Source of the DNA: a bacterium
GTDB taxonomy: Bacteria; Patescibacteriota; Saccharimonadia; Saccharimonadales; UBA4665
Reading direction: 5' to 3'
Length of the DNA stretch: 43,613 nucleotides
Assembly: GCA_021833065.1 (NCBI GenBank)
Contig: JAKBGO010000005.1
Span: 1-43,613 of the forward strand
This document shows positions 1 to 43,613 of this stretch, in pieces (position 1 is the stretch's first letter; every line of letters starts with the position of its first letter). The position numbers and the translations under genes are program-made. The notes under the pieces are model-generated. The model was not told the origin of the DNA and made no database searches. It was given only the letters and a program-made list of their open reading frames with translations.

Positions 1-57
1 ATGCCTTAGGAGCATGTACCGCAAGGTATGGAGGTTCAAGTCCTCTCTCGCGCACCA
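1..57 (+). tRNA. tRNA-Leu (UAG anticodon), 3' part only
   Basis: The window opens inside the anticodon arm. The 7-nt loop CTTAGGA places TAG at the anticodon. It is followed by a long variable arm (class II tRNA), a T-arm with TTCAAGT, the acceptor strand CTCGCGC, discriminator A and an encoded CCA. The long variable arm and the anticodon both fit leucine. The 5' half lies outside the window. Confidence 0.9.
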
Positions 58-202
58 ATTAGAAAAATAGGGAATTTGATGTAATTGGTGAGATTTCCAA
101 AGATCGACTAGTGAACTCTATATATTAATTTGAACTAAAAAAATTAATCATTAACATCTGAATCGGTTTATTTTCCCCCACGAACTGTTTACATCGCAGC
201 GA

Positions 203-211
203 TGCTATAAT
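203..211 (+). promoter_or_regulatory. Extended -10 promoter of hisS
   Basis: TGCTATAAT is a consensus extended -10 element. No good -35 box is seen at 16-18 nt upstream. The hisS ATG begins 11 nt after the box, so the predicted leader is only about 5 nt, and no Shine-Dalgarno is visible. The rest of 58-222 shows nothing recognisable. Confidence 0.7.
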
Positions 212-222
212 TGAGTTAAATT

Positions 223-1524
223 ATGAGTAAATTAAATTTAAATCCCTATAAAGGTGCTAGAGACTTTTATCCTGACGATAAGCGAATTTTAAAATTCTTA
301 TTTTCCAAACTAAGATTAGTAGTTGAAAGCTATGGCTATGAAGAATATGATGCACCAATGTTGGAGGAATTTGAACTGTATGCTGCCAAGAGTGGCACTG
401 AAATAGTTAATCAGCAAACATATAATTTCACTGATCGGGGAGGAAGAAAGCTAGCTATCAGGCCGGAAATGACACCTTCCGTTAGTCGTATGGTAGCTAA
501 AAAAAGACAGGAGCTTAGTTATCCCCTTCGTCTTTATAGCATTCCTAATCTATGGCGTTATGAGAGGCAGCAAAAGGGCAGATTCAGAGAACATTGGCAG
601 TTAAATGTCGATCTTTTTGGTTTAAACGGGTTACAAGCGGATAATGAAATAATCTCGATTGCTGATGATATCTTTCAATCCTTTGGTGCCAGTCGAAAAA
701 TGTATAAAGTAAAAATCAACAGTCGAAAATTTATGGAATATTTTTTTGGTCAATACCTTGGTCTTAGCGAAGCTAAAACTAGGCCAATCATGAAACTGAT
801 TGATAGTTTTCATAAAATGAGCATGACAGAATTTATTCGTCAAATCGATGAAATCATAGATGATGTTGACCGTGAAAAAATGGTGGTAGAAAAAATAATA
901 AGTTTAATTAAAACCGAAAAAATTAAAGAACTACCGGAAGAATTAAAGAATCATTCGTCGCTTGATGTCATTAAAAAACTATTTGATTTGAACAAAGAAA
1001 AAACTAACTGGGTGTTTGATTCGACAATCATGAGAGGATTCGACTACTATACGGATATAGTATTTGAAATATTCGATGAAAATCCCGAAAACAACCGATC
1101 TATGATGGGGGGTGGAAGATACGACGGCTTGGTCGGTTTATTTGGTGTAGAGCCTATTTCAACTGTTGGATTTGGTCTTGGAGACGCTACATTGTTTAAT
1201 TTTGTAAGCGCTCATGGATTACTTAATGAAATTAGTCCGGAAACAGACGCTTATGCAATACTGATTGAGACTGATTTGTCCAGAACTATCCCTATAATTC
1301 AGTCCTTAAGAACGAGAGGTGTAAACATAGCTGTTGGGGAAATTGGCAAGAAGATAGGAGATCAAATAGCCATTGCCGTTAAGAAAAAAATTCCTTACGT
1401 CATAATTATCGGTGGCGAAGAATTAAAAACCGGTAAGTTGACTTTAAAAGAGCTTTCGTCCAAAAAAGAGTATCAGTTTAACAATCTAGAGTTAATTGAT
1501 TTCTTTAAGACTAAAAATAGATAG
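223..1524 (+). CDS. hisS: Histidyl-tRNA synthetase
   Basis: This class II aminoacyl-tRNA synthetase charges tRNA-His in the cytoplasm. The 433-aa length is normal for bacterial HisRS. Visible motifs are the class II motif 2 region with RPEMTPSVSRM and later LWRYERQQKGRFREHWQ, the HisA-type signature RGFDYYTDIVFE, and the motif 3 stretch GGGRYDGL. The C-terminal 90 residues form the anticodon-binding domain. The ATG follows an extended -10 box by 11 nt without a Shine-Dalgarno, so the mRNA is probably almost leaderless. The gene lies 40 nt before tig and downstream of tRNA-Leu. Confidence 0.97.
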   Translation: MSKLNLNPYKGARDFYPDDKRILKFLFSKLRLVVESYGYEEYDAPMLEEFELYAAKSGTEIVNQQTYNFTDRGGRKLAIRPEMTPSVSRMVAKKRQELSYPLRLYSIPNLWRYERQQKGRFREHWQLNVDLFGLNGLQADNEIISIADDIFQSFGASRKMYKVKINSRKFMEYFFGQYLGLSEAKTRPIMKLIDSFHKMSMTEFIRQIDEIIDDVDREKMVVEKIISLIKTEKIKELPEELKNHSSLDVIKKLFDLNKEKTNWVFDSTIMRGFDYYTDIVFEIFDENPENNRSMMGGGRYDGLVGLFGVEPISTVGFGLGDATLFNFVSAHGLLNEISPETDAYAILIETDLSRTIPIIQSLRTRGVNIAVGEIGKKIGDQIAIAVKKKIPYVIIIGGEELKTGKLTLKELSSKKEYQFNNLELIDFFKTKNR

Positions 1525-1527
1525 ATT

Positions 1528-1556
1528 TTGTTCAAAAAGCAAATTCCTGTTATCAT
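1528..1556 (+). promoter_or_regulatory. Promoter of tig, predicted leaderless
   Basis: The -35 box TTGTTC (1528-1533) and -10 box TATCAT (1551-1556) are 17 nt apart. A TG dinucleotide extends the -10. The tig ATG starts 8 nt after the -10 box, about where transcription should begin, so the transcript is predicted to be leaderless. Confidence 0.7.
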
Positions 1557-1564
1557 TTTAATCT

Positions 1565-2851
1565 ATGCAAGTAAAAATTACAGACAACAAATCAACCCAA
1601 GTTACTTTTTCTGCTGTCGCTGATAAAGAACTTTTAGATAAGCATCTAAAAATTGTTTTAAACCAATTTTCTAAAACCATGTCATTGCCAGGGTTTAGAA
1701 AAGGACATATTCCGACAGCGATTCTTGAAAAGAATATCGATCCCTCTACTCTACAGACTGAATTTTTAGACTCCGCACTAAACGATATGTATTCACAGTC
1801 AATAAAGGAATTAAAGTTGATGCCTGTTGATCGGCCTAACGTATCAGTGAAAAAATTTGTGCCGTTTGAAACCTTGGAAGTTGTTTTTGACGTTGAGAGG
1901 GTAGCCGATATCGTTTTACCTGATATCAAAAAACTGACTACCAGAAAAAAGAAAACAGTTGCCTCTGAGAAAGATGTAAAAAAGGTCGTAGATGATTTAA
2001 TAGCCAGAGAGTCTACCAGACAGGAATCAAAGTTGGCAGCTAAATTAAACGATGAAGTTGTTTTTGACTTTGAGGGAAGCGACGAAAAGACCAAACAGGT
2101 AATCGAAGGTGCGAAAGCTGACAACTATCCGCTTGTTCTTGGCTCAAAAAGTTTCATTCCTGGTTTCGAGGAAGAACTGATTGGCTTAAAAAAAGGTGAT
2201 CAAAAAGAGTTCAAGATAACTTTCCCTGCCGATTACTATCAGACAGAGCTAAAAAGTAAGAAAACCGTTTTTAAGGTTAAAATAAAATCAGTAAATAAAC
2301 TTGTTAAACCGGAATTGGATGAAAAGTTTTTTGCCAAAATCGGTCCTTTCAAAAACCTAGAAGATCTTAAAAAAGCAGTATCTCAACAACTCGAATCCGA
2401 GGATAATAACAGAAATAAACAAAATTTCGATAACCAGATCGTAGAAGAATTGGTAGAAAAGACGAAGATTGACCTACCAGAAAGTCTAATTAAATCGGAA
2501 CTAGATAGAATATTGGAACAGGATAAGGCAGCACTACAATCAAGGGGACAGACATTTGAAGATCACTTGAAGGAAGAAGGCGTCACCGAAGAAGAGCACA
2601 CTAAAAGAAATCGTGAAATGGCTGAGAAACAGATTAAGGCCGGTCTAGTATTATCGAAACTTGCCTCCGATCTTGGGATTACTGTCACTGAAACCGAACT
2701 AAAGGCTAGGTTAAATCTCTTGACCAATTATTATCAAACCGATGAATATATGCTCAAAGAGCTGGAAACTGAAAATGCCAAGCTTGATATTAAAAACCGT
2801 ATGCAGATTGAAAAAACGTTAGATTACCTAGATAACCTGTTAAATAAATAA
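1565..2851 (+). CDS. tig: Trigger factor (ribosome-associated chaperone)
   Basis: Trigger factor binds at ribosomal protein L23 at the exit tunnel and shields nascent chains. The N-terminal ribosome-binding domain carries the signature PGFRKG near residue 42. A central FKBP-like prolyl isomerase domain follows at about 150-240, with NYPLVLGSKSFIPGFEEELIG. The C-terminal chaperone arms are long and helical. Length is 428 aa, typical. The gene has its own promoter with the ATG 8 nt after the -10 and no Shine-Dalgarno. It is followed by clpP, as in many bacteria, but clpX is not next to it. Confidence 0.96.
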   Translation: MQVKITDNKSTQVTFSAVADKELLDKHLKIVLNQFSKTMSLPGFRKGHIPTAILEKNIDPSTLQTEFLDSALNDMYSQSIKELKLMPVDRPNVSVKKFVPFETLEVVFDVERVADIVLPDIKKLTTRKKKTVASEKDVKKVVDDLIARESTRQESKLAAKLNDEVVFDFEGSDEKTKQVIEGAKADNYPLVLGSKSFIPGFEEELIGLKKGDQKEFKITFPADYYQTELKSKKTVFKVKIKSVNKLVKPELDEKFFAKIGPFKNLEDLKKAVSQQLESEDNNRNKQNFDNQIVEELVEKTKIDLPESLIKSELDRILEQDKAALQSRGQTFEDHLKEEGVTEEEHTKRNREMAEKQIKAGLVLSKLASDLGITVTETELKARLNLLTNYYQTDEYMLKELETENAKLDIKNRMQIEKTLDYLDNLLNK

Positions 2852-2854
2852 CAA

Positions 2855-2881
2855 TTAGCACTCTTGACATGTGAGTGCTAA
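2855..2881 (+). promoter_or_regulatory. CIRCE element (HrcA operator) at clpP
   Basis: A perfect inverted repeat, TTAGCACTC and GAGTGCTAA separated by 9 nt, matches the CIRCE consensus with no mismatch. The 9-nt spacer contains the -35 hexamer TTGACA of the clpP promoter. HrcA binding here would block polymerase access, as known for groE and dnaK operons in other bacteria. Confidence 0.96.
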
Positions 2882-2892
2882 TAAACTACTAT
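2864..2892 (+). promoter_or_regulatory. clpP promoter inside CIRCE, predicted leaderless
   Basis: The -35 box TTGACA is perfect (2864-2869). A 17-nt spacer leads to the -10 box TACTAT (2887-2892). The clpP ATG at 2900 sits 7 nt after the -10, at the predicted transcription start. Confidence 0.8.
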
Positions 2893-2899
2893 TGAATAT

Positions 2900-3499
2900 A
2901 TGAAAAACGATGTTAAATCAGTATTAGTACCAACTGTAATTGAGAATGAAGGTCGATATGAAAGAGCTTATGATATTTATTCTCGACTACTAAAAGAGAG
3001 AATTATTTTTTTGGGAGATGAGGTCAATCAAGTAACAGCAAATTTGATTGTTGCTCAGTTATTATTCCTAAAGGCTGAAAATGCGACAAAGGATATATAT
3101 CTTTACATCAACAGCCCTGGAGGTAGTGTTTATGATGCTCTGGCGATATACGATACGATGAAATTTATTAAAAACGATGTCCAAACCTTTGGTATCGGTG
3201 TCCAGGCCTCAGCGGCTGCCTTTCTACTTAGTTCAGGCACCAAAGGTAAAAGATTTTTACTCCCGAACTCCACCGTCATGATTCATCAACCAAGTTCTGG
3301 TACAAGAGGTAAGGTAACAGACCAGGAGATTGATTTACAGGAAAGTTTGCGTCTAAAAAGATTGCTGGAATCAATAATGGCTGAAAATACCGGTCAAAAG
3401 CCTGATATCATCCATCAAGATATGGAAAGAGACAAATGGTTATCGGCTGAACAAGCCGTTAAATACGGATTAGCTGATAAAATTATCAAAAACATTTAA
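2900..3499 (+). CDS. clpP: ATP-dependent Clp protease proteolytic subunit
   Basis: ClpP is the serine peptidase that forms a double heptamer and degrades proteins unfolded by Clp ATPases. The 199-aa sequence has [17 protein letters not shown], the nucleophile serine in [11 protein letters not shown], the histidine in MIHQPSSG and the aspartate in HQDMERD, so the triad is complete. The residues around the serine (QASA) differ from the usual AASM. It is controlled by a CIRCE operator, so heat or protein stress should induce it through HrcA. No clpX or clpA partner is encoded in the window. The gene ends directly against the convergent gene at 3500. Confidence 0.97.
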
Positions 3500-4177
3500 T
3501 TATCTTTTATCGCTTTGATTAGAAAATGCGTCAAAAGTTGATATTTTTGCTAGATGGACGGTCTTACCAATCAGACTCGTAGCTAGACTTTCGACAAACC
3601 TTGATTCGCTGATCGGATTAGGTCCCTCGAAAATTCCCAGTAAAAGAGTTACCGGTCTCGGTTTAATTGCCTTAGAGTTATCTGAGCTTTCATGATTAAA
3701 TCTTGGTCTCAGTAATCCCAGGTGGTATTGAATAGCGTGTCTCTCTTCATATAGAACTGAACCTTGATTATCGAAGTTCGGTACATCTTTTAGTTTTAGT
3801 CGGAGATCTTTTCGGTTACCATTTTTTAATTGTTTGTATGTTACATCAGATATTTCCGCCGATAAGCCAATGTCTAAAAGGAGATTTGGGAAAAGTTGGG
3901 CTTCAATCATATTGCTTAGAACCTGATTGCTTGTTGATGTGTTTGCCACGTAGACACCACCCTTTTGTCTAACCATTTTAATTTCCGAACCTAAAGCATA
4001 TACGACATTTGGATTTTTTTTGAAACTCAAAATGCAAGAATTAATTGAGGCGAGTTTGCCAACTTTACCCTTCAAATCGTCTAAGCGTGAATCATTTTCA
4101 ATTGGCCTGCCGATATCCTCGTAAAGAATAGGTGTTCCATTAGTATCTCTTAAATTAGCGTGTCGATGTTTATTCAT
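3500..4177 (-). CDS. Hypothetical protein, family not recognised
   Basis: I do not recognise this 225-aa protein. It appears soluble, with no signal peptide or membrane segment, and is of mixed charge. The track start at 4228 would overlap the promoter. I prefer the internal ATG at 4177 because it follows the strong Shine-Dalgarno GAAGGAAG and begins MNKHRHANLRD. The C-terminal part contains RPVTLLLGIFEGPNP and KTVHLAKISTF, which may form a beta-rich domain, but no catalytic motif is convincing. It is the only minus-strand gene among the first 30 genes, is convergent with clpP with no intergenic base, and is divergent from rpoB. Confidence 0.75.
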   Translation of the reverse strand: MNKHRHANLRDTNGTPILYEDIGRPIENDSRLDDLKGKVGKLASINSCILSFKKNPNVVYALGSEIKMVRQKGGVYVANTSTSNQVLSNMIEAQLFPNLLLDIGLSAEISDVTYKQLKNGNRKDLRLKLKDVPNFDNQGSVLYEERHAIQYHLGLLRPRFNHESSDNSKAIKPRPVTLLLGIFEGPNPISESRFVESLATSLIGKTVHLAKISTFDAFSNQSDKR

Positions 4178-4200
4178 GACTTCCTTCAAAATTTTATATA

Positions 4201-4228
4201 ATAATACAATAAAATTGTTATAAATCAA
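4201..4228 (-). promoter_or_regulatory. Promoter for the hypothetical gene 3500-4177
   Basis: On the minus strand, TTGATT (4223-4228) and TATTAT (4201-4206) lie 16 nt apart. About 23 nt separate the -10 from the chosen ATG at 4177, leaving room for the observed Shine-Dalgarno. This supports the internal start. Confidence 0.55.
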
Positions 4229-4252
4229 TTATGCTGAGTTTGTCTAATCTAG

Positions 4253-4282
4253 TTGACAATTAACTTCATTTCCGTTTAAAAT
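4253..4282 (+). promoter_or_regulatory. rpoBC promoter
   Basis: A perfect -35 TTGACA (4253-4258), an 18-nt spacer and a -10 TAAAAT (4277-4282) predict a transcription start near 4289. That leaves a leader of roughly 170 nt before rpoB, unlike the near-leaderless genes elsewhere in the window. Confidence 0.75.
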
Positions 4283-4288
4283 ACTATT

Positions 4289-4458
4289 CAAGAAGTAGTG
4301 TAAGACAGGCTTTTTATGTATTTATTTAAAAACCCCCTGCTTAGTTTTCTTCGCGCGAATTATAAACAAAAATACAATAAAACAGATAAAACTGAGGTTA
4401 AACCTCAATTTTTTAGTTATTAATTATTATCAAATATTACAGGGGGCGTTGATTTTAA
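4289..4458 (+). promoter_or_regulatory. Structured 5' leader of rpoBC, candidate attenuator
   Basis: The leader contains CCCCCTG (4333-4339), which is exactly complementary to CAGGGGG (4440-4446), the likely Shine-Dalgarno of rpoB. Between them lies a terminator-like hairpin followed by six T. The C-run can instead pair upstream in a hairpin formed by GGCTTTTTA and TAAAAACCC. These alternatives could couple termination and start-site masking. No known riboswitch or r-protein leader is recognised. Confidence 0.45.
4393..4414 (+). terminator. Possible intrinsic attenuator in the rpoB leader
   Basis: The stem TGAGGT/ACCTCA with a 3-nt loop is followed by ATTTTTT. It lies inside the rpoBC leader, 44 nt before the ATG, so it would act as an attenuator and not as an end of a gene. 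The stem is short (6 bp). Confidence 0.45.
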
Positions 4459-7400
4459 ATGGTCAATACTAGTGCTATTAAATCTAAAAATGAAAAACGT
4501 GTTTATTACACAAAAAAAGATAATTATATTGAAATACCTAACTTGATTGAACATCAGAATAAATCCTTCGCTTGGCTGGTTCAAGAGGGACTTGGAGAAT
4601 TATTTTCAGAAGTCAGTCCGATTGAAGATTATACCGGCGCAAAACTTACCCTTAAGTTCTTAGATTATCATTTTGATGAGCCGAAACTTTCCGAATGGGA
4701 AGCTCGTGAAAATAATGTGACTTATGAGGCACCTCTACTTGCGCGAGTAGAGTTGACTAATAAAGTAACCGGCGAGGTTAAAGAACAGGAGATTTATCTA
4801 GGCGATTATCCATGGATGACCGATCGCGGGACTTTTGTTATTAACGGAGCTGAGAGGGTTGTAGTCAGTCAGCTTATCCGATCTGCCGGCGTATTTTTTA
4901 CTGCCGAACAACACGCCTTAAACCTTCTATACGGTGCCAAGGTTATCCCTGGTCGTGGCGCGTGGTTAGAATTTGAAACAGCTCCAAATGGCAGCATATA
5001 CGTCAAAATTGATCGTAAAAGAAAACTCCCTGTTACCACTTTGCTTAAATCATTAGGAATGACTGAGTCGGCCATCAAAGATCAGATGAAACATGTTGAT
5101 ACCGGTCGTGTTAACTATATCGAAGCAACCCTTGATAAGGATCCGTCTAAAGGACAGAACGAAGCTTTAATAGAGGTTTATAGGCGATTAAGACCTGGTG
5201 ATTTAGCAACCGTCGATAACGCCAAGACCTTGATTGAAAATATGTTTTATAATTTCAAGCGTTTTGATTTCTCTAGGGTTGGACGTTACCGAATGAATAA
5301 ACGTCTAAATATGGATATACCAAATACTACCGAGAATCGAGTTATGAGACTTGAGGATATTTTGGCGATAGTTGCAGAAATAATTCGACTGAATAATACT
5401 CAGGAAGACCCCGATGATATCGATAGTTTGGCTTCAAGACGAATTCGGCTGGTCGGTGAATTAGTTCAGAGACAGTTCCGAATTGGTCTGCTTCGTATGG
5501 AAAGAAACACCAAAGACAGGATGTCGATGTCCGATATCGAAACTGTGACACCATCCCAACTAATTAATGCACGTCCAATCGTTGCGTCGGTCAGGGAATT
5601 TTTCGCATCGTCTCAGTTATCACAGTTCATGGATCAGATTAACCCTCTATCTGAGTTAGCTACCAAACGACGCTTGTCTTCAATGGGTCCCGGCGGATTA
5701 AATCGTGAGCGTGCAGGATTTGACGTCCGTGATGCTCATGCCACTCATTATGGAAGAATCTGTGCGGTTGAAACACCAGAAGGAGCAAACATCGGTCTGG
5801 TACTTAATATGGCTAGCTATACAAAGGTTAATGAATACGGATTTTTGGAAACTCCTTATCGCAAAGTTATCAATGCTCTTCCAACAAATAAATTAGTTGG
5901 TGAAATCGCATTGATAGATTACGTTGATGAAAAGGAAAAAGTTTTAGTTAAAGCCGGCAAGGTTATCACCAAGGATGATGTTGCTAAGCTGTCTAAAGTC
6001 AAAGATAAAGTTACCTGGCCAATTAAGGCGAGAGTCAGTGATGAAATTGTTTACCTAGACGCCGATCAAGAAGCTTCAGTAGTTATAGCTTCTGCTGGTT
6101 CCGATGTTGATGATAAAGGTTATTTTGTAAACGAACGTGTCAGTGCCCGTATTAATTTAAAACCGGGTGAAGTAGCTGCCGATGAGGTCAATTATATTGA
6201 TGCAGCCCATAATCAAATTATTGGTTCGACAGCCGGATTAGTCCCATTTATTGAAAAAAACTACGTGCTAAGAAGTCTGATGGGATCAAACCAGCAAAGA
6301 CAGGCGGTTCCTTTGATACAACCCGAGAATCCAATCGTCGGTACAGGTTTGGAATCAGTCGTTGCTAGAAACACCGGTCAAATAGTTTTAGCTGATGCCG
6401 ATGGAAAAGTTATTAGTGCTGATGCTAAAAAAGTTGTAGTTGAATATAAAGACGGTATGAAAACCTATCAGCCAGCCAGGTTTGTTAGAAGTAATGAAGG
6501 TACTTCAATGAATCAAAAGGTGGTTGTAAGGTCTGGTGATATGGTTAAAAAAGGCGATGTTTTACTGGAAGGGATGTCCGTTAAGGATGGTGAATTGGCT
6601 CTTGGAAAAGATTTAATTACGGCTTTCATGCCTTGGTCTGGTTATAACTTCGAGGATGCTATCATCATCAGTCGTAAATTAGTCGAGGATGATACTCTAA
6701 CCTCTATTCATATTGTAGATTTTATGATTGAGGTAAGGGAAACCAAACTAGGTCCGGAAATCGTAACAAGGGATATTCCTAACGTATCCGAAGAATCATT
6801 ACGACACTTGGATGAAAATGGTATTGTCAGAATTGGTGCTGAAGTTCACCCCGGAGACATACTTGTCGGTAAGATTACTCCAAAAGGCGAACAAGAACTA
6901 AGTTCCGAAGAAAGATTGCTACGTGCAATATTTGGTGAAAAAGCCAAAGAGGTTCGCGATACATCCCAGCGCATGAGTAACGGTAAACACGGTAAGGTGG
7001 TTGGAGTTAAGGTGTTTTCAAAAGAAACTGGTCATGAACTTAAGGCTGGTGTCATCATGCAAATCAAAGTTTTCGTGGCTCAAATGAGAAAGATTTCCGT
7101 TGGGGATAAACTTGGAGGTCGTCATGGTAACAAAGGTGTAATAGCTAGAATTTTACCTGTTGAAGATATGCCTTATATGGAAGATGGTACCCCAGTAGAT
7201 ATTATTCTAAATCCACTTGGCGTGCCTTCTCGTATGAACTTGGGTCAGTTATTCGAAGTGCACCTTGGTATGGCGGCCCGTGCTCTTGGAATAAAAGTTG
7301 CTTCTCCGTCGTTTAACGGTGTTCCGCTCGATAAGATACAAGATTTATTAAAAGAGGCTAAGTTGCCAGAAGATGGAAAGCAACAGCTCTACGATGGCCG

Positions 7401-8031
7401 AACTGGTGAACCTTTCAAAGAAAGAACTACAGTCGGTTCCATGTACATGAATAAGTTAAATCACATGGTGACCGATAAAATTCATGCCCGTTCAACCGGA
7501 CCATACACCATGGTCACCCAACAACCTTTGGGTGGAAAAGCTCAAAATGGTGGTCAGCGTTTTGGTGAAATGGAGGTTTGGGCGCTTGAAGCTTATGGCG
7601 CATCGGCAACTCTGCAAGAAATGTTGACCATTAAGTCTGATGATGTCTACGGAAGATCCAAGGCTTACGAATCAATTATTAAAAAGAATAAGATTCTTGG
7701 CCCTAAAGTTCCAGAAAGCTTTAATGTGTTAGTCAAAGAACTTCAAGGACTTGGACTGAAGGTTGATTTAGTTAAATCCGAAAGCATTATTGATGCTGAA
7801 GCCGTGCTTGCTTCCAATATTCATGAAGAAGCTGTCCACCCCGCTACCGTAGATGTTCCAGAGCCTATTGCTTCTGATATTGATGTTACGGATGAAGTCC
7901 CAGGAGATGATCTGTCACTAGTAGATTTAGACGATGATTTAGCTGATGATTTTGTTGTATCGGTTGGTGCTGATGACAATGACGACAATCAATTAACTAA
8001 TGATGACGAAGATGAAAAGGAGTTAGCATAA
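4459..8031 (+). CDS. rpoB: DNA-directed RNA polymerase subunit beta
   Basis: This is the beta subunit of the core RNA polymerase, 1190 aa and complete. The Rif-region sequence SQLSQFMDQINPLSEL, then GPGGLNRERAGFDVRD and HYGRICAVETPEGANIGL are unmistakable, as are GDKLGGRHGNKGVI and GGQRFGEMEVWALEAYGA near the C terminus. Two rifampicin-contact positions are changed: Ile394 (E. coli N518) and Thr402 (E. coli H526). The C terminus carries an acidic tail of about 60 residues rich in Asp. The usual upstream neighbours rplKAJL are absent. The stop overlaps the rpoC ATG by one base (TAATG). Confidence 0.98.
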   Translation: MVNTSAIKSKNEKRVYYTKKDNYIEIPNLIEHQNKSFAWLVQEGLGELFSEVSPIEDYTGAKLTLKFLDYHFDEPKLSEWEARENNVTYEAPLLARVELTNKVTGEVKEQEIYLGDYPWMTDRGTFVINGAERVVVSQLIRSAGVFFTAEQHALNLLYGAKVIPGRGAWLEFETAPNGSIYVKIDRKRKLPVTTLLKSLGMTESAIKDQMKHVDTGRVNYIEATLDKDPSKGQNEALIEVYRRLRPGDLATVDNAKTLIENMFYNFKRFDFSRVGRYRMNKRLNMDIPNTTENRVMRLEDILAIVAEIIRLNNTQEDPDDIDSLASRRIRLVGELVQRQFRIGLLRMERNTKDRMSMSDIETVTPSQLINARPIVASVREFFASSQLSQFMDQINPLSELATKRRLSSMGPGGLNRERAGFDVRDAHATHYGRICAVETPEGANIGLVLNMASYTKVNEYGFLETPYRKVINALPTNKLVGEIALIDYVDEKEKVLVKAGKVITKDDVAKLSKVKDKVTWPIKARVSDEIVYLDADQEASVVIASAGSDVDDKGYFVNERVSARINLKPGEVAADEVNYIDAAHNQIIGSTAGLVPFIEKNYVLRSLMGSNQQRQAVPLIQPENPIVGTGLESVVARNTGQIVLADADGKVISADAKKVVVEYKDGMKTYQPARFVRSNEGTSMNQKVVVRSGDMVKKGDVLLEGMSVKDGELALGKDLITAFMPWSGYNFEDAIIISRKLVEDDTLTSIHIVDFMIEVRETKLGPEIVTRDIPNVSEESLRHLDENGIVRIGAEVHPGDILVGKITPKGEQELSSEERLLRAIFGEKAKEVRDTSQRMSNGKHGKVVGVKVFSKETGHELKAGVIMQIKVFVAQMRKISVGDKLGGRHGNKGVIARILPVEDMPYMEDGTPVDIILNPLGVPSRMNLGQLFEVHLGMAARALGIKVASPSFNGVPLDKIQDLLKEAKLPEDGKQQLYDGRTGEPFKERTTVGSMYMNKLNHMVTDKIHARSTGPYTMVTQQPLGGKAQNGGQRFGEMEVWALEAYGASATLQEMLTIKSDDVYGRSKAYESIIKKNKILGPKVPESFNVLVKELQGLGLKVDLVKSESIIDAEAVLASNIHEEAVHPATVDVPEPIASDIDVTDEVPGDDLSLVDLDDDLADDFVVSVGADDNDDNQLTNDDEDEKELA

Positions 8032-11000
8032 TGAATCCAAATTACTATCAATCGCTTAGCGCCGATATCTCTGAATTTGATGCCGTTAGGTTGGCTGTTG
8101 CTAGCCCCGGCGATATCTTAGACTGGAGTTATGGTGAGGTAACCAAACCAGAGACTATTAATTACAGAACTCAAAAGCCGGAACGAGACGGCCTCTTCTG
8201 TGAGCGAATATTTGGTCCCGTTAAAGATATTAATCCTCATGATGCGAAATATAAGGGCGTTAGAAGCCGTGAAGCCGCAGTCGATAAGAAGGGAGAGTTA
8301 GTTACTAAGTCAATCGTAAGACGAGAAAGAATGGGCCACATAAGTCTTGCTGTACCAGTAGCCCATATCTGGTTCTTAAAGGGCACACCAAGTGCCATGG
8401 GATTAATCCTCGGCTTAACTGTGAAGAACTTGGAAAAAATTGCCTATTTTGCGTCATATGTCATAAAAACTGTTGATACCTCTAAAAGAGAGCAATTACT
8501 GGCTGATAAAGAAGCTGAGTTTAATGCTGCTAAAGAAGCTATCAAACTTCGATTTGAAAACGAAGCTAAAAACGAGGATGCAAACATCAAAGCCTTAGCT
8601 GAGATGCAAAACAAGGAGATGACCGAACTCGTAGACAACTTTAATGAATTCAAAGAACAGATCGACGGTCTTAACAAGTTCGCTTTAATTTCTGAAACTG
8701 ACTACAGAAACCTCCCAGAAGAACTGAGAGAATTGATTACAGTTGGTATGGGTGGTAGCGCTCTAAAAGATTTACTAGAAGAAGTTAATTTGGATTCATT
8801 GATTGATGAATTGAGCAAGGAGGCTGAAGAAGCTAAAGGCCAGCGGAAGAAAAAAATCATGAAAAGACTTAGATTGATTGAAAGCATGAAAAAGGCCAAC
8901 ATTGAACCAAGCTCATTATGTATTTCAGTTTTACCAGTAATACCTCCAGATCTTCGACCGATGGTTCAGTTAACTGGTGGAAGATTTGCAACCAGCGACC
9001 TAAATGATTTGTACAGACGTGTCATCAACAGAAATAATCGTCTTAAAAAACTAATTGAGTTGAATGCTCCAGAAGTGATTCGTCGAAATGAGCAACGAAT
9101 GCTCCAAGAGGCCGTCGATGCCTTAATTGATAATAATTCCACTAGAAGTGGTCGGGCTGTTGCATCGACTGGTCAGAGAAGAAAGCTTAAGAGTTTATCT
9201 GATTTATTAAAAGGTAAGCAAGGACGATTTAGACAAAATCTTCTTGGTAAAAGAGTAGATTACTCCGGCCGTTCAGTGATCGTAGCCGGTCCCGATCTTA
9301 AGATTAATCAATGTGGGCTTCCAAAAATGATGGCTCTAGAGCTATTTAAACCTTTTGTTATTGGCGAGTTGATTGAAAAAGAATTAGCTCATAACATCAG
9401 GAGCGCTACAAGATTAATTGAAATGGGAGAAACTGCCGTTTGGGACGCTCTGGACACAGTTATTAAAGATAAGTATGTTCTTCTAAATCGTGCTCCAAGC
9501 TTGCACCGATTAAGTATTCAGGCCTTTATGCCCGTTTTGATTGAGGGTAGAGCAATTCAGCTTCATCCGCTTGTCTGTAAAGGTTTTAACGCGGATTTTG
9601 ACGGTGACCAGATGGCAGTACATTTGCCTTTGAGCGAAGAAGCTCAGGCTGAGGTTAAAAACTTAATGGTTGCAAGTAAAAATCTTTTAAAACCAGCTGA
9701 TGGTTCACCTATTTTGCACATTGAGCAAGATATTGTTTTAGGCTGCTACTACTTAACATACCTCAAGCAAAAGTACTCAATCGAAAATACAACTGTATTT
9801 GAGTCGCTTGATGAAGCTATAATGGCTTTTGATGCTGGCAAAATAGCTGTTCAGAGTTTTGTTAAATTACCATTTAAGGGACAAATAAGACACACTACAT
9901 TCGGTAGGATTTTGTTTAACGAGGCTTTCCCGGAAGATTTTGAATTTCAAGATGATGTTATGACCAAAAAGCGATTACAGAAATTAATGGTTGATGTTTA
10001 CGCTAAATACGGTCAAGAAAAAACTGCAGAAATTGCCGATACTTTGAAAGAACTTGGTTTTTACCATGCAACTCAATCCGGTCTATCAATGGGTATGAAT
10101 GACTTTGTTTCCGTTGAAGGTATGGATAAAGTGATTGAGGAAGGTGAAGACATAGCATCTAAAATTGCCGATGATTATGCTGCTGGTTTCATTAATGACG
10201 AAGAAAGACATCGTTTAATCGTAGAACACTGGACAAAAGTTGATGCCAAAGTTGGTGAAATGTTAGCAAAACAGATGGTTAATGTTGATTCATCGATGGC
10301 TATCGCTATCTATTCTGGTGCTCGAGGTAACATTTCTTCTATGAAAGATACCGTGGGCATGCTGGGGATTAGGTCCGATGCTTCTGGACAGGCTATTGAG
10401 CTACCAATTAAATCAAGTTATATGAGGGGACTTGAACCATTGGAATACTTTACCGGTACCAGAGGTACTAGAAAGTCTCTAATAGACATCGCCTTAAAGA
10501 CTGCAGACGCTGGGTACTTAACAAGACGTCTAGTTGATGTTGCGCAGGATGTATTCACTATCTCAGATGATGAAAATGATCCTGGATTTACTATGCTTAG
10601 ATCTGATGCTACTGAAATCGGTGTTAGCTATGCATTTCGATTGGCGGGACGTTACGCTGCTGAAGATGTTGCCGGTTATGTGAAAAAAGGAGAATTAATT
10701 TCTACCGAGATTGCCGAGAAAATCGAAAAAGACGAAAAGGTTGATGTCATTAAAATAATGAGTGCGCTTAGTTGTACGAGTGTTTGGGGAATTCCACAAA
10801 AATCTTATGGTTTAGACCCATCATCTAATCAATTAGTAGCAGATCGTCACCCAATTGGTGTAATAGCAGCTCAAAGTATAGGTGAACCTGGTACACAGCT
10901 TTCACTAGACAGTAAGCACCGAGGTGGATCAGTTATGCTTGATGAGACCGCTCAGGGCCTTTCCCGTATTGAAGAGTTGTTTGAAGCACGAAATCCTAAA

Positions 11001-11867
11001 GGTCAAGCTTATTTATCAGAAATTGATGGTAAAGTCTCTCTAAATGAGGAAGGCAATCAATACATCGTTTCGATAACACCAGAAAATGTTAAGCCAATTA
11101 AGTTTAATTTGGGTGATAAAAAAGCATTTGTAGCCGATAAATCCGAAGTCGCACTTGGTCAGATTTTAGCTGCTCATGAAGATAATTCTGAACCTATTTT
11201 AGCTCCAATTGGCGGACATGTTGAAGTTGGTAGCACAACTATCACTTTAACTCCCTCCAAGCAAAGCGTTTTACGCTATGAAATTCCTAGCTTTAAGCAG
11301 ATATTAATCAAGGATGGCGATAGCGTGGTTGCCGGTCAGAGACTAACAAATGGTTCGATAAATCTTCAAGATTTAATGAGGCTACAAGGTGTAGAATCTA
11401 CTCAGAGATATATAATGAATGAGATTTTACGAATTTTTGCCGGACAGGGACAGAATATTGCCTCGAAGCATCTTGAGATTATAGTCAGACAAATGTTCTC
11501 TCGTGTTCAGATTGAGGATCCGGGTGATAGTGATTTTGTTACCGGTGATATTGTTTCCAAGTTGTCCGTTGCTGAACAAAATGAACAATTGGTAAGTAAC
11601 AACAAGCAACCAGCAGTAGTCAACCAACTGTTACTTGGGATTACAAAATCCAGCCTTTCAACTGATTCGTTCCTATCGGCCGCTTCTTTCCAGGACACTA
11701 CAAGAGTACTAATTTCAGCTGCAACAAGTGGAAAAACAGATAAGCTCTTCGGATTGAAAGAAAATGTTATCTTAGGTCGTAAGATTCCTGTTGGGACCGG
11801 CTATCGTGACAAGGATGAGAATGAATCGGATTCAGAAGAGTTCGACCTAGTTGATAATCTAGCTTAA
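8031..11867 (+). CDS. rpoC: DNA-directed RNA polymerase subunit beta'
   Basis: This is the catalytic beta' subunit, 1278 aa. The active-site motif [12 protein letters not shown] binds the catalytic magnesium ions. [22 protein letters not shown] marks the N-terminal region, and [15 protein letters not shown] the C-terminal part. Both structural zinc sites are degraded. In the N-terminal finger all four cysteines are replaced (INPHDAKYK, then EAAVDKKG), and in the second site GVCxxCYG reads GIPQKSYG. The trigger-loop histidine is arginine (Arg811, in FTGTRGTRK). It is translated after rpoB through a TAATG overlap. Residues 150-220 form a charged coiled-coil-like stretch. Confidence 0.98.
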
Positions 11868-11925
11868 ATTTGCTAAAGTATATCAGAATATATTATTTAA
11901 AACTCCGAGCCTTGAGTAATCAGAG

Positions 11926-11991
11926 TATAATCGTTGCCGGCGGCATCTGACAACGGTACCCTATAAGGCGGTAGAGTTAAATTACAAGGAG
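11926..11991 (+). promoter_or_regulatory. Promoter and structured leader of rpsL
   Basis: A perfect -10 TATAAT (11926-11931) is present, but no good -35 at normal spacing. The leader after it can form CGTTG (11932-11936) with CAACG (11951-11955), or the nested hairpin TGCC/GGCA. The Shine-Dalgarno AAGGAG sits at 11986-11991. It may be an r-protein binding site, but no known motif is recognised. Confidence 0.5.
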
Positions 11992-11996
11992 AAAAA

Positions 11997-12410
11997 ATGC
12001 CGACAATTAATCAGTTAGTAAGGAAGTCTCGATCAAAGACTACCTCTAAAAGCAAATCGCCTGCAATGGGTAGAGTTGTCAATAACCTAAAAAACAAATC
12101 CTATGAAAAGGCTTCACCTTTTAAAAGAGGGGTTTGTGTTAAAGTTACTACCAAAACACCAAAAAAACCTAACTCAGCACTTCGAAAAGTAGCCCGAGTG
12201 AGATTAACAAACGGCTATGAGGTTTGGGCATATATTGGTGGTGAGGGTCACAACCTACAGGAGCACGCTGTTGTTCTCGTACGTGGCGGTCGTGTCAAGG
12301 ATTTGCCAGGTGTTAGATATCATATTGTCAGAGGTTCTTTTGACTTACAGGGTGTGAATAATCGAAAGCAAGGTCGATCTAAATACGGTGCTAAGGCGGA
12401 GAAGAAATAA
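11997..12410 (+). CDS. rpsL: 30S ribosomal protein S12
   Basis: S12 shapes the decoding centre of the 30S subunit. The 137-aa sequence contains the invariant [14 protein letters not shown] and [26 protein letters not shown] stretches. The lysines where streptomycin-resistance changes usually occur are the wild-type ones. It starts the str cluster, 129 nt after rpoC, with the Shine-Dalgarno AAGGAG. Its stop overlaps the rpsG start by one base. Confidence 0.98.
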
Positions 12411-12892
12411 TGCCTAGAAAAGTAACTAAATCATTAATCAGACAAGTAAAACCTGACCGAATGTATAACAGTGTCAAGGTTCAAAAACTCATTAACCGAA
12501 TAATGAAAAAAGGGAAAAAACAGCTGGCAGAGAAATTAGTCTATGATGGCATGGCACTAGCTGCTAAAAAATTAAAGATCGATAATCCACTGGACGTTTT
12601 TGATCAAGCATTTAAAAACATTGAGCCTCACATGGAAACTCGCTCCAGAAGAGTTGGTGGAGCTAATTATCAGATTCCTTTTGAAGTCAGAGGACAGCGG
12701 CAGAATCACTTAACCACTATGTGGTTCGTGGCTGCTTGTCGTGCTAAAAAGGGAACTAACATGGTTGAATGTATCGCTTCAGAGTTAGTTGATGCCTACA
12801 ACAATACCGGTACAGCCGTAAAGAAGAAGGAAGATACTCACAAAATGGCTGAATCTAACCGGGCATTTGCTCATTTTGCGAGAATGGCTTAA
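12410..12892 (+). CDS. rpsG: 30S ribosomal protein S7
   Basis: S7 nucleates assembly of the 30S head and contacts the E site. At 160 aa it is of normal length. Typical stretches are QKLINRIMKKGKKQLAEKLVYD, the tract with ETRSRRVGGANYQIPFEVR, and the end ESNRAFAHFARMA. It is coupled to rpsL by a TAATG overlap and lies 20 nt before fusA. Confidence 0.98.
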   Translation: MPRKVTKSLIRQVKPDRMYNSVKVQKLINRIMKKGKKQLAEKLVYDGMALAAKKLKIDNPLDVFDQAFKNIEPHMETRSRRVGGANYQIPFEVRGQRQNHLTTMWFVAACRAKKGTNMVECIASELVDAYNNTGTAVKKKEDTHKMAESNRAFAHFARMA

Positions 12893-12912
12893 ACAAATAA
12901 ATAGGGAATATT

Positions 12913-15003
12913 ATGGCAGAAAAACAATATGCAATTGAGAAATTAAGAAATATTGGCATTATCGCTCACATTGATGCCGGTAAAACCACTACAACTGAGG
13001 GTATTTTATACAGGACCGGTTTAAAGCACAAAATTGGTGCAGTTCATGAAGGTGAAACTACTACAGACTGGATGGCCCAAGAGAGAGAACGTGGTATAAC
13101 CATCGTTTCTGCGGCTGTTACTTGTTATTGGAAAAACCATCAGATAAACATTATCGATACCCCAGGACACATTGATTTTACCGTAGAGGTAGAAAGAAGT
13201 CTGCGTGTTCTTGATGGTGCGGTAGTTGTATTTGATGGAAAAATGGGTGTAGAGAGCCAATCCGAAACTGTATGGCGACAAGCCGATAAATACGGAGTAC
13301 CTAGGATTTGTTTTATTAATAAAATCAATCAAACCGGTGGTGATTTTTATAAATCTCTAGAGTCAATTCACAACAGGTTATCTAAAAGAGCTTTTCCTAT
13401 CCACCTTCCAATCGGCTTCGAACAATCAGTCAGCGGTGTCGTTGATTTGATAACCATGAAATCTTATACCTATAAGAATTTTGCTGATCACGAGCTAACA
13501 GTTGGTGAAATACCAGCCGATATGAGCGATCAAGTTAGGAAATACAGATCCTTGCTGATTGAAAACGCTGTGGCTGAAGATGAAGAAATGTTAGAAAAAT
13601 ATCTAGAAGTAGGTGAAGAAGGCCTAACCGAAGATGAAATTAAAGAGTCTATCAAAAGAGCGGTTCTTGGTGGAAAGTTTTATGCAGTTTCCGGTGGAGA
13701 TGGTCGAGGCGTTATTGTTGAAAAATTGTTAGATGCCGTTGTAGATTTTCTACCTAGTCCCTTGAATCGTGGTTCTACCTGGGGAACTAACTCTAAAACC
13801 GGTGACGAAGTTGAAAGAAAGCCAAGTGTTTCCGAGCCATTTTCTGCCCTAGCTTTTAAAATTGCAACTGATCCATTTGTAGGTAAATTAGCCTATTTCA
13901 GAGTCTATTCAGGAAAAATTACAGCCGGTAGCTATATTCTGAACAGTTCAACCGGGGAAAAGGAAAGAGTTGGTAGAATCGTTAGAATGCAGGCTGATAA
14001 ACGTGAAGATGTTTCCGAAGTTTTGGCTGGAGATATTGCTGCCATAGTCGGCTTGAAGGGTACTACAACAGGGAATACCCTATGTGATCAATCGCACCCG
14101 ATAGTTCTTGAGAGTATCACTTTCCCAGAACCTCCAGTGTCAATTGCAATTGAACCAAAAACTAAAGCCGACCAAGAAAAAATGAGCCTTGCTCTTCAAA
14201 GACTTGCAGAAGAAGATCCTACTTTTAGAATCAAAGTTGATGAAGAAACCGGTCAAACGATTATTTCCGGGATGGGTGAATTGCACCTGGAAATTCTAGT
14301 TGATCGAATGAAAAGAGAATTCGGCGTAGAGGCCAATATTGGTCAGCCTCAGGTGGCATACCGAGAAACCATTAGAAAAGATAATGTCGAAGTCCAAGGT
14401 AAGTTTATTAGACAGTCCGGTGGACGTGGACAGTATGGCGATGTTTGGCTTAGATTGTCTCAGAATACTCCTGGAGAAGGATTTAAGTTTGTAAATTCTA
14501 TCAAAGGTGGAGTAGTTCCTTCAGAATACATTAAGCCTGTCGAACAAGGTATAACTGAAGCCATGAATAACGGTGTATTAGCTGGATATCCGGTCGTTGA
14601 CTTAGTCGCTGAACTATATGATGGTAGCTACCATGAAGTAGACTCATCTGAGTTAGCATTTAAGATTGCCGGTTCAATGGCTTTGCAGGACGGAGTTAAA
14701 AAGGCATCCCCGGTCTTAATGGAACCTATCATGAAAGTAGTTGTAGTTACACCGGAAGAATTCATGGGTGATGTAATTGGTGACTTAAACTCAAAGCGTG
14801 GTCAAATAGATTCTATGGAAGATTTAAGTGGTGGTATAAAAGAGATTACTTCATTCGTACCCCTCGGTGAGATGTTCGGTTATACAACTAATTTGAGGAG
14901 TATTACGCAGGGTCGTGCCAGCTCTACTATGGAACTTGATCACTATTCCGATGTACCTAACAATGTTACCGAGGCAATTATAGCCAAGAATGCAAAATCC
15001 TAG
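12913..15003 (+). CDS. fusA: Elongation factor G (NKIN variant in the GTPase G4 motif)
   Basis: EF-G is the GTPase that drives translocation and ribosome recycling. The 696-aa protein has G1 AHIDAGKTTTTE, switch I with RERGITIVSA, G3 DTPGHIDF, and complete domains II-V, including HEVDSSELAFKIAGSMALQ in domain IV. The G4 motif, normally NKMD, reads NKIN at residues 136-139 (the codon at 13327 is AAT). The G5 region, normally GSAFKNKG, reads VSGGDGRG. The rest of the protein is well conserved, so it is probably functional. It lies in the str cluster between rpsG and tuf. Confidence 0.97.
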   Translation: MAEKQYAIEKLRNIGIIAHIDAGKTTTTEGILYRTGLKHKIGAVHEGETTTDWMAQERERGITIVSAAVTCYWKNHQINIIDTPGHIDFTVEVERSLRVLDGAVVVFDGKMGVESQSETVWRQADKYGVPRICFINKINQTGGDFYKSLESIHNRLSKRAFPIHLPIGFEQSVSGVVDLITMKSYTYKNFADHELTVGEIPADMSDQVRKYRSLLIENAVAEDEEMLEKYLEVGEEGLTEDEIKESIKRAVLGGKFYAVSGGDGRGVIVEKLLDAVVDFLPSPLNRGSTWGTNSKTGDEVERKPSVSEPFSALAFKIATDPFVGKLAYFRVYSGKITAGSYILNSSTGEKERVGRIVRMQADKREDVSEVLAGDIAAIVGLKGTTTGNTLCDQSHPIVLESITFPEPPVSIAIEPKTKADQEKMSLALQRLAEEDPTFRIKVDEETGQTIISGMGELHLEILVDRMKREFGVEANIGQPQVAYRETIRKDNVEVQGKFIRQSGGRGQYGDVWLRLSQNTPGEGFKFVNSIKGGVVPSEYIKPVEQGITEAMNNGVLAGYPVVDLVAELYDGSYHEVDSSELAFKIAGSMALQDGVKKASPVLMEPIMKVVVVTPEEFMGDVIGDLNSKRGQIDSMEDLSGGIKEITSFVPLGEMFGYTTNLRSITQGRASSTMELDHYSDVPNNVTEAIIAKNAKS

Positions 15004-15014
15004 CCGTTAATCAC

Positions 15015-15044
15015 TTTACAAAACATTAACTTTTACAGTATACT
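15015..15044 (+). promoter_or_regulatory. Promoter of tuf
   Basis: The -35 TTTACA (15015-15020) and -10 TATACT (15039-15044) are 18 nt apart. The predicted start is near 15051, giving a leader of about 74 nt with Shine-Dalgarno AAGGAG at 15111-15116. A second, weaker pair (TTGATA at 15071 and TATATA at 15095) could also act. Confidence 0.6.
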
Positions 15045-15124
15045 AATCCCTAGACGCTTTAGTGTGAGTATTGATACTAATGCTTAAAGTCTAATATATA
15101 TTTAAAATTTAAGGAGCAATAAAA

Positions 15125-16309
15125 ATGGCTGATCAGTTTGATCGTTCCAAACCACATGTTAACGTCGGTACTATGGGTCACGTTGACCATGGAAAAACCA
15201 CTTTAACAGCAGCAATTACTACCGTACTTGCTAAAAAATTACCAAGTGCTGTCAACAAGCCAGTCGCTTATGACCAGATTGACAACGCACCAGAAGAGAG
15301 ACAGCGAGGTATTACTATCGCTACTTCTCACCAAGAGTACGAAAGCGAAAAGAGACACTATGCTCACGTTGATATGCCAGGACACGCTGATTATGTTAAA
15401 AACATGATTACCGGTGCTGCACAAATTGACGGTGCAATCTTAGTCGTTTCTGCCGCTGATGGCCCTATGCCTCAAACTAGAGAACACGTTCTTCTAGCCC
15501 GACAAGTAGGTGTACCAAAGATCCTTGTTTTTCTTAATAAAATGGATTTAGCAGATGCTGAATTAGTTGATTTAGTTGAAGAAGAAATCCGTGAATTACT
15601 TGAAAAGAATGGTTTTGATGCAAAGGCACCAATTATTCGTGGTTCAGCTGCAAAAGCTCTCGAAGGAGACGCTCCAAATGAAGACGCAATTATGGAACTC
15701 ATTAAGGCTATGGATGATTACATTCCGGAACCTAAGAGAGAATTAGACAAACCTTTCTTGATGCCAATTGAGGACGTTTTCTCAATCAAAGGTCGTGGAA
15801 CTGTAGCTACCGGACGTATTGAAACCGGTATAGTTAAAATTAACGACGAAGTTGAAATCGTTGGAATCCGTGAAAGCAAGAAATCTGTTGTTATTGGCAT
15901 TGAGGCTTTCAAAAAATCTCTAGACCAAGGTCAGGCCGGTGATAACGCTGGTGTATTGCTACGTGGAATTGAAAGAGACGATATAGAAAGAGGTCAGGTC
16001 TTGGCTAAACCAGGATCAATAACTCCTCATACAGAATTCGAGTCAGAGGTTTATATCTTAACAAAAGAAGAAGGTGGTCGACACACACCATTCTTTAAGG
16101 GTTACAAGCCTCAGTTCTATTTCCGTACAACTGACGTTACTGGTGAGGTTGAATTACCTGCCGATAAAGAAATGGTTATGCCAGGTGACACCGTTACTTT
16201 TAAAGTAAAATTACTTGCCCCGATTGCTATGGACCAAGGTCTAAGATTTGCTATTCGTGAAGGTGGTAAAACTGTTGGTGCTGGAGTAGTTACCAAGATT
16301 GTTAAATAA
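15125..16309 (+). CDS. tuf: Elongation factor Tu
   Basis: EF-Tu delivers aminoacyl-tRNA to the ribosome as a GTP complex. At 394 aa it is full length. Motifs are [29 protein letters not shown] (usually DCPGHADY), LNKMDLAD and GSAAKALEG, so the G4 NKxD is normal here, in contrast to EF-G next door. Domains II and III are complete, with [13 protein letters not shown]. It has its own promoter and a good Shine-Dalgarno. Confidence 0.98.
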
Positions 16310-16310
16310 T

Positions 16311-16340
16311 TTGACATATCAGTCAACTTATTGCTAAAAT
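16311..16340 (+). promoter_or_regulatory. Promoter of rpsJ
   Basis: The -35 TTGACA (16311-16316), an 18-nt spacer and the -10 TAAAAT (16335-16340) start 2 nt after the tuf stop. The predicted leader is about 90 nt. It ends with a small hairpin GCTC/GAGC (16409-16422) just upstream of the Shine-Dalgarno AAGGA. Confidence 0.7.
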
Positions 16341-16437
16341 CTATAAAATTTAATTGTACTGATTAAAACTCACCACTTTATTTTAAATATAGTTGATGTT
16401 ACAGTACCGCTCATTTAAGAGCAATAAGGATGAAATA

Positions 16438-16767
16438 ATGAACGATTCTAAAAAACAAGACGAGAAGCAAAGAATTAGAATTCGACTTAAAGCATATGAT
16501 CATAAAGTAATTGATCAAGCAGCAAAACAAATTGTTGATACAGCTCTTAGAACCGGAGCTGTTGTTGCCGGACCAATACCGCTTCCAACAAAGAAAAATA
16601 CATTCACTGTTATTAAAAGTCCCCACGTTTACAAGAAGGGAAGAGAGCAGTTTGAAATGAGAACTCATAAAAGATTAATTGATGTCTTAGAACCAACTTC
16701 TAAAACAATTGATTCTTTGATGAGTTTATCGCTACCAGCAGGTTGCGACGTTGAAATCAAAATGTAG
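16438..16767 (+). CDS. rpsJ: 30S ribosomal protein S10
   Basis: S10 is a 30S head protein and the partner of NusB in antitermination. I use the ATG at 16438 because it follows AAGGA by about 9 nt and begins [22 protein letters not shown]. The track start at 16393 is a TTG without support. The resulting 110 aa is close to the family size. Conserved parts are [19 protein letters not shown] and [11 protein letters not shown]. It has its own promoter and is separated from rplC by 165 nt with a new promoter. Confidence 0.95.
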
Positions 16768-16789
16768 TTGAAGTAAAATATTCAACACA

Positions 16790-16817
16790 TTGACAGATAT
16801 CACTTAATTGTGATAAT
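16790..16817 (+). promoter_or_regulatory. Promoter of rplC and the S10-spc gene run
   Basis: The -35 TTGACA (16790-16795), a 16-nt spacer and the -10 GATAAT (16812-16817) are reinforced by an upstream TG (extended -10). The predicted leader is about 110 nt to the rplC ATG. It suggests rpsJ can be transcribed apart from rplC and the following genes. Confidence 0.7.
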
Positions 16818-16932
16818 CTATAACGGTATCTGTTAAAAACTATAGCTTAGAGGTATAAGTCATCTTTGTTTAATAGAGGTGATACTGTACTTTGCGCTAT
16901 TTTTTAATTTATTAAATATTAAGAGTAACTAC

Positions 16933-17544
16933 ATGAAACAACTTATAGCTACAAAAATCGGAATGATGAGCACTATCAATGAAAATGGTGTTGTTGAAGC
17001 TGTTACCGTATTATCTGTGCCTAAACAAGTTGTCACACAATTAAAAAATTTGGAAAAAGACGGTTATAACGCTGTCCAAGTAGGCGCTAAAGAAGTGACT
17101 AAGTTGTCTAAGCCTTTGTCGGGTCACGTTAAAGCCAGTAATTTTATGCCAAGAATTATTAAAGAGTATAGAATTGATGAAACTGAATCAAATCTTAATG
17201 TCGGGGATGAATTAAACCCCGACATTTTTAATGTTAACGATAAGGTTGATGTAACATCTAATTCTAAAGGTAAAGGTTTTGCCGGCACCATCAAACGACA
17301 CAATTTTAAAAGAGGAAGAAAAACACACGGCGGTCGGAGTTATCGAAGACCAGGATCGATTGGTTCCATGTATCCTCAAAGAATATTTAAAGGTAAGAAA
17401 ATGGCCGGTCGTCTAGGCAACGAACGTGTAACTATTAAGAATTTAAAAGTGAATTTTATTGATGTCGAAAATCGTTTAATTGGTTTGTCCGGTGCGGTTC
17501 CAGGACCTCGAAAAAGCACTGTTTTGATTAAGGGGCGAGCATAA
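16933..17544 (+). CDS. rplC: 50S ribosomal protein L3
   Basis: L3 is an early 50S assembly protein reaching toward the peptidyl transferase centre. I use the ATG at 16933, which starts MKQLIATKIGMM as in the family. The longer track version adds a hydrophobic stretch that is translated leader. The 203 aa include GKGFAGTIKRHNFKRG and HGGRSYRRPGSIGSMYPQR. The Shine-Dalgarno is weak (AAGAG). The stop overlaps rplD (TAATG). Confidence 0.95.
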   Translation: MKQLIATKIGMMSTINENGVVEAVTVLSVPKQVVTQLKNLEKDGYNAVQVGAKEVTKLSKPLSGHVKASNFMPRIIKEYRIDETESNLNVGDELNPDIFNVNDKVDVTSNSKGKGFAGTIKRHNFKRGRKTHGGRSYRRPGSIGSMYPQRIFKGKKMAGRLGNERVTIKNLKVNFIDVENRLIGLSGAVPGPRKSTVLIKGRA

Positions 17545-18200
17545 TGGCTACTTCAATAACACTCTATTCTAAAAAGGCTGAAAAAACAGCCACTAAACTT
17601 AATCTCGACAAAGAAGTATTCGGTATTACTGAAATTAGTCACCAGTTATTGTCACAAGCTTATAAAACCTACTTGGCTAATGGCAGAACTAACAACGCAG
17701 TAACTAAAACCAGAGGTTTGGTTTCAGGTGGTGGTAAAAAACCTTGGCGACAAAAGGGTACCGGTCGTGCTCGATTCGGTTCTTCTAGAAACCCAATTTG
17801 GAAAGGCGGTGGTGTGGCTTTTGGACCTACTGGTATTGAAAACTATTCACTTAAGTTAAACACTAAAGCTCGAAAACTTGCTATCAAACAAGCTCTTTCG
17901 TCTAAGTTAGGTGCCAATGCTATTAAATTTATTGAATCATTTGATATATCCAAAGTAAGTACCAAAAAACTTATAGATCTTATTAATAAGTTAGATGCCA
18001 ATAAGGGCCATGTTTTGATCGTTGTTAAGGATAAAACTCCGGAAATTATTCTGTCCGCTAGAAATGTAGAAAATTTCAAGGTAGTAAAAAGCTCTTATCT
18101 AAATGTATTCGACGTTTTAAACGCTGATAGCATAGTTATTGAATCAATTACGCTCGAGGGTCTTTCAGCTCAACTTAAAAGTTCCAGGGAGAATAAATAA
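17544..18200 (+). CDS. rplD: 50S ribosomal protein L4
   Basis: L4 lines the exit tunnel and in some bacteria represses its own operon. The 218-aa protein shows the tunnel-loop region TKTRGLVSGGGKKPWRQKGTGRARFGS and GGVAFGP. It is joined to L3 and L23 by one-base stop/start overlaps. Confidence 0.97.
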   Translation: MATSITLYSKKAEKTATKLNLDKEVFGITEISHQLLSQAYKTYLANGRTNNAVTKTRGLVSGGGKKPWRQKGTGRARFGSSRNPIWKGGGVAFGPTGIENYSLKLNTKARKLAIKQALSSKLGANAIKFIESFDISKVSTKKLIDLINKLDANKGHVLIVVKDKTPEIILSARNVENFKVVKSSYLNVFDVLNADSIVIESITLEGLSAQLKSSRENK

Positions 18201-18616
18201 TGTCCGGTCTTCTTGAATTATTACCAATTTTGAGTGAAAAAACCTATAAAATATCTAAAAGTAGGATTTATGCTTTCAAAGTACCTAAAAACGCTAATAA
18301 AATTTCTATCAAACAACAGATAGAGGATTACTATAAAGTTGAAGTCCAATCAGTAAATATTGTAAATATAGATGGTAAAAGAAAAAGAACGATTTCGCTA
18401 ACCGGCAAAAGATACGATAATTCTTATGGTAAAAGAACTGATACCAAGAAGGCTTATGTATATTTGAAAGAAGGTTTCAGTCTTCCATTCTTTGAAGCTA
18501 TCGAAGAAGAAGCTCAAAAAGAACAGAAGGCTCAAGAAAATTTCGATAAGGCAGCCAAGAAAATTGATGACAAAGAGTCTAAGAAGTCGAAGCGGGCAAA
18601 AAAGGAGAAGGCATAA
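18200..18616 (+). CDS. rplW: 50S ribosomal protein L23, with C-terminal extension
   Basis: L23 sits at the tunnel exit and docks trigger factor and SRP. The core (about residues 1-100) shows the L23 fold, with RIYAFKVPKNANKISIKQQIEDYY and GKRKRTISLTGKR. The protein is 138 aa, roughly 40 residues longer than usual. The extra tail is a charged Lys/Glu-rich segment, EEEAQKEQKAQENF onward. One-base overlaps connect it to rplD and rplB. Confidence 0.94.
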   Translation: MSGLLELLPILSEKTYKISKSRIYAFKVPKNANKISIKQQIEDYYKVEVQSVNIVNIDGKRKRTISLTGKRYDNSYGKRTDTKKAYVYLKEGFSLPFFEAIEEEAQKEQKAQENFDKAAKKIDDKESKKSKRAKKEKA

Positions 18617-19470
18617 TGTCGATTGTTAATTTGAATCCAACCAGTCCCGGAAGAAGAGGAAAGACAACTCAGGACTTCTCGACGATAACTTCTAAAAAAC
18701 CTGTTAAATCTCTTCTTTTGATAAAAAAGACTAAAAGTGGAAGAAATAATCAAGGTAGAATAACTACCAGACATCAGGGTGGTGGGGCTAAGAAATTCTA
18801 TCGATTAGTTAGTTTCAGCCTGGAAGATGGCTTTAAAGGTACTATTGAGCATATTGAATACGATCCTAACCGTAGTGCAAGAATTGCCAGAGTTAAAAAA
18901 GCTGATGGCAGCTACGTATACGTTTTAGCAACATCAGACATGAAACAAGGTCAGATTATAAAAACCGGCGAAGATGCTCCAATCGAGTCAGGGAATAGAT
19001 TTATGTTAAAAAACATACCAATCGGTAGTTCAATTCATAATATAGAATTATCGGTCGGTAAAGGCGGTCAGTTAGTCAGATCGGCTGGAAATAGCGCTCA
19101 GTTAATGGGTCGAGACAATGGCTACGCACAGGTCAGGTTACCAAGCGGTGAAGTTCGTCTAATAAATGAAAATTGTCAGGCTTCAATTGGTGTATTGGGT
19201 AACGAACAGCATCAAAACGTTAAACTTGGCAAGGCCGGAAGTACCAGGCATCGTGGTATCCGACCTTCAGTTAGAGGTGTCGTTATGAACGCTGTTGACC
19301 ACCCTCATGGTGGTGGTGATGGAGGTCGTCATGGTGTCGGTGGTGGAAAAAATCATGGTTCAGCACCTAAAACACCATGGGGTCAAAAAACTCTTGGTTT
19401 TAAGACTAGGACTAGAAAGAAAAGCGATAAATTTATAGTCAGAAGCAGACATGCTTCGAAGAGGAAATAA
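18616..19470 (+). CDS. rplB: 50S ribosomal protein L2
   Basis: L2 supports the peptidyl transferase centre and subunit joining. The 284-aa sequence includes [42 protein letters not shown], and the C-terminal [13 protein letters not shown]. The glycine/histidine-rich loop after HPHGGG is slightly longer than in E. coli. It follows rplW by a TAATG overlap and precedes rpsS by 2 nt. Confidence 0.98.
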
Positions 19471-19472
19471 TT

Positions 19473-19745
19473 ATGTCAAGATCAAGTAAAAAAGGACCAT
19501 TTGTAGATTTTAAACTAGCTAAGAAAGTTAAGGCTTTGGGCTCGGAAGACCGTACCATTATTAAGACCTGGGCTAGACACTCTACTATATCTCCTGATTT
19601 TGTGGGCCGTACAATAGCTGTTCATAATGGTAAGGTCCATGTGCCGGTATTTATAACTGAAAACATGGTAGGTCATAAACTTGGCGAATTTTCTCCAACT
19701 CGAAAATTCCGTTCACACGGTGGAAAGTTAGCAAAGGGTAAGTAA
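19473..19745 (+). CDS. rpsS: 30S ribosomal protein S19
   Basis: S19 binds 16S rRNA in the head with S13. The 90-aa protein is standard: [15 protein letters not shown], then [16 protein letters not shown] and [17 protein letters not shown]. It lies in the S10 cluster between rplB and rplV. Confidence 0.98.
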
Positions 19746-19746
19746 A

Positions 19747-20145
19747 ATGTCGGTATTAGCAGTAGCCAAATCAGTTAAAATCAGCCCGAGAAAAGTATCA
19801 CAGGTAGCATCACTTGTTCGCGGTAGAACAGTATCTGATGCTTTAACAATCCTTAGCTATACCAATCGAAGAGGTGCTAAGGCTGTATTCGATGTAATAA
19901 AAAGTGCATCTGCAAATGCAACTCATAACCACGGATACAAACAAGAAGGCTTGTTTATTTCTGAAATTACCGTAAATCATGGTCCAAGCCTTAAAAGATT
20001 CAGACCAGTCGCTCGTGGAATGGCTCACCCTTTTCAGCATCAGACTTCGCATATTCGCGTTTCAGTTGACGGTCAACTTCGACAATCAGCAGCAAAGAAA
20101 AAAGAGTCAGTAGCTAAACCTAAGACAGCTAAGGAGACAAAATAA
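19747..20145 (+). CDS. rplV: 50S ribosomal protein L22
   Basis: L22 forms part of the exit tunnel wall. The 132 aa show the family core KSVKISPRKVSQVASLVRGR and GPSLKRFRPVARGMA, followed by the HQTSHIRVSV strand. A lysine-rich tail of about 20 residues (SAAKKKESVAKPKTAKETK) extends the C terminus. The stop overlaps the rpsC start. Confidence 0.97.
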   Translation: MSVLAVAKSVKISPRKVSQVASLVRGRTVSDALTILSYTNRRGAKAVFDVIKSASANATHNHGYKQEGLFISEITVNHGPSLKRFRPVARGMAHPFQHQTSHIRVSVDGQLRQSAAKKKESVAKPKTAKETK

Positions 20146-20774
20146 TGGGCCATAAAGTAAATCCAATATCTATGAGGCTTCAAACCAATAAAGATTGGTC
20201 TTCTAAGTGGTTCGCATCCAAGAATGACTATGCCAGTTTCTTGAAAGATGATTTGACAGTTAGAAAGCTGATTAACCAAAAACTGGGTTCTCGCGCTTCT
20301 ATTAATCGAGTAGAAATCAATCGTACTCCGAATCTGGTAACGATTACCATCTCTACTGCTAAAGCCGGTGTTGTTATCGGCCGAGGCGGTACTGGAGCAA
20401 CTGAACTCAAAGATATATTTGAAAAAATATATAAAACTCCTACCAGAGTTAATATTGAAGAAATTAAAAAACCCGATTTACACGCCAAACTTGTCGCTGA
20501 AAATGTTGCTCATCAGCTAGAAAGAAGAATCAATTTTAGACGAGCGATAAAATCTGCCGCCGCTGCTGCTATGAGAGCTGGCGCCTTGGGAATTAAAGTT
20601 GAAGTCTCCGGACGATTAAACGGTGCTGAGATGTCTAGACGAGAAAAAGAGTTCGCCGGATCCGTACCCCTACATACCTTAAGAGCTAACATTGATTTTG
20701 CTAAAGTTGCCGCTCAGACTCCTGCTGGTTTAATCGGAGTTAAGGTTTGGATTTATAAAGGTGAGGTAATTTAA
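20145..20774 (+). CDS. rpsC: 30S ribosomal protein S3
   Basis: S3 guards the mRNA entry channel. The 209-aa protein opens [18 protein letters not shown] and includes the KH-domain motif [15 protein letters not shown], then [32 protein letters not shown] and the C-terminal [11 protein letters not shown]. It is of typical length and lies 1 nt before rplP. Confidence 0.98.
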
Positions 20775-20775
20775 T

Positions 20776-21189
20776 ATGTTATTACCAAGTAGAACTAAAT
20801 TCAGAAAAGTTAGAAAAGGAAAAATTCGAGGAGTTGCTTCATCGGGAAATTTCGTAGCTTTTGGTGATTACGGACTAATGTCTCTCGAGCACGAAAGAAT
20901 TACATCGAGACAGATAGAAGCATCAAGACAAGCTATGACCCGTTATATTAAAAGAGGCGGAAAGATTTGGATAAGGATATTCCCTCACGTACCGGTTACC
21001 AGAAAACCACTTGACGTTAAAATGGGTAGCGGAAAAGGGAACCCTGAATTTTTCGTAGCTAAAGTTAAGCCGGGTACTGTCTTATTTGAAATGCAAGGTG
21101 TAGAAGAGTCTGTTGCCAGAGAAGCTATGAGATTAGCCGGCGACAAACTCCCTGTTAAAACTAAGTTTCTAAAAAGGCAGGAGGTCTAA
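20776..21189 (+). CDS. rplP: 50S ribosomal protein L16
   Basis: L16 contacts A-site tRNA near the peptidyl transferase centre. At 137 aa it is standard, with [30 protein letters not shown]-like [19 protein letters not shown], and [20 protein letters not shown]. The 3' end carries the AGGAGG Shine-Dalgarno that serves rpmC. Confidence 0.98.
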
Positions 21190-21191
21190 TT

Positions 21192-21392
21192 ATGAAAATG
21201 ACTGATATCCGAAAACTGTCTACAGCTGATTTGTCAAAAGAAAGTGTTAAGTTAAAGAACGAGATCTTTGAACTAAAGCATAAATTACTCTTAGGTCAGA
21301 TTACTAATGTTAAACTAATAAAACTTAAAAGAAAAGATTTGGCTAGAGTCTTAACAGTCTTAGGCGAACAACTTCTAAAGGAGGCTAAATAA
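21192..21392 (+). CDS. rpmC: 50S ribosomal protein L29
   Basis: L29 is a small helical protein next to L23 at the tunnel exit. The 66 aa are normal for the family: [15 protein letters not shown] and the ending [20 protein letters not shown]. The perfect AGGAGG at 21179-21184 is 7 nt from the first ATG (21192), favouring it over the ATG two codons later. The stop overlaps rpsQ. Confidence 0.96.
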
Positions 21393-21697
21393 TGGCTAAA
21401 TTCATTACCGGTATTGTGTCTTCAGATAAGGCTGATAAGACAATCGTAGTAACCGTTTCTACAACAAAAGTTCACCCTTTGTATCGTAAATCTTACAAAG
21501 TCAGTACTAAATACATGGCTCATGACGAGAAAAATGAGGCTAAAGTCGGTGATTTAGTAAAGATCAAAGAGTCAAAGCCAATTTCTGCTAAAAAAAGATT
21601 TGTGCTTGATTCAATTGTTGAAAAAGCTGAATTAAGCGCTAAAGATCTTGAAATTTTGAAGAACGAAGAAGAAGTAAAAACCGAAGAGGTTAAATAA
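21392..21697 (+). CDS. rpsQ: 30S ribosomal protein S17
   Basis: S17 is an early 30S body protein. The OB-fold core has [40 protein letters not shown] and the [19 protein letters not shown] stretch. The 101-aa protein is about 15 residues longer than usual, ending in an acidic/lysine-rich tail. One-base overlaps join it to rpmC and rplN. Confidence 0.97.
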
Positions 21698-22065
21698 TGA
21701 TACAACAAGAAACTAGATTAAACGTTTGCGATAACTCAGGTGCCAAAGAAATTCTGTGCATTAGAGTTCTTGGTGGCACAAGGAGGCGATATGCCCGTGT
21801 TGGGGATATTATTGTCGCTACCGTAAAAGACGCAAATACTACCGGACAGGTTAAGAAAAAAACTGTCGTTAAGGCAGTTGTCGTCAGAACCAGAGAACAG
21901 ATCAGAAGACCTGACGGGTCTACGATTGCATTCGATGATAATGCAGCTGTTATTATTGGCGACGACAAATTACCTAAGGCTACCCGTATATTCGGCCCCG
22001 TACCAAGAGAACTTCGTGATATGGGATATTCTAAGATAATCAGTTTGGCACCGGAGGTACTATAA
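21697..22065 (+). CDS. rplN: 50S ribosomal protein L14
   Basis: L14 forms an intersubunit bridge. The 122 aa match the family in length and sequence: [39 protein letters not shown] and [11 protein letters not shown]. It is embedded in the spc cluster with one-base overlaps on both sides. Confidence 0.98.
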
Positions 22066-22397
22066 TGCAATCCTTATTTAAAATTAAATTAAAAAAAGGA
22101 GATAACGTTATCGTTCTTTCTGGTCGTCAAAAAGGTAAGGTTGGTAAGGTTTTAGCTCTACACCCTAAAGAAAATAAGGTTACAGTAGAAGGTATCAACA
22201 TCGTCAAAAAACACATAAAAGCTAACAACATATACCCTCAAGGAACAATTAAAGAAATAACTAAACCTATTTGGGTATCTAAAGTGGCAATTGTCGATCC
22301 TAGTGTTAAAAAAGGCAGTCGCATAGGAATCAAGGTTAACGAAAAAGACGGCAGTAAAACTCGTATTTTTAAAGCATCTGGAAAGGAGATTAAGTAA
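22065..22397 (+). CDS. rplX: 50S ribosomal protein L24
   Basis: L24 initiates 50S assembly. The KOW motif region KKGDNVIVLSGRQKGKVGKV is clear, followed by EGINIVKKHIKAN. Length is 110 aa, typical. It overlaps rplN and rplE by one base. Confidence 0.98.
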   Translation: MQSLFKIKLKKGDNVIVLSGRQKGKVGKVLALHPKENKVTVEGINIVKKHIKANNIYPQGTIKEITKPIWVSKVAIVDPSVKKGSRIGIKVNEKDGSKTRIFKASGKEIK

Positions 22398-22978
22398 TGG
22401 CTACTAAAACTACAAACGAAGCATCAACCAGGCCAAGACTTGAGGTCCTTTACAATGATGTTATTAGACCGGAACTGGTGTCTGAGCTTGGTTACTCTAA
22501 TATCCATGAAGCTCCTAAACTAGAAAAGATTGTCATAAATTCCGGTATAGGAAGATCCAAAGATGACAAAAAAATGTTCGATTTGGTAATTAATAATATT
22601 ACTAAAATCACCGGACAGGCTCCCGTCGAAACAGTTGCTAAAAATTCAATTGCCGGTTTTAAACTAAGGGAAGGAAATAAAATCGGAGTAAAAGTTACTT
22701 TAAGGAAAGACCGTATGTATGAGTTCCTAGACCGTTTAATAAATATTGTCTTACCTAGACTCAGAGATTTCCACGGAGTCTCGCTTAAAGCCTTTGATAA
22801 ATCCGGTAACTACAGCATAGGTATAACTGATCAGTCTATTTTTCCTGAACTTACTTTCGACGAGACTACGTTAATTCATGGCTTACAAGTTAATTTAGTT
22901 TTTCAAACTAAAAAATCTACAGATACCATTTCGTTACTAAAGAAATTCGGCATGCCGTTTCAAAAGGAGACTAAATAA
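22397..22978 (+). CDS. rplE: 50S ribosomal protein L5
   Basis: L5 binds 5S rRNA and contacts P-site tRNA. The 193-aa protein has [63 protein letters not shown] and [11 protein letters not shown]-type motifs. The N terminus has about 10 additional residues over E. coli L5. One-base overlaps join it to rplX and rpsN. Confidence 0.98.
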
Positions 22979-23247
22979 TGGCTAAAAAATCTATTATCGC
23001 CAGAGATGCAAAGCGTAAAGCTATGCACGATAAATATTTGGCAAAAAGATTGGAATTAAAGAAGCTTGGTGATTATGAAGGATTGGCCAAACTTCCACGC
23101 AACTCATCACAGACAAGGCTAAAAAATCGTTGCGTTGAAACAGGTCGACCCAGAGGTTATATGAGACAGTTTGGACTTTCACGTATAGCATTCAGAGAAC
23201 ATGCTTCAAAAGGTGAAATTCCAGGCATAACTAAATCAAGCTGGTAA
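22978..23247 (+). CDS. rpsN: 30S ribosomal protein S14, zinc-free form
   Basis: S14 helps build the 30S head. The 89-aa length and the sequence match the long form without zinc (C- form): [14 protein letters not shown], then [25 protein letters not shown]. The two CxxC pairs of the short zinc form are absent, with one cysteine left. It lies between rplE (one-base overlap) and rpsH. Confidence 0.97.
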
Positions 23248-23265
23248 GAAAGGAGGAAATAATAT

Positions 23266-23670
23266 ATGTCTAAGACAACTACAGATCCAATTTCAGATAT
23301 GCTGACAAGAATCAGAAACGCAATACTCGTTAATAAAAACGAAGTAGTAATTCCTCATAGCAAAATTAAGGCCGCCATTTTAGATTTATTGATTGAAAAT
23401 CACTTCTTAAAGAGCATGTCTACTGTCGATATGCCATCGGTCGGCAAATTGATTAAACTTGTTATTAACGATGAAAATGCAAATGCTTCAATATCTGAAA
23501 TTTCAAGAGTTTCTAAACCTGGCCGCCGAATGTATGTTATGGCTAAAGAGATTCCTAGAATCAAAAAAGGACGTGGTTTAGTAATTGTATCAACATCTCA
23601 AGGTTTAATGACTGGTGATAAAGCCAAGTCGTTGAATTTAGGCGGTGAATTAATTTGTAAGGTATATTAA
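23266..23670 (+). CDS. rpsH: 30S ribosomal protein S8
   Basis: S8 binds the central domain of 16S rRNA, and in E. coli represses the spc operon. The 134 aa contain DPISDMLTRIRNAILVNK, SRVSKPGRRMYV and GRGLVIVSTSQGLMTGDKA. The Shine-Dalgarno AAGGAGG precedes the ATG. Confidence 0.98.
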   Translation: MSKTTTDPISDMLTRIRNAILVNKNEVVIPHSKIKAAILDLLIENHFLKSMSTVDMPSVGKLIKLVINDENANASISEISRVSKPGRRMYVMAKEIPRIKKGRGLVIVSTSQGLMTGDKAKSLNLGGELICKVY

Positions 23671-23689
23671 TTTTTTAAAGGAATAATAA

Positions 23690-24229
23690 ATGAGTCGAAT
23701 AGGAAAACTACCAATCCAGATTCCAGAAGGTGTGACAATCACTGCCGACCAAAATTTTATTACTGTTTCAGGTAAAAAAGGTGAATTAAAGATCCCAACC
23801 TTGAAACAAATTAAAGTTGAGGTTAATGATAATCAAGTTATTGTTACAAGAGAGAATGATTTAAAAGAAATAAAAGCAAAACACGGCCTTCAAAGATCAT
23901 TGATAAACAATATGGTCATCGGGGTTTCACAAGGTTTTAGCAAAAAACTTGAGGTAAACGGAGTTGGGTTCAAAGTTGCATTGTCGGGAACCGACTTAAA
24001 CATGAGTCTGGGTTTCTCACATAACGTTATATACAAACTTCCTCAAGGCATTACTGCCACTGTAAATCAAAACGTAATCGCAATTGACGGCATTGATAAG
24101 CAATTAGTAGGACAGGTTGCTGCAGAGATTAGAAGTCTTAAAAAGCCGGAACCATATAAAGGCAAGGGCATTAAGTATGTTGATGAATATATTATACGTA
24201 AGAGCGGTAAGAGCGGTAAGGATAAGTAA
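23690..24229 (+). CDS. rplF: 50S ribosomal protein L6
   Basis: L6 lies near the factor-binding site. The 179 aa show MSRIGKLPIQIPEGVTI, GVGFKVALSGTDLNMSLGFSH-type repeats of the two L6 domains, and the C-terminal KKPEPYKGKGIKYVDE. The length is standard. It is 2 nt from rplR. Confidence 0.98.
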   Translation: MSRIGKLPIQIPEGVTITADQNFITVSGKKGELKIPTLKQIKVEVNDNQVIVTRENDLKEIKAKHGLQRSLINNMVIGVSQGFSKKLEVNGVGFKVALSGTDLNMSLGFSHNVIYKLPQGITATVNQNVIAIDGIDKQLVGQVAAEIRSLKKPEPYKGKGIKYVDEYIIRKSGKSGKDK

Positions 24230-24231
24230 AC

Positions 24232-24588
24232 ATGAAAAGACTAACTATTAAAAAAGCCCACAAAGCTTTACGAAAAAACCGAATCAGAAGTATTATTTCA
24301 GGATCTGAAGATAGGCCTCGCCTGAGTGTCACTGTTTCATTAAACCATGTTTCAGCTCAGCTTATTGATGATGTTAATCGCACGACTATAGCTCATTCAA
24401 CGACAATAGGTCTTAGTAAAGATTTAGGTAGCATGACCAAGAAGGCCGAGTTTGTTGGTTCAGATTTGGCAAAAAAAGCCCTTAAAAAAGGTATCAAAAA
24501 AATAGTTTTTGATAGAAATGGAAAACTATATCACGGTCGAGTAAAGGCTTTAGCTGATAGCGCCAGAGCGGAAGGATTGGAGTTTTAA
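24232..24588 (+). CDS. rplR: 50S ribosomal protein L18
   Basis: L18 binds 5S rRNA with L5. The 118 aa include RKNRIRSIISGSEDRPRLSV, the typical VGSDLAKKALKKGIKKIVFDR and the ending YHGRVKALADSARAEGLEF. It lies between rplF and rpsE in the normal order. Confidence 0.98.
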   Translation: MKRLTIKKAHKALRKNRIRSIISGSEDRPRLSVTVSLNHVSAQLIDDVNRTTIAHSTTIGLSKDLGSMTKKAEFVGSDLAKKALKKGIKKIVFDRNGKLYHGRVKALADSARAEGLEF

Positions 24589-24592
24589 GTAT

Positions 24593-25123
24593 ATGGACAA
24601 TAAGGACAATTCAAGGAAAAACGATACCGTCTTTGCTGAAAAAGCTTTTGATGAAAAAACTTTAGACATCGGTAGAATTGCAAGAGTAGTAAAAGGTGGG
24701 AGACGATTCAGATTTAGAGCTCTTGTTGTTGTCGGTGATAAGAAGGGTAAGGTCGGAATTGGCGTGGCAAAAGGTGCAGATGTAACTGCAGCCGTCACAA
24801 AAGCAGTTGAAGTTGCAAAAAAGAATTTCATAACCGTTAAAACTTATAAAGGTACTATACCTCACGAAGTACAGGCTAAAGTCGGAGGATCTAATATTCT
24901 ACTTAAGCCTGCTTCTGTTGGTACTGGATTAATTGCCGGAGGAGTGGTTAGAAGTATTCTTGAAGTTGGTGGTGTTTCAGATATTTTGTCTAAATCTCTA
25001 GGATCTTCAAGTAAATTGAATACCGCTTATGCGACTATTGAAGCATTGAAACAATTGGTTGAAAGCAAAGATTGGATTACAAACCAAGATAAGAAAAAGA
25101 CATCTAAAAAAGTTGAGGCTTAA
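24593..25123 (+). CDS. rpsE: 30S ribosomal protein S5
   Basis: S5 contributes to decoding fidelity and the mRNA entry channel. The 176 aa show the S5 N-terminal dsRNA-binding fold, VVKGGRRFRFRALVVVGDKKGKVGIGVAK, and IPHEVQAKVGGSNILLKPAS. The stop is 3 nt from the rplO ATG, so rpmD, which usually sits between them, is absent. Confidence 0.98.
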   Translation: MDNKDNSRKNDTVFAEKAFDEKTLDIGRIARVVKGGRRFRFRALVVVGDKKGKVGIGVAKGADVTAAVTKAVEVAKKNFITVKTYKGTIPHEVQAKVGGSNILLKPASVGTGLIAGGVVRSILEVGGVSDILSKSLGSSSKLNTAYATIEALKQLVESKDWITNQDKKKTSKKVEA

Positions 25124-25126
25124 ACT

Positions 25127-25588
25127 ATGAAATTTCATGAATTAAATGTAGATAAATCTAAGAAAAAAACCCGAGTCGGCCGCGGTATTTCCGCTGGTCG
25201 GGGTAAAACAGCCGGTCGTGGTACAAAAGGACAAAAGGCCCGTACTGGATCTTCTGCTAAACCGGGATTTTCTGGTGGTCAGAATCCTCTAATGCAGCAA
25301 CTTCCCAAACTCCCCGGCTTTAAGAGTCATATCAAAAAAGCTGAAAATGTCACGACAACTCAGTTAAATTCATTAAAATCTACTACTATTGACTCAAATG
25401 TTTTGTTTGATAATGGCTTAATTTCAAGCCCCTATGTCAAGATTAAACTTCTTTTCAGTGGTGATATTAGTAAAAAGCTTACAATTAAGTTACCGGCTGC
25501 TAGCCAAAAAGCCGTGGAAGCGATTGAAAGCTCTGGTGGTCAATTTGAAAAAGTCGATAGGTTGGCTAGACCTACTACAAAAAAATAA
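25127..25588 (+). CDS. rplO: 50S ribosomal protein L15
   Basis: L15 is a late assembly protein of the 50S subunit. The 153 aa begin with the glycine/arginine-rich extension KKKTRVGRGISAGRGKTAGRGTKGQKAR and have GQNPLMQQLPKLPGF. It follows rpsE directly, without L30, and precedes secY. Confidence 0.97.
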   Translation: MKFHELNVDKSKKKTRVGRGISAGRGKTAGRGTKGQKARTGSSAKPGFSGGQNPLMQQLPKLPGFKSHIKKAENVTTTQLNSLKSTTIDSNVLFDNGLISSPYVKIKLLFSGDISKKLTIKLPAASQKAVEAIESSGGQFEKVDRLARPTTKK

Positions 25589-25617
25589 TCTAGTGTAAAA
25601 TTAAATAAACTTATTTC

Positions 25618-27117
25618 ATGAATTGGAAAGTAATCTGGCTATCTTTAAAAGAAAAAGATATGAGAAATCGTATCTTAGCTGTTATTGGTATCCTACTGGT
25701 CTTCAGGGTATTGGCGCAATTACCAGTACCAATTGCCAATGCCTCAACTCTTCACAATCTATTACAAAATCTATTTAGCTCGTCTTCGGCACCACAATTT
25801 TTGAATTTTGTTAACGTCTTATCCGGAGGAGCACTGGCAAATTTCTCTATTATGATAGCCGGCTTAGGCCCTTATATTAATGCTTCAATCATTATGCAGT
25901 TACTTACAAAAGCTATCCCAAAACTCGAAGCGCTTCACAAAGATGGTGAGTTTGGACAAAAAAAGATTAATCAATACACTAGAATACTTACATTCCCACT
26001 GGCAATAATTCAATCAATTGGTTCTATATATTTGATCAGACAGGCAGCTCAAAGTTTGGGCGGAAGCGCCGCTAGCAGTATTACTGCTAATCCTTCAATT
26101 TTGCAATGGGTTGTTATGGTTAGTGCATTGACCGGTGGATCTATGCTGTTAATGTGGTTGGGTGAGTTAATAACCGAACAAAGCATTGGTAATGGTATCT
26201 CTTTGATAATCACCGTAGGTATAGTCAGTCGATTACCTCAAAATATTAAAAGTATTGTTACTTCATTTAGTTCCTCTCACCATTGGAAAATTTTTAACCA
26301 CTGGACATTGCCCTTTAGTAGAACAACCTTTTATTACTCTTTAATTGTTATTGGTTCTATTCTATTGGTCACTTATTTAGTGGTTTTATTAAACGAAGCC
26401 TCTCGTAACTTGACTGTTTCTTATGCAAAAAGAGTTCAAGGCAATAGGGCTTACGGTGGAGTTACTACTATTCTACCCGTTAAACTGATAACTGCCGGGG
26501 TTATACCTATTATATTTGCAGTTGCTTTTCTGAGTGTGCCTTCTTTCGTCGGTCAATTATTACAAGGACTTCATAACAGTCATTGGACTACCTTAGGAGC
26601 AAAGTTAGTTTCTTGGTTCTCGGCTCCTAGTAGTACGACGTTTAAAACGGAAGGCTGGCTTGCATATATTTATCCAGTAACTTACTTCGTCCTAGTTTTC
26701 ATATTTACTTATTTTTATACTTCAATAACTTTTAACGCTCAAGAAATTGCCGAAAACCTACATAAGCAAGGTGGTTTTATAGAAGGTGTAAGATCCGGCC
26801 TACAAACTGAGAAGTATTTATCTAAGATCGTTAATCGATTAACTTTTTTTGGGGCTCTTAGCTTAGCAACTTTGGCTCTACTTCCTATTATTGCCCAAAT
26901 ATTCGTTAAAGTGAGCGTTACTATCGGTGGAACAAGTGTTTTGATTCTTGTTTCAGTAGCTTTGCAGACACTTCGAGCCGTTGAGTCGCGAGCTTACATG
27001 GTAACTTATGATAACTATACAGAATCAGACTTTTTCCATGATATTGAAGAAGAACAAGCTGATAAAAACAGTAAAAATAGTCGTTTTAAGCTCTCTAAAA
27101 AATTAAAGAGAAAATAA
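25618..27117 (+). CDS. secY: Protein translocase subunit SecY
   Basis: SecY is the pore of the Sec translocon in the cytoplasmic membrane. The 499-aa protein has ten hydrophobic segments, starting with RILAVIGILLVFRVLAQLP. Family stretches are LGPYINASIIMQLL, NGISLIITVGI, RVQGNRAYGG and the cytoplasmic loop ENLHKQGGFIEGVRSG. It is somewhat longer than the usual 430-440 aa, with extended loops and a basic tail (KLSKKLKRK). No Shine-Dalgarno precedes the ATG. The adk and map genes that usually follow are missing. Confidence 0.97.
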   Translation: MNWKVIWLSLKEKDMRNRILAVIGILLVFRVLAQLPVPIANASTLHNLLQNLFSSSSAPQFLNFVNVLSGGALANFSIMIAGLGPYINASIIMQLLTKAIPKLEALHKDGEFGQKKINQYTRILTFPLAIIQSIGSIYLIRQAAQSLGGSAASSITANPSILQWVVMVSALTGGSMLLMWLGELITEQSIGNGISLIITVGIVSRLPQNIKSIVTSFSSSHHWKIFNHWTLPFSRTTFYYSLIVIGSILLVTYLVVLLNEASRNLTVSYAKRVQGNRAYGGVTTILPVKLITAGVIPIIFAVAFLSVPSFVGQLLQGLHNSHWTTLGAKLVSWFSAPSSTTFKTEGWLAYIYPVTYFVLVFIFTYFYTSITFNAQEIAENLHKQGGFIEGVRSGLQTEKYLSKIVNRLTFFGALSLATLALLPIIAQIFVKVSVTIGGTSVLILVSVALQTLRAVESRAYMVTYDNYTESDFFHDIEEEQADKNSKNSRFKLSKKLKRK

Positions 27118-27130
27118 AGATAAAAAACCC

Positions 27131-27158
27131 TTTACAATTGATAATTTACTGCTATAAT
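27131..27158 (+). promoter_or_regulatory. Promoter of infA and the alpha cluster
   Basis: The -35 TTTACA (27131-27136) is 16 nt from a consensus -10 TATAAT (27153-27158). The -10 is extended (TGCTATAAT). The predicted leader to infA is only about 11 nt, with no Shine-Dalgarno. It provides independent transcription of infA, rpmJ, rpsM, rpsK, rpsD, rpoA and the following genes. Confidence 0.75.
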
Positions 27159-27175
27159 TAAACCTTGTTATATTT

Positions 27176-27397
27176 ATGTCCAGTTCCAAAGAAGTTATTG
27201 AGCTAAGTGGTACGGTTGTAGAAACTTTACCGGGTACTCAATTCCGTGTGGAACTTGAAAATGGGCATAGGATCATAGCTCATGTAGCCGGTAAGATGAG
27301 AAAACATTTTATTCGAATCGTACCCGGAGACAGCGTAACGGTTGAGCTGACACCTTATGATCTTACTAAGGGTCGAATCACCTATCGCAAAGCTTAA
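27176..27397 (+). CDS. infA: Translation initiation factor IF-1
   Basis: IF-1 occupies the A site during initiation. The 73 aa form the S1-like OB fold: [56 protein letters not shown]. The length is standard. A strong promoter lies 18 nt upstream, and rpmJ follows 56 nt downstream. Confidence 0.97.
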
Positions 27398-27453
27398 TTT
27401 ATAAAATAACAAGCAGTGTGTTGTCGTACCACTGGAAAGGTAAGATAATCCGC

Positions 27454-27570
27454 ATGAAAGTGCGTGCAAGCGTTAAAAAGATAAGTCCTGATGATATCGT
27501 CGTTAGACGAAAAGGCCGAGTCTATATTATAAACAAATTAAAACCTAAGCATAAGCAGAGGCAGGGTTAA
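27454..27570 (+). CDS. rpmJ: 50S ribosomal protein L36, zinc-free form
   Basis: This 38-aa gene is too short for the ORF track. It encodes [20 protein letters not shown] followed by a sequence ending in KHKQRQG. The ends match L36 exactly. The zinc ligands are lost: the two cysteines of CxxC are Ser and Asp, and the third cysteine is Asn. Only the histidine remains. It sits in the canonical infA-rpmJ-rpsM position, with rpsM starting 2 nt after the stop. Confidence 0.93.
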
Positions 27571-27572
27571 GT

Positions 27573-27959
27573 ATGGCCAGAATTTCCGGAGTAACACTTC
27601 CCAATAATAAACAAATTTGGATTGGCCTAACCTACATTTATGGAATTGGTCAAAAAACCAGCTTAGATATTCTAAAAAAAGCTGGAATAGAAGAAACTAT
27701 AAGGGTTAAAGATTTAACCGATTCCGATATTTCCAAAATTCAAGAAGTTATCAATAATGAAGTTATTGTTGAAGGTGAGCTACAGAGAATAGTTTCTTCG
27801 AATATAAAACGATTAAAAGATATTAAATCTTATCGAGGTATAAGACACAGTGCTAATCTGCCAACTCGTGGTCAAAGAACTAAGACTAACGCTAGAACCA
27901 GAAGAGGTAAAAAGGTCACTGTAGGTGGTACTGCAAAGAAAGCTCCGGCTAAAACATAG
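27573..27959 (+). CDS. rpsM: 30S ribosomal protein S13
   Basis: S13 contacts P-site tRNA and bridges to the 50S subunit. The 128 aa have [53 protein letters not shown] and a short basic tail. It starts 2 nt after rpmJ. Confidence 0.98.
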
Positions 27960-27977
27960 GATATATGAGGAAATAAG

Positions 27978-28367
27978 ATGGTTGATACTGTTACTAAGAA
28001 AAAAAAGTCAAAAAAAAGCGTGCCACATGCCCATGTTCACGTTTTTGCTAGTTTCAATAATACGATAATCACATTCACTGATACAAGTGGTAATGTTTTA
28101 GCAACATCAAGCTCTGGGGCGTGCGGTTTTAGGGGTTCTAAAAAAGGCACTGCTTATGCCGCCCAAGTCGCTAGTGAAAAAGCTGGACAGATAGCAAAGC
28201 AACAATATGGTGTTTTAAAGGCCGATGTTTTTATTAAAGGTATTGGTCTGGGTAGAGATTCTGCAATCAGATCACTAAGTTCATTAGATATTGCTGTTGA
28301 TAGCATAACCGACGTTACAGGAGTTCCTCACGGTGGAGTTAGACCTAAGAAAGCGAGAAGGATTTAA
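27978..28367 (+). CDS. rpsK: 30S ribosomal protein S11
   Basis: S11 lies on the platform near the mRNA exit. The 129 aa include HVFASFNNTIITFTDTSGN, GFRGSKKGTAYAAQVAS and IRSLSSLDIAVDSITDVTGVPHGGVRPKKARRI at the C terminus. Length is standard. Confidence 0.98.
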   Translation: MVDTVTKKKKSKKSVPHAHVHVFASFNNTIITFTDTSGNVLATSSSGACGFRGSKKGTAYAAQVASEKAGQIAKQQYGVLKADVFIKGIGLGRDSAIRSLSSLDIAVDSITDVTGVPHGGVRPKKARRI

Positions 28368-28369
28368 AA

Positions 28370-28996
28370 ATGGCTCGAGATAGACATTCAATCGTAAAAA
28401 TGAGTCGAAGAGAAGGCTATGCTCTTCATCCCAAAGCTCATAAGGCTCTAGTTAAAAGAAGCGCTCTGCCTGGCTATAACCCAAACAGTAAATCACGTCC
28501 GGGTGGTTCTTCAAGCCAGTATACTCTTCAGCTCAGAGAGAAGCAAAAAGTTAAAAGAATCTATGGCTTACTTGAAAGGCAGTTTTCTAATTTAATGAAA
28601 GAGGCTTCAAGGTCGACAGACCAACAAGCCGGCGTTAAATTATTAGAATTATTAGAAAGAAGACTCGACAATGTTGTCTACCGAGCCGGCTTTGCTCCCT
28701 CACGAAGGTCATCTAGACAGCTGTCTACCCATGGTCATTTTTTGCTCAACGGTGTCAGAGTAGATATTCCTTCCATTAAAGTAAAGGTTGGTGATGTTGT
28801 AACACTGAGACCTAAATCAACAAAGTCCGATTTCTTTACCAGAATTGATGACACTAGTCCAGCACCTTCTGAAGTTCCATCCTGGTTAAAAGTAAATCGA
28901 AAGAAATTTGAAATATCTATAGTCGGTACACCAAGTCGAGATGATGCCGAAGTTGATATAAATGAAAAGTTAATAGTTGAATATTACTCACGTTAA
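28370..28996 (+). CDS. rpsD: 30S ribosomal protein S4, zinc knuckle lost
   Basis: S4 is a primary 16S rRNA binder with a role in fidelity. The 208 aa are normal. The S4 RNA-binding domain carries LERRLDNVVYRAGFAPSRRSSRQLSTHGHFLLNGVRV. The N terminus, where many S4 proteins have a four-cysteine zinc knuckle, reads SIVKMSRREGYALHP. The RREG scaffold is kept but the cysteines are gone. It is 2 nt after rpsK and 15 nt before rpoA. Confidence 0.97.
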   Translation: MARDRHSIVKMSRREGYALHPKAHKALVKRSALPGYNPNSKSRPGGSSSQYTLQLREKQKVKRIYGLLERQFSNLMKEASRSTDQQAGVKLLELLERRLDNVVYRAGFAPSRRSSRQLSTHGHFLLNGVRVDIPSIKVKVGDVVTLRPKSTKSDFFTRIDDTSPAPSEVPSWLKVNRKKFEISIVGTPSRDDAEVDINEKLIVEYYSR

Positions 28997-29011
28997 GAGA
29001 GGAAAATAGTA

Positions 29012-29959
29012 ATGTCAAATAATTTATATACACCAAACATCGTTGATGTGAACGAGCATCATGATTCAAGCGCTACATTTGTTATCGAACCGCTACACAG
29101 CGGATATGGCAATACACTAGGAAATTCCCTGCGACGTGTGTTGTTGTCATCTATAGCCGGTGCTGCCGTGACTTCTTTTAAGATTGAAGGAATTACTCAT
29201 GAGTTCACTGACATAGACGGAGTCGTAGAAGACGTCGTAGACATTATGCAGAACATAAAAGGTATCCGTTTTAAAGTATACGGTGACGAAAAACATACTG
29301 TCCGTCTAACTAAGACAGGTAAAGGCAAAGTAACTGCAAAAGACATAGAGTCCAATGCTGATATTGAAATAGTTAACCCTGATCACGTCATAGCAACTAT
29401 AGACAATGATAAAACTAAGCTTGTAATCGATTTTGTAGTTGAAATTGGACGAGGATATAGAAGCATAGAAGAAAGTACCTCTCGTAAGGCTAGTGACATG
29501 ATTGCAGTAGATGCTATCTTTAGTCCTGTATTGAGAGTCAGATATAAGGTTGAGAATACCCGTGTTGGACAGGCTACCGATTTAGACAAGTTAATCTTAA
29601 CAGTTGATACAGACGGTTCCATAACACCACGCGATGCTTTCGAAGAGGCAGCTGCCATCTTAATCAATCAATATACTGCTTTAGCCGGTAAAACAAGAGT
29701 TACATTTACGCCCGAAGAGTCAGTTGAGGAATCAGATCCTAGTCAAAAAGAGAGTGATGATGAGGACAATTCTGTCTTGAATACTTCTATTGAAGACCTT
29801 AATCTTTCTGCTCGAACAACAAATGCTTTAATTAACAATGACATCCATACCATTAAAGATTTATTTAGTCTGAATGATGCTGAACTCAAGGATCTTAAAG
29901 GATTTGGTAGCCGGGCACTTGATGAAGTTAAAGAAAAATTAGCCGAATTGGAGCTTTAA
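29012..29959 (+). CDS. rpoA: DNA-directed RNA polymerase subunit alpha
   Basis: Alpha dimerises to start RNA polymerase assembly, and its C-terminal domain contacts DNA. The 315 aa have the N-terminal motif EPLHSGYGNTLGNSLRRVLLSS and a complete C-terminal domain, EDLNLSARTTNALINNDIHTIKDL. The conserved Arg and Asn that bind UP elements are in the RTTN stretch. An acidic linker of about 25 residues separates the domains. It sits between rpsD and rplQ, as usual. Confidence 0.98.
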   Translation: MSNNLYTPNIVDVNEHHDSSATFVIEPLHSGYGNTLGNSLRRVLLSSIAGAAVTSFKIEGITHEFTDIDGVVEDVVDIMQNIKGIRFKVYGDEKHTVRLTKTGKGKVTAKDIESNADIEIVNPDHVIATIDNDKTKLVIDFVVEIGRGYRSIEESTSRKASDMIAVDAIFSPVLRVRYKVENTRVGQATDLDKLILTVDTDGSITPRDAFEEAAAILINQYTALAGKTRVTFTPEESVEESDPSQKESDDEDNSVLNTSIEDLNLSARTTNALINNDIHTIKDLFSLNDAELKDLKGFGSRALDEVKEKLAELEL

Positions 29960-29962
29960 GTC

Positions 29963-30388
29963 ATGCATCGTCACGGTTATAAAGGTAGAAAATTTCACCG
30001 TAAAACAGATCAAAGAACTGCTTTGATAAAAGGTCTTGCAGATTCGTTAATTAAATATGAATCTATCAAAACCTCATATTTTAAAGCTAAAGAACTAGTT
30101 CCTTATGTTGAAAAACTGATTACTAAATCTAAAATTGGCGATCTTCACAATAGAAGACAAGTAATCGCTAAACTTCAAACCCTTGCTAGTGCTAATAAAC
30201 TTGTTGATGAGATTGCACCGAAATTAACAAAGAGAAATTCAGGATATCTCAGAATTACTAAGTTAGAAAACCGCAGAGGCGACAATGCATTGATGGCTCA
30301 AGTTTCCTTTGTTGACGATCTTTCAACTGTCAAACCTAAAGAAACTAGCGTTAAATCAGAAACTAAAGCTGAGGCGGAGATTAAATAA
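29963..30388 (+). CDS. rplQ: 50S ribosomal protein L17
   Basis: L17 lies at the tunnel exit. The 141 aa start MHRHGYKGRKFHRKTDQR, close to the family MRHRK start, and include KAKELVPYVEKLITKSK and RNSGYLRITKLENRRGDNALMA. A Lys/Glu tail extends the C terminus. The stop overlaps the rplM start by one base. Confidence 0.97.
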   Translation: MHRHGYKGRKFHRKTDQRTALIKGLADSLIKYESIKTSYFKAKELVPYVEKLITKSKIGDLHNRRQVIAKLQTLASANKLVDEIAPKLTKRNSGYLRITKLENRRGDNALMAQVSFVDDLSTVKPKETSVKSETKAEAEIK

Positions 30389-30828
30389 TGAAAACTTATA
30401 GTGCAAAACCGACAGACATAACAAGAACTTGGTATGTTGTCGATGCAAAAGATTTAAGTTTAGGCAGACTATCTACTAAAATTGCAACCATATTGATGGG
30501 TAAAAACAAACCTGAATTTACTAAACACATTGACTGTGGTGATTACGTAGTTGTTATTAACTCTGATCAACTTGCGGTAACTGGTCAGAAATTAACCGAT
30601 AAATCTTATTATCACCATTCAAAATACCCAGGTGGAATAAAAGAAATTAAGTTAAAGGATCAGATATCAAAAGATTCAACGCAGGTTGTGATTACCGCTG
30701 TTAAGGGCATGATACCTGAAAACCGTCTCAAAACCGATAGATTATCTAGATTAAAAGTATACAGTGGCGATACACATCCCCACATGCCCCAAAACCCTGT
30801 TAAACTTTCTATGAAGGGAGCCAAGTAA
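30388..30828 (+). CDS. rplM: 50S ribosomal protein L13
   Basis: L13 is an early 50S assembly protein. The 146 aa show TWYVVDAKDLSLGRLSTKIATILMGK, HIDCGDYVVVINSD, the YYHHSKYPGGIKE loop and AVKGMIPENRL. It lies in the usual pair with rpsI and overlaps it by one base. Confidence 0.98.
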   Translation: MKTYSAKPTDITRTWYVVDAKDLSLGRLSTKIATILMGKNKPEFTKHIDCGDYVVVINSDQLAVTGQKLTDKSYYHHSKYPGGIKEIKLKDQISKDSTQVVITAVKGMIPENRLKTDRLSRLKVYSGDTHPHMPQNPVKLSMKGAK

Positions 30829-31226
30829 TGGTTAAGCAAGAATATTATTATGCATTGGGTAGAAGAAAAAGCTCAACTGCTAGAGTGCGATTAATACCAG
30901 GAACTGGAAAGATAACCGTAAACGGCAAATCAGTCGATGATTATTTTTCTAATTCTAAAACTATCAATTCTAAAATTGTCGAGCCCTTTATTTTACTAGA
31001 TTTATTCAATAAATACGATGCATCAGTAATTGTTTCCGGCGGAGGTCATAGTTCGCAGTCTGAAGCTATCAGATTGGCTATTTCTAAGGCCTTAGTATTG
31101 GTCAATGGTGATTATAAAAGCACACTTAAGCGATCGGATTTATTATCTCGTGATTCAAGAGATAAAGAGCGTAAAAAATTCGGTCTTAAGGGTGCCAGAA
31201 AACAAAGACAATTTACTAAGCGTTAG
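30828..31226 (+). CDS. rpsI: 30S ribosomal protein S9
   Basis: S9 extends a tail to P-site tRNA. The 132 aa contain GRRKSSTARVRLIPGTGKITVNG, GGGHSSQSEAIRLAISKAL and the C-terminal ARKQRQFTKR, whose last residues contact the tRNA. It ends the ribosomal protein run. Confidence 0.98.
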   Translation: MVKQEYYYALGRRKSSTARVRLIPGTGKITVNGKSVDDYFSNSKTINSKIVEPFILLDLFNKYDASVIVSGGGHSSQSEAIRLAISKALVLVNGDYKSTLKRSDLLSRDSRDKERKKFGLKGARKQRQFTKR

Positions 31227-31245
31227 TCTTTTGTTCCAATACTGT

Positions 31246-31251
31246 ATAATA
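31246..31251 (+). promoter_or_regulatory. -10 box of trpS, predicted leaderless
   Basis: A consensus TATAAT (31246-31251) lies 8 nt before the trpS ATG, which coincides with the expected transcription start. No Shine-Dalgarno is present. The -35 is not convincing. Confidence 0.6.
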
Positions 31252-31259
31252 ATTTACAA

Positions 31260-32288
31260 ATGGATAAATCTATCATATTAACCGGTGTAAGAGCTAATGC
31301 CGATTTTACACTTGGAAACTATTTGGGTGCAATAGTACCCATGGTAAATTTGCAAAAAAAATTTTCAAAAGAACATCAGATTAATATCTTTGTTCCTGAT
31401 CTACATAGTTTTACTACCCCAGTCAACCATAAAGATCTTTATTTAAGTATTATTAGAAGTTTGAAATACTACGTCGCTGCAGGTATATCACTAAATGACG
31501 ATAATGTTTTTATATATAGACAGAGTTACATAGCTTCTCATAGTGAACTTACTATCATACTAAATAATTTTACTTATTTTGGCGAGCTATCGCGTATGAC
31601 TCAGTTTAAGGAAAAAAGAGATGACGATGATAATGTTTCTGCAGGGTTATTCGACTACCCTGTTCTTATGGCAGCGGACATATTACTTTATGGTGCTCAT
31701 TGGGTCCCTGTCGGAGAAGATCAAAGACAACATCTTGAGCTTGCGAGAGATATAGCAATTAGGGTCAATAACAAATTTAACTCTGAAATTTTCGTCGTTC
31801 CCGAGGAATGGTCGAAACAACAGCAGTTTATAGGTCGCAGTGACGGTATTAGGATTAGAAGTTTGACTAATCCTACTAAAAAAATGTCAAAATCCGATAC
31901 TGATCCAAATGGATCTATATTACTTTCCGACGAACCCGAAATTGCAAGTAAAAAGATATTGTCGGCTACCACAGACTCTAACGGTATAATTGAATTTGAT
32001 ATGGAAAAAAATCCAGGCGTCTCTAACCTTATTCACATACTATCTTTATTAATCGATGAACCGCTTGAAAAAACAATTAAAAACTGGGATGGTAAAACTA
32101 ATTATTTAGAGTTGAAACAGGCTGTCGCGGATGAGGTAAAGCTATTATTACAGAATATCAAAAAAAATATGTCGAATATTGATGAATCTGAGCTAATGAG
32201 AAAACTTGAATCAAGCGAGTATTTAATGAGGGATGTTGCTGTTCAGAGATTATATAAGATACAGCAAGCCGTAGGCCTAAGACCTTAA
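31260..32288 (+). CDS. trpS: Tryptophanyl-tRNA synthetase
   Basis: This class I synthetase charges tRNA-Trp. The 342 aa show the HIGH-type sequence TLGNYLGAIVPM and the KMSKS motif KKMSKSDTDPNGS. DYPVLMAADILLYGAHWVPVGEDQRQHLELARDIA is the classic TrpRS signature. The ATG lies 8 nt after a consensus -10. tRNA-Trp itself is 12 kb away at the right edge. The stop overlaps the next gene by one base. Confidence 0.97.
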   Translation: MDKSIILTGVRANADFTLGNYLGAIVPMVNLQKKFSKEHQINIFVPDLHSFTTPVNHKDLYLSIIRSLKYYVAAGISLNDDNVFIYRQSYIASHSELTIILNNFTYFGELSRMTQFKEKRDDDDNVSAGLFDYPVLMAADILLYGAHWVPVGEDQRQHLELARDIAIRVNNKFNSEIFVVPEEWSKQQQFIGRSDGIRIRSLTNPTKKMSKSDTDPNGSILLSDEPEIASKKILSATTDSNGIIEFDMEKNPGVSNLIHILSLLIDEPLEKTIKNWDGKTNYLELKQAVADEVKLLLQNIKKNMSNIDESELMRKLESSEYLMRDVAVQRLYKIQQAVGLRP

Positions 32289-33166
32289 TGAAATTGGTAT
32301 ATACTAATCCGACGAAATCCCGACTCGATTATTACCTAACTACTGAACTGAAAGATTTTAATAGGTCAGTCATTACAAAACTTATAAAAAATGGTGAAGT
32401 ATTAATTAATGGAAAATTGGCATCTAAAGCAGGACAGAAGGTTGGTTTTAATGACATTTTAGAGATTAAATTAGAAAAGTTATCTATAAATTCACAAGAT
32501 AAAAACATTAAGTTAAAAATTATTTTTGAGGACGAAAATGTGGTAGTAGTCGAAAAACCCATTGGACTGCTTTCTCATTCCAAGGGAGACTATAACCCTG
32601 AAGTAACCGTAAACTCTTTATTAATAACTAAAACAACTGGAATATCCAATGAAAGAGGTGGAATAGTACATAGATTAGACCGTGCAACCGATGGAGTAAT
32701 GATATATGCCAAAAATGAAACAAGTTTAAAATATTTACAGAAATTATTTTCTCAAAGAAAAGTTGTTAAAGAATATTATGCTGTTACCGAAGGTATTCCA
32801 ATAGAGACCGAAGCTATTATAGATATGCCTATAAAAAGAGATACAAAAAACCCAAAAAAATTTATTGTAAATCCTGAGGGAAGAGTCGCTAAAACAGAGT
32901 ATGAGGTGATAAAAACAAATCAACAAAAAAATCTCGCATTAATTAAGTTACTGCCATATACCGGTAGAACGCATCAATTGAGGGTTCATCTGAAGTCGAT
33001 TGGTTGCCCAATAGTTGGAGACCCATTGTATAATCAAAAAAGCAGTTCTAAATACGATAGAATGTATCTTCATGCATATAGGTTAACGTTAAAATTGCCA
33101 GGAAGTAGTAATGTATCTGATTTTATTTCAGAAGTGCCTGAAGATTTTTACGAAATAGTAAAATAG
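32288..33166 (+). CDS. RluA-family pseudouridine synthase
   Basis: This enzyme isomerises uridine to pseudouridine in rRNA or tRNA. The N-terminal S4-like RNA-binding domain (about 1-60) contains SRLDYYLTTELKDFNRSVITKLIKNGEVLING. The catalytic region has HRLDRATDGVMIYAKN (canonical HRLDxxTSG; the Asp is the nucleophile), then LPYTGRTHQLRVHL. The 292-aa length fits RluD/YlyB-type enzymes. The target site cannot be named from sequence. It is translationally coupled to trpS. Confidence 0.93.
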   Translation: MKLVYTNPTKSRLDYYLTTELKDFNRSVITKLIKNGEVLINGKLASKAGQKVGFNDILEIKLEKLSINSQDKNIKLKIIFEDENVVVVEKPIGLLSHSKGDYNPEVTVNSLLITKTTGISNERGGIVHRLDRATDGVMIYAKNETSLKYLQKLFSQRKVVKEYYAVTEGIPIETEAIIDMPIKRDTKNPKKFIVNPEGRVAKTEYEVIKTNQQKNLALIKLLPYTGRTHQLRVHLKSIGCPIVGDPLYNQKSSSKYDRMYLHAYRLTLKLPGSSNVSDFISEVPEDFYEIVK

Positions 33167-33170
33167 TGAT

Positions 33171-34022
33171 ATGGATGAATTAGCATTCCCTGTAAATAAA
33201 TTTGTGATAAAACAGATTGACTCTTTTGAGTTAAATCCTTCAAATAACTTATTACTTTATGGACCAATCGGAGTTGGAAAACTATCAATTGCAAAGCTAT
33301 TAGCAAACAAATTATCGAAGACGAACAACATCGCAAATTCTGGACAAATCACAATTATAAACTTTAATGATGTCAAATCTTCGATTGATGAGATTAGGAA
33401 TATTAGGGGCAACGTAATTTTAAAATCTACCAATACTATTGACCGCGTATTCATTTTAGATAACTTCGAAAAACTATCATTGCCAGCATACAATGCTTTT
33501 TTAAAGACTTTAGAAGAACCACCGGCAGGAATTTGTTTTATCATTTGTGCATCTGACAAAACATCTATTCCTGTAACTATATTATCGAGATTAAATTCAA
33601 TTAATGTTATTCCACCAAATCAGGAACTTTCAATTGAATACTTTAAATCAAAGTATCCAAAAATCACTATCAAAAATATTGAGAAGATTTTTCAATTAAA
33701 TTCTGGTTTACCGAGATTGATTGATCAAGATTTAATGAATTTTGATTTGACTGAAGACAGCGTTATTAACCTGGCCAAGCGTTTCTTTTCTGTCGACGGA
33801 ACCGAAAAACTGATGATGATTAATGAATTGTATAAGAGCAGGGAAGATTGTGCTTTGTTCTTGAAGATGGTGCATTCGTTGTCGGAGGCTGCCATAAAGA
33901 ATAATTCAAAAAATAAAATCTGGCAAAAAATGTACTCTAGCAGTCTAGCAGCAGTCGATCTTATTGAAAGTAATTCGCAGCCCCGGTTGGTATTACTAAA
34001 TTTTGTCAATGAAATAATCTGA
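33171..34022 (+). CDS. holB: DNA polymerase III delta'-like clamp-loader ATPase
   Basis: The delta' and gamma/tau subunits load the sliding clamp. The 283-aa protein has a Walker A-like GPIGVGKLSIAKLL, a Walker B-like RVFILDNFEKLS, and the AAA+ signature AFLKTLEEPPAGICFIICAS. The usual TILSRC reads TILSRLN. The four-cysteine zinc module normally found after Walker A is missing. The acidic Walker B residues read DNFE, which suggests weak or absent ATPase activity, as for delta'. The gene ends with TGA. The assignment to delta' rather than a short DnaX is tentative. Confidence 0.8.
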   Translation: MDELAFPVNKFVIKQIDSFELNPSNNLLLYGPIGVGKLSIAKLLANKLSKTNNIANSGQITIINFNDVKSSIDEIRNIRGNVILKSTNTIDRVFILDNFEKLSLPAYNAFLKTLEEPPAGICFIICASDKTSIPVTILSRLNSINVIPPNQELSIEYFKSKYPKITIKNIEKIFQLNSGLPRLIDQDLMNFDLTEDSVINLAKRFFSVDGTEKLMMINELYKSREDCALFLKMVHSLSEAAIKNNSKNKIWQKMYSSSLAAVDLIESNSQPRLVLLNFVNEII

Positions 34023-34031
34023 TAATAGAGG

Positions 34032-34037
34032 TATAAT
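34032..34037 (+). promoter_or_regulatory. -10 box of the TPR gene, predicted leaderless
   Basis: A consensus TATAAT at 34032-34037 is 7 nt before the ATG at 34045. The ATG is at the predicted transcription start. No -35 at standard spacing is convincing. Confidence 0.55.
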
Positions 34038-34044
34038 ATATACA

Positions 34045-34698
34045 ATGTACGAAATATCGATAGTACTATTGTTTGGTTTTTTAACTATTTTTCACTCCAA
34101 GATAAGGGAAGACGAATATGCCTCTATATCTCGAAAGATTAGCGATCGACTATCTAAGCTGTGGGATATAGCTCATATATCAATGAGAGAAAACAGGTTA
34201 TTGAGAGCTGAAAAAGCACTCCTGTTGATCTTAAAACTCGATGAAAAAAATGCCGCTGCATATAACCGATTAGGTATTTTATATGCTAAGAGAAAAGAAT
34301 ACAAAGATGCCATCGATTGCTTTGAAATAGCATCGAGTATTGAATCATCGCCTTCAAGTCTTCATAACTTAGGTCTTATATATTTTGAAACAGAAAATTA
34401 TGATAAAGCCGCAATAGCATTTGAAGAAGCTATCAGGCTAGAGCCGAAATTCGGTGCAAGACATGTGGCGTATGCTAAAGTTCAGGAAAAATTAAATAAC
34501 CAGAAATTAATGATTGCATCACTTGAAAACGCGGTTAGGTTGGAACCTACTAGACAAACTCTTAATCTGCTTCACAAAGCCTACAAGGATAATGGTATGA
34601 CTAAAGAAGCTGATAAGATAGCGTATCGTATAAAAAAACTTAAAAAATCTCCGATTCGGCTTAAGCCTTTAAACAGGGCTAAGAGAGTTGTAGTTTAA
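34045..34698 (+). CDS. TPR repeat protein with N-terminal hydrophobic segment
   Basis: The 217-aa protein starts with a hydrophobic stretch, ISIVLLFGFLTIF, that could be a membrane anchor or a signal segment. From about residue 50 it carries three to four tetratricopeptide repeats, such as AAYNRLGILYAKRKEYKDAIDCFEIA and SLHNLGLIYFETENYDKAAIAFEEAIRLEP. The C terminus is strongly basic. TPRs mediate protein contacts, and the partner is not visible. It is preceded by the delta' gene and followed by tRNAs. Confidence 0.88.
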   Translation: MYEISIVLLFGFLTIFHSKIREDEYASISRKISDRLSKLWDIAHISMRENRLLRAEKALLLILKLDEKNAAAYNRLGILYAKRKEYKDAIDCFEIASSIESSPSSLHNLGLIYFETENYDKAAIAFEEAIRLEPKFGARHVAYAKVQEKLNNQKLMIASLENAVRLEPTRQTLNLLHKAYKDNGMTKEADKIAYRIKKLKKSPIRLKPLNRAKRVVV

Positions 34699-34720
34699 TT
34701 CTTATTTTGATAAACTTTAA

Positions 34721-34729
34721 TGGTATAAA
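34721..34729 (+). promoter_or_regulatory. Extended -10 promoter of the tRNA cluster
   Basis: TGGTATAAA is an extended -10 element. Seven bases separate the box from the tRNA-Thr 5' end at 34736, so transcription probably starts at or very near the mature 5' end. TTGATA at 34707 is too close to serve as a normal -35. Confidence 0.5.
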
Positions 34730-34735
34730 ATAACT

Positions 34736-34811
34736 GCCGACATAGCTCAGTGGCCAGAGCGGCTGTTTTGTAAACAGCGGGTCGTGGGTTCAAATCCCTC
34801 TGTCGGCTCCA
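34736..34811 (+). tRNA. tRNA-Thr (UGU)
   Basis: This is a complete cloverleaf. The acceptor GCCGACA pairs with TGTCGGC, the anticodon stem is GCTGT/ACAGC around TTTGTAA (anticodon TGT), the T-loop is TTCAAAT, and CCA is encoded. The anticodon reads ACA and ACG-type threonine codons. Confidence 0.97.
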
Positions 34812-34820
34812 AATAATTTA

Positions 34821-34906
34821 GCAGGGATAGTGAAGCGGTCAAACACGGGTGACTGTAAATCATCTGGCTTTCGCCTTCGGGGGTTCGAATCCCTCTCCCT
34901 GCACCA
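34821..34906 (+). tRNA. tRNA-Tyr (GUA)
   Basis: The 86-nt class II tRNA has acceptor GCAGGGA/TCCCTGC, anticodon loop CTGTAAA (anticodon GTA), a long variable arm (GGCTTTCGCC), T-loop TTCGAAT and encoded CCA. The long variable arm and discriminator A are typical of bacterial tRNA-Tyr. Confidence 0.97.
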
Positions 34907-34919
34907 TAGGTAGTAATTT

Positions 34920-34995
34920 GCCGTCTTAGCTCAGCTGGTAGAGCGCTTCCATGGTAAGGAAGAGGTCTCGGGTTCAAGTCCCGAAGATGGCTCCA
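34920..34995 (+). tRNA. tRNA-Thr (GGU)
   Basis: The acceptor GCCGTCT pairs with AGATGGC with one G-U. The anticodon loop ATGGTAA gives GGT, the T-loop is TTCAAGT, and CCA is encoded. It is the second threonine tRNA in the cluster and serves ACC/ACU codons. Confidence 0.97.
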
Positions 34996-35014
34996 ATTTG
35001 TGATAAATATCGCT

Positions 35015-35043
35015 TTGACAATTAACATAAACGGAATTACAAT
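35015..35043 (+). promoter_or_regulatory. Strong promoter of the candidate small RNA
   Basis: A perfect -35 TTGACA (35015-35020), an ideal 17-nt spacer and the -10 TACAAT (35038-35043) sit in the gap between the tRNA cluster and rpmG. The predicted start is near 35050. No gene of annotated size follows before a terminator at 35137. It shares TTGACAATTAAC with the rpoBC promoter. Confidence 0.75.
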
Positions 35044-35049
35044 GCTAAT

Positions 35050-35137
35050 GTTAAGAATGAAAACAAAACCATTCTTAAAATTCAGGTAACTTGTACAAGT
35101 ACCACAAAAAACTCCGATTGATCACCGGAGTTTTTTT
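35050..35137 (+). ncRNA. Candidate small RNA with three hairpins
   Basis: The segment runs from a strong promoter to an intrinsic terminator, about 88 nt. It has a 9-bp hairpin TTAAGAATG/CATTCTTAA (loop 35060-35069), a second hairpin GGT-ACTT/AAGTACC with one bulge (35085-35103), and the terminator stem. I recognise no Rfam family in it: it is not 6S, tmRNA, SRP RNA or RNase P. An alternative is a leader peptide of 13 codons (ATG at 35048, stop at 35089), MLRMKTKPFLKFR. This is inference from signals. Confidence 0.55.
35106..35137 (+). terminator. Intrinsic terminator after the tRNA/small RNA region
   Basis: The 6-bp stem ACTCCG/CGGAGT with a 9-nt loop is followed by seven T. A preceding A-run makes it potentially bidirectional. 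It closes the tRNA or small RNA transcript upstream of the rpmG promoter. Confidence 0.8.
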
Positions 35138-35153
35138 ATTTTTTAGATTAATC

Positions 35154-35162
35154 TGTTATAAT
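35154..35162 (+). promoter_or_regulatory. Extended -10 promoter of rpmG
   Basis: TGTTATAAT is a consensus extended -10. It ends 10 nt before the rpmG ATG, so only about 4 nt of leader is expected. No Shine-Dalgarno at proper spacing is seen. Confidence 0.65.
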
Positions 35163-35172
35163 AGGATTCATT

Positions 35173-35376
35173 ATGGCAAAAAAAGATAGCAAACGAAAAA
35201 TTATCGGACTCGTTAGCGAAGAAAGCGGTGAAAGAATTTATTATACCTCAAAAAGTAGCTTCAATAGTCCAGATAAATTAACTCTTCGTAAGTACAGCCC
35301 TAAACTTAGAAAACACGTAGTTTTTACCGAGACTAAAAAGTCACTCGGAAGAAATGAAGTTAAGCCTAAAAAATAA
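35173..35376 (+). CDS. rpmG: 50S ribosomal protein L33, zinc-free form
   Basis: L33 contacts the E site. The core is [19 protein letters not shown], followed by [25 protein letters not shown], aligning with the bacterial family. The two CxxC pairs of the zinc form are absent, so this is the C- form. The 67 aa include a short extra C-terminal tail. The gene has its own promoter and is convergent with the GH15 gene, 2 nt away. Confidence 0.93.
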
Positions 35377-35378
35377 TA

Positions 35379-37301
35379 TTATACTTTAATATCTAGTATA
35401 GTATTAATTAACTCTGCATGGCTCCAGACCAAAGGATCAACACTTATTGGTTGGTTGTTGTGTGGATTTCTTTGTTCACTTAGTGTCCCCCCTGGCGATT
35501 TGTAATTACAGACCCACTCAATAATCTGCTTGGATTTATCAGCTTGGCCTAGTGAATTATATATTTGAGCCAACCATAAACTAGTCATAATCCAAGGGTT
35601 TCCTGGAGTTCTTGCATCTATTTTAAAATAATTATCGTTAAAGTAACGTATTACACCTTTACTTTCGTTTTTGTATACTAATTTATCTTCAACTGACTTT
35701 AGAGTGTTTAAAAATTTATCATCTTTTAAATCTGTACCTCCAAATAAATATATTCCATATAGCGACGACATATCGAGGGTTGTGTCATATTCAAATAATT
35801 TTTTTTCCGGATTAAATACAAATCCTTTAATATAGTAGTTTAGTTTATCATCATAAAGACGGTGTAAGTTATCTTTAATGGTGTTTGCTGCGTTAATCCA
35901 ATTCTCAATATACTGAGTGTCGTTTACCGATTTTGCTAGACTTGCTGCCGAATATAGTGCTGACATTACCAGCACAGAAGTGTAAGTAGTAGTTAGATAT
36001 TTTTCTTCCCAGAGATCATAGCTTGCGTGGGGTAAGCCGGTATTGATATCGATATAAGAGGACATGAAATTAGCTGCAGGTTCGACTAATTTTTTGAAAT
36101 AAAAATTTACCAGATCTATGTCGTTTGATTCTTTGAAGTATTGTTCTAAGATGTATACTACAATAGCTGTTTCGTCCTCTTGAATTGTGAGCCTCTGTCG
36201 TCCATTAAGCAGTTCAGAATGCCAAGTACTACCAACTGATTTATCTGGCTGATATTTATGCATTAAATAGCCGTCGGGAGTTATAACTTCAGAGCAAAAT
36301 TTAAAGAAATTTTTAGCTTCATCGAAATATTTTAATCTTATCAGGGGCCATATAGAGTACGAAGCATCTCTGGTCCAACAATATGCATAGTAATCTCTTC
36401 CATAATTAAAAATCGATGAGTCACCGCTTGCGATGATAGTGCCGTTGGCGTTGCAGTGAGCCTTAATTGTTAAAATACCTCTTTTAACTTCTTCTGCATA
36501 CGGTAGAGTCGATATGATAGAGTTATCTGCCCACCTTTTCCAATGATTTGATACGTAGCTTAATCGGTCTATCATTGATGTCATCATGTAATAGTCGTTC
36601 AGTTTACGCCCCTCATATATGTTCTCAACTGCTATCACCCAGTAGTCTATGGAAATAACTGTATTGGCAGGGAAATTTTTCTTAAATCTTATTGTGCTAT
36701 CAACTGACGAATGTTCGACTGGGTTGTTGGATAACTCGCCGTCCTCGGCATCCTTATACGTCCCTAATTTACCTTCTATATGGTAGTTTCCGACTGAATA
36801 TTGATCAAAGCTTTTTCCGTCGTCGAATTTACCATTAATAATCAACGATACCTTTCCACGATAATCATAGATATAGTTTTTATCCGGAACATATAAAACA
36901 GTATCACCTCGTCCTTCTGCTGATATCCTGAAAACCTGATGCATAAATACTCTAATTTCCCGGGTTTCGTCAGATAAATTATGAACGTCTATATGTCTAA
37001 TGAAGCTATTGAAATCACAATCCACATAATCGCTGAAGACAAGTTTTAATTTTAGTTCTTGGTTTTCCATTGTAATGTTGCTGACTAAACTGCCCTCAGT
37101 ATAGGCGAGATTGATTACCCAATCACCATCGTTTACCCAACTGAAACGGTTATCGACATAAACACCTATCTTGTGATGTAAACTGCGGGCCGTTGTTAAA
37201 TTATCTTGTCCGACATAGGGATAATAGAAATCATTAACTAGACCGTATCTATCGAGCCCTACAAAAAGCTGGTTATTACCTAGTACAATTGGTCGAGACA
37301 T
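35379..37301 (-). CDS. GH15 glucoamylase-like glycoside hydrolase
   Basis: GH15 enzymes release glucose from the ends of alpha-glucans (glucoamylase, glucodextranase) or cleave trehalose. The 640-aa protein has an N-terminal beta-sandwich domain (about 1-260) and a C-terminal (alpha/alpha)6 catalytic domain. YYAYCWTRDASYSIWPL matches the family substrate-binding region. Likely catalytic glutamates are in YDLWEEK and GGTLSEQRNP. No signal peptide is seen, so it should act in the cytoplasm. It is the last gene of the GT4-GH57-GH15 operon, 2 nt after GH57. Exact substrate is inferred from context. Confidence 0.9.
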   Translation of the reverse strand: MSRPIVLGNNQLFVGLDRYGLVNDFYYPYVGQDNLTTARSLHHKIGVYVDNRFSWVNDGDWVINLAYTEGSLVSNITMENQELKLKLVFSDYVDCDFNSFIRHIDVHNLSDETREIRVFMHQVFRISAEGRGDTVLYVPDKNYIYDYRGKVSLIINGKFDDGKSFDQYSVGNYHIEGKLGTYKDAEDGELSNNPVEHSSVDSTIRFKKNFPANTVISIDYWVIAVENIYEGRKLNDYYMMTSMIDRLSYVSNHWKRWADNSIISTLPYAEEVKRGILTIKAHCNANGTIIASGDSSIFNYGRDYYAYCWTRDASYSIWPLIRLKYFDEAKNFFKFCSEVITPDGYLMHKYQPDKSVGSTWHSELLNGRQRLTIQEDETAIVVYILEQYFKESNDIDLVNFYFKKLVEPAANFMSSYIDINTGLPHASYDLWEEKYLTTTYTSVLVMSALYSAASLAKSVNDTQYIENWINAANTIKDNLHRLYDDKLNYYIKGFVFNPEKKLFEYDTTLDMSSLYGIYLFGGTDLKDDKFLNTLKSVEDKLVYKNESKGVIRYFNDNYFKIDARTPGNPWIMTSLWLAQIYNSLGQADKSKQIIEWVCNYKSPGGTLSEQRNPHNNQPISVDPLVWSHAELINTILDIKV

Positions 37302-37303
37302 TT

Positions 37304-38515
37304 TTAAGACAAGAAACCTAATTTTATTAAACGTAACCGAAGATCCTGGAAACTGTTCATAAAATTAGTGTATGCCTCATAAGGCGTATCATAGGCGCTG
37401 AAATAGGCGTGTATATCACCGTCATTAAACCATTTTGTGCACATATAGTAGAAGTGGTCAGATGTTTGTAGCTTTCTCCAGTCATTAATCAATTCTTGAT
37501 CAGATGAGTTTAGAATATCTTTTTCTAAAAAGTAGAGGCTATTAATAGCATTAACTTGCATACTATTACCCAACCATGCCGATAAATCTCGCTCTGTATC
37601 TGCCCAAGTGACAGTGTAGGGCATATCAATTACATCTTTAACATCGTATTCATCAATAGCTTCTGAAATCGTTTTAAAATCATGACCACTTGTCTTTAAC
37701 CATTCCTTTGGTAAGTGTTCTAGGAAATCAAAAATACCTGAATGTTCCCATTGGTGTTCTCCGAAAGTTTCGTAGTCCATAAAAAGATTAATATTAGTTG
37801 CGTTTTGGTCTTCTGACATCCAATGAGAAAATTTATCTGCTGTAAGCGGCCATTCTGACCAATTATGGTCGCCGAATCTGAAGGCGATGTCATCTGACAG
37901 TTTATAATTTTTCATTAATAGTTTTATGTTCGAAGTATTGATTGGTTTGTAAACGTAATTAGGGCTTCTCCATCCTAAAATAGGATCCCACCCTTCCGCT
38001 AAAATTCCATCATAACCGTGTTCGTCTGCCCACATGGCAAGTTCATTATTGTAAGCTAGCTCTGTATTTCTTAAAACTTTTGGAGATTGATTGAATAACC
38101 TCTGGACGATTTTTTTATGTTGATCAATCTGTCTCTCAAATTCGTCCCTAGAATAAAAGAAAGCTAAACTGTGGTAATATGTTTCGCCAACTATCTCAAC
38201 TTTCCCAGTGGCAACCAAATCCTGAAAAGATTTAAGGGCTTCAGGATGCCACATTTCTAGTTGTTCTAGTACAGTTCCTGATATAGACATGCTTAATCTG
38301 AATTCAGGATTTTCATTTATTATCTGCATTAATTTTGCATTAGTAGGTAGATAGGATTTTTCGGCGACTTTATGTATTATCTTTTCGTTATTAGTGTCAT
38401 TGTCAGCCCTAGAATTGAAATAATTGTGATCGTTTTCAATGTCAAATACGGTATAATGCTTAACCCTAAAAGGTTGATGTACGTGTAGATATAGAACTAT
38501 TGATTTATTATTCAT
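37304..38515 (-). CDS. GH57 alpha-amylase-like or glucan-modifying enzyme
   Basis: GH57 enzymes hydrolyse or transfer alpha-1,4-glucan. The 403-aa protein carries the five family regions: HVHQP (11-15), GKVEIVGETYYHS (about 104), the nucleophile Glu152 in RNTELAYNN, the acid/base Asp247 in FMDYETFGEH, and a WADTERDLSAWLGN region. No signal peptide is seen. It resembles the archaeal-type cytoplasmic GH57 amylases that occur beside a glycogen synthase and GH15. Amylase versus branching activity cannot be decided from sequence. Confidence 0.92.
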   Translation of the reverse strand: MNNKSIVLYLHVHQPFRVKHYTVFDIENDHNYFNSRADNDTNNEKIIHKVAEKSYLPTNAKLMQIINENPEFRLSMSISGTVLEQLEMWHPEALKSFQDLVATGKVEIVGETYYHSLAFFYSRDEFERQIDQHKKIVQRLFNQSPKVLRNTELAYNNELAMWADEHGYDGILAEGWDPILGWRSPNYVYKPINTSNIKLLMKNYKLSDDIAFRFGDHNWSEWPLTADKFSHWMSEDQNATNINLFMDYETFGEHQWEHSGIFDFLEHLPKEWLKTSGHDFKTISEAIDEYDVKDVIDMPYTVTWADTERDLSAWLGNSMQVNAINSLYFLEKDILNSSDQELINDWRKLQTSDHFYYMCTKWFNDGDIHAYFSAYDTPYEAYTNFMNSFQDLRLRLIKLGFLS

Positions 38516-38517
38516 GA

Positions 38518-39717
38518 CTAAGCTACCGCGTGCTCCTTGTATAGATTATGCACTTGTGTGGCCGAATCATTCCAGGATAAGTTGTGAAACTCAATTTTAG
38601 CATTGTTCAAAAGTTCATCGTGAAGATCAGGGTATCTTATGACCGCACTTATCTGGTTTGCCATTTCATTAATGTCCCAAAAGTCTACTTTCAAAAAATT
38701 TTTAATTACTTCAGCCGCTCCCGATTGCTTAGAAATTAAAGCCGGTGAGTTGTATCCAATCGCTTCCAGAGCAGTTATTCCAAAAGGTTCTGAAACAGAG
38801 GGCATGACAAATAAATCACCGATAGAAAAAGCATCACGGTAGTTTTTACCCCGTTGAAAATCTGCAAATATAACATTTTGACCTATATTTAGATATGCTG
38901 CTAAATCTAGTAATTCTCTATACTGTTCACCGCTTCCTACAATAAAGAGAAGTGTTTTAGGGTTCTTTTCTAGTACGAGCTTGAATGCATGAAGTAGATT
39001 TGGTAAACCTTTTTGAATAGTTAAACGTCCGATGCTCGTCACTATTTTATAGCCATATTCTTTATATTTGCTTAGTCCCTTATAAATATTTTCCTGTAAA
39101 TCGTCGTAAAACTCATAGGGATTTATTTTATTATGCACAACTTCAATTCTGTCAGCGGGGACCTGGTAATCCTCAATTATTTTGTTTTTAGTGTAATTTG
39201 AAACAGCTATTATTCTATCGGCCATGTTGAGCGCGTTATATTCTATCTCCATGACCATGGGATTTCCTCGGTGATTACCGGATCTATCTGATTCTATAGA
39301 ATGAACATGTAGGATTAGAGGTATGTTTCTCTTTTGTTTAACTCTCAGTGCAGCTTTGAAGGTCAACCAATCGTGAGCGTGCAGTATATCAAAAGATAAA
39401 TCTTCAACTAATCGTGATACGGCATTTTCAAATATTTCTTGTTGATCGAAAATATTCAACCATTTGACATTGCCTTGGTCATCTATATAGCTAAAACTAT
39501 CATAGGCTATTCCGGATTTCTTTAAAGATTTAAAGCTCTGGTTTATAGCCGGAGTTATTTTCATGAAGTTAATGTTATGGTCGGCATTATAGGGGAGTAT
39601 GAATTCTATATCTATATTTCCGTTTTCTGAAAGAGCCTTGCAGAGATTATATGATGCAACGCCTAAACCACCACTGTTGTACGGAGGCAATTCCCACCCT
39701 AGCATTAATACTTTCAT
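38518..39717 (-). CDS. GT-B glycosyltransferase, glycogen synthase-like (GT4)
   Basis: This GT-B enzyme likely makes alpha-glucan from nucleotide sugars. The N-terminal domain has MLGWELPPYNSGGLGVASYN and LHAHDWLTFKAALRVKQK. The C-terminal domain has the donor-site region SVSEPFGITALEAIGYNSPAL with the E-x7-E motif. I use the ATG at 39717 because homologous proteins begin at MKVLMLGWE. The track start at 39732 is a GTG five codons upstream, with no better support. It opens the GT4-GH57-GH15 operon, which suggests intracellular glycogen or maltodextrin turnover. Confidence 0.88.
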   Translation of the reverse strand: MKVLMLGWELPPYNSGGLGVASYNLCKALSENGNIDIEFILPYNADHNINFMKITPAINQSFKSLKKSGIAYDSFSYIDDQGNVKWLNIFDQQEIFENAVSRLVEDLSFDILHAHDWLTFKAALRVKQKRNIPLILHVHSIESDRSGNHRGNPMVMEIEYNALNMADRIIAVSNYTKNKIIEDYQVPADRIEVVHNKINPYEFYDDLQENIYKGLSKYKEYGYKIVTSIGRLTIQKGLPNLLHAFKLVLEKNPKTLLFIVGSGEQYRELLDLAAYLNIGQNVIFADFQRGKNYRDAFSIGDLFVMPSVSEPFGITALEAIGYNSPALISKQSGAAEVIKNFLKVDFWDINEMANQISAVIRYPDLHDELLNNAKIEFHNLSWNDSATQVHNLYKEHAVA

Positions 39718-39804
39718 TGCCGATTTTCTCACTTTTTTATTATTTTAGTTACATTCTAGTATTTTTAATCAGTAAACACAAGCGATATAGTCACAATTTA
39801 TTGA

Positions 39805-40482
39805 CTATTTTATTTGAATCGGGTTATCTGTGTATAAACCGCTAATCCCTAGATTATAAAGTCTTTGTTTTTCCTCTAAAGTATTAACTGTGTAGCAGTA
39901 AATTTCAATAGAATTCATGGAAGAGTATTTAATAATTCTGGAATTGATAAATTTTCTGTTAATAACTATTAACTTTGGATGTTTATTAGTGTATTTTAAT
40001 CTTAATCTTACAAAAATATTCAGAATATAGGCAGTTGAAATACGGTTGCTCGTTGTGATCTTGTTAATCTCAGAGATTATTCTTGAAGAAATTAGCAACT
40101 TCGGTTTAAAATTGCTGTTTTCATTTAAAAAATCAATAAGAAACTCGTTTAGTAAAGATGATATTCCGGGTTGTTTAATCTCAATATTAATAACCTCTAA
40201 ATCTTTTAATGATTTGAGTGAATTTTCAAGAGTCGGTATCTTGTGGTTGTCGAATATTTTGACTTTAGAAACATCGGAATATCTAGCCTTAGATATTTCA
40301 ATATTCTCATCTGAAATTCTCTTAGTATCTTTATCATGAATTACTACTAAAACATTATCTTTAGTTTTCCTGATATCCAATTCTACATTTTTTATTCCGT
40401 TTCGATATAGTTTTGAAAAAGCATAGAGAGTGTTTTCCGGATCTTTAGGGTTCAACTTACCTCGATGCGAAAAAACTATCAT
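39805..40482 (-). CDS. Glycerophosphodiester phosphodiesterase
   Basis: GDPD enzymes split glycerophosphodiesters such as glycerophosphocholine into glycerol-3-phosphate and an alcohol. The 225-aa protein begins FSHRGKLNPKDPENTLYAF, carrying the catalytic HRG and PENT motifs. NVELDIRKTKDNVLVVIHD contains the metal-binding ExD and second catalytic His. The C-terminal half ends with YNLGISGLYTDNP. No signal peptide is seen. It overlaps the PIG-L gene by 4 nt (ATGA) and ends the operon. Confidence 0.93.
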   Translation of the reverse strand: MIVFSHRGKLNPKDPENTLYAFSKLYRNGIKNVELDIRKTKDNVLVVIHDKDTKRISDENIEISKARYSDVSKVKIFDNHKIPTLENSLKSLKDLEVINIEIKQPGISSLLNEFLIDFLNENSNFKPKLLISSRIISEINKITTSNRISTAYILNIFVRLRLKYTNKHPKLIVINRKFINSRIIKYSSMNSIEIYCYTVNTLEEKQRLYNLGISGLYTDNPIQIK

Positions 40483-41177
40483 TTATTTTCCTCGGGGGAG
40501 AAGTAAACCTCATTAGTAAAATATTTTGGGTTAGATAACCTTCCTAGTGAAGTTAAGTTGGTCATAAAAAATTGACTCTTGTAGATTCGCATCGTCTTAA
40601 ATTTTTCTATAGACTGTTTTTTTTGTAAAAACTTAATATCGAATTTGAAATCTGTTCCTGATAATGACTTTAATTGTGCAAGTTCGTTGTTGAAGCTTTG
40701 TTTTGAGGTATTCATATATGGTAAATCTGCATAAAATATTACGTTGTACCCATCTCTTAGAAAATCTATGCAAATATTTCTAACTAGTCTATGATCAGGG
40801 TGAATATATGATTCGGACATTGCCAGAGGGGCGTAAATTGTTGAGGTTGTCTTATTTGATAACTTAGTTAATTGGTTTTTTAGTACATCGGTTTCAACAT
40901 CAACTTTGTATTGATTATCAACAAAATCGAGATTTATTGAGTCTAATCCAAGTTTTTTTATTACTTCATCGTTTTCTATGTTTCTTAATTTCATCGTTTC
41001 TTTTGGTCTTTTACCGGTACATAGAAAATCCCACAAGCTAAATCTGTTTTTATCCGGAAATCCGGTAAAGATTGTTATTAATTTAGTATTGTCGCCTGAA
41101 TCCAGTACACTGAATGAACTAAATACCGCATCGTCAAAATGAGGCGATAATACTATATTGGTATTTTTGTTTAACAT
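40479..41177 (-). CDS. PIG-L/LmbE-family deacetylase
   Basis: PIG-L enzymes remove an acetyl group from N-acetylglucosamine units of small or lipid-linked sugars, using zinc. The 232-aa sequence shows the metal motif SPHFDDAVFS (PHxDD) and the later YIHPDHRLVRN histidine. The substrate is not known. It sits between the DUF2779 nuclease gene (2 nt upstream) and GDPD (4-nt overlap), so all three are probably cotranscribed. It keeps intact zinc ligands, showing that the cell can still use zinc. Confidence 0.9.
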   Translation of the reverse strand: MLNKNTNIVLSPHFDDAVFSSFSVLDSGDNTKLITIFTGFPDKNRFSLWDFLCTGKRPKETMKLRNIENDEVIKKLGLDSINLDFVDNQYKVDVETDVLKNQLTKLSNKTTSTIYAPLAMSESYIHPDHRLVRNICIDFLRDGYNVIFYADLPYMNTSKQSFNNELAQLKSLSGTDFKFDIKFLQKKQSIEKFKTMRIYKSQFFMTNLTSLGRLSNPKYFTNEVYFSPEENK

Positions 41178-41179
41178 TT

Positions 41180-42664
41180 TTATTTGTATAAGTTTTTAAG
41201 AAATTCATAAATCTTAACCATAGCAAATGTATCTAGAGCGCAATATTCCAATAGATTGTTTAAGATTTGTTCTTTTTCTTCTATTTTTTTATTTTTAAAT
41301 ATTAGGTCCATCCAAATTCTTTGAGCAGATCCGCCGTCTGAAATTTCTAAGTCCGAATGATTTAATTCAGGTACCAATACCGGGAGAACTTTCTTAATAG
41401 ACGCACTGCCATGAAATCTGTAGTCAATATAAAATCCGTCAGAAAAAGGAATCATTAAATCATCTATTCTCTCATTTATTTTATATAATTTATTCTTATA
41501 TTCAGGGTTTAGCTTGGCTAGTAAATTATTGCATTTTTTTTCGAATGACATGTTCCATGTTAAAATCGTTCCTTTATCGCCTATGTATTCAATCAGTTTT
41601 TCTGTAAGAGGTAGAGTTGGATTAGAGTTGTTATCGTGAAGATACGAGAATTCTTCTAGGTTACCATTATCTGATGATAATTTATGTAAAGAAAACTGAA
41701 ATGGAATCTGAGTATATGGACTAGTTCCGTCAAAGTATGGAACGCCACTCATTAGTGTTTCATAATCCAAAAAATATAAAGGATATTCAATATTAGCTAA
41801 GAACTGTTTTATCAACTCACGGTTTATTATGGGTTTTTTTACTTTAAATGCACTAAGTTGTCTGAATTGTTTAGGATTATAAATAATGTTATGATCGATT
41901 TCCGAAAGTTTTTGTACGCCAATATCTTCGAGTTTTTTTGTTAACTTCGCATCAATGTGAGTTAAATTGAATATAGAATCTTCTTTCAAATCAAAATTGT
42001 AACGGTAAATTTTCATCCAATCGTCAAACGAACCAAGACGACAATAAGACGGCGATAGAACGGGACATGATTTTTGAGACATAGTTTTAATAGCCTTTTT
42101 GGTGTATTTTTCTGTAACATCTTTTAAATCATCGACATCATTTGTTATATCTACAACTGAAGTAATCTTTTTGGGATCAATTTCACCCTTTTTAACAAAA
42201 CGATTATTGACATGTACGAGACCGATCTTTTCAACCTTATATCCGTTATATTCAATCAACTGTTTTTGAAATGCTAAGTCGTAATGATGTTCGATTTTTA
42301 CTTTTGTAGAAGATTTAATCTCATAAAGATGGACAACGTCATTCTCTTTAAATTGAACAACATCACATATACATGCTAAGTTCTCGAATTCAAATTTTGC
42401 TTGAAGCAGTGTCTTGTGTCCGTTTTTTATAGCGTTTTTAGTCTTTTCGGCAAGTGCCATGTATCCTTCATATCCGGAAAAAGATAACTTACGGGCATTA
42501 TCGAATATTTTTTCAGCTATTGCCTCAAACTCGTGACCACCTTCAAATTTTGCTAAAGTTTGTTCATCTTCAGGGGGAAGCCTATTCGGACTATTCTTTT
42601 TTAACCACAACCACGCCGGGTGTTTTAAAAAAAGCATGTAATCGGACTTTGAGAGTTGTTGCAT
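41180..42664 (-). CDS. DUF2779-family dual nuclease-like protein
   Basis: The 494-aa protein matches DUF2779. The N-terminal half carries a Cas4/RecB-like PD-(D/E)xK fold: CDVVQF, then YEIKSSTKV and QKQLIEYNGY, where Asp, Glu and Lys form the metal site. The C-terminal half looks like a DnaQ/DEDD 3'-5' exonuclease: LDYETLMSG (DxE) and YCALDTFAMVKI. Cysteines in SCPVLSPSYCRLG could bind metal or an Fe-S cluster. The biological role is unknown. The ATG lies 8 nt after a perfect -10, so the mRNA is predicted leaderless. It opens a three-gene operon with PIG-L and GDPD. Confidence 0.82.
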   Translation of the reverse strand: MQQLSKSDYMLFLKHPAWLWLKKNSPNRLPPEDEQTLAKFEGGHEFEAIAEKIFDNARKLSFSGYEGYMALAEKTKNAIKNGHKTLLQAKFEFENLACICDVVQFKENDVVHLYEIKSSTKVKIEHHYDLAFQKQLIEYNGYKVEKIGLVHVNNRFVKKGEIDPKKITSVVDITNDVDDLKDVTEKYTKKAIKTMSQKSCPVLSPSYCRLGSFDDWMKIYRYNFDLKEDSIFNLTHIDAKLTKKLEDIGVQKLSEIDHNIIYNPKQFRQLSAFKVKKPIINRELIKQFLANIEYPLYFLDYETLMSGVPYFDGTSPYTQIPFQFSLHKLSSDNGNLEEFSYLHDNNSNPTLPLTEKLIEYIGDKGTILTWNMSFEKKCNNLLAKLNPEYKNKLYKINERIDDLMIPFSDGFYIDYRFHGSASIKKVLPVLVPELNHSDLEISDGGSAQRIWMDLIFKNKKIEEKEQILNNLLEYCALDTFAMVKIYEFLKNLYK

Positions 42665-42672
42665 CTAATATT

Positions 42673-42678
42673 ATTATA
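42673..42678 (-). promoter_or_regulatory. -10 box of the DUF2779 operon, predicted leaderless
   Basis: TATAAT on the minus strand (42678-42673) leaves 8 nt to the ATG at 42664, the normal distance for transcription to start at the codon. No Shine-Dalgarno is present. The same intergenic region serves the divergent YdcF gene. Confidence 0.6.
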
Positions 42679-42802
42679 TATTATCCTCACTGGATTTTTG
42701 CTTTTATATTTATGTTTCGATCCGATTAGTAAAATTAATTTATAATGTTCCTTTGTTTATTTAAAAATTCAAATGTGTAATAATTTGATCATCCAATAGA
42801 AC

Positions 42803-43492
42803 ATGTTAATGTTTACTATGACTATTATAAATTCCGCTACAAATCTCTGGTCATTTTTAAAATTGGATCAACATGTTCATAAGTCTGATTTAATATTAGT
42901 TTTGGGAAATAGCGATATCCGAACGATGGATAGAGCTGTTGAATTGTATAAAGCTAATCTTGGTAAAAACATTATTATAACCGGCGGCTTGGGTAGAATT
43001 AGCTCCAATTTATTCAATAAACCAGAATCAATAGTATTTAGAAATCTGGCGCTTAAAGGAGGGGTGGATAAATCTGATATATTAGTTGAATCTGATTCTA
43101 CTAATACCTTTGATAACTTCAGATTTACAAAAAAACTGATCGAAGAGAAAAATTTGAATGTAAATTCTATCATTTTAGTAACCAAGCCCTATATGGAAAA
43201 ACGTGCCTACTTAATGGCTAAAACATTATTAGATGTAGATAATCTTGCGGTTACGTCACCGAATTTAAATTATAAAAATTACCCAAACGAAGTTTTTTCA
43301 AAAGAATTTGTTATTAATATGTTGGTTGGAGAAGTCCAAAGGCTAATCCTATACTCATCTAGAAAAGAAATCGAACAAACTGATATACCAACTGAAGTTT
43401 TAAAATCTTATAAATTTTTATTAATGCAAGGATTCGATAAACAATTAATATTAAACAATTCTTTACCAACTTTTAATGATGTCAAATACTAG
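42803..43492 (+). CDS. YdcF-like (DUF218) protein
   Basis: The DUF218/YdcF fold is found in proteins linked to envelope polymer metabolism and vancomycin tolerance, but the reaction is unresolved. The 229-aa protein has DLILVLGNSDIRTMDRAVELYK, KNIIITGGLGR and ESDSTNTFDNFRFTKKLI, the typical pattern of this Rossmann-like domain. It lacks the N-terminal membrane segment common in ElyC/SanA. The start is uncertain: ATGs at 42803, 42809 and 42818 are all in frame without a Shine-Dalgarno. It is divergent from the DUF2779 operon. Confidence 0.85.
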   Translation: MLMFTMTIINSATNLWSFLKLDQHVHKSDLILVLGNSDIRTMDRAVELYKANLGKNIIITGGLGRISSNLFNKPESIVFRNLALKGGVDKSDILVESDSTNTFDNFRFTKKLIEEKNLNVNSIILVTKPYMEKRAYLMAKTLLDVDNLAVTSPNLNYKNYPNEVFSKEFVINMLVGEVQRLILYSSRKEIEQTDIPTEVLKSYKFLLMQGFDKQLILNNSLPTFNDVKY

Positions 43493-43504
43493 GTTGATGT
43501 TATT

Positions 43505-43580
43505 TGGCAGGGGAGACAGGGATCGAACCTGCGACTTTCGGTTTTGGAGACCGATACTCTACCAGCTGAGTTACTCCCCT
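43505..43580 (-). tRNA. tRNA-Trp (CCA anticodon)
   Basis: On the minus strand the acceptor AGGGGAG pairs with CTCCCCT, followed by discriminator G and CCA. The anticodon loop CTCCAAA has stem TCGGT/ACCGA and anticodon CCA. The T-loop TTCGATC is normal. It reads only UGG, which agrees with UGA being a stop here. Confidence 0.97.
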
Positions 43581-43613
43581 ATTGTTCAGCTACAACTATT
43601 TATTGTACATTTG

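Follow-up and report, generated by a model that had tools for sequence, protein, structure and literature searches.

The guanidine-II (mini-ykkC) riboswitch consists of two small hairpins whose self-complementary loops are able to kiss and carry the motif ACGR. Trans-encoded small RNAs with intrinsic terminators have their own promoter, are about 50-200 nt long, contain hairpins and a U tail, and occupy intergenic regions without an ORF. Palindromic RNA homodimers, such as that formed at the HIV-1 dimerisation initiation site, have been reviewed (PMC7357161). We describe a locus of the Saccharibacteria that resembles the trans-encoded class in each of these respects and that, judged from its sequence, is very probably a non-coding RNA gene. 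The RNA is the founding example of a Saccharibacteria family that is missing from Rfam. In the open-access literature (subscription papers lay outside the scope of the search) we found no small RNA described for Saccharibacteria, and small or non-coding RNAs go unmentioned in the main text of the TM7x transcriptome paper (PMC10768705). The family is supported by covariance and has exact coordinates, a promoter and defined ends, in genomes of 0.5-1.5 Mb without detectable Hfq. Its presence and absence inside one genus, together with its paired-hairpin variants, make it directly testable.

The locus and its neighbours lie as follows in the window, by which we mean the whole 43,613-nt stretch of DNA that was analysed.

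34920-34995, + strand: tRNA-Thr(GGT), the upstream neighbour, outside the RNA; it follows tRNA-Thr(TGT) and tRNA-Tyr in conserved synteny
35015-35043, + strand: predicted promoter, with TTGACA at 35015-35020, a 17-nt spacer and TACAAT at 35038-35043; predicted start near 35049-35051
35050-35137, + strand: putative small non-coding RNA of about 88-92 nt, with three hairpins and a U tail
35051-35078, + strand: hairpin H1, TTAAGAATG / CATTCTTAA with an A-rich loop, as folded
35085-35103, + strand: hairpin H2, GGTaACTTGTACAAGTACC, with the palindrome ACTTGTACAAGT at 35089-35100, as folded
35110-35137, + strand: hairpin H3, the predicted intrinsic terminator, AACTCCG / CGGAGTT with the 9-nt loop ATTGATCAC and a T run; GATC at 35120-35123
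35154-35162, + strand: extended -10 promoter of rpmG, TGTTATAAT, recognised by sequence
35173-35376, + strand: rpmG (ribosomal protein L33; Pfam PF00471), the downstream neighbour, outside the RNA

The preliminary description had proposed a near-consensus promoter, a clear terminator and two further hairpins between them, and each was recovered at these positions. The predicted fold of 35050-35142 has an energy of -23.5 kcal/mol, compared with -10.3 +/- 2.4 kcal/mol for shuffled sequences (z -5.5, 0/200). H3 was missed by a standard terminator scan because its loop is 9 nt long, but was recovered by a custom scan as one of two strong + strand terminators. The terminator region (35106-35137) is flanked by A6 and T7, and bidirectional termination is possible.

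In the window, where five sites scoring at least 11/12 were observed and 1.9 were expected, no other promoter combines 11/12 with a spacer of 17 nt; taken by itself, this one is modest evidence for a gene. Across 37 related loci the best upstream promoter had a median score of 10/12, compared with 8 in controls, and scores of at least 10/12 were reached at 25/37 loci and in 1/74 control stretches, the promoters picked for L099, L101 and L102 possibly not being the true ones. Most of the 37 loci retain an intact TTGACA and a spacer of exactly 17 nt; in G002-G004 the promoter is weak or unrecognisable. From its sequence, the promoter is predicted to be strong, of the sigma-70 type and the RNA's own. 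The motif GCATAAGC, between the -35 TTGACA and the -10 element (L153, L155, L158, L164, L166, L167 and others), recurs in the promoters of this RNA, taking the form GCTTATGC in some loci of a second family (f35). It is also found in promoters of protein genes, for which reason an operator specific to the small RNA was rejected; the motif is possibly a lineage-wide regulator site.

Since structure, position and promoter recur in other genomes, the observation goes beyond chance. The unit lies between tRNA-Thr(GGT) and rpmG in six of the seven genomes of the genus and is absent from the seventh (G006). In an alignment of the six genus sequences (A4), 94.8% of pair cells were standard pairs and 10 of the 23 pairs had double-sided changes, shuffles doing as well in 0/500 cases; plain MAFFT alignments had put H2 wrongly, and because rows were padded by hand with N, the pair counts of A4, and those of A7, lean towards the proposed structure. 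When the partners were slid by 1-3 columns as a control, pairing fell to 34-48%. H1 was paired in 96% of A4 cells with compensatory changes, for example TTAAGAATG/CATTCTTAA versus TTAAGTAT/ATACTTAA, and H2 varied within the genus from ACTTGTACAAGT to GTTCTTATAAGAAC. The reading of the locus as a small RNA, and the proposal to check it by conservation in related genomes, have thus fared well: the hairpins and the tRNA-rpmG position are kept in relatives with compensatory changes, the promoter is kept in most of them, and no Rfam family fits.

A covariance model from the six genus sequences (R1) matched 33 of 93 genomes of the family (f1), about ten of them outside the genus at E <= 0.003; weaker matches (E 0.005-0.2) were accepted by judgement on synteny and shared motifs. 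Twenty-four loci outside the genus were examined, and one (L064), which sits at the end of a protein gene, was rejected. The relatives span about 16 genera of the family, with estimated transcripts of 85-200 nt. Common to the f1 loci are the promoter, H2 and a terminator with a GATC-containing loop. H1, usually GTAAG...CTTAC or similar, differs between family members in both length and sequence, and extra hairpins occur in some loci.

A core model (R2), built without the source genome, contained 66 double-changed cells, compared with 21 in shuffles. Across 23 relatives, H3 had double changes in all eight pairs, and 96% of its cells were paired. R2 matched about 30 genomes of the family and the second family, f35, at E 5e-5 to 2e-3. 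On the window itself it scored weakly (23.2 bits, E 0.05), so the window's membership rests on the genus alignment and synteny. The phylum sample yielded no further member, and no match was confirmed outside f1 and f35; weak matches in the order (L104-L109) and the phylum (G582) were taken as chance because the GATC loop was missing, L105 and L107 having GATC but no matching H2. In 24 f1 genomes that were tested and had no accepted model match, including G006, no GATC-loop terminator was found near rpmG, so the distribution is patchy; the scan of these 24 also showed that terminators there do not as a rule carry GATC loops. RNAs of the two families share an identical 32-nt block, GGCACATTCCGATAAACAATTGAGGAAAGGGC (L048, L078, L094, L096, L097, L098, L100, L101 and L102; for example L097:2078-2109, - strand). 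Within a species-level genome collection, a 30-nt part of this block is confined to 7 records, all from Saccharibacteria.

That the locus belonged to no recognised RNA family was borne out with Rfam 15, which at the gathering threshold gave only tRNAs in the window and 17 related loci. In 9 further loci searched at E up to 1, no match on the RNA reached threshold. The best sub-threshold match in the window was Thr_leader (27.2 of 55 bits). A threonine operon leader or other amino-acid attenuator was rejected on a single Thr, an unconserved peptide and a downstream gene that is rpmG or unrelated. At L102:645-798 (- strand), a SAM riboswitch match (42.6 of 44.4 bits) lies beside an S-adenosylmethionine synthetase-like gene. 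The 6S RNA (RF00013) had no match in G000, and divergent 6S candidates in f1 (L148, L149, L150 and L151) lie elsewhere and below the cut-off, the best at 43.9 of 46.4 bits.

Taken together, the computational evidence is that of a structured RNA conserved by covariation, with a linked, conserved promoter, predicted to be non-coding and not bound to one downstream gene. From this we infer expression, action in trans, dimerisation and a role for GAUC. In all 37 loci a zero-spacer palindrome of 6-14 nt forms the H2 apex (median p per locus 0.03 against shuffles), and its centre is of six kinds (UGCA, GUAC, UAUA, GAUC, CGCG and GCGC); in L056, L059 and L066 the longest palindrome is another word, and a CTGCAG palindrome is also present at H2. 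Self-complementarity is thus kept in 37/37 loci while the letters change, which is what selection for self-pairing would produce. Duplex dimers are predicted at -15 to -32 kcal/mol and the hairpins at -1.4 to -6 kcal/mol, so that a dimer would beat two hairpins by 12-20 kcal/mol, as would be predicted for any palindrome. A palindromic stem is also a plain hairpin, and the palindromes are therefore compatible with dimerisation rather than proof of it. GATC is present in the H3 loop of every accepted locus, a count that is biased because the models and the script looked for GAUC. The retention of GAUC on a varying stem points to a fixed partner. A contact between UGAUC and the GAUCA that adjoins the anti-SD at the 16S 3' end was rejected at five pairs without extension, and an anticodon-like 7-nt loop was rejected because loop size varies. 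Among 21 genomes, no Hfq was found, and a KhpA-type KH protein was present in all.

We propose that the RNA would be transcribed from its own strong promoter and end at its own terminator, and that two copies may pair through the self-complementary H2 to give a homodimer. A fixed partner would recognise the GAUC loop in the terminator hairpin; this partner could be a protein, for example KhpA with its KH domain, or a target RNA, or the loop could make a second kissing contact. Further single-stranded contacts may come from the linkers and from the A-rich loop of H1. An RNA that acts in trans rather than as a leader is likely; dimerisation through H2, which draws on predicted energies, we judge a little better than an even bet, and for GAUC as the main contact the chances appear evenly balanced. 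On the whole, a stand-alone small-RNA gene, most likely acting in trans, with an H2 homodimer and a GAUC recognition loop, is the explanation we favour with some confidence. More tentatively, the RNA may be an obligate homodimer in the Hfq-less, episymbiotic Saccharibacteria, showing two identical GAUC loops to its partner, with KhpA possibly as chaperone. If the palindrome is selected, it would provide a rare example from nature of a bacterial RNA that functions as a dimer; if the homodimer is obligate, selection keeps one hairpin self-complementary while its letters drift.

The strong promoter would also suit an RNA that binds a protein or serves as a scaffold, comparable to 6S RNA or a CsrB-type sponge; such an RNA would capture its protein through the palindromic and GAUC loops of its hairpins and have no base-pairing targets. 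Protein sites typically show a near-invariant loop carried on a variable stem, the short loops are the only conserved seed, and KhpA is present where Hfq is absent. We nonetheless regard this as rather unlikely: the RNA is not 6S and matches no Rfam family, and in H2 the palindromy is preserved although the letters vary freely, a pattern better suited to RNA-RNA pairing than to recognition by a protein.

We see it as very unlikely that the locus acts as DNA and yields the RNA only incidentally, either as a promoter-terminator block insulating rpmG from the tRNA operon or as palindromes bound by protein. In favour of this, H2 is a perfect DNA palindrome, and the A6/T7 terminator, being symmetric, might operate in either direction. 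However, G-U pairs and an off-register H3 loop are among the compensating changes, H1 is conserved as well, H2 lacks the sequence conservation expected of a protein site, and the whole unit is present at unrelated places.

Slightly more improbable again is a leader or attenuator acting in cis on rpmG or on a pspC-rpmG unit, with or without the 13-codon peptide. The gene order in f1 is polymerase delta' subunit, TPR, tRNA-Thr, tRNA-Tyr, tRNA-Thr, RNA, (PspC-like gene), rpmG and glycoside hydrolase (names assigned by eye except for rpmG, TPR and the polymerase subunit), and in most f1 genomes the RNA is directly upstream of rpmG. Against this, a complete terminator follows the RNA, other genes separate it from rpmG in some genomes (L045, L056), the peptide shows no conservation, and rpmG has its own extended -10 promoter. 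This CTGTTA-TAAT-like promoter is conserved and is present also in relatives without the RNA. In f35 and in two f1 genomes (G063, G108) the RNA lies beside unrelated genes, several on the opposite strand and some facing it, so it is not an rpmG leader there; that reading fails wherever the RNA occurs without a downstream rpmG.

A very short coding gene, MLRMKTKPFLKFR, is scarcely credible, for although an ORF exists at 35048-35089 and its sole difference in G001 is synonymous, its start codon coincides with or precedes the predicted start of the transcript and lacks a ribosome site, and the 13-codon leader peptide suggested earlier changes, shortens or vanishes in four congeners while the stems stay paired (MLSIKKILKIKFL, MLSIKKYLK and MLSIKKILKS in three, no equivalent in the fourth).

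The small-RNA gene that we favour can be set against the known systems as follows. With 6S RNA it shares only the nature of a small bacterial non-coding RNA, and its architecture differs. With guanidine-II it shares two small hairpins with self-complementary loops; its loops, however, are GUAC and ATTGATCAC in the window and UGCA and GAUC elsewhere, rather than ACGR, and it is not upstream of guanidine genes and has no Rfam match. Two ACGR loops were not found, and the riboswitch was rejected. The HIV-1 dimerisation initiation site is likewise a palindromic hairpin, there with a 6-nt palindrome in the loop, and H2 could by prediction form an extended duplex. The 9-nt geometry (2 + 6 + 1) of the H3 loop in the source genome is presumably similar to that of the viral site. 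The viral site belongs to a genomic RNA, whereas the present RNA is a small bacterial one with a predicted dimer and without conserved flanking purines. Like the trans-encoded small RNAs, the locus has its own predicted promoter and terminator, appears non-coding and is independent of its neighbours. It differs from them in having neither an Rfam match nor Hfq, and its palindromic hairpin and fixed GAUC terminator loop are unusual for that class.
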